From Methylomonas sp. MK1 (GTDB lineage: Bacteria; Pseudomonadota; Gammaproteobacteria; Methylococcales; Methylomonadaceae): a stretch of DNA of 64,000 nt. The position numbers and the translations under genes are program-made. Positions within the stretch are counted from its first letter, which is position 1; each line of letters starts with the position of its first letter. The notes beneath the pieces are model-generated. The model ran no database searches. It worked only from the letters and a program-made list of their open reading frames with translations, and was not told where the DNA came from. Of this stretch, positions 1-64,000 are shown one piece after another. The stretch covers positions 744,001 through 808,000 of the forward strand of contig NZ_AQOV01000002.1 of the NCBI RefSeq assembly GCF_000365425.1, in the 5' to 3' direction.

Positions 1-1
1 T

Positions 2-682
2 GGCGATTCTTGGGATGCAAATTTTAACTATCGAGCTAAGCAGCTGACTATTGGATTTAATTATTCCCAAGAGACAACGACGCTGCAACAATTGTTCGCC
101 GAGCAGGGTTTTTTCCTTCGGGATGCTTCGGGCAGTTTAACTCAGGTGGTAAATACTCAAGATTTAGTTTCACGGGGAATTCTAACCCCTGGTCCGACTG
201 ATCCTGTTACCGGACGATCATCGTTGATTCCAGGCCCCAATTTTAACAATACCCAGCTAGTTTTGAATCCGTTTGATTTGGTAAATGACGTGATTATTAG
301 AAAGCGTGGAAACCTTTCTTTTTCCTACCAAACCGGTAAGAGCAGTTATACCGCTTCGGTATTTAATGAACGTAGAACATACGAAGCTCGTTCAGGAGAG
401 GATATGTCATACGGCGTTACGGGCAGTTGGCAATGGCAGTTTACTCCGAGAATGGACCTTTATCTACGTCCTTCTTGGCAACATACGGATGGCGAATTGT
501 CCAGTAATTCTCGATATGATGTTGCTTTGGGAGTAAGCCGGGGAGTTCCGATTAATCTGGGACGACCCTTATTAATGGATACCAGGCTCGAGTTTCGGCA
601 TATCAATCAAATATCTGATTCCTCTCAATTTGATGGTTATGTTGAGAACCGGGCGACAGCTAATTTTAACGTACGATTCTAA
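2..682 (+). CDS. XrtA/PEP-CTERM-associated outer-membrane beta-barrel protein (3' part)
   Basis: The reading frame is open from the first full codon (base 2), so the true start lies upstream of the window. The visible 226 residues alternate polar and hydrophobic positions, as in beta-strands, and end in ...FNVRF with a C-terminal Phe, typical of an outer-membrane barrel. The pattern fits the TIGR03016 family of outer-membrane proteins found in exosortase A polysaccharide loci. The next gene starts only 11 bases downstream and is the ATPase that normally sits beside it. Its exact role, possibly export of the polysaccharide, is not known to me. A TTG at 92 is internal, not the start. Confidence 0.75.
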   Translation, partial: GDSWDANFNYRAKQLTIGFNYSQETTTLQQLFAEQGFFLRDASGSLTQVVNTQDLVSRGILTPGPTDPVTGRSSLIPGPNFNNTQLVLNPFDLVNDVIIRKRGNLSFSYQTGKSSYTASVFNERRTYEARSGEDMSYGVTGSWQWQFTPRMDLYLRPSWQHTDGELSSNSRYDVALGVSRGVPINLGRPLLMDTRLEFRHINQISDSSQFDGYVENRATANFNVRF

Positions 683-693
683 ACAGAAAATAC

Positions 694-1728
694 ATGTACG
701 ACGGATTTTATAATCTCACCCAAAAGCCTTTTCAGCTTAGCGCTGATCCAGATTTTTTTTTCCAAAGCTCTGTACATAAACGTGCTTTAGCTTATATGCA
801 TTACGGCTTGACGCAGGGTGAGGGCTTTGTTCTCGTTATAGGCTCGCCTGGCACGGGTAAAACTATGCTGGTAAAGAGTTTGATAAAAAATTTGAACAAA
901 GAGAAGTTGTTAATTGGGGTGATGATGACTTCTCAAGTGGGTCCCGAAGACACCTTGAGGATGGCGGCATCGACATTTGGTTTTTCATTTTCTCTGACGG
1001 ATAAGGCCAGTTTATTATCTGGGTTTGAAAAGTTTATCGCTGAAAAAGCCAGAGAAGGAAGGCGATTGCTTTTAATCGTCGATGAAGCTCAGAATTTGCC
1101 AAAACAATCCTTGGAAGAATTGCGTATGCTTACCAATTTGGATGTTAATGGCAATCCTGTTTTTCAGGTGTTTTTGATTGGGCAACCCGAATTGAAACGC
1201 ACCATTTACTCTGCGGATATGGAGCAGCTAAAGCAGCGCATTGTCTCTACATTTCAGCTTGATCCGTTGGATTTGGAAGAGACCAAAGAATATATACTTT
1301 TTAGGTTGCAAACCGCCGGTTGGTCTGGGACTCCTGAGTTTACGCCAAGTGTTTTTGAGGCTATTCACGAGTTTAGTGGAGGTATTCCTAGACGCATTAA
1401 TTCCTTGTGTGACCGTCTGCTGTTGTTCGGTTATTTGGAAGAGTTGAAGCTGCTGGATGAGCAGGCAGTGACTAAAGTTATCGTCGAGGTTAAGGAAGAA
1501 ATGTTGCTCGAGGTTGCTGACGAGGAGTATGAGAGTTCCATGTCGCCGTTACATCGTTTCAGTGGTGCTGATTCAGAATCTCTCGAGCATCGGATTGCCA
1601 GACTCGAAGATGTTGTCACCAATCTTCGAAACAGTCTGAATAAAGAAAAAGCGCTGCTTAGAAAAGCTATTCTGCTGCAATTGGATATGGATGCAGTTTA
1701 CAGCGATACAACAACCTCCCTGGATTAA
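694..1728 (+). CDS. XrtA-associated ExeA-like AAA ATPase
   Basis: This 344-residue protein has an ExeA/GspA-type ATPase fold. Walker A is GSPGTGKT at residues 50-57 and Walker B is LLLIVDEAQ with the acidic pair near 130-131. The start MYDGFYNLTQKPF is the classic N-terminus of this family, in which a short N-terminal segment precedes the P-loop. The C-terminal 40 residues look like a coiled coil. It matches the TIGR03015 type ATPase of exosortase A polysaccharide loci, probably acting at the inner membrane in secretion or chain control (inference). It lies between the barrel protein and wecB in the same direction with tight spacing, so it is very likely co-transcribed. Confidence 0.85.
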   Translation: MYDGFYNLTQKPFQLSADPDFFFQSSVHKRALAYMHYGLTQGEGFVLVIGSPGTGKTMLVKSLIKNLNKEKLLIGVMMTSQVGPEDTLRMAASTFGFSFSLTDKASLLSGFEKFIAEKAREGRRLLLIVDEAQNLPKQSLEELRMLTNLDVNGNPVFQVFLIGQPELKRTIYSADMEQLKQRIVSTFQLDPLDLEETKEYILFRLQTAGWSGTPEFTPSVFEAIHEFSGGIPRRINSLCDRLLLFGYLEELKLLDEQAVTKVIVEVKEEMLLEVADEEYESSMSPLHRFSGADSESLEHRIARLEDVVTNLRNSLNKEKALLRKAILLQLDMDAVYSDTTTSLD

Positions 1729-1733
1729 CAAAA

Positions 1734-2861
1734 ATGTTCCCTAAAGTCTTGGTTTGCGTGGTTGGCGCGCGACCTAATTTCATGAAAATGGCGCCAATTA
1801 TTAGGCAGTTGCAATCTGTTCGGCATTTGATCACTCCTTATCTGGTGCATACCGGTCAGCATTACGACCAAGCCATGAAAGATACTTTTTTCCAACAGCT
1901 CGGTATTCCGGAGCCGGACAAAGATTTGGGTGTTGGATCCGGCAGTCATGCAGTGCAGACTGCAAATGTCATGTTGCGCTTTGAGCCGGTTTTGGATGAG
2001 GTTAAACCTTTTGCCGTGTTGGTAGTGGGTGATGTCAATTCGACAATCGCCTGCGGTTTGGTCGCAGTGAAAAAAAACATTCCATTGATTCATGTTGAAG
2101 CCGGTTTGAGAAGTTATGATCGGCAAATGCCTGAAGAGATTAACCGGATTTTGACTGATCAACTTTCTGACCTGCTATTCACCACGGAGCGCGCGGCGGC
2201 GGACAATTTGATTAAAGAAGGTATTGCCGAACAGCGGATATGCTTTACCGGGAATGTGATGATCGACACGCTTCTGGCTAACTGCCAACAAGCCTCCTCT
2301 TTGGCGGAAACATTGCAGCGATACGGTTCTAGGCAGATTGTTTCGGAAAAAGCCTATGCCTTGTTAACACTGCACAGACCATCCAACGTTGACGACCCCG
2401 AAACACTGGCGCGCTTGGTTCGGGTGGTAGGGGATATCAGTGAAAAACTCCCGGTGATATTTCCGGTCCACCCACGTACACAGCAAAAAATTGTGGAAGC
2501 GGGTTTGCTGCAAATATTGCCGCAACAGAGGGTGATTATGTTGCCTCCGGTGGCATATTTGGAAATGCTCGGTTTGATGCAATCCGCCCAATTGGTTTTG
2601 ACTGACTCCGGTGGTTTACAGGAAGAAACCACCGCATTGGGTGTACCTTGTGTGACTTTGCGGGAAAATACCGAAAGGCCGATCACGATCACCGAGGGTA
2701 CTAATACTATTGTGGGAACTGATCGGGCTAAAATCATGCAATGCGTTGATGATATTTTGCTCACGGGTGGTAAAAGTGGCCGAGTCCCGGAATATTGGGA
2801 TGGTAAAGCCGCTGGTCGCATCGTCGATGAAATTGTGCGTCGTTATGAGTTGGCAGGGTAA
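1734..2861 (+). CDS. wecB: UDP-N-acetylglucosamine 2-epimerase (non-hydrolysing)
   Basis: The 375-residue protein has the full length of the family and should interconvert UDP-GlcNAc and UDP-ManNAc in the cytosol, supplying ManNAc-type sugar to the exopolysaccharide. The N-terminal VVGARPNFMKMAPI, the central HVEAGLRS and the C-terminal LTDSGGLQEE segments are diagnostic of this GT-B-like epimerase. It starts 5 bases after the ATPase gene stop and is followed 6 bases later by a deacetylase, so it is part of the same operon. The neighbouring deacetylase suggests that N-acetyl sugars are present in the polymer and are later partly deacetylated. Confidence 0.93.
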   Translation: MFPKVLVCVVGARPNFMKMAPIIRQLQSVRHLITPYLVHTGQHYDQAMKDTFFQQLGIPEPDKDLGVGSGSHAVQTANVMLRFEPVLDEVKPFAVLVVGDVNSTIACGLVAVKKNIPLIHVEAGLRSYDRQMPEEINRILTDQLSDLLFTTERAAADNLIKEGIAEQRICFTGNVMIDTLLANCQQASSLAETLQRYGSRQIVSEKAYALLTLHRPSNVDDPETLARLVRVVGDISEKLPVIFPVHPRTQQKIVEAGLLQILPQQRVIMLPPVAYLEMLGLMQSAQLVLTDSGGLQEETTALGVPCVTLRENTERPITITEGTNTIVGTDRAKIMQCVDDILLTGGKSGRVPEYWDGKAAGRIVDEIVRRYELAG

Positions 2862-2867
2862 GGCTAT

Positions 2868-3731
2868 ATGAATTTGCCTGTACGGGTTAATGCCATGACG
2901 GTCGATGTCGAGGATTATTTTCAGGTCTCGGCTTTTGAGGCGAATATTCAGCGTAGTCAGTGGGATGCTCTGCCGCACCGGGTAGAACAGAATACCCAGA
3001 GGATTTTGGATTTGTTTGCGCAACATCAGGTAAAAGCCACTTTTTTTACCTTGGGCTGGGTGGCTGAGCGTTATCCGCAATTGGTGCGCCGGATTGTCGA
3101 TGAAGGGCACGAACTTGCTTCCCACGGTTATCAGCACACTCGGGTAACCGAACAAACACCGGAGCAGTTCAGGCAAGACCTTAGAATTAGCCGGCAGATT
3201 CTGGAAGATATTGGCGGCCAGTCCGTTGTGGGTTATCGGGCGGCAAGTTATTCGATAGGTGCCAAAAATCTCTGGGCGTTGGAAGTGCTGGAAGACGAAG
3301 GCTTTCAATACAGTTCCAGCATTTACCCGGTAAAGCATGACTTATACGGCATGCCAGGAGCTCCTCGATTCGCTTACAGGCCGGATAACGCGCCCAAACT
3401 GCTGGAAATACCAATTACTACGTTGAAAATACTGGATCGCAATATCCCCTGCGGCGGCGGCGGGTTTTTTAGATTATATCCGTATCAGTTTTCAAAATGG
3501 GCTTACCGTCACCTCAACAATCACGAAAACCAGTCTGGAATTTTTTATTTTCACCCTTGGGAAATAGATCCCGAACAGCCGCGGCAGCATGATTTGTCGT
3601 TCAAGACCCGTTTCAGACATTATTTGAATCTCGATAGAATGCAAAATCGCCTTAACAGCTTACTGACCGATTTTGCTTGGGATACCATGCAGAGCGTGTT
3701 TCTAAGCAAACAAACAGACAAATCATCATAG
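2868..3731 (+). CDS. Polysaccharide deacetylase, XrtA locus type (DUF3473)
   Basis: A 287-residue NodB-type deacetylase. The metal-binding Asp lies in TVDVEDYF near residue 14, and the His pair is in ASHGYQH. The C-terminal GGGGFFRLYPY and FYFHPWEIDPEQPR stretches are the DUF3473 extension that marks the TIGR03006 deacetylases of exosortase A loci. No signal peptide is visible, so it probably acts on lipid-linked oligosaccharide on the cytoplasmic side (inference). It follows wecB by 6 bases and precedes the FemAB-like gene by 6 bases. It should remove acetyl groups from N-acetylhexosamine residues. Confidence 0.9.
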   Translation: MNLPVRVNAMTVDVEDYFQVSAFEANIQRSQWDALPHRVEQNTQRILDLFAQHQVKATFFTLGWVAERYPQLVRRIVDEGHELASHGYQHTRVTEQTPEQFRQDLRISRQILEDIGGQSVVGYRAASYSIGAKNLWALEVLEDEGFQYSSSIYPVKHDLYGMPGAPRFAYRPDNAPKLLEIPITTLKILDRNIPCGGGGFFRLYPYQFSKWAYRHLNNHENQSGIFYFHPWEIDPEQPRQHDLSFKTRFRHYLNLDRMQNRLNSLLTDFAWDTMQSVFLSKQTDKSS

Positions 3732-3737
3732 TCAGTC

Positions 3738-4757
3738 ATGATCAAATTACTTGAGCCAGCCCAAAGAGAGCGTTGGGATCACTATGTCATGGCTGCGGTC
3801 GATGGCAGCTTTTTTCATTTATCAGCATGGCAGCAGGTAATTAAACAAGCCTTCGGCCACGATACTTACTATTTCTACGCAGAACAAGATGGTGAAATCA
3901 CCGGTATTTTACCCTTGACCCATGTCAATAGCTTGTTATTCGGCAATTCTCTGGTTTCAAACGCGTTTTGTGTATACGGCGGAATTGTTGCCAGTAACGA
4001 TGAGGCTTTTGCAGCCTTGCAAACCAAAGCCCAAGAACTGGCCAGAGAATTGGGCGTGGATAGTCTGGAAATGAGAAATCGACAACAGAAGCATCCTGAT
4101 TGGCCGCACAAGGAACTCTACGTCACGTTTAGAAAAGAACTCGATCCAGATGTCGAAAAAAATCTAAATGCGATCCCACGTAAGCAGCGGGCGATGGTGC
4201 GGGCGGGCATCAAAGCCGGTCTTACAAGTGTCATAGACGACAATGTCGAACGTTTATATCGCGCCTATTCTGAAAGTGTCAGGAACCTTGGCACCCCGGT
4301 ATTTCCGAAAAAATATTTTCAAATTTTGCAGGATGTATTCGGCGAGAGTTGCGAGGTGTTAACGATAGAGCACGAAGGTCAGCTGGTCGCCAGTGTGATG
4401 AGTTTTTATTTTAAGGACGAGGTTTTGCCTTATTATGGCGGCGGCACCGACGCGGCCCGTGATTTGAAAGGCAACGATTTCATGTATTGGGAAGTGATGC
4501 GGCGTGCGGTGGAAAAGGGATGCCGAGTTTTCGATTACGGTCGCAGTAAAGTTGGCACAGGCTCTTATCGCTTTAAAAAGCACTGGGGTTTCGAACCGGA
4601 ACCTCTCTATTACGAGGTTGATTTGGTTAAAGCGAAACAAATACCCGAAATCAATCCGCTCAATCCTAAATACCGCTTGTTTATTGCGGCTTGGAAGCGC
4701 TTGCCTTTGCCGGTTAGTCAGCTAGTTGGCCCTTGGCTTGCCAAGGACTTAGGCTAA
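3738..4757 (+). CDS. FemAB-like GNAT-fold protein, XrtA locus
   Basis: A 339-residue protein of the FemAB/acetyltransferase superfamily. It matches the TIGR03019 family linked with exosortase A polysaccharide clusters. The C-terminal half has the GNAT-like run ...DYGRSKVGTGSYRFKKHWGF, typical of this group. FemAB proteins transfer amino acids from aminoacyl-tRNA, so this enzyme may add an aminoacyl or acyl group to the repeat unit, but the substrate cannot be read from the sequence. Its stop overlaps the next start by one base (TAATG), which implies translational coupling. Confidence 0.82.
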   Translation: MIKLLEPAQRERWDHYVMAAVDGSFFHLSAWQQVIKQAFGHDTYYFYAEQDGEITGILPLTHVNSLLFGNSLVSNAFCVYGGIVASNDEAFAALQTKAQELARELGVDSLEMRNRQQKHPDWPHKELYVTFRKELDPDVEKNLNAIPRKQRAMVRAGIKAGLTSVIDDNVERLYRAYSESVRNLGTPVFPKKYFQILQDVFGESCEVLTIEHEGQLVASVMSFYFKDEVLPYYGGGTDAARDLKGNDFMYWEVMRRAVEKGCRVFDYGRSKVGTGSYRFKKHWGFEPEPLYYEVDLVKAKQIPEINPLNPKYRLFIAAWKRLPLPVSQLVGPWLAKDLG

Positions 4758-5962
4758 TGGAAAAGCCTAAATTACTTTACTTAGTCCATCGTATTCCTTA
4801 TCCACCTAATAAGGGCGATAAAATTCGTTCTTTTCATTTTTTGCTCGCTTTGGCGGTCGAATACCGGATATTCCTCGGTACCTTTATCGATGACCCTGAT
4901 GATAAGCAACATATCGACGCCTTAAAGTCTTTCAGTGCAGATACCCGCTGTATCGAATTAAATCCCCAGAGCGGTAAAATTAAAAGTTTGATAGGCTTGC
5001 TGAATGGAGAAGCCTTGAGTTTGCCGTATTACCGTAACTGCGAATTGCAGGAATGGGTAGATAAGACTATCCACGAACAGGGTATCGAGCGGGTAATGAT
5101 CTTTTCGTCGCCAATGGCGCAATATGTTGAGAAATATACCAACTTGCATTGGGTGGCGGATTTTGTCGATGTTGATTCCGATAAATGGCGGCAATACGCG
5201 CTTAGCAAGCATTGGCCAGCAAATTGGATCTATCGGCGAGAAGCCGAGAAATTGTTGACTTATGAGCGCCGTATCGCCAGTAGGGCCGATGCAACAATAT
5301 TCGTATCCGAACAAGAAGCAGGTTTGTTCAAAACGTTGGCGCCTGAATCGGCAAGCAAAATTGGTTTTGTAAACAACGGAGTGGATACGGATAGGTTCGA
5401 TCCGGGTTTGTCATGGCAAACGCCGTTCCTGGCCGATCAGCAGGCTATTGTATTCACTGGCGCCATGGATTATTGGGCTAATGTTGATGCAGTCAAATGG
5501 TTTGCCGAGCAGGTATTTCCTGTTATTAAAAACCAATTGCCGGAAGTTCGTTTTTATATAGTGGGTTCCAAACCCGCCAAAGAAGTGTTGCAGCTGGCGG
5601 AAAACGAGCCTGCCGTAATTGTGACCGGTCGGGTTGACGATGTCAGGCCCTATGTTGCTCACGCGGATGTTGTCGTTGCGCCCTTACGCATTGCCAGAGG
5701 CATTCAAAACAAAGTCCTGGAAGCCATGGCGATGGCCAAGCCGATAGTGGCTACCTCGGCAGCTATGGAAGGCATTCCGGGTGGGGCAGATTTGCATGTG
5801 GCGATAGCCGACGCTCCGGAAGACTTTGCCAGCCAAGTTTTACGGTTTTTGGAGCAGCCGGTCGAATCCGCTAACGTCAATCGCCACTATGTAGAAAGCG
5901 ATTTCAGTTGGGAGCAGAACGGCCAACGCTTGTGCCGATTGTTAGCGCGTGAGACTGCATAA
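4757..5962 (+). CDS. Glycosyltransferase, XrtA locus, TIGR03087 type
   Basis: A 401-residue GT-B glycosyltransferase. I use the ATG at 4757, which overlaps the previous stop as TAATG. A possible start at 4733 would add eight residues before the conserved opening KPKLLYLVHRIPYPPNKGDKIRS, which marks the TIGR03087 family. The C-terminal nucleotide-sugar domain has the usual GxxE-like region around KVLEAMAMAKPIVAT. It should extend the exopolysaccharide repeat unit on the lipid carrier. The next glycosyltransferase begins directly after its stop. Donor and acceptor sugars are unknown. Confidence 0.87.
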   Translation: MEKPKLLYLVHRIPYPPNKGDKIRSFHFLLALAVEYRIFLGTFIDDPDDKQHIDALKSFSADTRCIELNPQSGKIKSLIGLLNGEALSLPYYRNCELQEWVDKTIHEQGIERVMIFSSPMAQYVEKYTNLHWVADFVDVDSDKWRQYALSKHWPANWIYRREAEKLLTYERRIASRADATIFVSEQEAGLFKTLAPESASKIGFVNNGVDTDRFDPGLSWQTPFLADQQAIVFTGAMDYWANVDAVKWFAEQVFPVIKNQLPEVRFYIVGSKPAKEVLQLAENEPAVIVTGRVDDVRPYVAHADVVVAPLRIARGIQNKVLEAMAMAKPIVATSAAMEGIPGGADLHVAIADAPEDFASQVLRFLEQPVESANVNRHYVESDFSWEQNGQRLCRLLARETA

Positions 5963-7099
5963 ATGTCCAGACCGTTGCCGCCCTTAATCGTGCACATCAT
6001 TTATCGGCTAGGCATTGGCGGGCTGGAGAACGGTCTGGTCAATATCATTAACAATTTGCCGGAAAACAATTACCGGCATGCCATTATCTGTTTGGCGGAT
6101 AGCACCGAATTCAGCCAACGTATCAAGCGGCAAGATGTGATCGTTCATCAGTTGCATAAGCGCCCAGGACAGGATTGGGCATCGTTTTATACAGTCTATC
6201 GCTTGTTGAAACAATGGCAACCCGCTATCGTGCATACCCGTAATTTAGCGGCAATCGAATATCAGGCTTGCGCGTTGTTAGCCGGCGTGCCTTATCGGGT
6301 GCATGGCGAGCATGGCTGGGATGTCTTCGATCCCGACGGTAGTAACGTCAAATATCAATGGCTAAGGCGGGGTTTAGGTTCAATCATCCATCGCTTCATT
6401 CCTTTGTCACAGCATTTGCAGGACTATTTGCTGAATCGAGTGGGCATTCCTTCGGCTAAAGTCACGCGCATCTGTAACGGCGTCGATACCAAAACATTTT
6501 ATCCTCGTGCCGGAGTTAGACAAATACCGGAGGGTTGCTCGCTGAATTTGGATGAAAAGTTGGTGATTGGCACGGTCGGACGTATGCACGGCGTGAAAGA
6601 TCAATTGACGCTGGTTAGGGCATTTATCGATGCCTGTGAAAACTCTCCGGAATTTGCCCAAATTGCCCGTTTGTTTTTGGTTGGTGACGGGCCTTTGCGA
6701 GCCGAAGCGATTGAATTGTTAAATACCGCCAGCCTGATCGATAAAGTCTGGTTACCCGGTGAGCGCAACGACATCCCGGAAATCCTGCGCAGTCTGGATA
6801 TTTTCGTATTGCCGTCAAAGGCAGAAGGTATTTCCAACACTATACTGGAAGCGATGGCAAGTGGATTGCCGGTTATCGCTACTCGAGTCGGCGGCAACCC
6901 CGAGCTGGTGCTGGACGGAAAAACCGGGTGTCTGGTAGAAAAAGCGGATGTAAAGGGCATGTCATCCGCGATGCGCGAGTTGGTGCTGGGTGACGGCAAA
7001 CGGAGGCAATTCGGCGAAGCTTCGCTTGAGCGGATTCAGGCGGAATTTTCAATCGATAGCATGGTGAACCGCTATCGGCAAGTTTATGACAAGCAGTAA
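5963..7099 (+). CDS. Glycosyltransferase, XrtA locus, TIGR03088 type
   Basis: A 378-residue GT4-like enzyme. It starts at the ATG immediately after the previous stop, with no gap. The N-terminal VHIIYRLGIGGLENGLVNIIN is the recognisable opening of TIGR03088 glycosyltransferases. The C-terminal KAEGISNTILEAMASGLPVIAT carries the E-x7-E signature of retaining GT4 enzymes. It probably adds one sugar of the repeat unit at the inner face of the inner membrane. Gene order matches other exosortase A loci, where this gene is followed by the AsnB-type amidotransferase. Confidence 0.88.
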   Translation: MSRPLPPLIVHIIYRLGIGGLENGLVNIINNLPENNYRHAIICLADSTEFSQRIKRQDVIVHQLHKRPGQDWASFYTVYRLLKQWQPAIVHTRNLAAIEYQACALLAGVPYRVHGEHGWDVFDPDGSNVKYQWLRRGLGSIIHRFIPLSQHLQDYLLNRVGIPSAKVTRICNGVDTKTFYPRAGVRQIPEGCSLNLDEKLVIGTVGRMHGVKDQLTLVRAFIDACENSPEFAQIARLFLVGDGPLRAEAIELLNTASLIDKVWLPGERNDIPEILRSLDIFVLPSKAEGISNTILEAMASGLPVIATRVGGNPELVLDGKTGCLVEKADVKGMSSAMRELVLGDGKRRQFGEASLERIQAEFSIDSMVNRYRQVYDKQ

Positions 7100-7119
7100 A
7101 TGATTCAGAGAGAACTCAT

Positions 7120-9003
7120 ATGTGCGGCATAGTCGGTATTTTCGATATTACAGGTGCTAGTGAAATAGACCGCAATTTGTTGTCGCGGATGAACGAATCC
7201 CAGTTTCACCGGGGGCCAGACGAAGGCGGTTTGCATACCGAGCCCGGTTTGGGTTTTGGGCATCGCAGACTGTCCATTATTGACTTGTCCAGCGGTCAGC
7301 AACCCATGCATAGTCAGGATGGCAATGTGGTGCTGACCTATAACGGCGAGGTCTATAATTTTCCGGAATTGCGAGAAGAATTGGAGGCATTGGGCTTTAG
7401 CTTCAGGACACATTGTGATACAGAAGTCATTCTCTATGCTTGGCAAGCTTGGGGTGAGTCTTGCGTGGAACGCTTGCGCGGCATGTTTGCATTTGGGATT
7501 TGGGATAGGCCACGGCAGACCTTATTTTTGGCCAGAGATCGTCTCGGTGTAAAACCACTGTTTTATGCCGAATTAAGTAACGGTCAGTTCATTTTCGGTT
7601 CCGAACTGAAAGCATTGAAACAACACCCTTTACTGCCTAAAAATGTTGACCCTACTGCGGTAGAAGACTATTTCGGCTTTGGATATATTCCCGATCCAAA
7701 AACCATATATAAAGGTGTTTATAAGCTTGAGCCCGGATATTGTCTAACGATTAAACGAGGGCAGAATGGCTTTCGACCTAATCAATATTGGGACGTTAAA
7801 TTTCAGACAGCTTCTGCGGGCAACGTAGCCGAAGCCGGTGAAGAGTTAATCGAGCGCTTGCGAGAAGCCGTGAAAATTAGAATGGTCGCTGATGTGCCAT
7901 TGGGGGCATTTCTGTCGGGCGGCGTTGACTCCAGTGGTGTCGTGGCATTGATGGCGGGACTATCCAAAGATCCGGTCAATACTTGTTCGATTTCCTTTGG
8001 CGATCCTAAATTTAACGAAGCGCAATTTGCTGCTCAGGTTGCGGACCGTTACCACACCGCACACCGAGTTGAACAAGTCGATCCCGAAGACTTTAGTTTG
8101 ATTGATCAATTGTCCGGTTTGTATGACGAGCCATATGCGGACAGTTCTGCGTTACCTACTTACCGGGTTTGCGAATTGGCCAAGAAACAGGTGACGGTGG
8201 TGTTGTCCGGCGATGGCGGCGACGAAAATCTGGCCGGTTACAGACGCTATCGCTGGCATACCTATGAAGAGAGGATGAGGGCATTATTGCCTGATGCGTT
8301 GCGGATGCCTTTGTTCTCTACCTTAGGCAAGGTATATCCGAAGCTGGATTGGGCGCCAAAGGTATTGAGGGCGAAGACCACGCTCGAGTCTATCGGTAGA
8401 GACTCGATGGCGGGTTATTTTCATAGTGTGTCGGTACTCTCCAACGGCATGCGCAGCCAATTATTTAGCGATAGTCTAAAGAGCGAGTTGCAGGGTTATC
8501 AAGCTATTGAAGTATTCCGTCGGTATAGTCAGCAAGCCCCTGATCATCCATTGTCAATGGTGCAATATTTGGATTTAAAAACTTATCTGGCTGGCGATAT
8601 TCTGACTAAAGTTGATCGGGCAAGTATGGCTCATGCCCTGGAAGTGCGAGTACCTCTGTTGGATCATAAACTAGTCGAATGGATGGCGACCTTGCCGCCC
8701 GATTTAAAGCTACATGGGCGAGAAGGTAAATATCTTTTTAAGAAAGCGTTGGAACCTTATTTGCCCAGTGATATTCTTTACCGGCCCAAAATGGGGTTTG
8801 CAGTGCCATTGAGTAGTTGGTTTAGAGGGCCGTTAAAGCTGCGTGTTCAGCAGGCCTTACTGGGGGAAACTCTGAAAAGCACTGGGTGGTTCGATGAAGC
8901 TTATTTGCATCATTTGGTTAGTCAGCACCAGTCCGGACTGCGCGATTACAGCGCGTCGATTTGGTCATTGCTGATGTTTGAAGCGTTTCTTCGAAATAGT
9001 TAA
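7120..9003 (+). CDS. AsnB-type glutamine amidotransferase, XrtA locus
   Basis: A 627-residue class II amidotransferase. MCGIVGIF at the start keeps the catalytic Cys2 of the Ntn glutaminase domain. The synthetase domain has the PP-loop SGGVDSSG near residues 267-274 and the conserved VVLSGDGGDENLAGY. It matches TIGR03108, the exosortase A-associated amidotransferase, and probably amidates a sugar or uronic acid of the polymer rather than making asparagine (inference). A weak AGAGAG-like ribosome site precedes the ATG. It closes the first block of the polysaccharide operon; the next gene follows after 106 bases. Confidence 0.9.
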   Translation: MCGIVGIFDITGASEIDRNLLSRMNESQFHRGPDEGGLHTEPGLGFGHRRLSIIDLSSGQQPMHSQDGNVVLTYNGEVYNFPELREELEALGFSFRTHCDTEVILYAWQAWGESCVERLRGMFAFGIWDRPRQTLFLARDRLGVKPLFYAELSNGQFIFGSELKALKQHPLLPKNVDPTAVEDYFGFGYIPDPKTIYKGVYKLEPGYCLTIKRGQNGFRPNQYWDVKFQTASAGNVAEAGEELIERLREAVKIRMVADVPLGAFLSGGVDSSGVVALMAGLSKDPVNTCSISFGDPKFNEAQFAAQVADRYHTAHRVEQVDPEDFSLIDQLSGLYDEPYADSSALPTYRVCELAKKQVTVVLSGDGGDENLAGYRRYRWHTYEERMRALLPDALRMPLFSTLGKVYPKLDWAPKVLRAKTTLESIGRDSMAGYFHSVSVLSNGMRSQLFSDSLKSELQGYQAIEVFRRYSQQAPDHPLSMVQYLDLKTYLAGDILTKVDRASMAHALEVRVPLLDHKLVEWMATLPPDLKLHGREGKYLFKKALEPYLPSDILYRPKMGFAVPLSSWFRGPLKLRVQQALLGETLKSTGWFDEAYLHHLVSQHQSGLRDYSASIWSLLMFEAFLRNS

Positions 9004-9109
9004 ATGATCGACTTTCAAATTCTGGATCTGTACCTGTGTGCAATAGACAGATACAAGGTATTTTGCTAGAGTGCGAACCAATTCAAAGTTTAATTTAAGA
9101 GGGTTCCAG

Positions 9110-9898
9110 ATGAACAGAATAGATGAACAGAAACGTACTGCAGAAGAATCCCAGAACGTTGGTAGATCACTTGATAAATCCAGAAGATCTTTCGCCAAAG
9201 CCGGGGTGGTCGCGCCAGTTTTAATGACGCTCACAAGTAAAACAGCTTTAGGCAGTGTGTATCAGTGTACTATCTCAGGAGTACAATCAGGCAATGTGTC
9301 GAGTCATTCCGAGGACATGTCGGTTTGTAGGGCCGGGCATACAGCGTTAGCCTGGAGGGGTAATGTCGATACCATTGATGTAAATACTCAGTCTGGCACC
9401 CATCCAAATATCAACGACTGGATCGCCGCGAGGATCAATCCTTTTTTGGTTAATAAATCGTGGCCGAAAAATACCACTAACTATACTTACAAGTATTATA
9501 AATCTAATAGTTGGGTAAACGCTTCAACACCCGCCCAAATCAAGATGTGTCAACTGATAGTCAATAACTTTCCTAAGACCGGCGTCAATGTAGATAGCTC
9601 AGGAAAGACCACTGAAACTTATAGTGCAACTACTTTTTCATCCGTATTTGGTTCGGCATCAGCTGCGACCACGTTTTTTGAAACATTGTTTTATAGTCCT
9701 AGTGTGGACATCCGGGGAGCCGCTAGTGTTGATTATCTCAACTCTAGCTTAGGTTTAATACCTGATGTAAGCGCCGAAGACATCAAAAAACTTTACCTTC
9801 TGGGAATTAATTCAGCAAACAGTTTTTATGACGGGAGTTTGTTAGTTTCTAATTCTGAAGCGGCTAAGGAGTTACTTAGAAGTCTGGTTCCTCTTTAA
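9110..9898 (+). CDS. Secreted protein with Tat-like signal, possible substrate of the PqqD/kinase cassette
   Basis: I do not recognise a named family. The start is set at ATG 9110, which has AAGAGGG 7 bases upstream; a GTG at 9071 has none. The 262-residue product opens with a charged stretch of about 22 residues, then KSRRSFAKAG followed by a hydrophobic run ending in TALG. This is a twin-arginine-type signal with the consensus S-R-R-x-F-x-K. The mature part contains YQCTISG, a second Cys in SVCRAGH and a third in KMCQLIV. It is rich in Ser, Thr and Asn and has no C-terminal anchor. It is followed 3 bases later by a PqqD-like gene and then by an HPr-kinase-like gene, which makes it the natural candidate client of that cassette (inference). 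Confidence 0.7.
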   Translation: MNRIDEQKRTAEESQNVGRSLDKSRRSFAKAGVVAPVLMTLTSKTALGSVYQCTISGVQSGNVSSHSEDMSVCRAGHTALAWRGNVDTIDVNTQSGTHPNINDWIAARINPFLVNKSWPKNTTNYTYKYYKSNSWVNASTPAQIKMCQLIVNNFPKTGVNVDSSGKTTETYSATTFSSVFGSASAATTFFETLFYSPSVDIRGAASVDYLNSSLGLIPDVSAEDIKKLYLLGINSANSFYDGSLLVSNSEAAKELLRSLVPL

Positions 9899-9901
9899 TT
9901 T

Positions 9902-10171
9902 GTGGCTTGGACTCTTTCCTCAAGTTTTCCTGTTCAGATAGTATTGCTTGATAAGCAGGCCATAGTATTTCATCATGGTAGTGGAGAAACTCATCGTTTA
10001 GATGAGGAGGCAAGCTTAATTTTATTGACGATTATGGATTCCCAAGCACCGATTTGTGAATCAGCCTTGCTAGGTATGGCTATTGATGCAGGGTTACAGA
10101 GAGTTGATCAGCAATCTTTAGCGGGAATGTTAGGCGTATTGCAGAGCCTTCATGTTGTTGAAAATATATAA
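9902..10171 (+). CDS. PqqD-family peptide chaperone, HPr-rel-A type
   Basis: An 89-residue protein with the PqqD/RiPP-recognition-element look: a short beta region, then GETHRLDEEASLILLTIMDS (HRLDxxxxxIL), then a helical region. PqqD-like domains bind leader peptides and present them to modifying enzymes. The start is GTG at 9902, 3 bases after the upstream stop, with no clear ribosome site, which suggests translational coupling. It is followed by an HprK-related kinase, an arrangement known as the HPr-rel-A system (TIGR04353 with TIGR04352) in exosortase A loci. The client peptide is not established. Confidence 0.78.
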   Translation: MAWTLSSSFPVQIVLLDKQAIVFHHGSGETHRLDEEASLILLTIMDSQAPICESALLGMAIDAGLQRVDQQSLAGMLGVLQSLHVVENI

Positions 10172-10176
10172 ATATT

Positions 10177-11082
10177 TTGAGCGGACCTAATTCCACTTCA
10201 TCTTTGATAGCGTCTGGGCAATTTGTCGTCAGGATTGGTCCTTTTTCAATTAGAATTCATTCTGCTATATCGTCAGTTCAGCAAGGTATCCTTGAGCTTT
10301 ACTCTGACTATGCGATATTGCCCCCAGATACTTTTTGCGACTTTTATGTTCGCTTAATTCAGCCAGCCGGCGTAAGACGTTTCTTTCGCAAACAGGTGCT
10401 ATTTGCCTTTGATCAATTTATTCCTTTCAAGCCTTTGCCTTATGCGCAGGCATTTCCATTTTTTGAATGGGGATTGAACTGGTGTATATCCGGCTACTCA
10501 CACCGGTTTCTAATCGTTCACGCCGCCGTGGTGGAACGAAACGGTAAAGCATTAATTTTACCTGGTGCGCCGGGGTCAGGTAAGAGCACATTGTGCGCAG
10601 CATTAATCAACAATGGTTGGCGACTATTATCTGATGAATTGACTTTGGTGGATCGCGCAACCGGTTATGTTGTTCCCGTACCGCGTCCGGTTAGTTTGAA
10701 AAACGAATCTATATCGTTGGTAGCGGATACTTTTCCATTTTGCCAGTTCAGTCCTGTTGTTCACGATACTTTGAAAGGATCGGTTTGCCTGATGAAGCCA
10801 CCCACCGACTCTGTGTCAGCAGCTGACCAAACCGCCCTGCCATGCTTGGTTGTATTTCCGAAATATCAGGCAGAATCATCCTTGAGTTTATCCGCGGTGC
10901 CAAAGGCCGAGGCGTTCATGCGGCTGGCGGACCTTTCATTCAATTACAGTGTACTAGGTGCTCAGGGTTTTGAAACCATGGGGGGTCTGGTAAACAGCTG
11001 TCAGGCGTATGATTTCATTTACGACGGCGATTTTAACCAAGCATCTGATTTATTTGTGCAATTATTGGATGATGTACGGTAG
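10177..11082 (+). CDS. HprK-related kinase A
   Basis: A 301-residue protein related to the catalytic domain of HPr(Ser) kinase. The P-loop LPGAPGSGKSTLCAAL lies near residues 128-143, followed by the conserved RLLSDELTLVDR acid motif. No HPr-like protein is visible nearby. The start is TTG at 10177, supported by the family-like opening ...SGQFVVRIGPFSIRIHS. It fits TIGR04352. Related kinases in lasso-peptide clusters phosphorylate the precursor peptide, so phosphorylation of a peptide or glycan intermediate is possible here (inference). It is flanked by a PqqD-like gene and a nucleotidyltransferase. Confidence 0.82.
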   Translation: MSGPNSTSSLIASGQFVVRIGPFSIRIHSAISSVQQGILELYSDYAILPPDTFCDFYVRLIQPAGVRRFFRKQVLFAFDQFIPFKPLPYAQAFPFFEWGLNWCISGYSHRFLIVHAAVVERNGKALILPGAPGSGKSTLCAALINNGWRLLSDELTLVDRATGYVVPVPRPVSLKNESISLVADTFPFCQFSPVVHDTLKGSVCLMKPPTDSVSAADQTALPCLVVFPKYQAESSLSLSAVPKAEAFMRLADLSFNYSVLGAQGFETMGGLVNSCQAYDFIYDGDFNQASDLFVQLLDDVR

Positions 11083-11093
11083 AGAGTCGCAAG

Positions 11094-12170
11094 ATGCCTG
11101 ATTTGTTGAATGAATACTTGATGATCAAGGCCAAGGATAGTATTGATTCGAATTCCGATTGGGAGCTGTTGTTAAGGCAAGCGAGGAGTGCCGGAGTATT
11201 GTCCAGACTGGCATTCTTCTGGAAAAAATTTCGATTGTTCAACCCTCCACAGCATTTTTCTTATCATCTCGAGTCAGCTGAGACTTATTGGTTGTCTCAA
11301 AAACGCATCGTCAATTGGGAGCTATATAATCTATCGCAGGTCTTTAAGCTTTTGAATATTCGGTTGATTTTGTTGAAAGGCACCGCTTATTCGGCATCGG
11401 AATTGAATGCTGGTATGGGACGCGTATTCAGCGACATCGACATATTGGTGCCTAAATATCAGCTGAAAACGGTTAAAGATGCCTTGAAATGGCATGGATG
11501 GCTTCCTGAGCCCATGGATAATTATGATCGGCGCTATTACGAGCGGTGGATGCATGAATTGCCGCCACTTAGGCATATCAAGCGTGGGACTTCGCTGGAT
11601 ATTCATCACAACATACTCCCGCAAACCTGCAATTTATATCCCGATGCCGAGTTGTTGCTAAAAGCCGCTGTAAAGATAACCGATACCGATTATTGGGTTT
11701 TGGCTCCTGAAGATATGGTTCTCCATAGCGCCAGCCATTTATTCTGGGGCGGAGAGTTTGAAAATGGTTTGCGCGATTTGAGCGATATAGATTTGCTTCT
11801 ACGCGAGTTTAGTGGCAACGATCCAGGTTTTTGGGACAACCTGCATAATCGAGCAGAAATGTTGGGATTGGGTAAGCCTTTGTTTTACGCCCTCCGCTAC
11901 GCCACTAAAATATTGGGAACCCCGATTCCTGATAGTGCCATTGAGGCTTCTACTATCTATGCGGGACGCGGAAAAAACCGAGTTATGGACTATCTTTTCT
12001 TGCAAGCCCTAAAGCCACACCATCGTAGCTGCGCGGATAGCCTGACCGGCTTTGCTCGTTGGCTGTTGTTTCTTCGCTCGCATTGGTTAAAAATGCCCTT
12101 GCATATACTAGTGCCGCATTTAATCAGAAAGGCTTGGTTTCGGCTGGCCGACAATACTAAAAAAACATAA
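11094..12170 (+). CDS. Nucleotidyltransferase-family protein (NTP_transf_5)
   Basis: A 358-residue protein of the pfam14907 type. The core is LLKGTAYSASEL followed by RVFSDIDILVP, where the two Asp residues in S-D-I-D are the expected metal ligands of a Pol-beta-like nucleotidyltransferase. A later helical region carries the HLFWGGEF histidine motif and the second acidic segment LSDIDLLL. Homologues sit next to HprK-related kinases in exosortase A loci and in some lasso-peptide clusters. The reaction is unknown; transfer of a nucleotidyl group to a modified peptide or sugar is plausible. It starts 11 bases after the kinase stop. Confidence 0.78.
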   Translation: MPDLLNEYLMIKAKDSIDSNSDWELLLRQARSAGVLSRLAFFWKKFRLFNPPQHFSYHLESAETYWLSQKRIVNWELYNLSQVFKLLNIRLILLKGTAYSASELNAGMGRVFSDIDILVPKYQLKTVKDALKWHGWLPEPMDNYDRRYYERWMHELPPLRHIKRGTSLDIHHNILPQTCNLYPDAELLLKAAVKITDTDYWVLAPEDMVLHSASHLFWGGEFENGLRDLSDIDLLLREFSGNDPGFWDNLHNRAEMLGLGKPLFYALRYATKILGTPIPDSAIEASTIYAGRGKNRVMDYLFLQALKPHHRSCADSLTGFARWLLFLRSHWLKMPLHILVPHLIRKAWFRLADNTKKT

Positions 12171-12234
12171 ATTATGGCAATCATGTCGAACCAGGCAAGT
12201 TGCCAATAGGAACATTCCTTAACCCGTTCTTGAC

Positions 12235-13452
12235 ATGAAGATATTACATATATTGGATCACTCCATTCCTTTGCACAGCGGATACACCTTCCGTACTCGT
12301 GCGATTCTCGAACAACAACGCAAACTGGGATGGGAGACGTTTCACGTCACATCCGCCAAACATCAAGTCGCGGAAGCTCCCGTTGAAACCGTTGATGGAC
12401 TTACCTTTTATCGATCTGTTATCCCGCAAGGTTTGGCAGCGAAATTGCCGGTTTTAAATCAGTGGACCATCGTACAGTCGTTGGCGGAGCGGTTGGATGA
12501 AATTATTCCGCAGATCAAGCCGGACATTCTGCACGCCCATTCGCCCGCGTTGAACGGGCTTGCGGCATTAAAAGTAGCTAAGAAATATGGGCTGCCGTTG
12601 GTCTACGAATGCCGGGCATTTTGGGAAGATGCGGCCGTCGATCATGGCACCACCCGAGAAGGTAGTTTACGTTACCGATTGACTAAGGCTTTGGAGACGC
12701 ATGTTTTTAAGCATGCCGATGCGGTGACGACTATTTGCGAGGGTCTGCGCCGGGATATTATCGGGCGCGGAGTCGCGGAGGAAAAAATTACCGTGATTCC
12801 CAACGCCGTCGATATCGATAAATTTACCTACGGCGAGGCAGCCGAGCCAGATTTGCAAGCAGAGTTGGGTTTGAACGGCAAAATTGTGCTCGGTTTTATC
12901 GGGTCTTTTTATGCTTATGAGGGGTTATTGCTATTGCTGGATGCATTGCCGGCGATTATTCAACAACAGCCTGATGTGCGCTTGTTGTTAGTGGGCGGAG
13001 GGCCGCAACAGCAACAAATCTTGCAGAAAATTGAGACGCTGGGCTTGCAGGATTGGGTCATTCTGCCCGGACGTGTCGCTCATGATCAAGTGCAGCGCTA
13101 TTACAATCTGGTCGATATCTTTGTTTATCCGCGCTTGGCGATGCGTTTAACTGATTTGGTGACGCCTTTAAAACCTCTGGAAGCGATGGCGCAAGGCCGA
13201 TTGTTGGTGGCGTCGGATGTCGGTGGGCATCATGAGTTAATTCGAGACAGGGAAACTGGCTATCTCTTCAAAGCTGGAGAAAAAACCGCTTTGGCGCAAG
13301 CGGTGTTGGCGGTCCTCGATCAGCAAGATCAATGGGAGCAAGTTCGGCGAGCCGGCAGGCGCTATGTCGAAGAAGAGCGTAATTGGCAGCGAAGTGTCAG
13401 TCATTATCAGGCTGTTTACGGCAGGATAATGGCGGGTAAAGATGGCAGATAA
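12235..13452 (+). CDS. Glycosyltransferase, exosortase A-associated, TIGR04063 type
   Basis: A 405-residue GT4 enzyme. The opening KILHILDHSIPLHSGYTFRTR is the hallmark of the TIGR04063 family found in exosortase A loci. The middle has HAHSPALNGLAAL, and the C-terminal donor domain has TPLKPLEAMAQGRLLVASDVGG. It should add a sugar to the growing repeat unit. The 64-base gap before it may hold a promoter, but I see no clear one. Its 3' end overlaps the next gene by 11 bases, so the two are co-translated. Confidence 0.88.
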   Translation: MKILHILDHSIPLHSGYTFRTRAILEQQRKLGWETFHVTSAKHQVAEAPVETVDGLTFYRSVIPQGLAAKLPVLNQWTIVQSLAERLDEIIPQIKPDILHAHSPALNGLAALKVAKKYGLPLVYECRAFWEDAAVDHGTTREGSLRYRLTKALETHVFKHADAVTTICEGLRRDIIGRGVAEEKITVIPNAVDIDKFTYGEAAEPDLQAELGLNGKIVLGFIGSFYAYEGLLLLLDALPAIIQQQPDVRLLLVGGGPQQQQILQKIETLGLQDWVILPGRVAHDQVQRYYNLVDIFVYPRLAMRLTDLVTPLKPLEAMAQGRLLVASDVGGHHELIRDRETGYLFKAGEKTALAQAVLAVLDQQDQWEQVRRAGRRYVEEERNWQRSVSHYQAVYGRIMAGKDGR

Positions 13453-14647
13453 CTCGCCAAGGCTGATTGTTTTCAGTTCTTTGTATCCCAGCCGTGTCAG
13501 ACCTAACGCTGGCGTTTTTATTCGCGAGCGTATGTCCAAAGTGGCCCATCATTGTTCTTTGATTGTCATTTCCCCGGTGCCTTGGTTTCCACTGCAAAGC
13601 CTGATTCAATGGTTTAAACCGAATTACCGGCCGCAACCGGATAAGTACGAAAATCAAGACGGTATTTCCGTCTATTTTCCGCGCTTTTTGTCGATACCCG
13701 GAATCGGACGTTCTTGGGACGGTTTTTTTATGGCGCTGTGTAGTTTGGTGATTTGTCGTCAGTTAAAAAAGAGCTTCGCATTTAATTTGATCGATGCACA
13801 CTTCGCATACCCTGACGGGTATGCTGCCACGTTACTCGGTAAATGGTTTAAGGTGCCGGTCACCATCACTTTACGCGGCACAGAAGTGCCGTTGTCTAAC
13901 ATTCCCAGTCGCCTCCAACGATTGTTGAGAGCCCTTAATGATGCCGCCCGAGTATTTTCGGTATCGGATTCTTTAAAGCGACACGTAGTGAATTTAGGCG
14001 CCGACGCGCAGAAAATATGGGTGGTGGGCAACGGTATCGATACCGCAAAATTTTTTCCTGTCGATAAGAAACAGGCGCGGCAAGCTTGGCAAATTCCTGA
14101 AGACGTTCAGGTCTTGATTTCGGTCGGCGGATTGGTTGATAGAAAAGGCTTCCATCGGGTGATCGAAATTTTGCCGGCATTAATCGAAAAATATCCGAGA
14201 TTGCTATACTTGATCGTTGGAGGCGCTAGTCCGGAAGGCAATATTCGTAATCGCCTGGAGCAGCAGGTAGAAACGCTTAATCTTCGTCAGCATGTTCGTT
14301 TTCTGGGGGCGATGCCAGCCGAACAATTGCATGGTCCCTTATCGGCGGCTGACATATTCGTACTCGCAACCGCCAACGAAGGGTGGGCTAACGTGTTTTT
14401 GGAGGCCATGGCTTGTGGTTTGCCGGTGGTTAGCACCGATGTTGGCGGCAATCGCGAGGTGGTTGCTGATGAAACGCTGGGCACTATCGTGCCGTTTGGG
14501 GATGCTGAGGCATTATTGTTAGCGCTTGATGATGCTCTGCAGCGGCAGTGGGGCCGGCAAGCTATTGTAAATTATGCGGCTGATAACTCTTGGGATAAGC
14601 GGGTGGATATTTTGTTGGCGGAATTCAAAAAACTGGTGGAGTCATGA
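13442..14647 (+). CDS. GT4-family glycosyltransferase
   Basis: A 401-residue GT-B enzyme. Its opening LIVFSSLYPSRVRPNAGVFI is typical of exopolysaccharide GT4 enzymes, and the NEGWANVFLEAMACGLPVVSTD segment carries the E-x7-E donor-binding motif. The start ATG overlaps the end of the preceding glycosyltransferase gene by 11 bases, and its stop overlaps the next start as ATGA. It is the fourth glycosyltransferase of the locus. Donor and acceptor cannot be inferred. Confidence 0.86.
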   Translation: MADNSPRLIVFSSLYPSRVRPNAGVFIRERMSKVAHHCSLIVISPVPWFPLQSLIQWFKPNYRPQPDKYENQDGISVYFPRFLSIPGIGRSWDGFFMALCSLVICRQLKKSFAFNLIDAHFAYPDGYAATLLGKWFKVPVTITLRGTEVPLSNIPSRLQRLLRALNDAARVFSVSDSLKRHVVNLGADAQKIWVVGNGIDTAKFFPVDKKQARQAWQIPEDVQVLISVGGLVDRKGFHRVIEILPALIEKYPRLLYLIVGGASPEGNIRNRLEQQVETLNLRQHVRFLGAMPAEQLHGPLSAADIFVLATANEGWANVFLEAMACGLPVVSTDVGGNREVVADETLGTIVPFGDAEALLLALDDALQRQWGRQAIVNYAADNSWDKRVDILLAEFKKLVES

Positions 14648-15993
14648 GCTTTTATACGTCTTTTTGTTCAACGGTGATCTTTCCGCTTCACGAAGCCTTA
14701 AAAAAGCACACTACCGTCCAGGTTAGGCGCGGCATGGAGCGCAGTCAGTGGCTAAAACCCGACGAGATTAGACAGTTGCAATTGCAACATTTACGCGTGT
14801 TTCTGCAAGATGTACAAGTTCATGTACCTTACTACAGGCAGTTGTTCGCTAACTTGGGGTTTGAGCCGGCGAACATCGATAGTGTGCAAAAATTAGCCGC
14901 GCTGCCGTTGTTGAGTAAGCCGGAAATCAGGCAACATCTTGATGAAATGAAAGCCAACGATGCTCTAAGGCTCGCGCGTTTCAATACTGGCGGTTCCAGT
15001 GGAGAGCCATTGATTTTTTACATCGGTAGCCGCCGAGTTAGTCACGATGTCGCAGCAAAATGGCGAGCCACTCGTTGGTGGGGTGTCGATATAGGCGATC
15101 CGGAAGCTGTAATCTGGGGGTCTCCAATTGAACTAGGTGCGCAGGATAAAATTCGCCTGTTACGCGATAAATTGTTGCGTACGCATCTGATTCCAGCGTT
15201 CGAAATGTCGTCGGAAAAGTTGGATGGCTTTGTTCGACAAATCCAGCAGATTCGCCCGAAAATGTTATTTGGTTATCCTTCTGCATTGGCCCACATTGCC
15301 AGTCATGCCGAGAAGAGGGGCGTAGCATTGAATAATTTGGGGATTAAAGTGGCTTTCGTGACATCGGAACGGCTTTACGATCACCAGCGGACAAAAATAG
15401 AAAGCGTGTTTGCTTGTCCGGTCGCGAATGGTTACGGTGGGCGTGATGCCGGCTTTATCGCGCATCAGTGTCCCGAAGGCAGTATGCATATTACCGCTGA
15501 AGACATTGTCGTCGAGATTGTAGACAAACAAGGCCAGCTTTTACCTAATGGGGAGCTCGGTGAAATTGTGGTTACGCATATGGCGACCAGAGATTTTCCA
15601 TTTATTCGCTATCGTACCGGCGATATGGGAATATTGTCGGATAAAATTTGTGCCTGCGGGCGCGGACTACCAGTACTGGAGGAGATTCAAGGTCGAACCA
15701 CCGACTTTGTAGTTGCTCAGGATGGAACGGTATTGCATGGGTTGGCATTGATTTATGTGCTGCGCGATTTAGAAGGCGTTGATTCATTTAAAATCACCCA
15801 GGATAGTTTGGATAAAACCACCGTGCAAATTGTTAAAACCCTTAAATATCAAGCTGCTTACGAACAAAAAATCATCGACGAATTTAAAAAACGTTTGGGA
15901 CAAGCAGTTACTATCAAGATCGAATACACTGATTACATTCCCAAGGAACGCTCAGGAAAGTTCCGTTATGTGATCAGTCACGTCAAGGCTTAA
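14644..15993 (+). CDS. CapK/phenylacetate-CoA-ligase-like adenylate-forming enzyme
   Basis: A 449-residue protein of the CapK/PaaK group of adenylate-forming enzymes. The ATP-binding loop is FNTGGSSGEPLIF near residues 116-128, the RYRTGDMG segment is the conserved hinge-side motif, and a CACGRGLPVL motif precedes the small C-terminal domain. Homologues are common in capsule and exopolysaccharide operons, where they may activate an acyl group for attachment to a sugar; the substrate is not known. It overlaps the upstream gene by 4 bases and precedes the second AsnB-like gene by 14 bases. Confidence 0.82.
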   Translation: MSFYTSFCSTVIFPLHEALKKHTTVQVRRGMERSQWLKPDEIRQLQLQHLRVFLQDVQVHVPYYRQLFANLGFEPANIDSVQKLAALPLLSKPEIRQHLDEMKANDALRLARFNTGGSSGEPLIFYIGSRRVSHDVAAKWRATRWWGVDIGDPEAVIWGSPIELGAQDKIRLLRDKLLRTHLIPAFEMSSEKLDGFVRQIQQIRPKMLFGYPSALAHIASHAEKRGVALNNLGIKVAFVTSERLYDHQRTKIESVFACPVANGYGGRDAGFIAHQCPEGSMHITAEDIVVEIVDKQGQLLPNGELGEIVVTHMATRDFPFIRYRTGDMGILSDKICACGRGLPVLEEIQGRTTDFVVAQDGTVLHGLALIYVLRDLEGVDSFKITQDSLDKTTVQIVKTLKYQAAYEQKIIDEFKKRLGQAVTIKIEYTDYIPKERSGKFRYVISHVKA

Positions 15994-16007
15994 TTACACT
16001 TAACACT

Positions 16008-17792
16008 ATGACAAAATTTGCGGGATGGATGGGGAGCGGTCTCCAGAAAGATGAATCTATCGCCTTGCTGGGGCAAATGACGGCGGCAGATTCGACATTT
16101 AGTGTTCGGCATGGTCAGAATTATGCCTTTTCAACCACCGCCACCGATATTGCGGACCGTAATGGGACGTTGTTGCTTGCCCCGCAATCCGGTTCGCGAT
16201 TAGCTTGCTCACAGGGTTTGTTGGACGCCTATTTAAGTCGCGGCGTCGATTTTTTAGTCGGTTTGCCGGAAGCTGATACCTTGCTGCTTATTGATACCAA
16301 TCAGCAGCTACTGATGTTGGCTACCGATCCGATCGGTCTCAGTAACATCTATTACGCAGAAATTGCCGACGGCCTAATATTTGGCTCAAGTGCTGATTTT
16401 GTAGTGCGTCATCCTCAGGTCAGTAACGGCATTGCGCCGCAAGCGGTATTTGATTACATCTATCTCAACCATTGTCCCAGCCCCACAACGATTTATCGGC
16501 AGGTTAAAAAGCTGGAAGGCGGGCAATGCCTGGTTTATCACAACGGACGAATCAGCTTAAAACGCTACTGGCTACCGGTATTTCATGAGCAATCCTGCGA
16601 TTTGCAGCAAGCCGGCCTGGAATTGCAGCAGCAGTTGATCGAAGCGGTTAGAAGTATGGCCGATACCGAAGACAATACCGGTGCGTTTCTGAGTGGCGGG
16701 CTGGATAGTTCCAGTGTGGTGGGTGCCTTAGCTAAGGTATTTCCAGGCAAGGCTAAAACCTTTTCGATGGGTTTTGACGCTGACGGCTACGATGAAATTG
16801 AGTACGCCATTATTGCAGTGCAACGTTTCAATACGCGGCAACACCAGTATTACGTCACTCCCGAGGATACCGTTAATGCCGTGCCGGCAATAGCGGCTTA
16901 CTACGATGAGCCGTTTGGGAATGCGTCGGCCTTGGCAGCGTATTATTGCGCGAAGTTGGCTAAGGATCACGGTGTTGACCGTTTGCTTGCGGGTGATGGT
17001 GGGGACGAGATTTTTGCGGGTAACGAGCGTTACGCCAAGCAAATGTTGTTTGAGAATTATCACCGCTTACCAAAATTTCTCAGCGCCGGCCTCGAAGCGA
17101 CATTAAATGGCCTGCCAGACGTAATAGCTAAGCAGAAGTTGCCGTTTAAGGCAAAACGCTATATCGATCAAGCGAACGCAGCGATGCCAGACCGCTTACA
17201 GGACTACAATTTTTTGCATAGGCATGCTGCGGCAGACATTTTTCAAGCTGATTTTTTAGCGGAAATTGATACTTCTGCGCCCTTGCGCCAGTTTAGGGAA
17301 GACTATTGGCGGCCGGAGTCTGCTACTACCTTGAACCGTATGTTGTATCTGGATTGGAAAAATACGCTCCACGATAACGATTTGGTCAAAGTCAATAGAA
17401 TGTGCGAAATGGCAGGTGTTGAAGTTTGCTACCCCTTGTTGGATCGACGCATTCTCGACTTATCTTGCCGAATTCCCTCGAATGACAAGTTGCGTGGACA
17501 AAAACTGCGCTGGTTTTACAAACAGGCCATGATGGATTTCCTTCCGGAGCGGATTATCAATAAGCCTAAGCACGGCTTTGGGTTGCCTTTCGGCGTTTGG
17601 CTGAAGGACCATCAGCCGCTTAAGCAACTGGCTTATGGCGCAATAAATGATTTGAAGCGGCGCGAGTTTTTTAAACCGGACTTTTTGGATCATGCTGTCG
17701 AGATGCATCAAAGCGTGCATGCCGCCTATTATGGTGATTTAGTGTGGATGTTGATGATGCTGGAGCTTTGGTTTGCCGGTAAGGGTTTGTAA
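16008..17792 (+). CDS. AsnB-like synthetase lacking the glutaminase cysteine
   Basis: A 594-residue asparagine-synthetase-like protein. The PP-loop FLSGGLDSSSVVGAL and the downstream GDGGDEIFAGNERY are intact, so ATP-dependent activation of a carboxylate should be possible. The N-terminus, however, reads MTKFAGWMG instead of MCGI, so the catalytic Cys of the glutaminase domain is absent and glutamine hydrolysis is unlikely. It may use free ammonia or an amine, or act as a cyclase or ligase like the AsnB-like proteins of lasso-peptide synthesis. It ends the polysaccharide operon and may be the fifth member of the PqqD/kinase cassette (inference). Confidence 0.82.
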   Translation: MTKFAGWMGSGLQKDESIALLGQMTAADSTFSVRHGQNYAFSTTATDIADRNGTLLLAPQSGSRLACSQGLLDAYLSRGVDFLVGLPEADTLLLIDTNQQLLMLATDPIGLSNIYYAEIADGLIFGSSADFVVRHPQVSNGIAPQAVFDYIYLNHCPSPTTIYRQVKKLEGGQCLVYHNGRISLKRYWLPVFHEQSCDLQQAGLELQQQLIEAVRSMADTEDNTGAFLSGGLDSSSVVGALAKVFPGKAKTFSMGFDADGYDEIEYAIIAVQRFNTRQHQYYVTPEDTVNAVPAIAAYYDEPFGNASALAAYYCAKLAKDHGVDRLLAGDGGDEIFAGNERYAKQMLFENYHRLPKFLSAGLEATLNGLPDVIAKQKLPFKAKRYIDQANAAMPDRLQDYNFLHRHAAADIFQADFLAEIDTSAPLRQFREDYWRPESATTLNRMLYLDWKNTLHDNDLVKVNRMCEMAGVEVCYPLLDRRILDLSCRIPSNDKLRGQKLRWFYKQAMMDFLPERIINKPKHGFGLPFGVWLKDHQPLKQLAYGAINDLKRREFFKPDFLDHAVEMHQSVHAAYYGDLVWMLMMLELWFAGKGL

Positions 17793-18061
17793 TAAACCGA
17801 TTTGTATTGTTTAGTGAATCATCGGCGGTGACAAAAAACGTCAGTTATGAACAAAAACTACTTGCTTTATAGGGTTGTGGCTACAGGCGAGCTTCGCAGT
17901 TATCAGGGTTTTTGATAGAAAACATTTTAATCAAGATATTGAAAATCATAGGAAATATGCTCTATTCTGTCGTTTGATCTTGTTGTGTAAGTAATTGGCA
18001 TACTAATTGTTTATAACTTTAAGAGTTTTAAATCCCGTTCATCATAAAAAAGAAGGTAGTT
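17793..18061 (+). other. Intergenic region upstream of pilA
   Basis: This 269-base stretch has no convincing gene. It is AT-rich towards its 3' end, where a sigma-54-like element lies at 17996-18011 and an AAGAAGG ribosome site precedes the pilin start. I see no clear terminator for the polysaccharide operon in it. Confidence 0.6.
17996..18011 (+). promoter_or_regulatory. Candidate sigma-54 promoter of pilA
   Basis: TGGCAT-ACTAA-TTGTT keeps the invariant GG of the -24 box and correct spacing, but the -12 box reads GT instead of GC. A start near 18022 would give a leader of about 40 bases to the pilin ATG. Type IV pilin genes are commonly RpoN/PilR dependent, which supports the call. Confidence 0.45.
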
Positions 18062-18526
18062 ATGAATAAGCAAATGCAAAAAGTACAACAAGGTTTTACC
18101 TTGATCGAGTTAATGATCGTGGTCGCGATCATTGGTATTCTGGCTGCTATCGCGATTCCGGCTTATCAAGATTACACCGTCAAATCTAAAGTGTCTGAAG
18201 GTCCTAGTTTGGCTTCGCCAGCCCTAACTGCTGGTGGTGTGGCTTGTAGTGAGCAAACCTTAGCGGCAAGCCAAACTAACGCTACTTTCGGCCTTGCCAC
18301 AGCTAATTCAATATTTGGCACTTACGTGAGATCAGTAACAATTACTGCATCTTCTGCATCAACTGCTCGAGTGACGATTGCTTACAATACCATCGGCACA
18401 TCTGTTGCGGGGGGAGCTACTGTAGTGTATCAGGGTACCTGTACTCCAGCAGTCGGAATGAAGTGGGCTGTTCTTCCCACGGGCTCTGGAAGTACTGTTC
18501 TACAAAAATATTTGCCTAAGTCATAA
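18062..18526 (+). CDS. pilA: Type IV pilin, major subunit
   Basis: A 154-residue type IV prepilin. A short positively charged leader ends in QQG, followed by [21 protein letters not shown], so PilD should cleave G|F and methylate the Phe. Glu5 of the mature protein is present. The C-terminal half is Ser/Thr/Ala rich with a Cys pair (VACSEQ and GTCTPA) that can form the pilin D-loop. The AAGAAGG ribosome site is well placed. A strong terminator follows, so it is monocistronic. The next gene may encode its glycosyltransferase. Confidence 0.93.
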
Positions 18527-18551
18527 CTTGGCAGGTGTTCTTTGGATAGCG

Positions 18552-18579
18552 AAAGGGGCTTCGGCCCCTTTTGTTTTTT
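18552..18579 (+). terminator. Rho-independent terminator of pilA
   Basis: AAAGGGGC and GCCCCTTT form a perfect 8-bp stem around a TTCG tetraloop, followed by TGTTTTTT. It starts about 25 bases after the pilin stop. Confidence 0.9.
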
Positions 18580-18603
18580 ATGCGATTTTGATTAGAGAGT
18601 TTA

Positions 18604-20637
18604 ATGGAAAAGTCGAGTAACGGAGGCACGCTAGCAAGACTGGCAGTTCTGCTGTTTTTGTCGGTTGTAATATACGGAATCTATTTTCCAGGCCGAAATG
18701 GTCCGTTCCTTGCCGATGATTATCCAAATATCGTCGATAACAACGGGGTCTTAATTGAAAGTCTTAGTTTTGAAGGTTTGGCTTCTGCTTGGAGTGCTAA
18801 CACAAGCGGTCCTTTTAAGCGCCCTCTAGCCAGTCTCAGCTTTGCATTAAATTACTTTTACGCTGGTCAGCAATTTGATCCGATCCCTTTCAAGCTGACC
18901 AATATTGGCATCCACGCCATTAACAGCTATTTGGTATTTTTGCTTGCTTGCAGTTTGTTCAAGGCGGCTTTGCTAGATGCTCCCGTTCGAAAATTGGCTT
19001 TCCTTTCCGCTCTAATTTGGGCGGTTCACCCGCTGCAACTGACTTCGGTGCTGTATGTCGTACAGCGCATGAACAGCATGGCCTGTATGTTTATGCTGAG
19101 CGGATTTTTAGTATTTTTAAAAGGCAGGTTACAGCTAGAAAAGCCTGCTGGCGTTCTATTTATGGTGCTGGGCTGCGTGCTTGGCACTGGATTAGGGGTT
19201 TTATCCAAGGAAAATGCGTTGCTGTTGCCGCTATTGATGTTTGTCAGTGAAGTAACCTTGTTACCTCCGATCCCAATTGAGTCCCGTTTTAAATTGTATG
19301 GCTATTATCTAGTCAGCGTCATATTGCCGGTATTGTTTGGAGCGGCTTATTTGCTAACTCATCCGGAATATGTGTTGGGCGGTTATTTAACGCGCGAATT
19401 TACCCTGGTGGAACGCTTGATGTCCGAAGCCAGAATACTGTTCTATTACCTGGGATTGCTATTCTATCCAGATAATACTCAGCTCAGTTTGGCACACGAT
19501 GATTTTGTTTTGAGCAAGGGCCTGTTTCAGCCTATTGGTACCTTGCTGTCGATTGCCGGTATTGTAGTGTTGATAGTGGTAGCGATTTATAACGCCTGTC
19601 AAAAAAAGGCTCGTTTTTTGAATTTTGCGATTCTTTGGTTTTTTGTCGGACATGCTATGGAGTCCACTATATTTCCGTTGGAATTGATATACGAGCATCG
19701 CAATTATCTGCCCAGTATCGGAATTACTTTAGCGCTAGTGGCTTTGTTGCACGAAGTACTAACGAAGCACATCAGCAATGGGCTGCTCAATGTTTTGTAC
19801 GCCTGTATTATTGGCAGTCTGGCTTTGGCTACTCATACACGTGCCGCAATCTGGTCAAATCTCGACAGTTTTAGCTACTTTGAGGTGCGCAATCATCCGG
19901 GCTCGGTGCGGGCTAATAGCGCTTATGCCAATAGTCTCGAACTAAAGCGAGGCCCGAATGCAGAAACTTATCAGCATTATCTAACTGCCTCCAAACTGAA
20001 CGTTTTTGAAGTGTCGACCTTGATTGAAATGTTCATGGAGCTTAACAGGTTAATAGGCTTTCAAGGTGTCGCTAAAGATCAAAAATACGCTGCGTTACCT
20101 ATGCGATACGATGAGCCGTTGGTTCTCGATGTTAGGTATATGGAAGCATTGAGAGATTTGGTGCATAAGGAAATTCTGCACAGAATATCGGATAAGTCTC
20201 ACCCATTACGCACTATGGATTCGATAAGGACTGCGGCCACTTGCTTGATCAATGGCGATTATGAGTGCAAAACGATTGCGGCAAACGTTTTGGAATGGTC
20301 AGACGCTGCGTTGATGCAGCCAAACTTCACCGACAAACCGATGATGCACCTGATCAAAGCAAAGGTCTATTTCACTCAGGGGCAAACCGAAAATACATTT
20401 GCGGAAATGGATAAAGCCATTGCACTGGACCCAAACAGAATGTATTTCCGTGCCGAAAAAGCCTATTTGTTTATCGAGTTAAACGAATACGTCAAGGCCG
20501 AGGATGTAATTCGCCAAGCTGAGCTGTTGGGTGTGGCAAATGGTTTTGATGCTAAGGAATTTCAAAAACTTAGGGATGCGATTGTTTATAAAAAATCAAT
20601 TGCCCACACGCCAAAAATGATGATTTCGCCACCCTGA
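18604..20637 (+). CDS. GT-C-like polytopic membrane protein with C-terminal TPR region
   Basis: A 677-residue protein. The first part looks like a GT-C glycosyltransferase: a membrane segment near residues 10-27, then an ADDYPNIVDN acidic loop, a KRPLASLSFALNYF stretch and an AVHPLQLTSVLYVVQR stretch, as in TMTC and related lipid-linked sugar transferases. About ten membrane segments follow. The last 200 residues are soluble with TPR-like repeats (TENTFAEMDKAIALDPN). Its position straight after pilA suggests that it glycosylates pilin in the periplasm, as shown for other pilin-linked Tfp enzymes, but the link is inferred from position only. A ribosome site GAGAG precedes the ATG. Confidence 0.65.
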   Translation: MEKSSNGGTLARLAVLLFLSVVIYGIYFPGRNGPFLADDYPNIVDNNGVLIESLSFEGLASAWSANTSGPFKRPLASLSFALNYFYAGQQFDPIPFKLTNIGIHAINSYLVFLLACSLFKAALLDAPVRKLAFLSALIWAVHPLQLTSVLYVVQRMNSMACMFMLSGFLVFLKGRLQLEKPAGVLFMVLGCVLGTGLGVLSKENALLLPLLMFVSEVTLLPPIPIESRFKLYGYYLVSVILPVLFGAAYLLTHPEYVLGGYLTREFTLVERLMSEARILFYYLGLLFYPDNTQLSLAHDDFVLSKGLFQPIGTLLSIAGIVVLIVVAIYNACQKKARFLNFAILWFFVGHAMESTIFPLELIYEHRNYLPSIGITLALVALLHEVLTKHISNGLLNVLYACIIGSLALATHTRAAIWSNLDSFSYFEVRNHPGSVRANSAYANSLELKRGPNAETYQHYLTASKLNVFEVSTLIEMFMELNRLIGFQGVAKDQKYAALPMRYDEPLVLDVRYMEALRDLVHKEILHRISDKSHPLRTMDSIRTAATCLINGDYECKTIAANVLEWSDAALMQPNFTDKPMMHLIKAKVYFTQGQTENTFAEMDKAIALDPNRMYFRAEKAYLFIELNEYVKAEDVIRQAELLGVANGFDAKEFQKLRDAIVYKKSIAHTPKMMISPP

Positions 20638-20767
20638 TATTATTCAGCATCCCTAGGTCAAATTCACTAAAATACCCGCATAGATTTTCAATCTGTTTTG
20701 CTGGGATTAGCTTGACGCTATTCGAGGTCGAGCAAATTGCCACCAACAGCCCTCAAAGCCTGGGATT

Positions 20768-23700
20768 ATGCGGATACTCAATATAGTCTTTAAAAATATC
20801 AATTCACTGGAAGGCGAGGGGCGAGTCGATTTCGACCAGGGGCCGATTGCCGATAGCGGTGTGTTTGCCATCACCGGGCCCAACGGTTCGGGCAAGACCA
20901 GTATCCTCGATGTCATCACGCTAGGCCTATACGGTGAAACATTTCGTTTCGACAAGCCTGCTGAGCATGTAATCACCAAGCAGGCAAACGATAGCTTCGC
21001 ACAGGTTGAATTTGCTTTGGATGGCGAAAGGTTTCGTTCCTCTTGGCATGTAAAACGGCCTGCTGATGCTAATCACGATCAGGTCTTACAGCCGGAAATG
21101 AGCTTGACTAAGCTAAACGATGATTCGGAGTTACTAGCCAGGACACCAAATACAGTACGGACCAAAATTGCCGAATTGACGGGCATGGACTTTCATAAAT
21201 TCAGCAAATCCATGGTCTTGCCGCAGGGCGACTTTGCTGCTTTTTTGAATGCGCTAGATAGCGAGCGCATGGACATTCTCGAAAAAATCAGCGGTACCCA
21301 CATCTATGCCGAGTATCGCCAGCGGACTGAAGATAACTTTCATAAATCGCTTAAGCGTTTAACACAGCTGCAGCAGGATATTGATCTGATTCCTTTACTC
21401 AGTCCGGAAGCCTTGCAAGCCGGTGAGCAAGACTTGCAGGATTTCAAGGATCAAGTTGCTGAGTTAAAAATCCAACAAAAGCAGTTGCAACAGCAACTAT
21501 TGACAATCGAAAACATTCATTCACTTGAAGGCCGCCAAAGACAACTTCTCGAAAAGTCAAAAAAAGTTGAAGCGCAAATTAAGCTGTTACAAGACGATTT
21601 TCAGAAAATTGCCGACTTTCAGCAAGCGACGCAGTTTCGCGAAGAAGTAATTTTATTGGATGGTAAGCAGGGGCAGATTGTCCAAAGTCAGGCGACCTTG
21701 GATGCTTATCGTCAGGAGCTGAATGCGCTACAGCGCCAACTCGGCGCAGATGTCAGTAACGCAATTGCCCCAAGCCTGAGCGGTAAAAGTATAGAGGAGC
21801 AAAAACAGGCTATTGACGCGCTGAAATTGAAAGTGGGTGATCTGAAGCTGGAGTTGCCGCGTGAAGCCGAACTGGTACAGACGCTACAACAGCAATTGGA
21901 TGAAAGAAAGGCCAGTCTAGCGGAAATAGACGGCTGGTTGCAAGAACATCAGGTGGACGCTAGTTTGCAGTCTGACTTTCCCGACGTGGTGCAGTTACGT
22001 AATCTCCGGACAGAACTGGCGGAGTTGGCCGGTAAGCAGAAGACACAAGCCAATCGGACTAAAAACACGGCAGCGGCGTTGAAAAAAAACCAGACAGCTT
22101 TGCGCGATACTAAAACTGCGGTCGCCGAATTGAGTGAGCGTATTGAAGCTGCACGCAAAACCTTGCTGGAGTTGGCGCAAGGCAAAAGTTTCGAGGAGTT
22201 GAAGGAATTACTGGTAGAGCAGCAAACACGGGTCAATGATTTTCAGGAGCTACACTCGCTGGCTGCGGTTAACGCCAAATTTACCAAAAAAAGTTTTTTT
22301 AGTTGGTTCTCTCGTAGTAAAGCGCCGGAACTACCCGATGAGGCCCGCTTGCAAGCCAGATTGGATGTGTTGCGAGACGAGATGGATCGTGAAGAGAATA
22401 TCGGCAAAGCACTGGAGCAAGCTGTCCTTAATGAAGCATTGCTGAAAAAATATAGCGGTGATCGCGGCAAGTTAGTTGACGGTAAACCGTGTTTTTTATG
22501 TGGTTCATTAGATCATCCTTATGTCTCTAAACCGCCAATCCAAACCAACTCTAAAAAGGCCTTAGTCGATCAGCGCGGCAAGATGCAGGCTTTAAAAGCT
22601 GCGATAGATAGTGTCTCCGGCCAGTTGGCAGTAGCAAAAAAGCAAGGCACACAATTGTCAGCGCGTCAGCAAAGACTACAGCAAATGCGCTCGCAATGGT
22701 TGGTTTTGAGTAACCGTTTAAATGTCGTCAGTGCAGAGTTGGATATAAACAATTTGTCTTTGCAAAAACGCTTGTGGGACGCAGAAACCCAGGAGTTGGA
22801 GAAAATCAAAAACCTGGTCAATGATCACGCGCAGTTGCAGCGTAATGTGGCTAAGTGGACTGCCGAGGTAGAAGCCAAGCAGGCTTTGGTGGAAAAATTA
22901 ACGGCGTCGGTGGAACAGCTTGATGCGACCTGGCGTAATCGGCCGCAGGAATACATCGAATCGGAACAGCTTTTCGCTGGTCGTACCGCGGAACAAAAAG
23001 CGCTTCTAGATAAACTTGAAAAGCAGTTGGCTTTATTGGGTGAGAAGCTCCCTGGAAAAGGCAAAGAAAATATAGTCTTCGATAAGCTCAATACCCGGCG
23101 CCAGGATTACCAAATCAGAGAGTTACGTCAGAAAGGCTTGCTCGAGGAAATTGCTAGCTTGCAAGATAGACTGCACGCCAGCCAAGCAAAGATAGCCAGT
23201 TATCAAGAACAGATGGCAGGCGCTTTGAGTAGCTTGCAAACTGAAGAATCGCTGGGATTGCATCTGCTTATCTTGGAGAAGCAAAAACTCATTGTAGAAC
23301 TGGAGCGACAAATAGCTACCCAGCAACTCGAACTGGATGCAATGCGGCGAGTACTGGCTAATAAAATTGCGGGTGGCGTTTTTGCTGATGTAGACAGGTT
23401 GCGCTCGGCTTTAGAGCTGATCGATAGACGGGCGGAAATAGAGCAGACACTGGAGCAGCATAATACGCAATTGGCAGCAATCGGCGAAGAAGTGGCTGAA
23501 CTGGCAGTCGAGTTACAAAATGAATTGGCGGTTATGCCGCCCCACTTAAACGAAGCGGATATTTTAGCAATGCAACGTCAGCTATCCCAGAAAATCGATA
23601 TTGCTGAACAAGAAGTGGCTACGTTGAATACTAAGCTGGATAAACAATCTTCTTATCAAGAAAAACATCAGAGCCTCCAGGCGCTTTTGGCTGAGCAATT

Positions 23701-24214
23701 GGTGATACACGCGCAAGCCGAAGCGGAAATGAAGTTGATTAACGACGAGCAGGGTGGTTTCCGGCGGCGTATTCAACAGTTGTTGGTAGATAATTTGTTG
23801 TCGCAAGCCAACCGAATTTTGGAAAAACTGAGCGGGCGTTACTATATTCGTAGTTTAGCCAGCAATAACGGGTTAGCGTTGGAGGTTGAAGACACCAAAC
23901 AAAAAAACCTGCGTCGCTTGCCGAAAACCTTGTCTGGCGGCGAGAGCTTTGTGGTGAGTTTGGCCTTAGCCTTGGCTTTATCCGAGATTGCCAACAATGG
24001 CAAGGCTATCGATTCGTTGTTTCTGGATGAGGGCTTTGGCAATTTAGATGCGGAAGCCTTATATCTGGCCATGAGTGCCTTAGAAGGCTTGAAAACTCAA
24101 GGTAAAACGGTCGGCGTCATTTCTCATGTCGAAGCGGTCAAAAAGCGCATTAAAACGCAGATCGAATTGGTAAAAAAAGCTAACGGTATGAGCGAGTTGA
24201 AAATGGTTGCTTGA
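20768..24214 (+). CDS. sbcC: SbcC-like SMC-family nuclease subunit
   Basis: An 1148-residue ATPase of the SbcC/Rad50 type. N-terminal Walker A is GPNGSGKTSILD; long coiled coils flank a zinc-hook CxxC (KPCFLCGS, about residue 580). The C-terminal ABC signature LSGGESFVVSLALALALSE and Walker B SLFLDEGFGNLD are intact. With SbcD it should process hairpins and double-strand ends. No sbcD gene is adjacent: the upstream gene is the pilin-linked membrane protein and the downstream gene is convergent. It ends close to a hairpin shared with the convergent gene. Confidence 0.9.
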   Translation: MRILNIVFKNINSLEGEGRVDFDQGPIADSGVFAITGPNGSGKTSILDVITLGLYGETFRFDKPAEHVITKQANDSFAQVEFALDGERFRSSWHVKRPADANHDQVLQPEMSLTKLNDDSELLARTPNTVRTKIAELTGMDFHKFSKSMVLPQGDFAAFLNALDSERMDILEKISGTHIYAEYRQRTEDNFHKSLKRLTQLQQDIDLIPLLSPEALQAGEQDLQDFKDQVAELKIQQKQLQQQLLTIENIHSLEGRQRQLLEKSKKVEAQIKLLQDDFQKIADFQQATQFREEVILLDGKQGQIVQSQATLDAYRQELNALQRQLGADVSNAIAPSLSGKSIEEQKQAIDALKLKVGDLKLELPREAELVQTLQQQLDERKASLAEIDGWLQEHQVDASLQSDFPDVVQLRNLRTELAELAGKQKTQANRTKNTAAALKKNQTALRDTKTAVAELSERIEAARKTLLELAQGKSFEELKELLVEQQTRVNDFQELHSLAAVNAKFTKKSFFSWFSRSKAPELPDEARLQARLDVLRDEMDREENIGKALEQAVLNEALLKKYSGDRGKLVDGKPCFLCGSLDHPYVSKPPIQTNSKKALVDQRGKMQALKAAIDSVSGQLAVAKKQGTQLSARQQRLQQMRSQWLVLSNRLNVVSAELDINNLSLQKRLWDAETQELEKIKNLVNDHAQLQRNVAKWTAEVEAKQALVEKLTASVEQLDATWRNRPQEYIESEQLFAGRTAEQKALLDKLEKQLALLGEKLPGKGKENIVFDKLNTRRQDYQIRELRQKGLLEEIASLQDRLHASQAKIASYQEQMAGALSSLQTEESLGLHLLILEKQKLIVELERQIATQQLELDAMRRVLANKIAGGVFADVDRLRSALELIDRRAEIEQTLEQHNTQLAAIGEEVAELAVELQNELAVMPPHLNEADILAMQRQLSQKIDIAEQEVATLNTKLDKQSSYQEKHQSLQALLAEQLVIHAQAEAEMKLINDEQGGFRRRIQQLLVDNLLSQANRILEKLSGRYYIRSLASNNGLALEVEDTKQKNLRRLPKTLSGGESFVVSLALALALSEIANNGKAIDSLFLDEGFGNLDAEALYLAMSALEGLKTQGKTVGVISHVEAVKKRIKTQIELVKKANGMSELKMVA

Positions 24215-24219
24215 TGAAA

Positions 24220-24245
24220 TGGTGGAGTCGGCGAGCGCTCCACCA
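24220..24245. terminator. Hairpin between convergent sbcC and TIGR04073 genes
   Basis: GGTGGAG at 24221-24227 pairs with CTCCACC at 24238-24244 across a GC-rich loop. Neither flank has a strong T run, so termination activity is uncertain. Confidence 0.45.
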
Positions 24246-24258
24246 CAAAATTATGCGA

Positions 24259-24639
24259 TTAATTGCTGGGGCGGAAGGCTTTGCCGTACGTAGTTTCAGC
24301 GTTGAAATTGTCCCAAACATATAAAGGATGGACGATAGGCTGCGTGGGGATTGGCGAGGAAACCAAATCCAGCACACCGACGCCGATTCTCCCGCCCATG
24401 TTCAATAATCCTTTAAATGTACCGCCGATAAAGCCGTAAATAACATTGCTTTGATTGTTGATTAAAATAATGTTTTTCGGTATTTCCAGAGAAGATGTCG
24501 CTATGTTCGCCAAGCCGGTGGTCAATTTTCTCCCGAAGGTTGCGCCGTAGGTTTCGGCCTCTTCCGCCTGGGTTGGCAAGCTTGTCAATAGGAAAGCTGC
24601 CAATAAAACAGTGGCCAGGGTGCGGGTATTTCGTTTCAT
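24259..24639 (-). CDS. Exosortase system-associated protein, TIGR04073 type
   Basis: A 126-residue exported protein. A cleavable signal peptide is visible, with a KRNTR start, a hydrophobic core and TQA|EE. The mature part has GATFGRKLTTGLANI, EIPKNI, a glycine-rich membrane-like middle (GFIGGTFKGLLNMGGRIGVGVLDLV) and PLYVWDNF near the end, matching TIGR04073 proteins of exosortase-carrying genomes. Its function is unknown. An AGGATAAG ribosome site precedes the ATG. It lies outside the main polysaccharide operon but in a genome with that system. Confidence 0.82.
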   Translation of the reverse strand: MKRNTRTLATVLLAAFLLTSLPTQAEEAETYGATFGRKLTTGLANIATSSLEIPKNIILINNQSNVIYGFIGGTFKGLLNMGGRIGVGVLDLVSSPIPTQPIVHPLYVWDNFNAETTYGKAFRPSN

Positions 24640-24741
24640 GACTTATCCTGTATATTAGAACGAATGTAAGCTCTGCTGGCCGAGCTGGATTAACCGGTGC
24701 GGCTAGCATTTAAAAAAAAGTATAGCAGAGCCCTGAACTGT

Positions 24742-27018
24742 TTACTTTTTCAATGCCTTGGCAAATGCATTGCTCATACTGTTTTGTAGCACGGGTTGCG
24801 GTTTAGGCTTATGAGCGGTTTTTTGCGGCTTTTCTTTTGGAACAACATCCCCGGCGTCGACGTTTTTCCGCATGCTCAGAGATATACGCTGGCGTGCCAC
24901 ATCGACTTCCAATACGCGTACTTTTACCATATCGCCGGTTTTTACCACGCTACGCGGGTCCTTGACAAAGTCGTCCGCCAAATGCGAGATATGCACTAAG
25001 CCGTCTTGGTGTACGCCAATATCGACAAAAGCACCGAAATTGGCGACGTTGGTCACGACGCCATCTAGTGTCATGCCGGGTTCTAGATCGGTAATTTTTT
25101 CGACCCCATCCTTGAATTGTACGCTTTTAAACTCCGGGCGCGGGTCACGGCCTGGCTTTTCCAACTCCTGCAAAATATCCGAGACGGTGGGAACGCCAAA
25201 ATTTGCGTTGGCATAGTTTGCCGGATTCAGGCTGCGTAAAAATTGGCTTTGACCGATCAAGTCGGGGATAGACTTGCCGGTATCATCAAGGATTGCATTG
25301 ACCACAGGGTAGGCTTCCGGATGAACGGACGAGGCGTCAAGCGGGTTGTCGCCGGTCATGATTCGGAGAAAGCCGGCGGCTTGTTCGAATGCTTTATCGC
25401 CTAGGCGTGGTACTTTTTTCAGCTGATTGCGGTTCGTAAACGGGCCATTGGCATCGCGAAACGCGACAATGTTTTCACTGATACTACTGCTTAGTCCGGA
25501 TACTTGTTTCAGCAAGGCTACCGAAGCTGTATTGACGTCTACGCCGACAGCGTTCACGCAATCCTCTACCACGGTATCGAGCATACGAGCCAACTGCACC
25601 TGGTTGACATCATGTTGATATTGACCAACGCCTATCGATTTTGGATCGATTTTTACCAGCTCCGCTAGTGGGTCTTGTAGTCTACGGGCTATCGATACTG
25701 CACCGCGTAACGATACGTCGAGGTCAGGAAATTCCTTAGCAGCCAGTTCAGATGCCGAATAGACCGACGCGCCGGCTTCGGAAACTGTGATTTTTTGAAA
25801 ATTCAGCTCTTTATGCTGCTTCATCAAGTCCGCAACCAATTGATCCGTTTCCCGAGAAGCAGTGCCATTGCCGATACTTACCAGCTGTACTTGGTGCTGC
25901 TTAATCAATTTAGCCAGAACCGCTATCGATTGATCCCACTGGTTTTTGGGTTGATGCGGGTAAATGGTTTCTGTGGTCAACAACTTACCGGTTGCGTCAA
26001 CCACTGCAACTTTGACGCCTGTGCGAATGCCGGGATCCAGGCCCATGGTTGCTTTGGGACCGGCTGGTGCCGCCAGCATCAAGTCGCGCAAATTGCTGGC
26101 AAATACTCTAATGGCTTCTTGCTCGGCGGCTTCGCGCAGTCTTAGCTTTAGATCCATATCGATGCGGGTAAACAGCTTGATCTTCCAGGCAAAGCGGGCG
26201 GTCTCGGCTAGCCAGGCATCGGCGGGTTTTGTTATGTCTTTAATTTGCAGGCGTTGGCTGACGAACTGGGCACATAATTGATGCTCTTCTTGATCTAGTT
26301 CTGCCGGTTTTAGGGTTAAAGATAGTAAATCTTCGTTGCGGCCCCGGAACAAAGCTAATGCGCGATGCGATGGAATTTTGTTGATCGCTTCGCTGTAGTC
26401 GAAATAGTCCTTAAATTTTACCGCTTCTGCTTCTTTGCCGGCCACGACGCTAGCGTGCAGGATGCCCTTATTCCAAACGCGTTCACGCAATTCAGTTAGT
26501 AGTTCGGCATCTTCGGAAATACGCTCCATGATGATCTGACGGGCGCCCTCCAGGGCCGCCGTGACATCAGCGACACCTTTTTCAGCGTCGATATAGGTAG
26601 CTGCGATTTGTTCGGGGATTAGGCTGCGATTATCTAAGATGGTGTCGGCTAATGGTTCAAGGCCGGCTTCGCGAGCAATTTGCGCTTTGGTGCGGCGTTT
26701 GGGCTTATAGGGCAGGTATAGATCTTCCAAGATTGTCTTGGTGTCGGCGTCGAGTATCGCTAGTTCCAGTTCTGGGGTGAGCTTTCCTTGCGAGCGAATG
26801 GTGTCGAGAATTGAGTCGCGTCGGCTGTTAAGCTCCCGCAGATATATCAATCTTTCCTCGAGGTTTCGCAATTGCGTGTCGTCTAAGCCGCCAGTTACTT
26901 CTTTGCGATAACGAGCAATAAACGGTACAGTGGCCCCATCGTCCAGTAGGGCGGCGGCAGCGGCGACTTGTTGGGGCTTAACTGAAAGTTCTTCGGCAAT
27001 GCGTTGGATAACGTCCAT
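24742..27018 (-). CDS. tex: Tex-like RNA-binding transcription accessory protein
   Basis: A 758-residue Tex protein. I use the ATG at 27018 ([12 protein letters not shown]); an upstream TTG at 27051 is unlikely. The order is an N-terminal helical region, a YqgF/RNase H-like domain ([17 protein letters not shown]), helix-hairpin-helix segments and a C-terminal S1 domain ([18 protein letters not shown]). Tex binds RNA and the transcription machinery in the cytosol. The gene appears to be single, transcribed away from the small membrane-protein gene upstream. Confidence 0.95.
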
Positions 27019-27114
27019 CTGTAGGTGAATTAGAATTGGTAAAAAGCTCAATTCTACAGTAGGGCGAGATGTTGAAAAAGCGAACTATCAGAAATGGAGT
27101 GAGAAACCGGTAGG

Positions 27115-27152
27115 CACAAAAAAGGCGCCAACCGATATTTCGGGTGGCGCCT
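27115..27152 (-). terminator. Rho-independent terminator of the 65-residue protein gene
   Basis: Read on the minus strand, AGGCGCCA and TGGCGCCT with inner CCG/CGG form a GC-rich stem, followed by TTTTTT at 27122-27117. It lies 18 bases after the small gene's stop. Confidence 0.85.
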
Positions 27153-27169
27153 AAGTTGCTAAGCAAAAA

Positions 27170-27367
27170 TTATTTTGCTTGGCTTAATACGTCATTGTTA
27201 AAGTCTTTGTGCTTTGCCAAAACTTGAGCTTCAGCTTGGGCAGAAGTTTCGCCGCCGTATTGAAGATGTTTGGTTTCGTCTGCTTTCAGCATAACGACGC
27301 CGGCAATAGCAATTGCAGTAACGACAGCAACTACAGTAAAGGTATTGTCTTTTTCTTGTTCAGCCAT
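27170..27367 (-). CDS. Small single-pass membrane protein, unknown function
   Basis: A 65-residue protein that I do not recognise. The start is set at ATG 27367 with GAGGATT upstream; a longer form from 27382 has no ribosome site. After a charged MAEQEKDN start it has one hydrophobic segment, TVVAVVTAIAIAGVVML, then a hydrophilic tail rich in Gln, Ala and Lys. It has its own strong terminator and a leader with a GCCC-CTTTTA-GGGC hairpin, so it is probably expressed alone. The N-in topology with a positive tail is ambiguous. Confidence 0.7.
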   Translation of the reverse strand: MAEQEKDNTFTVVAVVTAIAIAGVVMLKADETKHLQYGGETSAQAEAQVLAKHKDFNNDVLSQAK

Positions 27368-27382
27368 TTTTATAATCCTCAT

Positions 27383-27886
27383 CTTGTTGTTGTAATAATT
27401 AGCCCTAAAAGGGGCAACTCGAGTTGTATGTCGAAGTTAGTATTATTGTTGGTCGACGGTGCATTTTTTACACTCAAAACTGTTTTGTGTCAAAACAATA
27501 TTTTTGCGATTAATCTTGCTGTTCTATGCTTATTTTTTATTTCTAATAAAATCAAATGATTACCGGATTCTTCTGATAGAAAGTCATCCTGTCTTCATGC
27601 GCTATAGTTGTTGATTATCTGATTCGGCGCGGCTTGTGACGCATAAAGTCAACAAACCCTAAGTCGATAATGCGGGGCATAAGTCGAGGAATGTCGTGGG
27701 GAATCCGCGTAGCTTGTCGGGGTGTTCGGCAATGCGATGAAGAAGGGGGGGGCTGTAAACTCGGTCATCGCGCAGGTTGCATGATAGGATTGAGCTTTAA
27801 ATCTGACAGCCTGTTTGTTCTCGCCGAGTGTGTTGTTCGAGCGGGTGGAATGGGGAAAACAATTGTTAATTAACTAGGGGGTATTC
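27383..27886. other. Intergenic region of about 500 bases
   Basis: No credible gene. A 67-residue frame at 27670-27873 is Gly/Arg/Cys rich without a ribosome site and looks spurious. The left part holds a 12-bp palindrome CAACTCGAGTTG at 27415-27426 and a GCCC/GGGC hairpin, probably leader or operator of the minus-strand small gene. I see no tRNA or other RNA gene. Confidence 0.6.
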
Positions 27887-28249
27887 ATGCTTAAACATAT
27901 ACATCTTCTTTTCGTGGCAGTTTTGGTTATCAGTTTTATCGGTCGAGTGGCGCTCGCCGAGTTAAAGCCAGCTCTGTTGGAGCAGAAATGGCTAAAGATT
28001 AGTCCGCACATTATTGCGAGTTTGGTCTTGTTGACTGGATTTGCCTTGGTTTTTCAAGGGGGTTGGTTATCAAGCGAATTTGCTTGGATTGTCGCCAAAT
28101 TATTGATGTTGGTGGTTTACATAGGCTTGGGGATTTTGGCGATTCGCCAATCGGGACGTACGCGCTGGTTGGCTTTCGGTGGCGCATTGTTTTGTCTGTA
28201 TTACATCTCCAAGGTCGCTGTGACTAAGCAAGTTTTTTTCTTTTTTTAG
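27887..28249 (+). CDS. SirB2-like integral membrane protein
   Basis: A 120-residue protein with four hydrophobic segments and the pattern of the SirB family: KHIHLLFVAVLVISFIGR at the start, a central HIIASLVLLTGFAL and a KLLMLVVYIGLGILAIR third segment. AGGGGGT lies 7 bases before the ATG. The function of the family is not settled. The gene stands alone, 120 bases or more from its neighbours on each side. Confidence 0.82.
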   Translation: MLKHIHLLFVAVLVISFIGRVALAELKPALLEQKWLKISPHIIASLVLLTGFALVFQGGWLSSEFAWIVAKLLMLVVYIGLGILAIRQSGRTRWLAFGGALFCLYYISKVAVTKQVFFFF

Positions 28250-28437
28250 GTGCTGGCCTAAAAGTTGAGATTTATGCTGGAGGCCCTGTTTTTAGCCGGT
28301 TTAAGATAGTTTTGGCTGGCGTAAAAATAGTTATTGACAGTTTGTAAAACCTGTAGACTAACGAAAAAAGCTTGTCAAAGCGTTTTTATTCGGATAACCT
28401 CAAACCTCCTGTCAATACTCAACGTAAGGAGGGTAGG

Positions 28438-28842
28438 ATGCGAAAAACGAAATTGACGGCAATTTTATTGCTTTCAGCGAGTCTAGCGTCTTTTAGCTCT
28501 GTAGGTTTAGCGAAAACAGAAAGGAACGGTTTTCTTTCCCTTGAACAAAGCGGCGTCGCATCGTATTACAGCGACAAAATGCATGGTCAGCGGACAGCAA
28601 ACGGTGAATTTTATGATAAAAACGCATTAACTGCGGCTCATGCGAGCCTGCCGTTTGGTTCTTTGGTGCGTGTCGTTAATCTAAGTAATAATCGTAGTGT
28701 CGAGTTGCGGATAAATAGCCGTGCTCACAAAGCCAATAAACGGTTGCTTGATGTATCCAAAAGGGCTGCAAGCCAGCTTGGTTTCATCCAAGCTGGCTTG
28801 GCAAAAGTCAAACTTGAAGTTCTGCGTGTAGGCGACGCCTAA
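28438..28842 (+). CDS. RlpA-like double-psi beta-barrel protein, catalytic Asp region altered
   Basis: A 134-residue exported protein. The start is ATG 28438 with AAGGAGGG upstream; the TTG at 28372 is rejected. A signal peptide ends near VGLAK. The barrel has VASYYSDKMHGQRTANGE, LTAAHASLPFGSLVRVVNL and VELRINSRAHKANKRLLDVS. In working RlpA lytic transglycosylases the last part reads IxDRGPF, with a conserved Asp; here it is INSRAH, so the Asp is a Ser and the GPF is lost. The protein may be a non-catalytic binder. There is no C-terminal SPOR domain. Confidence 0.75.
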   Translation: MRKTKLTAILLLSASLASFSSVGLAKTERNGFLSLEQSGVASYYSDKMHGQRTANGEFYDKNALTAAHASLPFGSLVRVVNLSNNRSVELRINSRAHKANKRLLDVSKRAASQLGFIQAGLAKVKLEVLRVGDA

Positions 28843-28854
28843 GTTGCCTGCCGC

Positions 28855-28886
28855 GATGTAATCCGGTCTATCGGCCGGATTACATC
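28855..28886. terminator. Bidirectional hairpin between rlpA-like gene and purD
   Basis: GATGTAATCCGG pairs perfectly with CCGGATTACATC (12 bp) around an 8-base loop. It sits between convergent stops and is probably a shared terminator, although neither side has a long T run. Confidence 0.65.
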
Positions 28887-28911
28887 TTCCCTACCTTATC
28901 CTGAAGCCTTG

Positions 28912-30198
28912 TTAAACGGTTTCTGATCTAATCGCTTTAAAACCAATATCCGTTCGAAAATACACATCCTGCCAGTCGATTTGTCGGCATAACTCGTAGG
29001 CTTTTTCTTGGGCTTGAGTAATGCTGTCGCCCAATGCGCAGGCGCATAGTACGCGGCCACCTGCGGTGACTACTTGGTCGCCGACTTGTTTGGTGCCTGC
29101 ATGAAACACTTTGCAATCGCTACTGATATCACTTGGTAAACCATTAATCGGATTGCCTTTGGCATAGTCGTCGGGGTAGCCGCCCGCTGCCAGCACCACA
29201 CCCAATGAGGGGCGTTCGTCCCACTCTGTAGTCGTATGATCAAGATTTTTGTCTATAGCGGCAAGACAAAGCTCAACCAAATCGCTTTTTAAGCGCATCA
29301 TGATCGGTTGCGTTTCCGGGTCGCCAAAGCGGCAGTTATATTCCAATACTTTGATACTACCGTTCTTACCTATCATCAGGCCGGCGTAGAGAAAGCCGGT
29401 ATATTCGTTACCATCTTCCCGCATGCCTTGTAGGGTGGGCAAAATTACCTCATCCATGACACGTTGGTGGATCTCCGGCGTCACGACAGGCGCGGGAGAA
29501 TAAGCCCCCATGCCTCCGGTATTGGGGCCTTGATCGCCGTTATCGCGAGCCTTGTGATCCTGAGATGTGGCCATGGCCAAGGCATGCAAGCCGTCGGCGA
29601 TGACGATGAAACTGGCTTCCTCTCCATCCAAAAATTCTTCAATCACCACCCGATGGCCAGCAGTGCCAAAGGTATTACCGGATAGCATATCTTGGACGGC
29701 ATCTATCGCCTGTTGTTCAGACTGGGCGACGACCACACCTTTACCGGCAGCCAAGCCATCGGCTTTAACGACGATGGGGGCGCCATTTTCGCGGATATAA
29801 GCGATTGCCGGTTCGACTTCAGTGAAGCTTTTATATGCGGCTGTCGGGATGCTGTGGCGGATCATAAAATCCTTGCAGAACGATTTGGAGCCTTCCAATT
29901 GCGCGGCTTGAGCGGTCGGTCCAAAGCACTTCAAACCCGCTGCGGAAAATCGGTCGACTATGCCTTTGACTAAGGGTACCTCCGGTCCAATAATGGTTAG
30001 CTCTATGTCTCGGGCCTGGGCGAAACTCAGCAATCCTTCGATGTCGTCGGCTTGAATATCCACATTGTTTATACCCTGTTCCAGGGCAGTGCCGGCGTTG
30101 CCCGGCGCAACGTAGACGTTGTCGGCTTGTGCGGATTGCCTGACTTTCCAGGCCAAGGCATGTTCTCGGCCGCCACTACCTACGATCAAAATGTTCAT
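28912..30198 (-). CDS. purD: Phosphoribosylamine-glycine ligase
   Basis: A 428-residue ATP-grasp enzyme that joins phosphoribosylamine and glycine in de novo purine synthesis. The opening MNILIVGSGGREHALAWK and the ATP-grasp segment VVKADGLAAGKGVVVA are diagnostic, and the length is normal. It is the last gene of dusB-fis-purH-purD, 16 bases after purH. Confidence 0.97.
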   Translation of the reverse strand: MNILIVGSGGREHALAWKVRQSAQADNVYVAPGNAGTALEQGINNVDIQADDIEGLLSFAQARDIELTIIGPEVPLVKGIVDRFSAAGLKCFGPTAQAAQLEGSKSFCKDFMIRHSIPTAAYKSFTEVEPAIAYIRENGAPIVVKADGLAAGKGVVVAQSEQQAIDAVQDMLSGNTFGTAGHRVVIEEFLDGEEASFIVIADGLHALAMATSQDHKARDNGDQGPNTGGMGAYSPAPVVTPEIHQRVMDEVILPTLQGMREDGNEYTGFLYAGLMIGKNGSIKVLEYNCRFGDPETQPIMMRLKSDLVELCLAAIDKNLDHTTTEWDERPSLGVVLAAGGYPDDYAKGNPINGLPSDISSDCKVFHAGTKQVGDQVVTAGGRVLCACALGDSITQAQEKAYELCRQIDWQDVYFRTDIGFKAIRSETV

Positions 30199-30214
30199 AT
30201 TAGGTTGTCCCGTA

Positions 30215-31795
30215 TTAATGTCTGAAATGCCGCATGCCGGTCAATACCATTGCAATATTGTGCTCGTCAGCCGCTGCGATCACTTCTGCGTCGCGCATCG
30301 AGCCGCCTGGATGGATTACCGCAGTTATGCCTGCCGCCGCTGCCGCGTCGATGCCGTCGCGGAATGGGAAGAAGGCGTCGGAGGCCATGACCGAACCTGG
30401 TACCACTAAGCCTTCATCGGCGGCCTTGATGCCGGCGATTTTTGCCGAATAGACTCGGCTCATTTGTCCGGCGCCAATGCCGACGGTCTGGCCGTTTTTG
30501 CCGTAAACGATGGCATTGGATTTAACGAATTTAGCGACTTTCCAGACGAATAATAGATCTGCCAATTCTTGTTCGGTTGGGGCTCGCTTGCTGACTACTT
30601 TTAAGTCGGCGGCGCTGATAGCGCCCGTGTCCTTATCCTGAACTAATAAGCCGCCGGCGACGCGTTTTAAATCTAGGGTCGATTCACTTTTATCCGACCA
30701 GTAGCCCGTTTCGAGCACGCGGACATTTTGCTTTTTGGCCAACGCCGTTTTCGCCCCAGCGGATATTGCCGGCGCGATGATGACTTCGACGAACTGGCGT
30801 CGCGCAATTTCTGTCGCGGTTTGTTCGTCTAGTTCCCTGTTGAACGCGATGATGCCGCCAAATGCTGAAGTCGGGTCGGTCGCGTACGCCAGGTTGTAGG
30901 CGTCGAAAATGTCGCCGCTTACCGCGACACCGCAGGGATTGGCGTGTTTGACGATTACGCAGGCTGGTTGGTCGTTAAATGCTTTGACGCATTCCAATGC
31001 CGCATCGGCATCGGCAATATTATTGTAAGACAGTTCTTTGCCTTGCAATTGCTTGGCGCTAGCGATGCTGCCAGTCGGTGGATTTTTTTCACCATAAAAA
31101 GCTGCATTTTGATGCGGATTTTCTCCGTAACGCATGTTCTGTAGGCGATGGAATTGCAGATTTAGAGTTTCCGGGAAATCACCGCGATCGAGGACTTTAC
31201 TGAGGTAAGCGGCAATCATCGTATCGTAACGCGCGGTATGCTCGAAGCTCTTTAGCGCCAATTTAAAACGGGTATCGTGGCTTAGGGCGCTTGCATTAGC
31301 TTGTAACTCGGCCAAAATTTTCGGGTAATCGATAGGATCGACAACGATAGCCACGTCGTTATGGTTCTTGGCTGCGCCCCGGATCATGCTTGGGCCGCCA
31401 ATGTCGATATTTTCTATCGCGGTTTCCAGGTCGCAATCTGGTTTTGCGACGGTTTGCTCGAACGGATACAAGTTCACCACCACCATATCGATGGCTTTGA
31501 TGCCGTTCTCGGCCATCACTCCGTCATCGATGCCGCGCCGACCTAGAATGCCGCCGTGAACTTTGGGATGCAGAGTTTTAACGCGGCCGTCCATCATTTC
31601 CGGGAAACCGGTGTAGTCGGATACTTCGGTAACGGCAATATTGTTTTCGGCTAGCAATTTAGCCGTGCCGCCGGTGGATAGTAGCTCGATGCCCAGGTGG
31701 TTTAGTTCTCGGCAAAACTCCAGAATACCTGTTTTGTCGGAGACGCTGACCAGAGCGCGGGTCACTTTTTTACTTATGCCCAAAGGGGGATTCAT
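30215..31795 (-). CDS. purH: Bifunctional AICAR formyltransferase/IMP cyclohydrolase
   Basis: A 526-residue enzyme for the last two steps to IMP. The N-terminal IMP cyclohydrolase domain carries [12 protein letters not shown], and the C-terminal AICAR transformylase domain carries [12 protein letters not shown]. Length and order are standard. It uses 10-formyl-tetrahydrofolate, the same pool handled by fchA in this window. It lies between fis and purD with short gaps. Confidence 0.97.
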
Positions 31796-31833
31796 GCAAA
31801 CCTCAAAAAAGGGTAAAGAGAAGGGGGTGGAAA

Positions 31834-32097
31834 TTAACCTATGCCGTAATGTTCAAGCTTCTTGCGTAAGGTGCTGCGGCTGAGGCCCAGGATAATCGCG
31901 GCTTTGCTTTGATTGTAATCGCAGTGTTTCAGCGTGGTTTCCAACAAAGGTCTTTCCACTTCTGCTAACACCAAATGATATAAGCCGCTGGAATCGTGCC
32001 CGTTGAGGTGGGCGAAATAGTCTTCGACGCAATGACGGACATGGTCAGACAGCGTTTGCTCGCTGCCGGTGACTTTATGTGTAAGGTGTTTTCCCAT
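31834..32097 (-). CDS. fis: Fis-family nucleoid/DNA-binding protein
   Basis: An 87-residue protein, a little shorter than E. coli Fis. The C-terminal helix-turn-helix is intact ([20 protein letters not shown]). Fis bends DNA and regulates growth-linked genes. Its ATG follows the dusB stop directly, the conserved dusB-fis arrangement of gammaproteobacteria, so the two are translationally linked. Confidence 0.93.
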
Positions 32098-33075
32098 CTA
32101 GGCGGCTCGTGGTGTCAGCAAATTGAAAGAGGCATTGACGAGCGCGAGTTGCCGCGCAGCGTGTTGGGCTTGGTTAATCGCAGTCTTTTGGTCGGCAGGC
32201 AGAGTGCCGAGATGATCGAAATACCAGCCGATGTGCTTGCGGGCGATTCTAACACCACTGTCGTTGCCATAAAAACTGTATAAATTTTCCAGATGTCGGT
32301 TAATGACGGCTTTGATGTCGGTCAAGCAAAGTGGTGAATATGTGGTGTTGCTGAGATGGGCGACTAGGTCGCTAAATATCCAGGGATTGCCTTGTGCAGC
32401 TCGCCCTATCATCACCGCATCGGCACCCGTATATGCCAAGACCTGCCTGGCTTTGGCGGCGCTATCGATATCGCCGTTGGCGACAATCGGAATGCTGACG
32501 CTTTTTTTGACCTGTTTGATCGTGTCGTACTCGGCATTTCCGGTAAATTTGCAGGCTCGGCTGCGTCCGTGGATGGTGAGCGCTTGAATGCCGCAGCTCT
32601 CAGCAATCTTGGCGATGCTTGGCGCGTTTCTATTGGCTAAGTCCCAGCCCGTGCGAATCTTGAGGGTTACCGGAATTTCCACTGCATTAATTACCGCATC
32701 TAAAATTTTAGCCACTAATGACTCATTTTTCAGCAGCGCTGAACCCGCCGCCACCGAGCAAACTTTTTTTGCCGGGCAGCCCATATTGATGTCGATAATC
32801 TGCGCGCCTCGGTCTTGGTTTAATTTGGCCGCTTCAGCCATTTGCCGAGGATCGGTACCCAAAATTTGTACCGAGCGCAGGCTAACGTCGCCGTTGTAAT
32901 CGAGCTTTTTCAGAGTGCGCGGGTGATGTTGCAAGCTGCGATTAGAAATCACCATTTCCGACACAGTGAGGCCTGCTCCAAATTCGCTACAGATTTGCCG
33001 AAACGGCGCGTCTGTAATGCCCGCCATCGGTGCTAATAATACTTGGTTGGGAAGTTCGTAAGGGCCAATTCGCAT
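32098..33075 (-). CDS. dusB: tRNA-dihydrouridine synthase B
   Basis: A 325-residue flavoenzyme that reduces uridine in tRNA. The opening LPNQVLLAPMAGITDAPFR and the INMGCPAKKVC segment, with its catalytic Cys, are diagnostic. The C-terminal RNA-binding helical domain is present. The gene heads the dusB-fis-purH-purD cluster, and its start lies about 280 bases from the divergent cysC. Confidence 0.96.
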   Translation of the reverse strand: MRIGPYELPNQVLLAPMAGITDAPFRQICSEFGAGLTVSEMVISNRSLQHHPRTLKKLDYNGDVSLRSVQILGTDPRQMAEAAKLNQDRGAQIIDINMGCPAKKVCSVAAGSALLKNESLVAKILDAVINAVEIPVTLKIRTGWDLANRNAPSIAKIAESCGIQALTIHGRSRACKFTGNAEYDTIKQVKKSVSIPIVANGDIDSAAKARQVLAYTGADAVMIGRAAQGNPWIFSDLVAHLSNTTYSPLCLTDIKAVINRHLENLYSFYGNDSGVRIARKHIGWYFDHLGTLPADQKTAINQAQHAARQLALVNASFNLLTPRAA

Positions 33076-33357
33076 GAAAAGCCAAGCTAGTCGAAAAAGG
33101 CGGCAAATGATACCCGAAAACGCGCGGATTAACGACGGTTAGAGGAATGTTCTTGAAAATCGTTGATGGCGTTGATTTGGGAGTAAGTCCTGATTGTTAA
33201 TTTGGCTTTTAAATATTCTGTGACCATCCTTGCCGCGAAATCCGGGAATGAAGCAGAAGCTTAAGCAATCGGAGAGATTTCCGGATTTGTTGAAGAGGAT
33301 TGCATCGTTTGCCTGCGATGAAGTAGTCTTGGTGGAACAATTATGGAGTTCAATTAA

Positions 33358-33981
33358 ATGGATAAACAAAGCTCAAATACTGTTTGGCATCATGCCACGG
33401 TAACGCGTAGTCGCCGAGAGGCATTAAACGGGCATAAATCCGCTATTTTGTGGTTTACCGGCTTGTCAGGGGCCGGCAAGTCAACCTTGGCTCATGCCGT
33501 CGAAGAGCGTTTGCATCAATTGAAGTGTCGAACGTTTGTGTTGGATGGCGATAACGTTCGCCAAGGGTTATGTGGCGATCTGGGATTTAGTCATCAAGAC
33601 CGGCAGGAGAATATCCGTAGAATTGCCGAAGTCGCCAAACTGATGCTGGAAGCCGGTACGATAACGTTAACTGCCTTTATTTCGCCCTTCCGAGCCGAAC
33701 GGCAGTATGCGCGAAATTTGGTACCGCACGGCGATTTTATCGAAATTTACTGCAACTGCGATTTGTCTGTGTGCGAACAGCGGGATGTAAAAGGCCTATA
33801 CAAAAAAGCGCGGCAAGGCGATATCAAGCTATTCACCGGTATATCTTCGCCGTATGAAGTGCCGGAAAAACCCGATTTGATAATAGATACCGGGATTTAT
33901 GAGTTGGAAATGTGTGTCGATCAAGTGATGAACATGCTCGAACTGCGTGGTGTTATCGCTCCTACTCAAAGAGAAATGTAA
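33358..33981 (+). CDS. cysC: Adenylylsulfate kinase
   Basis: A 207-residue kinase that phosphorylates APS to PAPS. Walker A is [14 protein letters not shown], followed by [17 protein letters not shown], the APS-binding stretch, and [13 protein letters not shown] precedes the ATG. No ATP sulfurylase or PAPS reductase genes are nearby; the next gene is a DHH phosphoesterase, so PAPS may serve sulfation rather than assimilation (inference). The 282-base gap to dusB holds both promoters. Confidence 0.94.
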
Positions 33982-33982
33982 A

Positions 33983-34936
33983 GTGAATATCGACGTATTT
34001 AATGGCGATGCGGATGGTATTTGTGCGTTGTTACAGTTGCGCCTGGCTTGTCCCTTGGAGTCGACACTTGTTACGGGGGTCAAGCGCGACATCGATTTGC
34101 TAAGTCGAGTTTGCGCTGAAGTAGGCGATCAGATAGTTGTGCTCGACATCTCTCTCGATAAGAATCGCTTGCCTCTGTGCGAGCTCCTTAACAATGGTGT
34201 CAGTATTTTTTACATGGATCACCATTATGCAGGTGAAATTCCAGTTCACCAGGGTCTAACCTCTTTAATAAACACTGATGCGAATGTTTGCACAAGCTTA
34301 TTGATGAACATACATTTAAAGCAACGCTTTACAGAGTGGGCTGTGACAGGGGCTTTTGGTGATAATTTGGATGCTTCGGCAAGCGAAGCCGCTAAGTTAC
34401 TTAATTTAACGGCCCAAGAATTGCTTCAACTAAAGCAACTGGGAATCGCTATCAATTACAACGCTTACGGTACGTGTATCGATGATCTATATTTTGCTCC
34501 GGATATGCTCTATAGGCAGCTGGAAGGTTATATATCGCCGTTTGACTTTATCAGAGATAAGGCGGAAGTTTGTCAGCAATTATTTAATGGTTATAACGAG
34601 GATATGCGTCTAGCTGCACAAGTTGACGCTGAATATAAGACAGACAGCATCTCGGTATATATTTTGCCCGATGAAAAATGGGCAAGGCGGGTATCTGGTG
34701 TGTGGGGGAATCAACTGGCTAATCAGTACCCGGATAGGGCTCACGCAATCGTTAGCAACAATCAAAGGGGAGGTTATCAAATTAGTGTGAGAGCTCCGTT
34801 GAATAATAAAGTCGGCGCCGATGTGTTATGTGCTTTATTTTCAGGTGGCGGCCGTAAGGCAGCGGCAGGTATTAATCATATTCCATACCAGCAGTTGAGC
34901 AATTTTGTAGCAGCTTTTCAAAGCCAATATCAATGA
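33983..34936 (+). CDS. DHH/DHHA1-family phosphoesterase, NrnA-like
   Basis: A 317-residue phosphoesterase. I use GTG at 33983, 1 base after the cysC stop, with AAAGAGAAA just upstream; a start at 33947 would overlap cysC by 35 bases. Motifs are FNGDADGICAL (metal Asp pair), VVLDIS, MDHHY (the DHH motif), GAFGDN and a C-terminal DHHA1 motif GGGRKAAAGI. NrnA-type members hydrolyse pAp and nanoRNA. Coupling to cysC suggests removal of pAp left by PAPS-dependent sulfotransferases (inference). Confidence 0.83.
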   Translation: MNIDVFNGDADGICALLQLRLACPLESTLVTGVKRDIDLLSRVCAEVGDQIVVLDISLDKNRLPLCELLNNGVSIFYMDHHYAGEIPVHQGLTSLINTDANVCTSLLMNIHLKQRFTEWAVTGAFGDNLDASASEAAKLLNLTAQELLQLKQLGIAINYNAYGTCIDDLYFAPDMLYRQLEGYISPFDFIRDKAEVCQQLFNGYNEDMRLAAQVDAEYKTDSISVYILPDEKWARRVSGVWGNQLANQYPDRAHAIVSNNQRGGYQISVRAPLNNKVGADVLCALFSGGGRKAAAGINHIPYQQLSNFVAAFQSQYQ

Positions 34937-34948
34937 GCCAAGTTTTTT

Positions 34949-37348
34949 GTGAAAAATAGCTTATTAATTTCTTGTGTTGTTTATACGATTTTTGTCGTTT
35001 ACGGCAGTTTGGTGCCATGGCAATTTAATAGTATTTCGTTAAGCGATGCTTGGTTTCGTTTTCAGAATATTGAATATTTGACCCTGGGAATTGCCTCAAG
35101 AGCAGATTGGGTTGCCAATATTCTGTTATTTATACCGCTTGCCTTTCTTTGGCTGGGTATGCTTTCCCTAAAGCAACAAATTTTTGGCAGGTGCCTGTCG
35201 TCAGTTTTTGTATTGATAGTCAGTTTTTTGCTTTGTTCGACTATCGAGTTTACTCAGTTATTTTTTCCTCCCAGAACAGTGTCGTTAAACGACATAATAG
35301 CCGAAACTTTGGGAGCCATAATTGGTGTTTTTGCTTGGTGGATTCTTGGTGAAAGATTTGTCAATTGGTTGGAAAATTGGCAAATAAATAAAACCAATTC
35401 AGTTCCCTATTTGCAAATATATTTAGGATGTATGTTTTTTTACAGCGTCATGCCGCTGGATTTAACCCTTAGTCCTGTTGAGTTTTATCATAAATGGCAT
35501 GAAGGGAGAGTTATTTTACTGCCATTTTATGGGTTAAAGGGTGAGGTATTTCGAGATATATATGACTGCTTGTCTGATGTTATATTATGGCTGCCAATTC
35601 CTTGGTTATGGTATAAACTGAAACCTTTAGGTAAAGTCGATTTATTGAAAAGAGTTTTTTTTTCGGCAGCTATAATTGAATTTTTTCAACTGTTTGTATA
35701 CAGCAGGGTTGCCGATGTTACCGACATTTTCCTTGCGTTGGTGGGTGGTTTTATTGGCGTGCAATTGATAGTTTTAGATTCAAATAGACTTGCTTTGGTT
35801 GGAAGCAGTAGTGGTTTGAAAACTTATCATAGATTCACTGTTTTATATGCGTGTTTGGCGTATTTTTTATGGGTATTGGTTGTCGGCTTTGTATTTTTGT
35901 ACCCTTACGATTTTGAATGGAGTTATATAAGGCTTTCAACTTGGAGTGATAAGTTTCTTAGAGTACCTTTTTACGCTTATTATTATGGTACGGAATTCAG
36001 AGCTATTACAGAGGTTTTTCATAAAATTTTATTTTTTATGCCTTTTGGATTGATAGGGGGGTATGCTTTTCTGTCTGTTATTGGCCGTCATCAAGTAAAT
36101 ATCATTTTCTTAGTAGTAATAGTTTTGACGGCTCTGAACATTGAATTTGTGCAATTGTTTTTGCCAAATAAAAATGTTGATATCACAGATGTTATTTTAG
36201 AGTCTTTTGGAGGGTATCTCGGTTATTCGGTGGTCAAACTGCTGCAATTGAATAAACCTTCTTTGCCGGAGTCTAAAAACAAGCTGGAAAATGAGGTTTT
36301 GTTTACGATTTCAAGATCGCAGACTAATTTTACTGAAGGCTCGGCTCCCGTGAGTCGTCCAATAAATAAAACAAGCTATACCAATGGGAGTCTCCTATTT
36401 TTGCTGGCAGTGGTATCTGTATTTGTGACTTTTGGTGCGTTGATATTTGTCAGTGGCTCTGAGGCTATGCCTTACAATGTGAGGGAGTTATTTTCGAAAG
36501 AATACCGAATCGTCAGTGCTTTAGGCATAGCTATATTGATTTATTGGTGCTTTGCATATCCGCTATTTTCTTTGATGAATATATTGAAAAACGATAGGGG
36601 AGAAGTTTTTTTTTATGCTCGTTTTTTAGCAGTACATACGCTGATAGCATGGATATTGGTAAGGGTTATTGTTCCCCTAGAAAGTATACATGATGTGTTG
36701 GGATCCCCAATTTTGAGTGTCCCCGCAGAGCTAGAGCTAGCGTTTCGGTTTTTAGGTTTGTTTGGTGTTTATTCCTTAATCTCATTGATAGCCACTCATG
36801 CGGCGCTTTTTTGGGTGGTTTCAACCCGACAGTTGGTGCGGCTTTTTATTTTGGGTTTGTTTTGGATAGTTTTGTTACTGCCATTTGGGTATTGGGTCGT
36901 GGTTATTGAAGCTGCGACGGACAACCTAACAGAGTTAATGGCCAATGGTGGCTATTCTTTCTCGGTCATCTGTATTGGTATTTATTTTTTTCTGGTCGGC
37001 TGGCTAGGTTCGTCGATTTTATTTTTATCAGTTTTTAATAAAAATCCGCGCATTATTGTTATCGGATTATTATTTATAATTTCTTTTTGGTTAGGCTATC
37101 AGTTGTTAAGTTGGGGAACTGAACAGTTTATTTTAAAATATGATACTGTTTTTTCGGCTATGCAATTTTTGTTAAGTACTGATAGAACTCATTTAATTTC
37201 AGGCGATATATTGAGGGCGCGTTTTTTTGTGGCGCACTTTGGGCTGATTTCATTGGTTTTTATGGCTCAGGCTCCGCTGTGTATGATTTTTCGCAACGTA
37301 GTTGCGTCAAAATATTCACCGAAATTAAATAGTCAAAGAGGTGTGTAA
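34949..37348 (+). CDS. Large membrane protein with three VanZ-like units
   Basis: A 799-residue, AT-rich, highly hydrophobic protein with a GTG start. Three VanZ-like units can be read at about residues 10-130, 155-275 and 305-430. Each ends with the same core, E-F-x-Q-L-F followed by D-I/V-x-D-x-I/F and GG-x-x-G: EFTQLFFPPRTVSLNDII, EFFQLFVYSRVADVTDIF, EFVQLFLPNKNVDITDVI. A further set of membrane helices fills residues 460-790. VanZ proteins occur in exosortase A loci, but their reaction is unknown. It follows the DHH gene by 12 bases. Confidence 0.75.
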   Translation: MKNSLLISCVVYTIFVVYGSLVPWQFNSISLSDAWFRFQNIEYLTLGIASRADWVANILLFIPLAFLWLGMLSLKQQIFGRCLSSVFVLIVSFLLCSTIEFTQLFFPPRTVSLNDIIAETLGAIIGVFAWWILGERFVNWLENWQINKTNSVPYLQIYLGCMFFYSVMPLDLTLSPVEFYHKWHEGRVILLPFYGLKGEVFRDIYDCLSDVILWLPIPWLWYKLKPLGKVDLLKRVFFSAAIIEFFQLFVYSRVADVTDIFLALVGGFIGVQLIVLDSNRLALVGSSSGLKTYHRFTVLYACLAYFLWVLVVGFVFLYPYDFEWSYIRLSTWSDKFLRVPFYAYYYGTEFRAITEVFHKILFFMPFGLIGGYAFLSVIGRHQVNIIFLVVIVLTALNIEFVQLFLPNKNVDITDVILESFGGYLGYSVVKLLQLNKPSLPESKNKLENEVLFTISRSQTNFTEGSAPVSRPINKTSYTNGSLLFLLAVVSVFVTFGALIFVSGSEAMPYNVRELFSKEYRIVSALGIAILIYWCFAYPLFSLMNILKNDRGEVFFYARFLAVHTLIAWILVRVIVPLESIHDVLGSPILSVPAELELAFRFLGLFGVYSLISLIATHAALFWVVSTRQLVRLFILGLFWIVLLLPFGYWVVVIEAATDNLTELMANGGYSFSVICIGIYFFLVGWLGSSILFLSVFNKNPRIIVIGLLFIISFWLGYQLLSWGTEQFILKYDTVFSAMQFLLSTDRTHLISGDILRARFFVAHFGLISLVFMAQAPLCMIFRNVVASKYSPKLNSQRGV

Positions 37349-37446
37349 TGAAGTACTTAGTCGTTTTTTAGTTTGTCAAGTGGCAATTTTAATTTTTTAT
37401 TCTGTTTTTTAAATTGATATGTATTTTTGCGATTGGGTAGTCTTGC

Positions 37447-38325
37447 ATGATATTTAGAGGTTTTCCATTCGCACTTATGCTGATGGCATTGTTGAGCATA
37501 TTCTTTACTAATGTGGTAGCGATGGGTGTTCAGGCTGATCTTGTCGTAGATAATGTTAAAGAAAAAGATGACAAAGGGAAGATTCAATCAACTCCAGATG
37601 GTGTTAAAGATATTCTAAGTTCGGTTGGTATTAAAAAAGATATTGCTAAAATCCATGATCATGAAATAGGCGTCGAAAACATCAGAGGCAAGGTTTCTCC
37701 GGGCGAACCCGCTGTTGATGCTTATTCGATTTCACGACCTATATTTCGTCAGCAGGAAAAAATTAATAAAACTACGCAGGATTCCTTTTTTATTCGAGAT
37801 TTTTTTGATACCAATTTTGTTGGGGGTATAGAAAACTACAATTACTCCGAGGATGTATTTTCGTCTAAAAAATTCCTGGATGAAGTGCGAGATAGTCTTG
37901 GGGAAGGAATATATAGCAAATTAGTTTGGACGTATTACGACCTTAAAGATCTTGATGACAGAATATATGCCAGTATGGTCGGGTATGATTTAAGTAGTAG
38001 CAATTTTTTGGGAAAGCTACAACAGTTTATCGGGGTGGATGAGAATCTGAATGCTATGATGGTTTTCAAGAGCAGTCTTGGGATAACTGGGAAACCTGAC
38101 GGCGTTGGGGATAGCAAAAATCAAGAATCTAATACTAGCTCTAAGGTTATACTTGACTTTTCTCAACATAATTTCGCCAGAAAAGAAGAGGTTGACACTG
38201 GGCGACTTCAATATATTTTAAAGCATTTAACTATAAAAAATATCATATACAGCTTGTTGAGTCTAATGGGGGGCGGTATGTTATGGCGGTTATTTAGATT
38301 TTTTATTAAGCAGGATCTAGGTTAA
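37447..38325 (+). CDS. Secreted protein with C-terminal membrane anchor, unknown
   Basis: I do not recognise this 292-residue protein. It has an N-terminal hydrophobic segment (residues 5-25), a charged region rich in Asp, Lys and Val, a long mixed body with no Cys, and a C-terminal hydrophobic segment at about 263-283 followed by RLFRFFIKQDLG. That layout resembles a sortable or tail-anchored surface protein, but no PEP motif is present. It lies after the VanZ gene and is cut off by a repeat element that begins 4 bases after its stop, so its 3' end may once have been longer. Confidence 0.6.
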   Translation: MIFRGFPFALMLMALLSIFFTNVVAMGVQADLVVDNVKEKDDKGKIQSTPDGVKDILSSVGIKKDIAKIHDHEIGVENIRGKVSPGEPAVDAYSISRPIFRQQEKINKTTQDSFFIRDFFDTNFVGGIENYNYSEDVFSSKKFLDEVRDSLGEGIYSKLVWTYYDLKDLDDRIYASMVGYDLSSSNFLGKLQQFIGVDENLNAMMVFKSSLGITGKPDGVGDSKNQESNTSSKVILDFSQHNFARKEEVDTGRLQYILKHLTIKNIIYSLLSLMGGGMLWRLFRFFIKQDLG

Positions 38326-38328
38326 TTA

Positions 38329-38430
38329 GTCGTCCCTGAAAAAACCGAAGTTTTTCAGGAGCGACGCCCCTCATGCGAACGATAAAATTTGCTCTGATGA
38401 AAATGCGCCCCAAAGCCGAGACAGCAGCTG
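38329..38430 (+). repeat. Repeat family copy R1
   Basis: R1 begins with an imperfect hairpin (CCTGAAAAA paired with TTTTTCAGG) and continues with a stretch that is also present, inverted, at 42165-42398 (R2). The shared core runs through ACGATAAAATTTGCTC and GCGCCCCAAAGCCGAGACA. R1 diverges from R2 just after the latter and ends against the IS5-type remnant. Confidence 0.8.
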
Positions 38431-38444
38431 CCAAACATGGGGCC

Positions 38445-38469
38445 AAAAAATCCTCAACCGCCTGAGGAT
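38445..38469 (-). terminator. Hairpin after the IS5-type transposase remnant
   Basis: Read on the minus strand, ATCCTCA and TGAGGAT pair across a GGCGGT loop and are followed by TTTTTT, directly after the transposase stop. It probably terminates the insertion sequence transcript or is part of its end. Confidence 0.6.
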
Positions 38470-39472
38470 CATACGGATGTTGTGGCCGGCACCGCGCACA
38501 GGATGGTATGCAACGCATCGCCCAGTTCGCCTTTCAGGTAGTTGCGCCCCAATAAGCCGTCGTTCTTCAGGTGGCCGATGATCGGTTCGATGGCGTTGCG
38601 ACGTTTGAGTGCGCGTTTGAGCCGTCGGGTATCCACGCCGCGTTTTTGCCGGGCTTTGTAAATCGTGACCCCGGGTACCTCGACACCCCGATAACCCAAG
38701 TCCACAAACGCTTCTTTGGCGCGGGTACCGCTCAGTATTTCCGCCTGTTCCTGGCAGGATTCCAAGGTGTGTCCATCATAAGGGTTGCCCGGAAAGCTGC
38801 GAGCGCCGAGCACGAAATTGCTTTTATTGGTGACGGTGATCCCCACTTTGACGCCGAATTCATATTTCTTATGGGCTTTGCCCTTGGCAATGCATTCGAC
38901 TTCCGTGGCGTGAAAACTGTACAGTTTGTTTTTATCCTGAGGTTGCTGAGTCAAAATCCGTTGGGTTTTCTCTAGCGTCTCTTTGAACGCCCCTTTGACG
39001 GCGTCGGATTGATGGTCCAGTTGACGCTCAATATCTCGATACACCCGGCCCACCAGGGTTTTCAATTGTTTAAGCATCTTGCGTTTACGCTTCATTTGCT
39101 TGGCATGACTATAACGATTCGCCATCATGAGTAAATACGGGGCTTTGCGATTGTACCCACAGGGCATAAATAGTTCTGCCTTAGCAGAATCCCATGTTGC
39201 TCAGCCAATCGCACCAGGTGTTGGCGGCAGCGTTCGTACAATTTGCCATCGGTTAGATACGTGATGGCTTTTTCTTGAACCGTGCTATCGACCGTCACTG
39301 ATTCAAAGTCTTGCTGCTTCACGGTCTTGCTGTCGACGCCTGCTTGAATCGTCACCATTAACATCCACTCACAGCCTGCTTCACCGATCCGCTTCCGCCA
39401 ATAGGTCAGTGAAGTGGGGTGACAAGGCATCTGGTGTTGGAAATATTCTTCGCCGCTTGCCGTTAGGCGGAG
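38469..39472 (-). pseudogene. IS5-family transposase, truncated and frameshifted
   Basis: The remnant reads through two frames. The first (39472-39154 region) has ASGEEYFQHQMPCHPTSLTYWRKRIGE, typical of the IS5 family. The second has RYSHAKQMKR, GVKVGITVTN and EAFVDLGYRGVE, then the C-terminal RRNAIEPIIGHLKNDGLLGRN with the DDE glutamate. The frames are joined near 39155-39175, where a short extra stretch interrupts the gene. The normal N-terminus is missing; an in-frame stop lies at 39473-39475. The element is dead. Confidence 0.85.
39154..39175 (-). repeat. 22-base string shared with 42397-42418, interrupts the IS5-type gene
   Basis: The core TATTTATGCCCTGTGGGTA lies inside the IS5 transposase frame. 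Removing 17 bases (TTTATGCCCTGTGGGTA on the minus strand) joins LLRQNY to NRKAPYLLMMANRY in one frame, with the spacing expected from other IS5 transposases. The same 22 bases occur at 42397-42418 where the IS3 fragment begins. Confidence 0.7.
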
Positions 39473-39484
39473 TTAATCAGAGGT

Positions 39485-39607
39485 TCCCAAATCGATCTAT
39501 TCAACACACCTCTGGCCGATCTGTTAAACCCGAGGCATGAACTTTACCAACTGGCTAACCTGATTGATTGGAAAGTCCTGGATGACGCCTTTGGTGTTGA
39601 CGCCGGT
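39485..39607 (+). pseudogene. IS5-family transposase N-terminal fragment, inverted
   Basis: On the plus strand the frame reads DLFNTPLADLLNPRHELYQL followed by ANLIDWKVLDDAFG, the N-terminus of IS5-family transposases of the same type as the neighbouring remnant, then a stop at 39608. It is in the opposite orientation to that remnant, so either an inversion or a second copy was involved. The left end of the IS21 element cuts it. Confidence 0.75.
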
Positions 39608-39709
39608 TGAAAATTGACCAAGTAAACCGGTAAATTCCGGCTGAAGATTGACCAGGGTTATTAACCTGTCCTGTCCAGAAATTAGACAGGAACCTAAAGG
39701 GTGATAACC

Positions 39710-41245
39710 ATGATCCTATACGCCAAAATCCGGCGGATGTATTTCCGCGATAAGTTGTCCATTAATGAGATTGCCAGACGCACCAGTCTGTCTCGCAATA
39801 CCGTCAAAAAATGGCTGAGAATGCCTAATGGCAGCGAACCTGCTTATCAACGTCGCTCGGTACCCACCAAGCTGACGCCTTACGAAGAGCAGCTCAAGCA
39901 AGCCCTGATAGCCGATAGCTATCGTCCCAAGCGCGACAGACGTACCGCATTGAGGTTGTTGGAAGAGTTGCGGAAAGCCGGCTATGACGGTGGCTATACG
40001 CAGTTGACCGATTACATTCGGGCGTGGCGCAAGGCCGGTACCAGCGACGCCGGCAAACACGCGTTCGTGCCGTTGAAATTCCGTTGGGGTGAGGCCTTTC
40101 AATTCGATTGGAGTGAAGAGTCCTTGGTGGTCGGCGGTATTTACCGGCGCTTACAAGTCGCTCATACCAAACTCTGCGCCAGTCGGGCTTTTTTGCTGGT
40201 GGCCTATCCCAGCCAAAGCCACGAAATGCTGTTCGATGCCCATAGCCGTGCCTTTCGGGTACTGGGTGGCGTACCGTTGCGCGGCATCTACGACAACATG
40301 AAAACGGCGGTCGATAAAGTGCAGAGCGGCAAGGAGCGCATTGTCAACGCGCGCTTTGCGGCGCTGACGGCTTATTACCTGTTTGATCCGGACTTTTGCA
40401 ATGTGGCGTCCGGCTGGGAGAAAGGTATCGTCGAGAAAAATGTGCAGGATAGTCGGCGCCGTATCTGGCAGGATGCAGGGCAACAATGCTTTGGTAGCTT
40501 TGCAGAGTTGAACGTGTGGTTGGAAAGTCGCTGCCGGGCATTATGGGCTGAAATTCCTTGCCCGGATGCCAGCGGCATGACCGTGCAAGAGGCCGTGGAG
40601 ATCGAGCAACCCCATCTGATGCCAATGCCCGGAATGTTTGACGGCTACATCGAGGTGGTGGCTCGCGTATCCAGTACTTGCCTGGTGACCGTGAAGCGCA
40701 ATCGTTATTCAGTACCGTGTCGCTGGGCCAATCGTCGGGTCAGTGTCAGGCTATATCCGGAAAGGCTCGATCTGTATGCCGACGATGCCCTGATTGCCAG
40801 TCATGCACGGTTGTTCGACCGCGACCAGGTCAGCTATGACTGGCAACACTATATCCTGTTGTTAGAGCGCAAGCCGGGCGCGTTACGCAACGGTGCGCCG
40901 TTTGCCGAGATGCCGTCGCCATTGTTGTCTTTGCAGCGTGCATTGCGTAAGCGCCCCGGCGGCGACCGGGTGATGGCCGAGGTGTTGGCGTGCGTACCGG
41001 TTCACGGCCTGGACGTTGTCATCGCCGCTGTCAATCGATGCCTGGAATCCGGGCATACCAGCGTTGAACAGGTACGCCATCTGTTAACTCGCCTGCCAGA
41101 AAATCATGAGCCAGAGCCAGCCACCATCACCACACCGGATGCCTTAAAGCTAAACGAAGCCCCTATTGCCGATACCGGGCGTTATGATTTGTTGAGCGAA
41201 AACCTCAGCCCCATCCGTTTAGCTGAGGAGAGCGAAGATGCTTGA
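39710..41245 (+). CDS. istA: IS21-family transposase IstA
   Basis: A 511-residue transposase starting at ATG 39710 (an in-frame GTG at 39701 is possible). The N-terminal HTH is [24 protein letters not shown]. The DDE catalytic triad is recognisable: Asp in FQFDWSEE, Asp in [11 protein letters not shown], and Glu in [14 protein letters not shown]. The length is normal and the frame has no breaks. It overlaps istB by 8 bases. Confidence 0.92.
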
Positions 41246-42059
41246 TATTGAAGCCGAATTGAAATCGCTCAAACTCTATGGCATGGCCGCAGGCTATGCC
41301 GAGGTCGCCAGTCAAGCCGGCACTAGCCTGCACACGTCGGAATGGCTGCTCCGACACTTGTTACAAGCCGAGACAGAGGATCGGCATATCCGCTCCATTC
41401 GTTATCAGCTACAAACCGCGCGGTTCCCCGTGCATCGTGATTTAGCGGGCTTTGACTTTGAATCCGCCAACGTTGACCGCTCGCTGATCGATCAGCTTGC
41501 CAGAACCCAATTCACCGATGCTGCCCATAACGTGGTTTTGGTTGGCGGTACTGGCACAGGTAAAACACATCTGGCTACGGCTCTCGGTGTCAAAGCCATT
41601 ACCGACTACGGCAAGCGAGTACGATTTTACTCGACGATTGATTTGGTCACCCAACTTGAACGAGAAAAAGCGACCGGCAATCAGGGCAAGTTGGCGTACA
41701 GACTGATGCAAGTGGACTTAGTCATTCTGGATGAACTGGGCTATCTGCCGTTCTCTCAGGTCGGCGGCGCCTTGTTGTTTCACCTGCTGTCGAAACTGTA
41801 CGAGCGCACCAGTGTGGTCATTACCACCAATCTAACCTTTGCCGAATGGTCCAGCGTGTTCGGCGATGCCAAGATGACCACGGCGTTGCTGGATAGGTTG
41901 ACTCACCATTGTCATATCATCGAAACCGGCAATGAGTCCTACCGCTTTCGGCACAGCACCGAGCAAGCCAAGGTAAGAATACAGGCCCGGGAGCAAGCTA
42001 AGCGAGGCGGTAGTAAAAATCCATCGAATGAGGAAATGTCAGAGGAGAATAACGTCTAA
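41238..42059 (+). CDS. istB: IS21-family helper ATPase IstB
   Basis: A 273-residue AAA+ ATPase that helps IstA choose targets. It is somewhat longer than many IstB proteins. Walker A is [14 protein letters not shown], Walker B is [12 protein letters not shown], and the [13 protein letters not shown] segment follows. The ATG overlaps istA by 8 bases. It appears functional. Confidence 0.92.
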
Positions 42060-42164
42060 ATAATCCATGGAAGCGGATAATGAAACTTCCTTCCCATTAT
42101 CCGTTTCCGTTACACTTATCCACGGCCGGCCATTCAAAAAACCGGCTCCATCCCCTAGTCAAAT

Positions 42165-42398
42165 TTCAACCGGTACGGGTGATCAAATTTCTCCCGGCGC
42201 CAACAATCGGGGCGCCGTAGGCATAAGCGGTCGCGTAATTTTTGCCGATTTTTTCCAGCAGGATGCCCGAAAAAATCTTTCGGCAAAAATAGCGACTCCC
42301 CGGTGTCTCGGCTTTGGGGCGCATTTTCATCAGAGCAAATTTTATCGTTCGTATGAGGGCGGTCATCCCTGAAAAATTTTGGCTTTTTCAGGGATGAC
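42165..42398 (-). repeat. Repeat family copy R2 with perfect 15-bp hairpin
   Basis: Read on the minus strand from 42398, it opens with a perfect 15-bp stem, GTCATCCCTGAAAAA (42398-42384) with its complement at 42376-42362 around a 7-base loop. It then shares the core with R1 and continues through CGGGGAGTCGCTATTTTTGC, shared with R3. A 66-residue frame on the minus strand is a by-product of the repeat, not a supported gene. Confidence 0.8.
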
Positions 42399-42418
42399 TA
42401 TTTATGCCCTGTGGGTAC
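42397..42418 (+). repeat. Second copy of the shared 22-base string
   Basis: The core TATTTATGCCCTGTGGGTA joins the R2 hairpin to the IS3 fragment. It is identical over 22 bases to the minus strand of 39154-39175, in an unrelated transposase gene. Confidence 0.8.
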
Positions 42419-42610
42419 GATAATGCCGCCATGGAAAGTTGGAATCACAGCTTAAAAGTCGAGGCGATCCATGGTGAACGCTTTTTGACCCGTGCGGATG
42501 CCAAGCAACACGTCTTTGACTATATCGAAGTGTATTACAATCGGAAATGGCTTCATTCCAAATTGGGCTATCTGTCCCCTGAAGCTTTTGAACTTAAAAA
42601 TATCACTTGA
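42416..42610 (+). pseudogene. IS3-family transposase C-terminal fragment
   Basis: The frame reads YDNAAMESWNHSLKVEAIHG, then FDYIEVYYNRKWLHSKLGYLSPEAFE, the C-terminus of IS3-family OrfB transposases, including its last catalytic Glu region. Everything upstream of Tyr is missing and replaced by the repeat. The ATG at 42404 belongs to the repeat string. Confidence 0.88.
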
Positions 42611-42643
42611 TGAGGTGTCTGCGAAATGCGGGCAAGATCAAAG

Positions 42644-42660
42644 TGTCGGAATATTTTACA
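42644..42660 (+). promoter_or_regulatory. TGTCGGAA...TTTACA motif, orphan copy
   Basis: TGTCGGAATATTTTACA differs by one base from the motif upstream of the PEP-CTERM gene at 43933-43949. No gene follows it; the truncated IS427-type element begins about 90 bases further on. It may mark a destroyed promoter. Confidence 0.5.
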
Positions 42661-42752
42661 TATGGGCTTGTGAATGATGTTGTGTACTACGCTAGAGTTT
42701 AGGCGATGATTTGGGGTGCTTAGATAGCCGCCCAACGAGAGATACAGCGGAT

Positions 42753-43318
42753 TTATACGGCGGCCAAGAATGATGCTGTGTTTTTGGCATCGCTGTCGTA
42801 ACCTTTGTCCGCCAACAGATGCTGAGCATCCAGGCCATCGATCAAGGTTGGAGCCTGTGAACAATCCGCAGTGGTACCTGCTGTAACAAGTATTCTGACC
42901 GGCATACCATGCGCATCCACGGCCAGATGTATCTTACTATTGAGCCCCCTTTTGTGAGCCCCATGTCCTGGTTGCCGCCTTTCGCACCCGCCGCATGCGG
43001 ATGAACCTTGATGTGACTGGCATCGATCATCAGCCATTCATAATCGGGTTCGGTCACCAGTTGTTCCAGCAACGCTTCCCAGACGCCTTTATCTCGCCAG
43101 CGGCAAAAGCGGCGATGGGTGTTTTTCCAATCGCCGTAGTCGGACGGCAAGTCGCGCCACGGCGCGCCTGTGCGCAAAATCCAGAAAACGGCATTGATAA
43201 ACAAGCGGTTATCACGCGCTTTACCGCCCCAAGCGCCTTCGCGCCCAGGCAGGCGGGGTTCCAATATTTGCCAGACTCGATCCGATATATCGTGTCGGCG
43301 ATATGCTGATTCCACCAT
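42753..43318 (-). pseudogene. IS5-family (IS427-type) transposase, 3' truncated
   Basis: The N-terminal frame (43318-42842) has RRHDISDRVWQILEPRLPGR, NAVFWILRTGAPWRDLP and WLMIDASHIKVHPHAAG. The second frame has LNSKIHLAVDAHGMPVRILV and LLADKGYDSDA. They overlap at an AAAAGGGGG tract near 42945-42954, where a -1 shift would join KGG to LNSK; this group often uses such slippage. The C-terminal third with the catalytic Glu is missing, so the copy is inactive. Confidence 0.85.
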
Positions 43319-43632
43319 CTTTTTCCTTGAAAATTATTGAGATAGCGCAATTATCTCATAAACTTGTGACGATACTATCTAGCTTAAAACAAAAATTTAC
43401 TAAGTAAGATTGGTGTTCTGGAGAGCCGTTATTTTGCGCAGGATTTTGTCAAGCATCCTTGAAAAAAATGGACATAAACCCTGATGAACTTGATGGCTGG
43501 AACCAAAATAGTATTTGGAGCAGACTCAAAGTATTGGCTAGAGGTTTACAGTTTTTTCTGATTAGCTAGGAAAAGTCTGGTCTATATTGTAGTTGTCGGA
43601 AGAGTACAAAATCGTTACCGTGTTTTCGAGAC

Positions 43633-43760
43633 TTTCAATTTCGGGGAGTCGCTATTTTTGCCGAAAGATTTTTTGAGCTTCCCAGTAGGAAAACAATCGG
43701 CAAAAACCAAGTTACCGCTTATGCTTGCAGCGCCCCGATTCTCCCGCATCATCTAGTTCC
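43633..43760 (+). repeat. Repeat family copy R3 (partial)
   Basis: It starts with CGGGGAGTCGCTATTTTTGC and continues CGAAAGATTTTTT, then ATCGGCAAAAA, ACCGCTTATGC and GCGCCCCGATT, matching the distal half of R2 on the opposite strand with several changes. The hairpin and the proximal half are absent. Confidence 0.75.
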
Positions 43761-43814
43761 GCCCAATAAGAGGTCGAAATTAGGCTCTCACATGACTTAA
43801 CGCTGCGTCGAGAT

Positions 43815-43857
43815 GCCGGGTGGATTTTCTCCGCTTCGCTGCGAAAACCCACCCGGC
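43815..43857. repeat. Palindromic repeat GCCGGGTGG/CCACCCGGC
   Basis: GCCGGGTGG pairs with CCACCCGGC, with inner TTTT/AAAA, around a GC-rich loop. It resembles dispersed palindromic intergenic repeats; no second copy is seen in this window. Confidence 0.5.
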
Positions 43858-43932
43858 GCTACGGCTTTGGGGGCTAAAAATTTTCACTTCTTTAACGCTC
43901 CGTTTCCGATATTTTCAGTGGATCAGCTGATG

Positions 43933-43949
43933 TGTCGGAATTTTTTACA
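43933..43949 (+). promoter_or_regulatory. Candidate upstream activator site of the PEP-CTERM gene
   Basis: TGTCGGAATTTTTTACA lies about 60 bases upstream of the -24 box. One near-identical copy lies at 42644-42660. Position and repetition suggest a binding site for a sigma-54 activator such as PrsR of the PEP-CTERM system (inference). Confidence 0.55.
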
Positions 43950-44010
43950 TCGAGCATTTGATTCAAAAGGGTAATTTTATAAGCCATTGAATATAAAATA
44001 TTTTTATTTA

Positions 44011-44026
44011 TGGCGCGCTAATTGCT
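44011..44026 (+). promoter_or_regulatory. Sigma-54 promoter of the PEP-CTERM gene
   Basis: TGGCGC-GCTAA-TTGCT carries both invariant dinucleotides (GG and GC) with correct spacing. Transcription should start near 44037, which rules out start codons before that point. Confidence 0.75.
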
Positions 44027-44055
44027 TTATGAATTTCGTACAAATTAACTTCAAT

Positions 44056-44922
44056 ATGGTGAAAAAAATGAACAAATTAAAAACATTAGGAATGGCGCTT
44101 GCGTTAGCAAGTGCCCCGGTAGTTACCAATGCGACAGCTATTCAACTGCTCAACACTGATGCCGGCGGAAGCTTCGTAACTTTCGACAAGCTCAATATTA
44201 CGTCAACCACGCCAGTTTACACTACGACCGTTAACGTTGGCGCAGATAACATTCTTAGTAACGGTGACGTTTTCACTGAGTCTATTAATTTCGTTGTCAA
44301 TTCTTCTTCACTTACTGGTTTTCCCCTCAACTTCGACTTGGCTGGAGATTATCTATTTAGCGCGTCTCTTACTGGTACAGTTCAAAATTTGACAGGAACT
44401 GGTATTACGCTTAATCCAGATAACTCCTTGAGCGGTGTTGCAACGACCTTCTTCGACGTTGCTTTTAATGCTGCTGTTAACAATATATTGCTTAAAAATT
44501 TGGATATTCCTGCAAATGTTGCTAACTTGAGTGTTGTAAGTGGCGGCTCTTCTTCTATTCAGTTGGTCGCTGGAACTTTGCTTGGCGACATCACGATTAA
44601 CGCTCTGATTAATACCGCTGCGGGTGAATTATATCAAACTTCGGGCACACCCTATTTACGTGATTCTTTGGGGAATATACTTACTGCTGACCTCTTGACA
44701 ATTACAACAGGTTCTGCTCGCGTGTGTAATACCTCTATTGCATCTTGTACAACTCAGACTGGCTTAACCGGTAATTTTGCGGCTAAAACGATTGACATTG
44801 AGTTTTTTGATAACCAAGCGGCCCAAACCTATTCTCAGGTGCCGGAGCCGGCTTCTTTAGCGCTGTTGGGTATTGGTTTGTTGGGTATGTCTGGATTTAA
44901 ACGCAGCAAATTGAGTGCCTAG
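44056..44922 (+). CDS. PEP-CTERM sorting-domain protein
   Basis: A secreted protein of about 288 residues. The start is uncertain: ATG 44056 or 44068, both without a clear ribosome site. Earlier starts (43987, 44029) are excluded because the sigma-54 promoter would start transcription near 44037. The signal peptide has a Lys-rich start and a hydrophobic core ending NATA. The C-terminus is VPEPASLALLGIGLLG followed by basic GFKRSK, the exosortase A sorting signal. The body is Thr/Ser/Asn rich with one close Cys pair (VCNTSIASC). Function is unknown; it should be processed by XrtA and may join the extracellular matrix. A strong terminator follows. Confidence 0.9.
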   Translation: MVKKMNKLKTLGMALALASAPVVTNATAIQLLNTDAGGSFVTFDKLNITSTTPVYTTTVNVGADNILSNGDVFTESINFVVNSSSLTGFPLNFDLAGDYLFSASLTGTVQNLTGTGITLNPDNSLSGVATTFFDVAFNAAVNNILLKNLDIPANVANLSVVSGGSSSIQLVAGTLLGDITINALINTAAGELYQTSGTPYLRDSLGNILTADLLTITTGSARVCNTSIASCTTQTGLTGNFAAKTIDIEFFDNQAAQTYSQVPEPASLALLGIGLLGMSGFKRSKLSA

Positions 44923-44951
44923 CTTATAATCTTTGAGCCAATTGACTATCC

Positions 44952-44988
44952 AAAACCGTGGCAGTAGCAATACTGCCACGGTTTTTTT
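44952..44988 (+). terminator. Rho-independent terminator of the PEP-CTERM gene
   Basis: AAAACCGTGGCAGTA pairs perfectly with TACTGCCACGGTTTT around a GCAA loop and runs into seven or more T. Confidence 0.93.
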
Positions 44989-45092
44989 ATGTAATCAGTG
45001 CCCGTTTTCTAGTTAGATTTGTCCATTAGAGTGCAGAGATATAGTGTTGCGCAAAGCAACTGCGTGAATGTAATATAACTTTAAGGTTTACA

Positions 45093-45111
45093 TTTTTTTT
45101 TTGGGGGGGGG
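45093..45111 (+). repeat. T10G9 homopolymer tract at a ribosome-site position
   Basis: Ten T are followed by nine G, ending 3 bases before the ATG of the methyltransferase gene. The G run occupies the Shine-Dalgarno position, so slippage would alter the ribosome site or its spacing. Confidence 0.8.
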
Positions 45112-45114
45112 CAG

Positions 45115-45987
45115 ATGGAGATAGATTTAATACCCGTGCTATTGCGGGAGCATTTTGGAACGCGTCAATTGCCACGGGAGCCAGAGCCGCAATCTATGGA
45201 TAGCTCTGAACAAGTGGATGCTTATTTCAGCTCTGGAAGTGACGAAAATGGAATCATGGCTGTGTCCAATTTGTTTCATGCTGCCCATGCCACACAGGTT
45301 CTGCATGGTTGCAAAAAGGTTCTCGATCTTGGTTGCGGGCCGGCGATCCAATTGGCACGTATCGCAGAGCTTAATCCCGATTGCCATTTTGTCGGAGTTG
45401 ATTTATCTGTCGAAATGCTGGATAGAGCGCATACTTTGATTGCTAAAAATAGATTGTCAAATATCGAGGTTGTTAAAGGAGATATTACTAAATTAGAACA
45501 ATTTTCAGATGCCAGTTTTGACGGCATAATTAGTACAGTAACTCTACATCACTTACCTCGCGCAGATGATCTTGCGAGAAGCTTTTATCAGATGAGTAGA
45601 GTGCTTAGGGCTAGGGGTGCTATTTATCTGGCAGACTTTAGCCGCTTAAAATCGTTAAAATCAGTTTTGTATTTTGCGTATAAGTACAGGCACAAGTTGC
45701 CTCATGTTCTTTGTCTTGACTATGAGAGGTCATTGCGAGCAGCCTTTTTAGCAAGCGATTTTCAGAAACAAATGCATCATTTAGCCTCTTATCAAGCTAT
45801 ATTGTATATTACAGGGGTTTTGCCATTCATGTTGGCGATCAAAACTAAAGATCGAGATGTGAATCCAGAGATAAAAGCAGCAATAAAAAACAAGAGACTT
45901 GCTTTGCCACAGCTATATCGTAATGAACTTGATGATTTGAGGCTGTTGTTCCGCATGAGTGGTTTGAATGATTCAATTTTTACCTGA
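45115..45987 (+). CDS. Class I SAM-dependent methyltransferase
   Basis: A 290-residue methyltransferase. Motif I is VLDLGCGPAIQLARIAE, followed by VGVDLSVEMLDRA (acidic loop), VVKGDITKLE and FDGIISTVTLHHLP. The N-terminal 60 residues and the C-terminal 100 residues (ASYQAILYITGVLPFML) are extra and may bind the substrate. The substrate is unknown. It is transcribed towards the reductase operon and has no close partner. A T10G9 tract lies directly before the start codon. Confidence 0.82.
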   Translation: MEIDLIPVLLREHFGTRQLPREPEPQSMDSSEQVDAYFSSGSDENGIMAVSNLFHAAHATQVLHGCKKVLDLGCGPAIQLARIAELNPDCHFVGVDLSVEMLDRAHTLIAKNRLSNIEVVKGDITKLEQFSDASFDGIISTVTLHHLPRADDLARSFYQMSRVLRARGAIYLADFSRLKSLKSVLYFAYKYRHKLPHVLCLDYERSLRAAFLASDFQKQMHHLASYQAILYITGVLPFMLAIKTKDRDVNPEIKAAIKNKRLALPQLYRNELDDLRLLFRMSGLNDSIFT

Positions 45988-46124
45988 ACTGATTTTTTTG
46001 CCCAATTCACAGGTAATTCAATAAGCGACATATTTCAGTTGATAGGCGTTAGAAGGAGGGGGAATAACCCAATTTCGAATGAAGCCTTTTGCGATTACAG
46101 TACATCTCGATTTGTTGGTTGAGG

Positions 46125-47246
46125 TCAATCCCGCGCTTCAAAGTATTTTTTTAGAGCTATAACTAAGTAATTGGAGGGAATAGTTGAGCGTACGCCAATT
46201 ATTTGAGTTGTAATTGAATTGTCGAAACTTTGTTTGTCGGCGAGATAATCGAGAAAAAAAGGGAATGTTTTGATCGCTCGTTGTGTTTTTTCGCTTAAAT
46301 ATGGTGCCGTTGTGTTTATAATAAAATTAAAAAACGTAATTGGAAGGGTGATAATGATTGGCAATTTAAATCCTTGATCTCTCATAATTTGGCGAACGAT
46401 TTTGCATAACATGGTCAGTTTAATCGCTTCACGAGGGCCGGCACATAGGTGAAAAATTTTATATTTACTATCTTTTTGATCGGAGCTCCATTTCAAAACA
46501 TTCGCAACATAGTCTACTGGTATTGTGTCGAGTTTAGCGTCACTGAGATTTGGTAATAATCCGAAAGTTCGTCGACCAGCTAAAAACTCACATATATGAT
46601 AAAAAATTTGAAAGTGGATTATTTTTCCGGTTTTTGAGTCGCCCACAACCATGCTGGGCCTGTGAATGGTTACCGGCAAATCGTAAAGTTCAATTTGTTG
46701 GCGAAGATAGTCTTCGGCCTCGGCTTTGGATTGCTCATAGGTATTGTGAAAGCTCCGCGGTTGGGTGATCCAAGTTTCCGGGACGACACCTGGCATTTTG
46801 CCGGCAACGCCAACTGTACTGACATATTCAACTTTTTGTAAAGTTCCTGACGCTTGACAGGCTATGGCAAGTTCTACAATGTTTTTTGCGGAACCCAGCG
46901 CATGTTGTCTGGCTACTTGCAACGGCAAATTCATTCTGACAACGCCCGCACAGTGAATAATGTGGGTACACTGCCTAGCGATTTCAGCATAAATGTCTTC
47001 AGATAACGCAAATTTCTTTAGGTCGGCATCGCCCTGTAACGCGGTAATGCGATGCCTAGCATTTGTTTCTTGCTCTTGATCCAGATTCCAAAAAAGGAAA
47101 AGTTCTTTGAGGCGTTTTTCTAAATTTTCAGTGGATTCGGCGCGTATCAGCAGCCATAATGAGTTATCAGCCTCTTCTAGAAGCAGGGGTATTAATGCGC
47201 TACCTACAGCACCGGTTGCACCTGTAACAAAAATTTTTTTTGCCAT
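46125..47246 (-). CDS. SDR thioester-reductase-like (male-sterility type) protein
   Basis: A 373-residue extended SDR. The NAD(P) loop is VTGATGAVGSALIPLLL, with VEYVSTVGVAG and the catalytic YEQSKAEAE (YxxxK). Such NAD_binding_4 domains reduce acyl thioesters or acyl adenylates to aldehydes or alcohols. The gene follows an acyl-activating ligase by 42 bases in the same direction, so the two may convert a carboxylic acid to an aldehyde or alcohol. The natural acid is not known. Confidence 0.78.
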   Translation of the reverse strand: MAKKIFVTGATGAVGSALIPLLLEEADNSLWLLIRAESTENLEKRLKELFLFWNLDQEQETNARHRITALQGDADLKKFALSEDIYAEIARQCTHIIHCAGVVRMNLPLQVARQHALGSAKNIVELAIACQASGTLQKVEYVSTVGVAGKMPGVVPETWITQPRSFHNTYEQSKAEAEDYLRQQIELYDLPVTIHRPSMVVGDSKTGKIIHFQIFYHICEFLAGRRTFGLLPNLSDAKLDTIPVDYVANVLKWSSDQKDSKYKIFHLCAGPREAIKLTMLCKIVRQIMRDQGFKLPIIITLPITFFNFIINTTAPYLSEKTQRAIKTFPFFLDYLADKQSFDNSITTQIIGVRSTIPSNYLVIALKKYFEARD

Positions 47247-47288
47247 TTGAGGAGGACCTTCTATGAGGGTGTAATTATTTTATTGAAA

Positions 47289-49061
47289 CTAAAGTTTCAA
47301 TAAGACGATGTCTTGATTGGCTAAAATTGGTTGGGAGTGAATTCTTGATTTTGGGTCTTCTAGCAAGTTATACAGTTGGTTTATCCATGTTTCATAATTG
47401 TGTTGGATATTTTTACGTCTAAGTTTCAGATTTGTCGTTAGCTCTTGCTCTGCAACTGAAAGGCTTTTGAGCGAAAAAATGACGCCAACGGGGCGTTTAT
47501 ATTCGGGTAAATCCGAAACGCTTTGCGTCAGATTGATAGCGACTTGCTGTACGAAAGCGATTGTAAATTGGTCTTTGGTGATATTTGAACTAACAACGGT
47601 CACTAATGCAATCAAGAATTTTCTATTTTCACCAAAGACAACGGCGTGCTCCACTGCAAAATTGTTTTGGAGTATCGACTCAATTGCAACCGGAGCTATT
47701 TTTCTACCAGTTGATGTTTTAAATACTTCAGATTTTCGTCCTGTTAAGCGTATGAAACCATCGGTATCAATTTCTGCATAGTCTCCAGTTCTAATGTAAT
47801 AATTTTCAACGAAGCTTCTTTTAGAGTCTTCATCCCCAAGATAGCCATTAAAAATGCCAAGTCCTTTAACCAGTAATTCGTTGTCTTTCTCCAAGGTTAT
47901 GGTGTTGCCGGGCAAAGCTTTGCCGACAGTGCCAAAACGGTATTCTGAAGACCTATTTGCCGCTATCGGCACCACGTTTTCACTTAGCCCATAAGCTTCT
48001 AAAATCAACAACCCCATAGCATGATAGCGGTGTAACAACCATAGTGGCATGGCTGCCGATCCGCTCACCATATACCTTATGTTTTTGCCAAAAAGGGCGG
48101 TAAATGATTTAAAAATTTGGCGATTGGCGGTTCGGAAGAGCAAGCCGATAGCAGTTTGGCTTTCACCCTTTTTAAGGGAATATCGTAGGCATTGAGAAAT
48201 AAGCTGCGGTTGTTGATTTAGCTTAGTTTCAAATCCCTGATAAAGTTTTTCATAAAAACGCGGAACGGCAATAAATATGTGCGGATTGATTGTTGGCAGG
48301 TATTCGATGATTTTTTGCGGCTGTTCCACAAAGTAGACTTCGGCTCCGCCTGCTAAAGCACATAAATTTACAATACGTTGAAAAAGGTTGGAAAGCGGCA
48401 GCCAACAAGCTAAATGACACGGCTGATGGTTTAACTCAGGGTAAGTTTGCAATATTGCGTCGATAGCGGCAATGATTTGATCATGTCGATAGGCTATGCC
48501 TTTTGGGGTTCCCGTAGTGCCTGAAGTGAAAAGGATGGTGGCGATATCCGAAGGCTGAAGTATATCGGGTTGCGGAGTGTCGTTGAGTTTGCCGGTTGCG
48601 GTCAGGGAGAGATCTATAAATTTGAGATTATCTGGTTGCCCCTCCAATGGAGCGGAATTAAGCACAATAATGGTTTCGAATTGACTAAGATCCTGAAACT
48701 TATCCAGATATCTTACGTGGTCTATTGCAAGTGTTTTAGTGTTTGCAATTTTTACGATGGCGTTTAACTGTTCGGGATTCTCGTTCGGATCGATACCGAC
48801 CACAATCCCACCCATTGCTAAAAAGGCATGATGGACTAGTTCCCAATCGTGCGAGGTGGTAGCCATAATCGCTGCCACTTGATTTTTTTTAACGCCAAGG
48901 TCTTTGAGTTTCCAGGATAAATCCATCGCCTTCCGATAAAACTCTAAGTTACTTATCGGATGCCAAGTACCATCAGTATTAAGAATCCAATGCGCTGTAT
49001 CGTCCGGATGTTCGTTCGCTCTGAGTTTTAATAAATCGGGAAGTGTCTTATATCGACTCAT
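47289..49061 (-). CDS. Long-chain acyl-CoA synthetase-like AMP-binding enzyme
   Basis: A 590-residue adenylate-forming enzyme. The start is ATG 49061 with AAAAGGAGA upstream; the longer frame to 49100 overlaps the previous gene. The P-loop is TILFTSGTTGTPKGIAY, followed by YGLSENVVP and YIRTGDYAEIDTDGFIRLTGR. It should activate a fatty or related acid to acyl-AMP and perhaps acyl-CoA. It lies between the PP-loop amidotransferase (16 bases upstream) and the reductase, in one operon. It is not the usual TIGR03098 ligase of exosortase A loci as far as I can judge. Confidence 0.82.
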   Translation of the reverse strand: MSRYKTLPDLLKLRANEHPDDTAHWILNTDGTWHPISNLEFYRKAMDLSWKLKDLGVKKNQVAAIMATTSHDWELVHHAFLAMGGIVVGIDPNENPEQLNAIVKIANTKTLAIDHVRYLDKFQDLSQFETIIVLNSAPLEGQPDNLKFIDLSLTATGKLNDTPQPDILQPSDIATILFTSGTTGTPKGIAYRHDQIIAAIDAILQTYPELNHQPCHLACWLPLSNLFQRIVNLCALAGGAEVYFVEQPQKIIEYLPTINPHIFIAVPRFYEKLYQGFETKLNQQPQLISQCLRYSLKKGESQTAIGLLFRTANRQIFKSFTALFGKNIRYMVSGSAAMPLWLLHRYHAMGLLILEAYGLSENVVPIAANRSSEYRFGTVGKALPGNTITLEKDNELLVKGLGIFNGYLGDEDSKRSFVENYYIRTGDYAEIDTDGFIRLTGRKSEVFKTSTGRKIAPVAIESILQNNFAVEHAVVFGENRKFLIALVTVVSSNITKDQFTIAFVQQVAINLTQSVSDLPEYKRPVGVIFSLKSLSVAEQELTTNLKLRRKNIQHNYETWINQLYNLLEDPKSRIHSQPILANQDIVLLKL

Positions 49062-49077
49062 ACGGTCTCCTTTTAAG

Positions 49078-50145
49078 TCATACAGGCGGGTCGTAAGCAC
49101 CTTTAGGCTCGGTAATAGCTAGTTCGCGTTCCGACATTCCCAACCAATTTAGACTAGTTCTGACATCCTTGCCCAAGAAGACTTTGTTTTTGATCATGAA
49201 GTCGACCAACGGGATTAAAATTTTCCACTCTTTCAGATTGGCTTTGCCTTCACGAATTAACGCGGCGAATTCCGGCAGATAAGGATTGTAGCCAAAGTGT
49301 TTTAAGTCGGAGTACATTAGCAACCAGTTAATCGGGTAGTTGCTAAAGATCGGACTGGCGTGCTTACTTGACTTGACCAAGCCCAATTCGACCACTTTTT
49401 GCATCACTTCTTCCTGATTATATTCCCAAGCATGATAAGGGGCTAAATAGCGTGGAAACAGAGTACCTTTGGGGAAGTTGTTGGGATTGAAGAAGCGGGA
49501 CAATTCATATTCATCGAATTCGCCGCAGGTTTTCAATGCCGGCGGCGTCCAGTCAACTTCGCAAATCAGTTTTCTGGAGAATTCGTAGAGCATTCTTTCC
49601 GGTTCGGGTTGCCCGGGCGAATATCCGGCAAGAATTAGCGGTATGTTTTTTTGCATGGCGAGTTTGATTGCATCGCCTTCGAATAGCGGGGCATAGACAT
49701 ACGATACTGTGTAGACGGCGCCTCTCGGTTCTTGGTGTTTTAAGAGATAGCGAAAAGCCTTTTGGTAGAAGTTATCGGATGGGCGATATACCAGATGGTC
49801 AATGTCGAGTTTACCGAGCGTGCGCCGGATATTATCCCAGGCGATCGGAGGAATATTAATATCGGTGGTGAATGCCAGGATTTTTAGACCGTATTCGACC
49901 TTTAATTTGTAAAGCAAATAAAGGCTATCCTTACCGCCGCTGACCGGCACTAGGCAGTCATATTCCGCTTGACCCTTACAGTCTCGTAGCGCCTTTTCCA
50001 GGTCGAGCTCTCGCTCCTTGCGGTTCTCCTCCTCTTGTCTTTGGTCTTGAGGACTAAAATCTCGGCAAAGATTACAAACGCGATTCGCGTCCAGGGTTAT
50101 TTCGGGTACTGCATCGGAAATCAAGCATTGCTTACAGGTGGCCAT
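49078..50145 (-). CDS. PP-loop N-acetyl sugar amidotransferase-like protein
   Basis: A 355-residue ATP pyrophosphatase. The start is ATG 50145 with GCGAGG upstream. The opening MATCKQCLISD and VCNLC give two CxxC pairs, probably zinc. The PP-loop is VPVSGGKDSLYLLY near residue 70. It resembles the TIGR03573/WbpG group that amidates acetamido sugars with ammonia from a partner glutaminase. It begins an operon with the acyl ligase and the reductase. A HisH/HisF-like ammonia partner is not adjacent. Confidence 0.78.
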   Translation of the reverse strand: MATCKQCLISDAVPEITLDANRVCNLCRDFSPQDQRQEEENRKERELDLEKALRDCKGQAEYDCLVPVSGGKDSLYLLYKLKVEYGLKILAFTTDINIPPIAWDNIRRTLGKLDIDHLVYRPSDNFYQKAFRYLLKHQEPRGAVYTVSYVYAPLFEGDAIKLAMQKNIPLILAGYSPGQPEPERMLYEFSRKLICEVDWTPPALKTCGEFDEYELSRFFNPNNFPKGTLFPRYLAPYHAWEYNQEEVMQKVVELGLVKSSKHASPIFSNYPINWLLMYSDLKHFGYNPYLPEFAALIREGKANLKEWKILIPLVDFMIKNKVFLGKDVRTSLNWLGMSERELAITEPKGAYDPPV

Positions 50146-50305
50146 GTTCACCTCGCCGGAAATTGGTAAATTTTAAGGTTCAGAGGTTTTTGTAGGCCTC
50201 GAATGAATTCAGTTTTGCCAGTAATTAAAGTAGTAAATCCAGATAAATATGGAGTTTTAGATTGTAATGCTGATTGCTGCTTTCACTTACCGCAGAGTCA
50301 AGAAA

Positions 50306-51694
50306 TTATCTCGCGCCTTTCCCCCACAAGATCACTTCTACTGTACTCATCATGATCGTCAAATCTAGAAACAGACTGTAGTTTTTGACGTAATACAAAT
50401 CGAATTGTAGTTTTTGCCGGGTATCGTATTCGCTTGCGCCATAGGGATAACAGAGTTGTGCCCATCCGGTGATGCCGGGCTTTACTCTATGTCTTTCTTT
50501 ATAATAAGGAATGTTCTCTTCGAAACCTTTAACGAATTCCGGTCTCTCCGGGCGCGGGCCAACAAAGCTCATATCGCCTTTTAATACGTTTAGCAGCTGA
50601 GGCAGCTCGTCTATCCGATATTTACGAATCACTTTGCCGACGCGAGTCACGCGATCATCGGTTTGGCTCGCCCATTGCGCGCCATTTTTTTCGGCGTCGA
50701 TACGCATACTGCGAAACTTAATAACATCGAACGGTATATCTCGATAGCCGACACGTTTTTGCCGGTAGAAAACCGGTGCTCCAAAGCCGCTTTCGATATA
50801 GATTGCCAGCATAGTGAGGATCATTAGCCACCAGCTTACGGAGAGTAGCAACAGGCTGGCTAGAATATCGAAGCTGCGCTTGACGATAGGACGCAGTCCG
50901 CCGCTCACAAAACCATCGGAAAACATCAGCCAGCTAGGGCTCAGCGCCTCTAGAAAAACCAATCGTTGCTCTCTCTCGTAGAAGGTTTGCAAGTCCATGA
51001 TTTGTACGCCGGACATTTTTATATCCAACAGTTCTTCAACGGGCAGCTTTTTTCTACGATCATCCACAGCGATAACTATTTCATCGACGTTAGCGGCTTC
51101 GACAATATCGGTTAGCCTGATTTTTTCATTGAGCGCAATCGCATGGGGCACGCTTATTGGTTCGTCCTCCAGCGTGATGTAACCGACTATTTCAAATCCT
51201 CTATAAATATAGCTGGAATTAACGACGCTGAGTTCTCCGGCTCTTTGGCCACAACCCACCACTAACACTCTGCGTTTTAAATTATCCAGATTGACGAAGC
51301 GATAAAATAAATAACGTGTTAACAGCAAGCCCACAAAAGAAAAAATAATTGCGGAAATCAAGACGCTGCGCGCCAGCATCAAATCCGGAATGATGTAATA
51401 AATGAAAGCCAGTATGAATACTGCAACGGCGAAGCTGAAACTGATACGCTGTAGAATGTTGTATTCTTCTTTATCCAGTGTTTTCCGATATAAGCCTAGG
51501 CCGGAGCAGCTAGCGATGAATACGATGGAATAAACCGTTGCTGAGGCGGCAAGCTCTGGTTGGGAGTACCAGGACGCTGTGTATAAAAATCTTAGGCCCG
51601 CGCCGCAATACATGGCTAAATAAAACACTAACGATTCCGCCATGAGCAACCACAGATAGGCAGTGGAAATGTAATGTCGAAAAATTCTTATCAT
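50306..51694 (-). CDS. Polyprenyl-phosphate sugar transferase, XrtA type
   Basis: A 462-residue initiating glycosyltransferase. It has four or five N-terminal membrane segments, a CoA-like middle domain beginning RRVLVVGCGQRAGELS, a membrane segment near 280 and the C-terminal sugar transferase domain. The latter has FRSMRIDAEKNGAQWAS, RKYRIDELPQLLNVLKGDMS and VGPRPERPEFV. It matches the TIGR03013 enzyme that starts the repeat unit on undecaprenyl phosphate in exosortase A systems. It is distant from the main EPS operon in this window. Confidence 0.92.
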   Translation of the reverse strand: MIRIFRHYISTAYLWLLMAESLVFYLAMYCGAGLRFLYTASWYSQPELAASATVYSIVFIASCSGLGLYRKTLDKEEYNILQRISFSFAVAVFILAFIYYIIPDLMLARSVLISAIIFSFVGLLLTRYLFYRFVNLDNLKRRVLVVGCGQRAGELSVVNSSYIYRGFEIVGYITLEDEPISVPHAIALNEKIRLTDIVEAANVDEIVIAVDDRRKKLPVEELLDIKMSGVQIMDLQTFYEREQRLVFLEALSPSWLMFSDGFVSGGLRPIVKRSFDILASLLLLSVSWWLMILTMLAIYIESGFGAPVFYRQKRVGYRDIPFDVIKFRSMRIDAEKNGAQWASQTDDRVTRVGKVIRKYRIDELPQLLNVLKGDMSFVGPRPERPEFVKGFEENIPYYKERHRVKPGITGWAQLCYPYGASEYDTRQKLQFDLYYVKNYSLFLDLTIMMSTVEVILWGKGAR

Positions 51695-51725
51695 ATGCGG
51701 CTACCGTGTAACTCCTGAATAATAA

Positions 51726-52502
51726 CTATTTGACGGCATTCTGGTTTAGAAGCGTCTTGATATGTTCAGCGGGAATAGCATAGGTGATGCCGCTGGGATT
51801 GGATATGGCATTTTCTTTGCTCCCCTGTACAAAGACTTTGTTAATGATACCAATAACTTTTCCGGAATTGATGTCGTATAAGGGGCTGCCGCTGTTGCCG
51901 GGGTAGGCAGTGGCGTCTAATTGGAACACATTGAAAGGTGTCTGTAGCCGCTTCAGCATATTGACATTTAACTGTCGCGTGGCAATTGCCGGTATGGCAT
52001 TCGGCGAGATAGCCGCAATAATGCTTCGGTGGGTGACGGGATACAAACCCAGCACCATACCTATAGGATAACCGGTGAATGCATATTGCTCGCCCTCCCG
52101 CACTCTCAGGGAGTCACCGATTTCCAGCGCGGGTAATACTCCACCGTCTACCTTTAACAGTGCCAGATCGTGATCTTCGTCGGTCACGGTCAGTTCGGCA
52201 ATTTGCATTTGTTCTTTTTGCTCGTGGCGATAAAAAACCGCATAACGCTCGAGGTGCTCTTCGTCTAGTTTTTTTGCCGTTACGTGAGCGTTGGTAACCA
52301 CTTTTCTGCCGTCGGCAACGGCGAAGCCGGTGCCCAGGAAAACCGCACGCGGGTTTCGTGTTGGCATATAAGTACCTATAGCTACTATTCCGGGTTTGAC
52401 TCGGGTAAGAATGTCGGGGAGGTTAATTTCATCGGCATGGCTGGGTGCGATGGCGGATAGTCCGATATATAGCGCCAAGAGATACAGTGTTTGGTTTTTC
52501 AT
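51726..52502 (-). CDS. Secreted trypsin-like serine protease
   Basis: A 258-residue exported protease of the DegP-like S1 class. A signal peptide ends in SHA|DE. The catalytic triad is visible as His in KVVTNAHVTAK, Asp in DEDHDLALLKV and Ser in AYPGNSGSPLYD. No PDZ domain follows, so it is shorter than DegP/DegQ. It probably acts in the periplasm; its substrate is unknown. It lies 31 bases beyond the start of the priming transferase gene and may share its transcript. Confidence 0.82.
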   Translation of the reverse strand: MKNQTLYLLALYIGLSAIAPSHADEINLPDILTRVKPGIVAIGTYMPTRNPRAVFLGTGFAVADGRKVVTNAHVTAKKLDEEHLERYAVFYRHEQKEQMQIAELTVTDEDHDLALLKVDGGVLPALEIGDSLRVREGEQYAFTGYPIGMVLGLYPVTHRSIIAAISPNAIPAIATRQLNVNMLKRLQTPFNVFQLDATAYPGNSGSPLYDINSGKVIGIINKVFVQGSKENAISNPSGITYAIPAEHIKTLLNQNAVK

Positions 52503-52843
52503 GGCTAGAGGAGTTATGGGGCCTTAATTGGCACAGCTTGGAAAGTTTAGTCTAACTTAGCATGAATGCGGGCGTCGTCGTGAATTAACAGTTGTTTACA
52601 CTTTGACAGACAGGTACCGGCATAATACATAGCGCTTAATTTCTGCCTGGAACAACGCGAGTGGGCATTGACCAAGTAAAATCATATACCGAGTGAACTA
52701 GTTGGTTTCTATTGAGTCCTACTTTTTGGAGATAGTAAGTCAATTCCCGGTAGTGTCTGGCAGTGACGTATCAGCGGGTTTGAGATTAAAAAACGCAGGT
52801 CGCTGGAATCTGTTAAATCGCTACCGGTTTTTTTGTGCTTAGA
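52503..52843. other. Intergenic region between protease and lpxH
   Basis: These 340 bases hold no credible coding frame. CCGGTAG at 52747-52753 could pair with CTACCGG at 52821-52827, which is followed by seven T on the plus strand, a possible small-RNA 3' end. No promoter is clear. Confidence 0.5.
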
Positions 52844-53569
52844 TCAGACCGATTCTGTTTGAAAGTCGTTGTTCTTCCAGCACAAAATCTCCGCTCCATC
52901 CGGTTTCCAATCCGCCAGCACGTAACGTTTGGCCGGCAAACCGTCAAGCATAAATTCGTGTAGTTTCGGCCGGTGTGTGTGACCATGAATCAATGTATAA
53001 CAGGCATATTTACGCAGCGATTCCAGCACCGACTCTTGATTGACATCCATAATGTCCAGCGTTTTGCCGCGTTTGTGATAAAAACTGCGGAACCTATACC
53101 AACGTGCCGCTATCAGCCGCAGCCATAAGGGTTTGGACAGCACATTTTGTTGCCATTCCGGGCTGTGTGATTTAATGCGAAAGGTCTGATACGCCAGGTC
53201 GTCGCTACACAGTAAATCGCCGTGGGTCAGCAAAATCCGCTGGTCGTTCAGCTCAATCGGCGCATATTCGTCCAGCAAACGGATGCCGGTTTCCTGGCAA
53301 AACTTTTGGCCCAGCAGGAAATCGCGGTTGCCTTGCAGCAGAAAAACTTCGGTGCCGGAGTCGGCAAGTTGTCTGAGCGCTTTTTTGATGGTCGGGATAG
53401 GCTGAGTATTGTCGTCGTCGCCGATCCAAGCATCGAATAAATCGCCAAGAATATAAAGCGATTTTGCTGCGACGGCGCGCTGCTGCAAAAAGCTTAAGAA
53501 ACGCCGGGTGATCTCCGGTTTTTCCAAAGCCAGATGCAGGTCGGATATGAATAGTACGTCTTGTTTCAC
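52844..53569 (-). CDS. lpxH: UDP-2,3-diacylglucosamine diphosphatase
   Basis: A 241-residue metallophosphoesterase of lipid A synthesis. Motifs are FISDLHLA, LGDLFDAWIGDD, LLQGNRDFLLG and LIHGHTHRPK. The start codon is GTG. It follows the cyclophilin gene by 49 bases in the same direction, a common pairing. It acts at the cytoplasmic face of the inner membrane. Confidence 0.95.
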   Translation of the reverse strand: MKQDVLFISDLHLALEKPEITRRFLSFLQQRAVAAKSLYILGDLFDAWIGDDDNTQPIPTIKKALRQLADSGTEVFLLQGNRDFLLGQKFCQETGIRLLDEYAPIELNDQRILLTHGDLLCSDDLAYQTFRIKSHSPEWQQNVLSKPLWLRLIAARWYRFRSFYHKRGKTLDIMDVNQESVLESLRKYACYTLIHGHTHRPKLHEFMLDGLPAKRYVLADWKPDGAEILCWKNNDFQTESV

Positions 53570-53618
53570 GTTTAGTAACAGCGGTTTCCGCCCACTTGCA
53601 GGCCGAAACCGCTAATTG

Positions 53619-54200
53619 TCATTCAATAACTTCAGCTTTATCGATAACGATGTCGGTTTTCGGTACATCCTGATGCGGACCGCGATTGCCGGTGGCTTGT
53701 TTGGCCATGGCGTCGACTACATCCATGCCTTCGACAACTTCACCGAATACTGCGTAACCCCAGCCGCTCGGACTTGGGCTGGTGTGGTCCAGAAACGAGT
53801 TATCTTTGTAATTGATAAAAAATTGCGCGGTAGCCGAATGCGGGTCGTTGGTGCGAGCCATCGCCAAAGTGCCACGTTTGTTTTTCAGGCCGTTGTCGGC
53901 TTCGTTTTTGATGGGCGCATTGGTTTCTTTTTGCTTAAAAGAGCTGTCAAAACCGCCGCCTTGGGCCATAAAGCCTGGGATTACCCGGTGGAAAATGGTG
54001 CCAGAATAAAAGCCCTGCTTTACATAGGCCAGAAAGTTGGCGGCGGAAACCGGCGCTTTTTCGTCTTCGAGTTGAATGACGACGTCGCCCAGTGAAGTGG
54101 ATAATTTAACTTTGCTATGTGTGTTGGACATTTTATTTTCTGTTGCAAATGAAAGGGTTGAGAATAAAAACAGCATCAGGTAAACCAGGATAGCGCGCAT
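53619..54200 (-). CDS. Periplasmic cyclophilin-type peptidyl-prolyl isomerase
   Basis: A 193-residue cyclophilin. The ATG at 54200 has GGAGC upstream, so the long form with a signal peptide (ending LSFA|TE) is favoured over a cytosolic form from MSNTHS. Core motifs are [33 protein letters not shown] and [15 protein letters not shown]. It should help fold exported proteins. It precedes lpxH. Confidence 0.93.
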
Positions 54201-54314
54201 TAAAAGCTCCGTAAATTCGCTGTAAGCGGCGAATTCTATGTGTTTTTATCTTGAAAGAGAAGCCGAAATCTTGATAGATTGCCAGATGTTTCGCTGCATC
54301 CATCTACCATCGAC

Positions 54315-55688
54315 ATGCTGAAAATCTACAACACGCTAACCCGAAGTAAACAAGAATTTATTCCCAAGCAGCCCGGCAAAGTCGGCATGTATGTTTGCGG
54401 CATGACGGTTTACGACTATTGCCATATCGGCCATGCGCGGGTCATGGTGGTGTTCGATACGGTCGCCCGTTATTTGCGGCATGCCGGTTATCAGCTTACC
54501 TATGTCAGAAATATTACTGACATCGACGACAAAATTATCCAGCGAGCCAACGAGAATGGCGAGGCGTTTACCGCATTGACCGAACGCTTTATCGAAGCGA
54601 TGCACGAAGATGAGCGGGCTTTGTCGGTGTTGCCGCCGGATATCGAACCCAAAGCCACGCAATCCATCGCCGACATCGTGAAGATGATTTCGACATTAAT
54701 AGAGCGTGATTTTGCCTATGTCGGTAGCAATGGCGATGTGTTTTACGCGGTAAACCGCTTTGACGGCTATGGCAAATTGTCCGGTAAAAATATCGAGGAT
54801 TTGCAGGCCGGCGAGCGCGTGAATGTCGATACCGCCAAACACGACCCGTTGGATTTTGTGCTGTGGAAGATGGCCAAGCCGGGTGAGCCTTACTGGGATT
54901 CGCCGTGGGGGCAGGGCAGGCCGGGTTGGCATATCGAATGCTCGGCGATGTCTACCTGCTGCCTGGGCAACCATTTCGATATTCACGGTGGCGGCATGGA
55001 TTTGCAATTCCCGCATCATGAAAACGAGATCGCCCAGTCGGAAGGCGCCACCGGCGAGCCTTTCGTCAATTACTGGATGCATAACGGTTTCGTGCGGGTC
55101 AATGAAGAAAAAATGTCCAAATCCCTGGGTAATTTTTTCACCGTGCGCGAGGTGTTAAAACAATACCGCCCGGAAGTGATCCGCTTCTTCATCCTCTCCA
55201 GCCATTACCGCAGCCCGTTGAATTATTCCGATGAACAGCTCGACGATGCTGGCGTGGCATTGACGCGGCTTTATACCGCTTTGAGAGGTGTCCAGATTAT
55301 TGATGCAGCCATCGATGCCGACTACCGTTTTCGGTTCGAACAGGCGATGGATGACGATTTCAACACACCGGTGGCCTTGGCGGTGCTGTTTGATCTGGCA
55401 CGCGAATTGAACAAAGCCGAAGATAAAACTGTGCTGGCCGCTACTTTGAAGCAGTTAGCGGCCATTTTGGGCTTGTTGCAAGAAAGCCCCGACAGTTTTC
55501 TGCAAGGCGGCGCAGCGGCCGATGGCCTGAGCGAAACCGAAATTGAACAGCTAATCGGCGCCAGAAAAGCAGCCAAAGCCAGTAAAGACTGGGCGCAAGC
55601 CGACCAAATTCGCGACCAACTAAAGGCGCAGGGCATTGTTTTGGAGGATGTGGCGGGCGGTAACACCATTTGGCGCCGAGAAAACTAA
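54315..55688 (+). CDS. cysS: Cysteinyl-tRNA synthetase
   Basis: A 457-residue class I synthetase starting at ATG 54315 (a TTG at 54279 is unlikely). [22 protein letters not shown] holds the zinc Cys and the HIGH motif; KMSKSLGNF is the KMSKS loop. The length is normal. No strong ribosome site precedes the ATG. It is divergent from the cyclophilin gene, which shares the 114-base gap with it. Confidence 0.96.
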
Positions 55689-55698
55689 GGGATTGGCA

Positions 55699-56328
55699 AT
55701 GAGCGAAATCAAAGATAAATCGGTAGAAACATTTCTGGACGAATTGGCCAGCAAGCAAGCTACCCCCGGTGGTGGTAGTGCGGCGGCGGTGATGGGCGCG
55801 CAAGCGGCCGCTTTAACCAGCATGGTCTGTAACCTGACCATCGGCAAACCCAAATACGCTGAGGTGGAAGCGAAAATGCAGGCCCTATTGACCGAAGCCG
55901 AAGCTTTACGCGCGATCTTGATTGGCATGATCAAAGCCGATGTCGATGTGTTCGACAAACTGATGGCGTGTTATGGGCTGTCTAAAAGCACCGATGAAGA
56001 AAAGGCTTTGCGCACCCAGCAAATCCAGGCCGTGTTGAAAGAGGCTACTATCGTACCTTTGGAATGCGCGAAAGCCTGTGCCAAGGCCATTGAATTGAGT
56101 CGGGTGGCTGCGGAACACGGCAATCTGGGGGTGATCAGCGATGCCGGCGTCGCGGTGATGGCGGGCTACGCTGGCTTAAAAAGCGCGGCGCTGAACGTGC
56201 AAATTAACGCCGCCAGTTTGAAAGACAGGGCGTTCGCCGAAGAACGGCTCGCCGAACTGGATACGCTTTTGCAAGCAGGCGAACTGGCCGCCGAGCAGAT
56301 TTACCGGATAGTCAGCGAAAAGCTTTAA
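55699..56328 (+). CDS. fchA: Methenyltetrahydrofolate cyclohydrolase (cyclodeaminase/cyclohydrolase family)
   Basis: A 209-residue protein of the FtcD_C/FchA family. The start is ATG 55699; the frame to 55636 overlaps cysS. The opening ETFLDELASKQATPGGGSAAAVMG is diagnostic. FchA converts methenyl-H4F to formyl-H4F in methylotrophic C1 metabolism, which fits a methanotroph. It follows cysS by 10 bases and is followed by a hairpin. Confidence 0.87.
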   Translation: MSEIKDKSVETFLDELASKQATPGGGSAAAVMGAQAAALTSMVCNLTIGKPKYAEVEAKMQALLTEAEALRAILIGMIKADVDVFDKLMACYGLSKSTDEEKALRTQQIQAVLKEATIVPLECAKACAKAIELSRVAAEHGNLGVISDAGVAVMAGYAGLKSAALNVQINAASLKDRAFAEERLAELDTLLQAGELAAEQIYRIVSEKL

Positions 56329-56410
56329 GAAAACCTCTAAAATCCCTTGTGCCTCCGTGAGAGGAATAGAGTGAGGGATGTAAATAATTTATTTTAATTC
56401 CCTCATCCCA

Positions 56411-56440
56411 ACCTTCTCCCAGAGGGAGAAGGAGGTTTTT
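56411..56440 (+). terminator. Hairpin after fchA
   Basis: CCTTCTCCC pairs with GGGAGAAGG around AGA and is followed by AGGTTTTT. The sequence is also a common dispersed gammaproteobacterial repeat, so it may serve as a terminator or only resemble one. Confidence 0.6.
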
Positions 56441-56500
56441 AAGTTTTATGCGGCCTCCTTTTTTGCGTAAGGGGCAATTTCAATTGCCCGCACGGCGTAG

Positions 56501-58027
56501 CTAAATCTGCTTCACGTTGATATTCAAAGTCTGAATCCGATAAGCAATCTGCCTAGGCGTCATATCCAGCAGTCTGGCAGCCTTGGCTTGCACCCAGCCG
56601 CTTTGCTCCAGCGCAGCGATCACTCGCTCCCGTTCGTCCATGTTCTCGTCGTGCAGATCGATGTGTTTGATCGATTGCGGGGTGCGGCTGATACCGATCT
56701 CGTTTTCCAGGCCGGTGCTGGCGATCACGTCGCGGTCGATAATCCCTTCCTGGCTCATAATCGCCGCCCGCTCCAGCCGATTTTCTAATTCGCGGACGTT
56801 GCCCGGCCAATCGTGTTTCATCAGAATCCGGATCGCACTTTCCTTAATTTCCAGAGGCCGGCCGCCTTGTTGGCGGGAAATCCGGTTTAAGAGAAAACTG
56901 GCCAGTTCCGGAATGTCTTCGATACGCTCACGGAGCGGCGGCATGTTAATGGGCATCACGTTCAAGCGGTAATACAAATCTTCCCGAAAATTGCCTTCCG
57001 CTACTTCCTGCTCCAGATTGCGGTTGGTAGCGGCAATGATGCGGACGTTTACTTTCAAAGTTCTGACGCCGCCGACCCGCTCGAACTCGCCTTCTTGCAG
57101 TACGCGCAGTAACTTGGCCTGAAAAGATGCGGAAATCTCGCCAATTTCGTCGAGAAACAGCGTGCCGTTGTCCGCTAGTTCAAAGCGGCCCTTGCGCTGG
57201 CCGATTGCGCCGCTGAAAGCGCCTTTTTCATGGCCGAATAACTCGGATTCCAGCAAGGTGTCGGGCAGCGCTGCGCAGTTCAACTTAAGAAACGGGCCGT
57301 TGGCGCAGGCCGAATTAAAGTGTATTGAGCTGGCGACTACTTCCTTACCGGTGCCGGATTCGCCGCGAATCAACACCGTGGTATGCCATTTGGCCACCTG
57401 GCGGATGATGTCGAACACTTTCAGCATCGGCTCGGAATGACCGATGATGTTTTCGAAGCGGTAATTTTTGACCAGGGTTTGTTTTAAGTAGTCGCGTTCG
57501 CTGGCCAGTTCGTTTTGCTTGCGCTCCATCACTCGCAACATGTTCACGCTTTGGGCGATCAGATTGGCGACCATTTCCATGAAGCGGGCGCGTTCGCCCA
57601 AAAATGTCGAGGTACAAGGCTGCGCGGCCAAAATGCCGACCACTTCGCCTTGCTCGATGGCTAATGGTGAACCGATAAACGGTAAATCCGGATTATAGAC
57701 GCCTAAGCGGCTTAAAAAACGCGGTTCGTCGGCAATGCGTTCCACGACGATAGTACTGCCTTCGTCGAGGATTGCACCCACCAGCCCTTCGCCCGGCTGG
57801 TAACGCACCGAGCGGTCTATGCCGTCGCCGTAGATCTCGCAAATGCTCATGCTATCGTCATCGACATCGCGTAGGGTGATCATGCCGAAATGCAGACCGT
57901 TACGCTTGTGCAAAATCTCCAGAATACCCTTTAGTTTGGTGCGTAAGTCATGCGTGCTATTCAGCAATTGACTGACGAGAAACAGGGTATCCAGCTCGGA
58001 TTCAACCAGTAATAAACGATCACTCAT
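56501..58027 (-). CDS. nifA: Nif-specific sigma-54 activator NifA
   Basis: A 508-residue activator. The N-terminal GAF domain spans about residues 20-165. The AAA+ domain has Walker A GESGTGKEVVASSIHF, the GAFSGA loop that contacts sigma-54, and LFLDEIGEISASFQAKLLRV. The C-terminal Fis-type HTH is GWVQAKAARLLDMTPRQIAYRI. The linker before the HTH has no Cys pair, as expected for an oxygen-insensitive NifA controlled by NifL. It overlaps nifL by 8 bases, giving a translationally coupled nifLA operon. Confidence 0.96.
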   Translation of the reverse strand: MSDRLLLVESELDTLFLVSQLLNSTHDLRTKLKGILEILHKRNGLHFGMITLRDVDDDSMSICEIYGDGIDRSVRYQPGEGLVGAILDEGSTIVVERIADEPRFLSRLGVYNPDLPFIGSPLAIEQGEVVGILAAQPCTSTFLGERARFMEMVANLIAQSVNMLRVMERKQNELASERDYLKQTLVKNYRFENIIGHSEPMLKVFDIIRQVAKWHTTVLIRGESGTGKEVVASSIHFNSACANGPFLKLNCAALPDTLLESELFGHEKGAFSGAIGQRKGRFELADNGTLFLDEIGEISASFQAKLLRVLQEGEFERVGGVRTLKVNVRIIAATNRNLEQEVAEGNFREDLYYRLNVMPINMPPLRERIEDIPELASFLLNRISRQQGGRPLEIKESAIRILMKHDWPGNVRELENRLERAAIMSQEGIIDRDVIASTGLENEIGISRTPQSIKHIDLHDENMDERERVIAALEQSGWVQAKAARLLDMTPRQIAYRIQTLNINVKQI

Positions 58028-59657
58028 GGATGTTCACCATGGCTAGGTTTTTTTGACAGGGAAAGCGGATTTTAAAACTACAACCATTTTTATACTGCGG
58101 GTCGATTTCTATCATGCCGTTATGCTGATTGACGATTTCCTTACTCATGACCAGTCCCATGCCGGCCTGGACGCCGGCGGTGCTTTGATTTGTCGTAAAA
58201 AACGGTTCGAACACCTTACTCCGTTGATTGGCGGGTATGCCGGGGCCGGAATCGGCTACCGAGACGCACACCCAATCATGCTCGATAGTCGTACTGATTT
58301 TGATGATGCGTTCCTGGCTGCTGGCCCGGTTCATCGCATTGACCGCGTTGTCGATCAATTGCTTGAATAACATGCGTAACTTGTTCTCGGCGCCGAGAAT
58401 ATTCGGCAATACCGGGTTTGGCAACCAATCCACCACGATGCCGTTTGCCAGAAATTTGGTGCTATAGAGCAGCATGACTTCGTGCAACAGCTGATTCAAA
58501 TTCACCGGTACCACCGCTGATTCCGGAATTTCCGGCACGCAACGCTGCAAGGTGGTGAGCGTTTCTTCCCCCATTTTTTGCACTTGGCCCAGCAGGTCGC
58601 GGATCGGACTGTTGTGGGCATCATTGCGTTGGGTCATGATTTGAATCGCCGCGTTGATCTGGTTTAAGGGCTGGCGAATCTGGTGCATTGCCCCCAGCAA
58701 GGTTTCGCGGATACTGCGGATATGCTCCTCTTCGGCCAGCATGGTGCGCAGAGTTTGGATTTGCAGCTTTTCCTGCTGGCGGCGCAAGGGACTGATGTCG
58801 TTAATGGTCAACAATAAATAGTCCTTGGATTGTCTGGCGAAGAAGGTGTCGGCGCAGACGTCGTTTTCGATAAACCAGTTACCGGAACAGGAAAACCAGC
58901 GCGTACCCTTGAGCCCGGAACTTTCAATCCGCACTTCGCGATTGGCGAAACCTAGTTGTCTGTCGATGTTTTCACCCCATAAATCGCCCATGTCTTGTTC
59001 CAGAGCCTCTAGGAAAAACAAGGCGGGTTCTTTCTTATCGAGTTCGCTGATCAACATTTTGTACATCTGATTGTCGAGGACGACGCGTTTGTCGCTATCC
59101 AGGACCACCATTGCTACCGGCGAGGCGTTCAACACCGATTCGATCAACTGTTTTTGGTTGCTGACCTGCTGCTCCGCGTAATGCGCTTGGGTGACATCAC
59201 GGTGCATACCGATGTAGTGGCTAATGGCGCCGCGGTCGTCGAACATGGGCGCGATGATCAGATCAGCTAAATAGCGTTGGCCCATTTTTTGCCGATTGAT
59301 CAGTTGACCGTGCCAAACCTGTTTACGGGAAATGGTGTGCCATAAATCGTAATAGATTTGCCTGGGAGTGGACTTGTCGGATAGTTCGGATTCGTTCTTA
59401 CCAAGAATTTCAGCGGCGTTGTAGCCAGTTACATCGGTGAAGGCTTGGTTGATATAAAGGATGTTGGCTTTTTTATCGGTAATTGAAATGGCGACCGGTG
59501 CCTGCTCCACAGCCTTAACAAATAAGGAAAACGGCAGGGTTTTAGAGGCTTTACCGCCTTTGAGCGATTGCCCGAGAGCATTTAGGGCAGGCGATAGCAT
59601 ATCGGCCGTATCAATCTCAATCTGGCCTTGCAGGTAGTCAGGGGTGGATTTGGTCAT
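58020..59657 (-). CDS. nifL: NifA-antagonist flavoprotein NifL
   Basis: A 545-residue protein starting at ATG 59657; the longer frame to 59723 would overlap the promoter. PAS1, a probable FAD-binding sensor, begins VKAVEQAPVAISITDKKANI; a second PAS follows near 165. The histidine-kinase-like region has MHQIRQPLNQINAAIQI and a GHKL domain with ADSGPGIPANQRSKVFEPFF. NifL senses oxygen and nitrogen status and inhibits NifA by direct binding. It is known only from gammaproteobacteria such as Azotobacter, Klebsiella and methanotrophs. Confidence 0.94.
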   Translation of the reverse strand: MTKSTPDYLQGQIEIDTADMLSPALNALGQSLKGGKASKTLPFSLFVKAVEQAPVAISITDKKANILYINQAFTDVTGYNAAEILGKNESELSDKSTPRQIYYDLWHTISRKQVWHGQLINRQKMGQRYLADLIIAPMFDDRGAISHYIGMHRDVTQAHYAEQQVSNQKQLIESVLNASPVAMVVLDSDKRVVLDNQMYKMLISELDKKEPALFFLEALEQDMGDLWGENIDRQLGFANREVRIESSGLKGTRWFSCSGNWFIENDVCADTFFARQSKDYLLLTINDISPLRRQQEKLQIQTLRTMLAEEEHIRSIRETLLGAMHQIRQPLNQINAAIQIMTQRNDAHNSPIRDLLGQVQKMGEETLTTLQRCVPEIPESAVVPVNLNQLLHEVMLLYSTKFLANGIVVDWLPNPVLPNILGAENKLRMLFKQLIDNAVNAMNRASSQERIIKISTTIEHDWVCVSVADSGPGIPANQRSKVFEPFFTTNQSTAGVQAGMGLVMSKEIVNQHNGMIEIDPQYKNGCSFKIRFPCQKNLAMVNIHE

Positions 59658-59706
59658 GGCAAATGGTTCTCGCGTGTTTTTTCTAGGCTTAAGTTGGAAA
59701 ACTACA

Positions 59707-59722
59707 TGCAATTTGAGAGCCA
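59707..59722 (-). promoter_or_regulatory. Sigma-54 promoter of nifLA
   Basis: On the minus strand TGGCTC-TCAAA-TTGCA matches the -24/-12 consensus with GG and GC correctly spaced. Transcription should start near 59696, giving a leader of about 39 bases to nifL. Confidence 0.8.
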
Positions 59723-59764
59723 AATGCGTTTCGGCTTAGCTGCTGTTGGAAAATCCAGGCTATT

Positions 59765-59780
59765 TGTATGGTTTACGACA
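59765..59780. promoter_or_regulatory. NifA upstream activator site 1 (TGT-N10-ACA)
   Basis: TGT at 59765-59767 and ACA at 59778-59780 are separated by exactly 10 bases. Its centre is about 77 bases from the nifL start and about 140 bases from the rnfA start point, within the usual range. Confidence 0.75.
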
Positions 59781-59805
59781 AATTTTAGCGGACTTGTTTC
59801 AGCTC

Positions 59806-59821
59806 TGTGTTTTTTAGGACA
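59806..59821. promoter_or_regulatory. NifA upstream activator site 2 (TGT-N10-ACA)
   Basis: TGT at 59806-59808 and ACA at 59819-59821, 10 bases apart, within a longer inverted repeat CTCTGT...ACAGAG. It lies about 100 bases upstream of the rnfA start point. Confidence 0.8.
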
Positions 59822-59886
59822 GAGATGTTGGCGCTAAATCTCCTGGCTTTGCACTAAATCGGGGAGTTGTGGGCTTTTCGCAGCAT

Positions 59887-59902
59887 TGGCATAAATGATG
59901 CT
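59887..59902 (+). promoter_or_regulatory. Sigma-54 promoter of rnfABCDG
   Basis: TGGCAT-AAATG-ATGCT carries both GG and GC at correct spacing. Transcription should start near 59913, 20 bases before the rnfA ATG. Confidence 0.78.
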
Positions 59903-59932
59903 GTCTTGTTACAAAACACCGGGTCTAAAACG

Positions 59933-60514
59933 ATGAGCGAATACTTACTACTGATATTGGGTACGGCCTTGGTCAACAATGTCGTGTTGGTCAAGTTTTT
60001 AGGTTTATGCCCGTTCATGGGGGTTTCCAACAAGCTGGATACCGCATTGGGCATGGGTTTGGCGACCACGTTTGTCTTGACCCTGGCTTCTGCGGCCAGT
60101 TGGGTGTTGGAACATCGCTTATTGATACCGTTCGATATCGGTTTTTTGCGAGTGCTGGGTTTTATTCTGGTGATCGCCGCAGTCGTGCAGTTTACCGAGA
60201 TGGTGATACACAAAACCAGTCCGGTCATGTACCAGGTTTTAGGGATTTTTTTACCGCTGATTACGACTAATTGCGCGGTTTTGGGTGTGGCCCTGCTTAA
60301 CATCCAAGAGAAATACAATTTCGTGCAAAGCCTGCTGTTCGGCTTTGGTTCGGCAATGGGTTTTACCCTGGTGATGGTGCTCTTCGCCGGTCTACGTGAA
60401 CGCTTAGCGCTCATGGCAGTGCCGGCGCTTTTTTCCGGCACCCCCATCGCATTTATCACCGCCGGCATACTGTCGCTGGCGTTTATGGGATTCGCGGGGC
60501 TTTACAGCAAATAA
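59933..60514 (+). CDS. rnfA: Rnf electron-transport complex subunit A
   Basis: A 193-residue integral membrane subunit with six hydrophobic segments, the same length as E. coli RsxA. The start is ATG 59933; the upstream frame to 59867 would run through the promoter. [19 protein letters not shown] and [15 protein letters not shown] are conserved, each with the Cys of the membrane iron centre. Rnf moves electrons between NADH and ferredoxin or flavodoxin, here probably to nitrogenase. First gene of the NifA-controlled operon. Confidence 0.96.
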
Positions 60515-60524
60515 GAGGCACATC

Positions 60525-61058
60525 ATGTACGTTTTATCTGCCATTGTTATTTTGACATCGCTAGGATTGTTGCTGGGCGTGGCTTTGGGGATTGCCGCCA
60601 AATATCTAAAGGTGGAATCGGACCCTTTAATAGAAACCATCGAGGCCTTAATGCCCGGTTCGCAATGCGGGCAGTGCGGCTTTCCCGGCTGCCGACCAGC
60701 TGCGGAAGCTCTGGTATCGGGCGCTGCACCGGTGACATTGTGTCCGCCAGGCGGCACATCTCTCGTCGAACAGCTCGCCAAATTACTAGGCGTCGATGTC
60801 GATTTAAGCCAAACGCAAGATCAAGAAGCAATGGTGGCTAGGGTTAGCGAAGAAACCTGCACCGGCTGTACCCGCTGCTTCAAGGTTTGTCCTACCGACG
60901 CCATCGTCGGCGCACCAAAACAGATCCACGCCGTAGTAGCGGATGCCTGCATCGGTTGCAAAAAATGCGTGGAAGTATGCCCTACCGAATGTCTGCAAAT
61001 GCACCCTGTTGAAGTGACCTTGCGCAACTGGCGCTGGCCGAAACCGCTGGCCGCCTGA
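60525..61058 (+). CDS. rnfB: Rnf complex subunit B, iron-sulfur protein
   Basis: A 177-residue protein. An N-terminal membrane anchor is followed by the four-Cys Fis-type cluster motif GSQCGQCGFPGCRPAAEAL and two 4Fe-4S ferredoxin motifs (CTGCTRCFKVCPTDA and CIGCKKCVEVCPTE). It should receive or pass electrons at the cytoplasmic face. It starts 10 bases after rnfA. Confidence 0.96.
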   Translation: MYVLSAIVILTSLGLLLGVALGIAAKYLKVESDPLIETIEALMPGSQCGQCGFPGCRPAAEALVSGAAPVTLCPPGGTSLVEQLAKLLGVDVDLSQTQDQEAMVARVSEETCTGCTRCFKVCPTDAIVGAPKQIHAVVADACIGCKKCVEVCPTECLQMHPVEVTLRNWRWPKPLAA

Positions 61059-61071
61059 GACGGAGACACCT

Positions 61072-62574
61072 ATGTTCGCCTTGTTCGAGAATCCCCGCTT
61101 GCGCGGCGGCATCCACGCTGAAGAGCACAAAGCCGAAACCTCTCCGCTCAGCATTGTTACCGATTTTCCATTGCCTAAGAAGTTGTACATTCCGGTGCAA
61201 CAGCATGTCGGCAAGCCTGCCGAGCCCGTAGTTAAAGTCGGCGAAAAAGTTTTGAAGGGACAATTGCTGGCATATAGCCAAGGCACCATTTCGGCGCCTG
61301 TTCATGCACCAACATCGGGCGTTATCGCCGATGTGAAGGATTTTCCGGCCCCGCATCCGTCCGCCTTGCCGATTCGTACCGTAGTGATTGAAAGCGACGG
61401 GAAAGAACAATGGGCCGAATTAGTGGTGCCGGAAGATCCGTTTCAACTAGAGCCGGAAGAAATTTGTCAACGCGTCGGCGCCGCCGGTGTGGTGGGTTTG
61501 GGAGGTGCGGTATTCCCGTCGGCGGTCAAACTAAGTTTGGGCCGCAAAAACAAGATTCACACCCTTTTGATCAACGCCGGCGAATGCGAGCCTTATCTGA
61601 CTTGCGATGACCGCTTGATGCAGGAGCGCGCCGAACAAATCGTTGCCGGTATCAGGTTAATGTTACGCGGTATGGATGCTCCCAAGGCCTTGGTAGGTAT
61701 CGAAGATAATAAGCCCGAGGCTTTTGCGGCCATGCAGCTGGCCAGCCGGGATTTTGCCAATATCGTCGTGGCACAAGTGCCGACTCGCTACCCGATGGGC
61801 TGGGATCGGCAAATGTTGCGCTACTTAACCGGCCAGGAAATTCCTGCCGATGGCCGGGCTACCGACATCGGCGTGGTGGTGCATAACGTCGCCACCGCCT
61901 TTGCTGTCTATCAAGCGATATGTCTGGGTCAGCCTTTGATTAGCCGAGTAGTCACCGTATCCGGCGCCGCCGTCGCCAAACCCAGAAATGTGGAAGTGCC
62001 GATCGGCACCTTGATGTCGGAAGTGCTGGCATTTTGCGGTTTGGAAAAATCGAAAATGGCCCGCTTGGTGATGGGCGGACCGATGATGGGCGACGCGCTG
62101 CCGCTGGCCGAAGTGCCGGTCGTCAAAGCCTGCAATGGCATTTTGGCCTTGTCCGCTGCCGATATTGACGAACCGCCGGTACAGCCCTGTATTCGTTGCT
62201 CCAGTTGCGTGACTGCTTGTCCGGTAGGCTTGTTGCCCTTGGAGATGGCCAGCCGCATCAAAGCCAATCAATTAGACTCGGCGGTTGATTTGGGCCTAAA
62301 AGACTGCATCAGTTGCGGCAGTTGTTCTTATGTCTGCCCGTCGAATATACCCTTGGTGCATTACTTTAAATTCGCTTCCGGCGAGTTAGTGAAGCGGCAA
62401 CAAGCCGAGCACAAGGCTGAACAAACCAAGCGTTTAGTCGAGGATAGAAATAATCGGATGGAACGGGCTAGGTTGGAAGCTGAAGCGGAAGCCCTGCGCG
62501 CTCAGGAAGCCAGAGCCGCCCGTCTGGCTGCCGCACAACAGGCGCAAGCAGCGCCAGCAGAGGAAACCGTATGA
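61072..62574 (+). CDS. rnfC: Rnf complex subunit C, NADH-binding
   Basis: A 500-residue protein with an N-terminal barrel-sandwich domain, an NADH/FMN-binding domain (GAAGVVGLGGAVFPSAVKL) and two ferredoxin clusters, CIRCSSCVTACPVG and CISCGSCSYVCPSN. A short Ala/Glu-rich helical tail closes it; E. coli RsxC has a much longer one. It overlaps rnfD by 4 bases (ATGA). Confidence 0.95.
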   Translation: MFALFENPRLRGGIHAEEHKAETSPLSIVTDFPLPKKLYIPVQQHVGKPAEPVVKVGEKVLKGQLLAYSQGTISAPVHAPTSGVIADVKDFPAPHPSALPIRTVVIESDGKEQWAELVVPEDPFQLEPEEICQRVGAAGVVGLGGAVFPSAVKLSLGRKNKIHTLLINAGECEPYLTCDDRLMQERAEQIVAGIRLMLRGMDAPKALVGIEDNKPEAFAAMQLASRDFANIVVAQVPTRYPMGWDRQMLRYLTGQEIPADGRATDIGVVVHNVATAFAVYQAICLGQPLISRVVTVSGAAVAKPRNVEVPIGTLMSEVLAFCGLEKSKMARLVMGGPMMGDALPLAEVPVVKACNGILALSAADIDEPPVQPCIRCSSCVTACPVGLLPLEMASRIKANQLDSAVDLGLKDCISCGSCSYVCPSNIPLVHYFKFASGELVKRQQAEHKAEQTKRLVEDRNNRMERARLEAEAEALRAQEARAARLAAAQQAQAAPAEETV

Positions 62575-63632
62575 GTAATAAACCGATTAGCGGGCCTCAC
62601 GTTGCGGCTACCCGCCGCGTCGATCAAATCATGCGCTTGGTCATTATTGCCCTGGCGCCGGCCACGGCCTGCGGTGTGTTGTTGTTCGGCTGGCCAGCGC
62701 TGTATTTGCTGGCGGTAACTGTATTGTCGGCGATGGCTTTTGAAGGTTTGTGTTTGAAGATGAAAGGCGTGGCGGCGATGCCTTATCTGCGCGACGGCTC
62801 GGCGATAGTCACCGGTTTGCTGGTGGCAATGACCTTGCCGCCTTGGGCGCCTTGGTGGATAGGCGTAGTCGGTTCGGCGTTGGCGATTGTATTGGGCAAG
62901 CACGTCTACGGCGGCTTGGGGCAAAACCTGTTCAATCCGGCCATGCTGGCCAGGGTGGCTTTGCTGATTTCCTTTCCTATCGAGATGACTACCTGGGCCA
63001 ACGTATCGCCTCTGTTCACCGGGCCCGGCGTGATCGATAGCTTGGCAATAACCTTTGGCGGTTTGGAAAATCCCGATGCGGTGACCGGCGCCACGACGTT
63101 GGGCTGGGTCAAGACCGAGTTTTCGCAAAACCGGCTGTTGCCCGGCAGTTTGATCGAGTATTCTGGATTTTTAGCGTTTCTTGGTTGGGAGCGCGGTAGT
63201 CTGGGGGAAACCTCTTCGTTATTGTTGTTGGCCGGCGGTATCTGGTTGATGCGGCAGGGTGTCATCAAATGGCACATTCCCGTCTCGCTGCTATTCAGTA
63301 TTTTCCTGCTGTCGACGGTTTTTCATACCTGGGATAGTCAGCACTATATGGGGCCGTGGGTACATCTGAATTCCGGTGCGGTAATGCTGGTGGCGTTTTT
63401 TATCGCGACGGACTACGTCACTTCGCCTAACACACCTTTAGGCCAAGTGATTTTCGGCGCCGGCTGCGGTTTATTGATTTTCGTGATCCGTTCTTGGGGC
63501 GGTTATCCGGAAGGCACCGGTTTTGCGATTTTATTGATGAACGCAGTCACTCCTCTCATCGATCATTACATTCGTCCGAGAATTTATGGCCGCTACCGTA
63601 ACGGCAAGCCGCTCGATATTTCCAATTCCTGA
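62571..63632 (+). CDS. rnfD: Rnf complex subunit D
   Basis: A 353-residue polytopic subunit with covalent FMN. The flavin Thr lies in DAVTGATTLGW near residue 178. About nine membrane segments are visible, as usual for the family, with YGGLGQNLFNPAML conserved. The ATG overlaps the rnfC stop. Confidence 0.95.
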   Translation: MSNKPISGPHVAATRRVDQIMRLVIIALAPATACGVLLFGWPALYLLAVTVLSAMAFEGLCLKMKGVAAMPYLRDGSAIVTGLLVAMTLPPWAPWWIGVVGSALAIVLGKHVYGGLGQNLFNPAMLARVALLISFPIEMTTWANVSPLFTGPGVIDSLAITFGGLENPDAVTGATTLGWVKTEFSQNRLLPGSLIEYSGFLAFLGWERGSLGETSSLLLLAGGIWLMRQGVIKWHIPVSLLFSIFLLSTVFHTWDSQHYMGPWVHLNSGAVMLVAFFIATDYVTSPNTPLGQVIFGAGCGLLIFVIRSWGGYPEGTGFAILLMNAVTPLIDHYIRPRIYGRYRNGKPLDISNS

Positions 63633-63640
63633 GACCGGCT

Positions 63641-64000
63641 ATGAATTCCGAACCCGTTAAATCACCTCCTAAAGCGAACCAATACGTCGAGTATGCCTTG
63701 CGTACCTTGAGTAACTTTAGGCAAAAACTGGCCGTGTGGCTGGAGCCAGGAAATTTGGAACAACTGCGGCCGCTATTACAGTATCAGGCCGGCGTGTTGG
63801 GGGGATTTGCATTGCTGGCGGCGATTTTATTGGGTGTTGCCGATCTGGCGACGCGCGGCGTGATAGAGCTGCGCTTGCAGGAAGATCTACAGGCCAACTT
63901 GGAACAAGTGGTTCCGGCAGAACTTTACGATAACAATTTGCTGAATGACAGCGTGCTGCTGCCTTCTGCCGATGCCAATCTGGGCGCTGAGCAAACTGAG
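63641..64000 (+). CDS. rnfG: Rnf complex subunit G (5' part)
   Basis: The frame opens at ATG 63641, 8 bases after the rnfD stop, and stays open to the window end (120 codons). After a hydrophilic N-terminus of about 48 residues comes a single hydrophobic segment, GVLGGFALLAAILLGVADLAT, then the periplasmic part ELYDNNLLNDSVLL typical of RnfG. RnfG carries covalent FMN in the periplasm; the flavin site lies beyond the window. The N-terminal extension is about 40 residues longer than in E. coli RsxG. Confidence 0.85.
   Translation, partial: MNSEPVKSPPKANQYVEYALRTLSNFRQKLAVWLEPGNLEQLRPLLQYQAGVLGGFALLAAILLGVADLATRGVIELRLQEDLQANLEQVVPAELYDNNLLNDSVLLPSADANLGAEQTE

Follow-up and report, generated by a model that had tools for sequence, protein, structure and literature searches.

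The 275-bp gap that separates the divergent nifL and rnfA genes of Methylomonas sp. MK1 would act as a bidirectional sigma-54 control region, and comparison with related loci gives strong support both to the predicted NifA/sigma-54 control of rnf and to a predicted sigma-54 promoter for nifL. Autoregulation of nifLA by NifA is the weaker claim, although a plausible one. We consider it probable that rnf is driven by NifA, and that nifLA, once started by NtrC or by background expression, is boosted by NifA. The divergent nifLA/rnf layout as such is already known from other nitrogen fixers. In the window, i.e. the whole stretch of 64,000 nucleotides that was analysed, the locus is composed of the following features:

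56501..58027, minus strand: nifA (TIGR01817, 645.8 bits, cut-off 528.85; PF01590, PF00158, PF02954)
58020..59657, minus strand: nifL (TIGR02938, 640.5 bits, cut-off 242.45), with an 8-bp overlap with nifA
59722 to 59707, minus strand: predicted -24/-12 box towards nifL, TGGCTCTCAAATTGCA, which would start transcription near 59696; invariant at 9 of 16 positions across 23 rows
59765-59780, no strand assigned: putative NifA-type site UAS1, TGTATGGTTTACGACA, TGT-N10-ACA, invariant at 10 of 16 positions across 23 rows
59806-59821, no strand assigned: putative NifA-type site UAS2, TGTGTTTTTTAGGACA, TGT-N10-ACA, invariant at 8 of 16 positions; UAS1 and UAS2 starts 41 bp apart
59830..59839, plus strand: very weak candidate for a degenerate first NtrC-type half-site, GGCGCTAAAT, at the position of NtrC-type sites in relatives
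59850..59866, plus strand: NtrC-like site, TGCACTAAATCGGGGAG, 7 of 10 symmetric positions (P 0.16 in the shuffled spacer, for the window alone)
59887-59902, plus strand: predicted -24/-12 box towards rnfA, TGGCATAAATGATGCT, which would start transcription near 59913; invariant at 10 of 16 positions across 23 rows
59933..60514, plus strand: rnfA, opening gene of the rnf operon (TIGR01943, 281.5 bits, cut-off 229.3)
60525..63632, plus strand: rnfB, rnfC and rnfD (TIGR01944, TIGR01945 and TIGR01946, above cut-off)
from 63641 past the window end, plus strand: rnfG (rnfG match in L142)

As read from the sequence, the ATG of nifL lies at 59657 on the minus strand and that of rnfA at 59933 on the plus strand, and the two genes thus adjoin on opposite strands, the arrangement that defines a divergent rnf-nifLA locus. 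The product of nifA, whose presence here had been claimed from the letters alone and is borne out by its TIGR01817 score, carries GAF, AAA+ sigma-54 interaction and Fis-type HTH domains, and RpoN is encoded in the genome as well (DNA-binding domain 231.1 bits, above cut-off). No Rfam elements were found up to E 1 within 59500-60100. The two opposed sigma-54 boxes and the two TGT-N10-ACA sites that the sequence-only reading had proposed are present exactly where it placed them, and both boxes have the GG-N10-GC core, with the GG and GC positions invariant in the 23 aligned rows.

In regard to the possibility that these boxes and repeats have no regulatory role and resemble control elements by chance, the bare hexamer is indeed not enriched: TGT-N10-ACA occurs 8 times in the window against 11.6 expected, and the whole genome (5.23 Mb) has 611 copies, compared with 650 of the backward control. 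Likewise, a weight matrix built on a general consensus finds 18 boxes of at least 12 bits across both strands of the window. The rate of one per 4096 positions on which the initial chance argument was built did not hold, as the genome rate is about one per 8,600 bases; its other half did, since about 0.03 sites are expected per 275 bp and two of them have a Poisson estimate of about 5e-4. The decisive test of whether the elements are real is conservation, and judged by it chance resemblance is highly improbable. In 23 aligned gaps, selected from the 30 loci L009-L038 by leaving out six long-gap loci and one duplicate, the four elements have 37 of 64 positions invariant, versus 9 of 211 in the remaining gap, which has diverged. 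In the first family set (201 genomes searched, 106 with NifL, 102 loci used after G034, G106, G182 and G197 were left out as partial or contig-end matches), rnfA is adjacent to nifL in 95 loci, the seven misses being three loci at contig edges and four of genus g22. The comparison of the gap across relatives that had been proposed as a check came out in favour of the architecture: both boxes of at least 10 bits with at least one UAS between them are found in 93 of these 95 loci (90 with at least two UAS), while none was found at the same threshold in 20 shuffles per locus.

A wider search of the family (237 genomes) added 23 places in 21 genomes, of which 20 were taken; G577 and the second places of G569 and G570 were left out. 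The 221 loci divide into 192 with adjacent rnfA, 28 in which no rnfA hit is adjacent (in 10 of these the upstream sequence is shorter than 900 bp) and one that is too short (L130); L111 was omitted as coming from the same genome as L042. The 192 adjacent loci were reduced to 158 distinct gaps, 125 of which hold an exact UAS pair together with an rnfA box, 124 of these also having a nifL box of at least 8 bits. Each of the remaining 33 gaps has at least one exact UAS, and in 14 of the 33 an exact UAS lies 104-107 bp from the rnfA box, which is the UAS1 distance. The UAS1-UAS2 spacing is 39-42 in 116 of 125 pairs and 18 in the other nine. In the window, the UAS centres are located at about -99 (UAS2) and -140 (UAS1) from the inferred rnfA start, and at about -76 (UAS1) and -117 (UAS2) from the inferred nifL start; for both genes, a TGT-N10-ACA site thus precedes the start by about 100 bp or more. 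UAS1 at -76 is slightly nearer to the nifL start than the 100 bp given in the account of PMC2820453. In nifH of the same genome, box and UAS are 97 bp apart. IHF sites between UAS and box are common, although not universal, in NifA/sigma-54 promoters. No clear enrichment of such sites was found in either spacer (matches of at least 8/9 in 8 of 124 loci on the nifL side, shuffled 12%, and in 12 of 124 on the rnfA side, shuffled 7%), and the best matches in the two spacers of the window reach 6 and 7 of 9.

On the rnfA tree, the spacing between UAS2 and the rnfA box changes in steps of about 11 bp (20 pairs, V 0.66 at 11 bp, p 1.3e-5; jitter p 0.0005; control box-to-ATG V -0.22). This comparative signature of a helix face on the rnfA side is seen with 20-21 pairs at p of about 1e-5 to 3e-5. 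It weakens if 3-bp changes count as well (23 pairs, V 0.52, p 0.00023), as it does on inclusion of single-UAS loci (30 pairs, V 0.39, p 0.0013 at 11 bp). The test is based on one rnfA tree of 124 pair loci (one of the 125 was dropped for having too little rnfA), on greedily chosen pairs, and on box positions given by the consensus weight matrix. On the same tree, the spacing between UAS and nifL box, which ranges from 32 to 367 bp, showed no clear steps of about 11 bp over 40 pairs (p 0.26). Marginal signals appeared on this side in two subsets, A of at most 130 (p 0.049 at 11.2 bp) and boxes of at least 12 bits (jitter p 0.038-0.059 at 12.1 bp), and some helical constraint could exist there too. 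A phylogeny-free periodicity test (UAS2-rnfA R 0.85, p 0.0002; UAS1-nifL R 0.31, p 0.017) was dropped, as its control, the distance from rnfA box to ATG, was significant as well (R 0.37, p 0.0074). With steps of about 11 bp on the rnfA side and no clear ones on the nifL side, the enhancer looks phase-locked to rnfA. We found no description of helical phasing of rnf-nifLA in the accessible text of the open-licence papers cited here.

Such a one-sided phase would also fit an arrangement in which the UAS pair serves rnf only and is a bystander to nifLA, whose expression would rely on NtrC or be close to constitutive. This fits, too, with nifL loci outside the family that have no adjacent rnfA and at least 900 bp upstream: 7 of 11 distinct loci lack an exact UAS over about 900 bp, 4 of the 7 having a box of at least 10 bits. 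On the other hand, in genus g22, where rnfA has moved away, nifL still has its box and an exact UAS in all four genomes, while rnfA kept its box in 4 of 4, with an exact UAS pair in two and one exact UAS in the other two; these four genomes of a single genus probably represent one separation event. Furthermore, two others of the 11 loci outside the family, L197 (Methylocaldum) and L230, combine a nifL box with an exact UAS at a distance of about 70-90 bp, which speaks for nifLA autoregulation in those two loci. Of two family loci from incomplete genomes with no rnfA within 1.9-2.0 kb, L159 has a box and a UAS pair, and in L158 no nifL box was found up to 300 bp away. With nitrogen fixers outside the family also considered, service to rnf alone is improbable. 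In Pseudomonas stutzeri A1501, where nifL adjoins rnfA as in the window, divergent nifLA-rnf under NifA/sigma-54 has been published, each gene is listed with NifA and RpoN sites, and nifLA is reported as NifA-dependent (PMC2820453). Replacing its region by the rnf-nifLA region of Azotobacter vinelandii suppressed nitrogen control of nifLA (PMC8219145), a result more in line with a UAS pair that serves rnf only. The organism and the exact site geometry of A1501 are different, and the likeness is one of description, not of DNA.

The opposite alternative, in which the shared UAS pair serves both nifLA and rnf with NifA as the sole activator and NtrC plays no part in Methylomonas, is somewhat less improbable, yet still unlikely. 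It agrees with the UAS distances from the inferred nifL start, with the well conserved nifL box, with the UAS retained in g22 and that present in L197 and L230, with the weakness of the NtrC-like site in Methylomonas, and with the autoactivation of nifA proposed in Methylosinus 3S-1 (PMC12727197). Against it stand the lack of clear helical constraint over the 40 nifL-side pairs with their long spacings, and the consideration that at zero NifA autoactivation would have no starting point. It is also opposed by the NtrC-like half-site, which 23 of the 27 distinct gaps in the genus possess. At the position of 59850..59866, YGCAC is found in 21 of 27 distinct gaps, and in the 23 rows the first ten bases of the site have a mean majority of 0.81 vs. 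0.56 for the background, with no invariant position; the half-site at 59830..59839 is unconserved in the same rows (0 of 10 invariant, mean majority 0.57 vs. 0.56). Across the family, YGCAC lies 6-10 bp after UAS2 in 61 of 124 loci (1.0 expected) and 26-32 bp after it in 36 of 124 (1.6 expected), with expectations from simple base shuffles and counts uncorrected for shared ancestry; it is absent at either position in g24 (11 of 13 loci), g12 (9 of 12) and g6 (3 of 3). A Klebsiella-type NtrC palindrome with 9-10 of 10 matches is located upstream of the nifL box in 16 of 124 relatives (0.00 for at least 9/10 in shuffled spacers), compared to only 7/10 in the window. In three of the four g22 genomes, nifL has tandem GTGCR half-sites 19-20 bp apart. 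NtrC is encoded in the genome (TIGR01818 732.7 bits, cut-off 558.6), its gene being located elsewhere than the EBPs L003, L006 and L007, for which no family was assigned at the strict threshold. The glnK gene of the same genome has a 9/10 NtrC-type site ahead of a sigma-54 box, which supports the motif. One perfect NtrC-type palindrome, the only one in the genome, occurs at C2:1162321; it is located within a reading frame, and we did not take it as support.

The Klebsiella nifLA promoter, likewise of the sigma-54 type, has tandem NtrC sites about 21 bp apart, which resemble the tandem half-sites of the Methylomonas relatives, and is not known to have a shared NifA enhancer pair. Klebsiella nifLA is NtrC-dependent (PMC8443478), with no rnf operon adjacent (PMC6490700, clade G1). 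The contrast that had been drawn between an autoregulated Methylomonas nifLA and NtrC-dependent Klebsiella does not stand as worded: many relatives have NtrC-type sites in the same gap, NtrC is encoded, and nifLA of P. stutzeri is described as requiring both NtrC and NifA (PMC8443478, PMC2820453). There, an ntrC mutant showed a decrease in nifL, nifA and rnf, and a putative NtrC site is given in the nifA promoter region (PMC8443478). In Azoarcus (A. olearius) BH72, likewise another organism likened by description, much of the NifA/sigma-54 layout is published: rnfA1 and nifL each have predicted tandem NifA sites upstream, and NifA regulates rnf1 positively (PMC3916325). A. vinelandii, where rnf1 and nifLA are co-located (PMC6490700) and rnf1 is regulated by NifA (PMC6490700, PMC8219145, PMC8443478), departs from our preferred explanation, as NtrC is described as unnecessary for its nif expression (PMC8443478).

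According to that explanation, NifA bound to UAS1 and UAS2 would loop to a sigma-54 polymerase poised at the rnfA box, relative to which the UAS pair would hold a fixed helix face. The same bound NifA may reach the opposed nifL box through a loosely constrained contact and boost nifLA by positive feedback, while the first expression of nifLA would require a further input. In many relatives, this input is probably phosphorylated NtrC on the TGCAC-type sites just beyond UAS2; in this Methylomonas, it could come via the weaker NtrC-like site at 59850-59866, or from low background expression. Of the originally proposed NifA autoregulation of nifLA coupled to rnf, the rnf part is thus upheld by conservation, and the nifLA part stays plausible but weaker, with no clear phase on the nifL side. 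A more specific version, which we regard as doubtful, is that the enhancer belongs to rnf and is borrowed by nifLA. The NifA sites would then be phased to the rnfA box only, the NtrC sites of nifLA would lie inside the rnf loop, and NtrC would start nifLA and may tune or hinder that loop, giving the regulator first and the electron supply second.

With this comparison, a control layout known from other nitrogen fixers is documented for the family around Methylomonas, in which the members with names (Methylomonas, Methylobacter, Methylotuvimicrobium and others) are methanotrophs. Separate spacing changes on the tree provide evidence, from natural variation, that a NifA enhancer depends on the helix face, and such an approach can show whether an enhancer serves one or the other of two divergent promoters. 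Whether nifLA is autoregulated or mainly started by NtrC decides how ammonium status enters methane-driven nitrogen fixation, and what engineering of this process must change.

The genes concerned lie in the window as follows:

56501-58027, minus strand, nifA
58020-59657, minus strand, nifL
from 59933, plus strand, rnfABCD

In the 275-bp gap between the divergent nifL and rnfA, the sequence-only reading had described two sigma-54 -24/-12 boxes, one facing each gene, and two NifA-type TGT-N10-ACA sites between them, UAS1 (59765-59780, nearer nifL) and UAS2 (59806-59821, nearer rnfA). Direct reading found all four where they had been described, and conservation among relatives bears the observation out. 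With the sigma-54 start assumed to lie 12 bases past the GC of the -12 element, nifL would have a leader of about 39 nt and rnfA one of about 20 nt. The genome is 5.23 Mb in size, and its NifL is closest, among the best 80 of 404 loci, to the named Methylomonas sp. WSC-7 (99% identity) and M. methanica R-45363 (98%). On the other side, nifA is adjoined by the gene of methenyltetrahydrofolate cyclohydrolase FchA (55690-56328, plus strand; NF045657, 301.1 bits, above the cut-off of 275), preceded by a frame that by eye resembles cysteinyl-tRNA synthetase. Another sigma-54 activator gene is located 3' of the rnf genes, past the window end (contig C2:810876-812192, or L142:7876-9192 in locus numbering); its best NCBIfam match is NifA, at 317.7 bits far under the cut-off of 528.85.

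The bare TGT-N10-ACA hexamer is common (8 occurrences in the window vs 11.6 expected; 611 genome-wide vs 650 for a backward control), and the credibility of the sites comes from their arrangement and conservation. Across 23 aligned gaps from Methylomonas and near genera, invariant positions out of 16 number 9 in the nifL box, 10 in UAS1, 8 in UAS2 and 10 in the rnfA box, the rest of the gap holding 9 in 211. The search of 201 genomes of the family returned 106 with NifL, and rnfA is divergent from and adjoins nifL in 95 of the 102 loci examined. Comparison of the gap in relatives, proposed earlier as a check, turned out favourably: 93 of these 95 loci have both boxes at a score of at least 10 bits with at least one UAS between them, and 90 have at least two. 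This architecture was never recovered at 10 bits in 20 dinucleotide shuffles of each of the 95 loci, and a laxer setting (8 bits, one UAS) gave one match in 1,900 shuffles. The nifH gene of this genome served as positive control: it carries TGGCACGGCCATTGCT, and TGTTGGTTAGATAACA is located 97 bp further upstream. This was one of just two combinations of box and UAS that a strict search found in that 60-kb stretch. Additional TGT-N10-ACA matches outside the conserved pair, seen in L012 and several other loci, are probably due to chance.

With loci added from a class-level search (21 of 369 genomes having NifL), from further members of the family and from 80 named loci (the best 80 of 404), scoring extended to 158 distinct gaps that adjoin rnfA. 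Of these, 125 combine an exact UAS pair with an rnfA box, the pair being 39-42 bp apart in 116 and 18 bp apart in nine, and 124 of the 125 have a nifL box of at least 8 bits. Each of the remaining 33 gaps has at least one exact UAS, which in 14 (e.g. Sideroxydans, Gallionellaceae) is 104-107 bp away from the rnfA box, matching the 106 bp between UAS1 and that box in the window. In genus g13 (L030-L035, L039-L041) the UAS1-UAS2 distance is 18 bp vs the usual 39-42, about two helical turns being lost. At L047 (genome G049), about 1.3 kb is inserted between nifL and the presumed ancestral sigma-54 promoter; it holds a frame of about 327 codons running in the same direction, read by eye as a PAS-plus-phosphatase regulator, which may now be the first gene of the nifLA operon.

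UAS2 and the rnfA box are separated by 60-80 bp in 109 of the 125 gaps, and distances cluster near 54, 65, 76 bp and above. To lessen the effect of shared ancestry, separate pairs of relatives differing in spacing by at least 4 bp were taken from an rnfA DNA tree, and their spacing changes were scored for helical steps at a given period (V). On the rnfA side the changes come in helical steps (21 pairs, V 0.62 at 11 bp, p 2.6e-5), also when limited to spacings of at most 150 bp (20 pairs, V 0.66, p 1.3e-5, jitter p 0.0005), when 3-bp changes are admitted (23 pairs, V 0.52, p 0.00023) or when single-UAS loci are included (30 pairs, V 0.39, p 0.0013 at 11 bp), whereas the control distance from rnfA box to ATG gave V -0.22 (22 pairs). 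Between UAS1 and the nifL box no helical signal was found (40 pairs, V 0.07, p 0.26, range 32-367 bp), with marginal values in subsets with spacings of at most 130 bp (p 0.049 at 11.2 bp) or boxes of at least 12 bits (jitter p 0.038-0.059 at 12.1 bp). Because spacing changes are helical on the rnfA side and not on the nifL side, the UAS pair looks positioned for rnfA, and any effect on nifL would be looser.

Missed by the sequence-only reading, an NtrC-type palindrome, TGCAC-N7-GTGCA, lies between UAS2 and the rnfA box in many relatives. Of 124 such spacers, 36 match it at 8 or more of its 10 positions (4% of shuffles) and 16 at 9 or more (0% of shuffles); it is perfect in L053, L082, L114 and L207 (Ectothiorhodospira haloalkaliphila), and nifL-side spacers have no excess of it. 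In counts that ignore shared ancestry, YGCAC starts 6-10 bp past UAS2 in 61 of 124 spacers (1.0 expected) and 26-32 bp past it in 36 (1.6 expected); 20 loci have both, thus tandem half-sites about 21 bp apart. Such sites are rare in some genera (2 of 13 in g24, 3 of 12 in g12, 0 of 3 in g6), while 23 of 27 distinct gaps of the window's genus have one or both half-sites, mostly the second. The window's own NtrC-like site, TGCACTAAATCGGGGAG (59850-59866), has 7 of 10 matches and alone is not significant (P 0.16). NtrC and RpoN are both encoded in this genome, and at glnK TGCACTGCTTTGGTGCG precedes a sigma-54 box, suggesting use of the NtrC-type motif in this strain.

In the four genomes of genus g22, rnfA and nifL share a contig without being neighbours, a split that is probably one event. 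There, rnfA still has its box, accompanied by an exact UAS pair in two genomes and by a single exact UAS in two, and by eye no YGCAC follows UAS2, although L243 has GTGCA between the UAS positions. All four nifL genes have a box and a nearby exact UAS, in L105 at the place expected of UAS2, and three have tandem GTGCR half-sites 19-20 bp apart. What each gene kept suggests an assignment of the NtrC-type sites to nifL and a role of the NifA sites for both genes. Outside the family, 11 distinct loci with at least 900 bp of upstream sequence have nifL without adjoining rnfA (L115 and L209 being alike). Exact UAS are absent upstream of nifL in seven (L112, L117, L128, L129, L198, L204, L205), among which only L112, L128, L198 and L204 have a nifL-facing box of at least 10 bits. 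A nifL box accompanied by an exact UAS at a distance of about 70-90 bp is present in L197 (Methylocaldum) and L230 (Zoogloea), and L113 has a UAS and no box. In L115/L209, the stretch about 340-880 bases upstream of nifL includes a strong sigma-54 box and, behind it, a distant UAS pair with 39-bp spacing; between this pair and nifL comes a perfect NtrC-type palindrome, TGCACCCTATTGGTGCA. Evidence for the proposed autoregulation of nifLA by NifA is thus mixed: nifL has a box and an exact UAS in all four g22 genomes, L197 and L230, and seven of the 11 lack an exact UAS. Clade G3 of PMC6490700 agrees with Methylococcus- and Methylocaldum-type methanotrophs lacking rnf-nifL co-location.

The layout is of the already known rnf-nifLA type, because P. 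stutzeri, Azoarcus and others share the divergent arrangement, described as widespread (PMC6490700). In P. stutzeri A1501, NifA and RpoN sites precede both nifL and rnfA, and both operons are reported as lowered in nifA and rpoN mutants, the data not being shown there (PMC2820453); an ntrC mutant had lowered nifL, nifA and rnf, and a putative NtrC site was noted (PMC8443478). Azoarcus BH72 has tandem NifA sites upstream of rnfA1 and nifL (PMC3916325), and in A. vinelandii nif expression does not require NtrC (PMC8443478). The present analysis adds the phase-locking to rnfA and the placement of NtrC-type sites between UAS2 and the rnfA box, of which no description was found in the parts of the open-licence literature searched. 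As judgements rather than computed values, NtrC probably has an input to nifLA in part of the family, and for this strain we are less sure and hold such an input as tentative. NifA would likely boost nifLA, the nifL promoter is very likely sigma-54-dependent, and rnf is, in our view, very likely under NifA.
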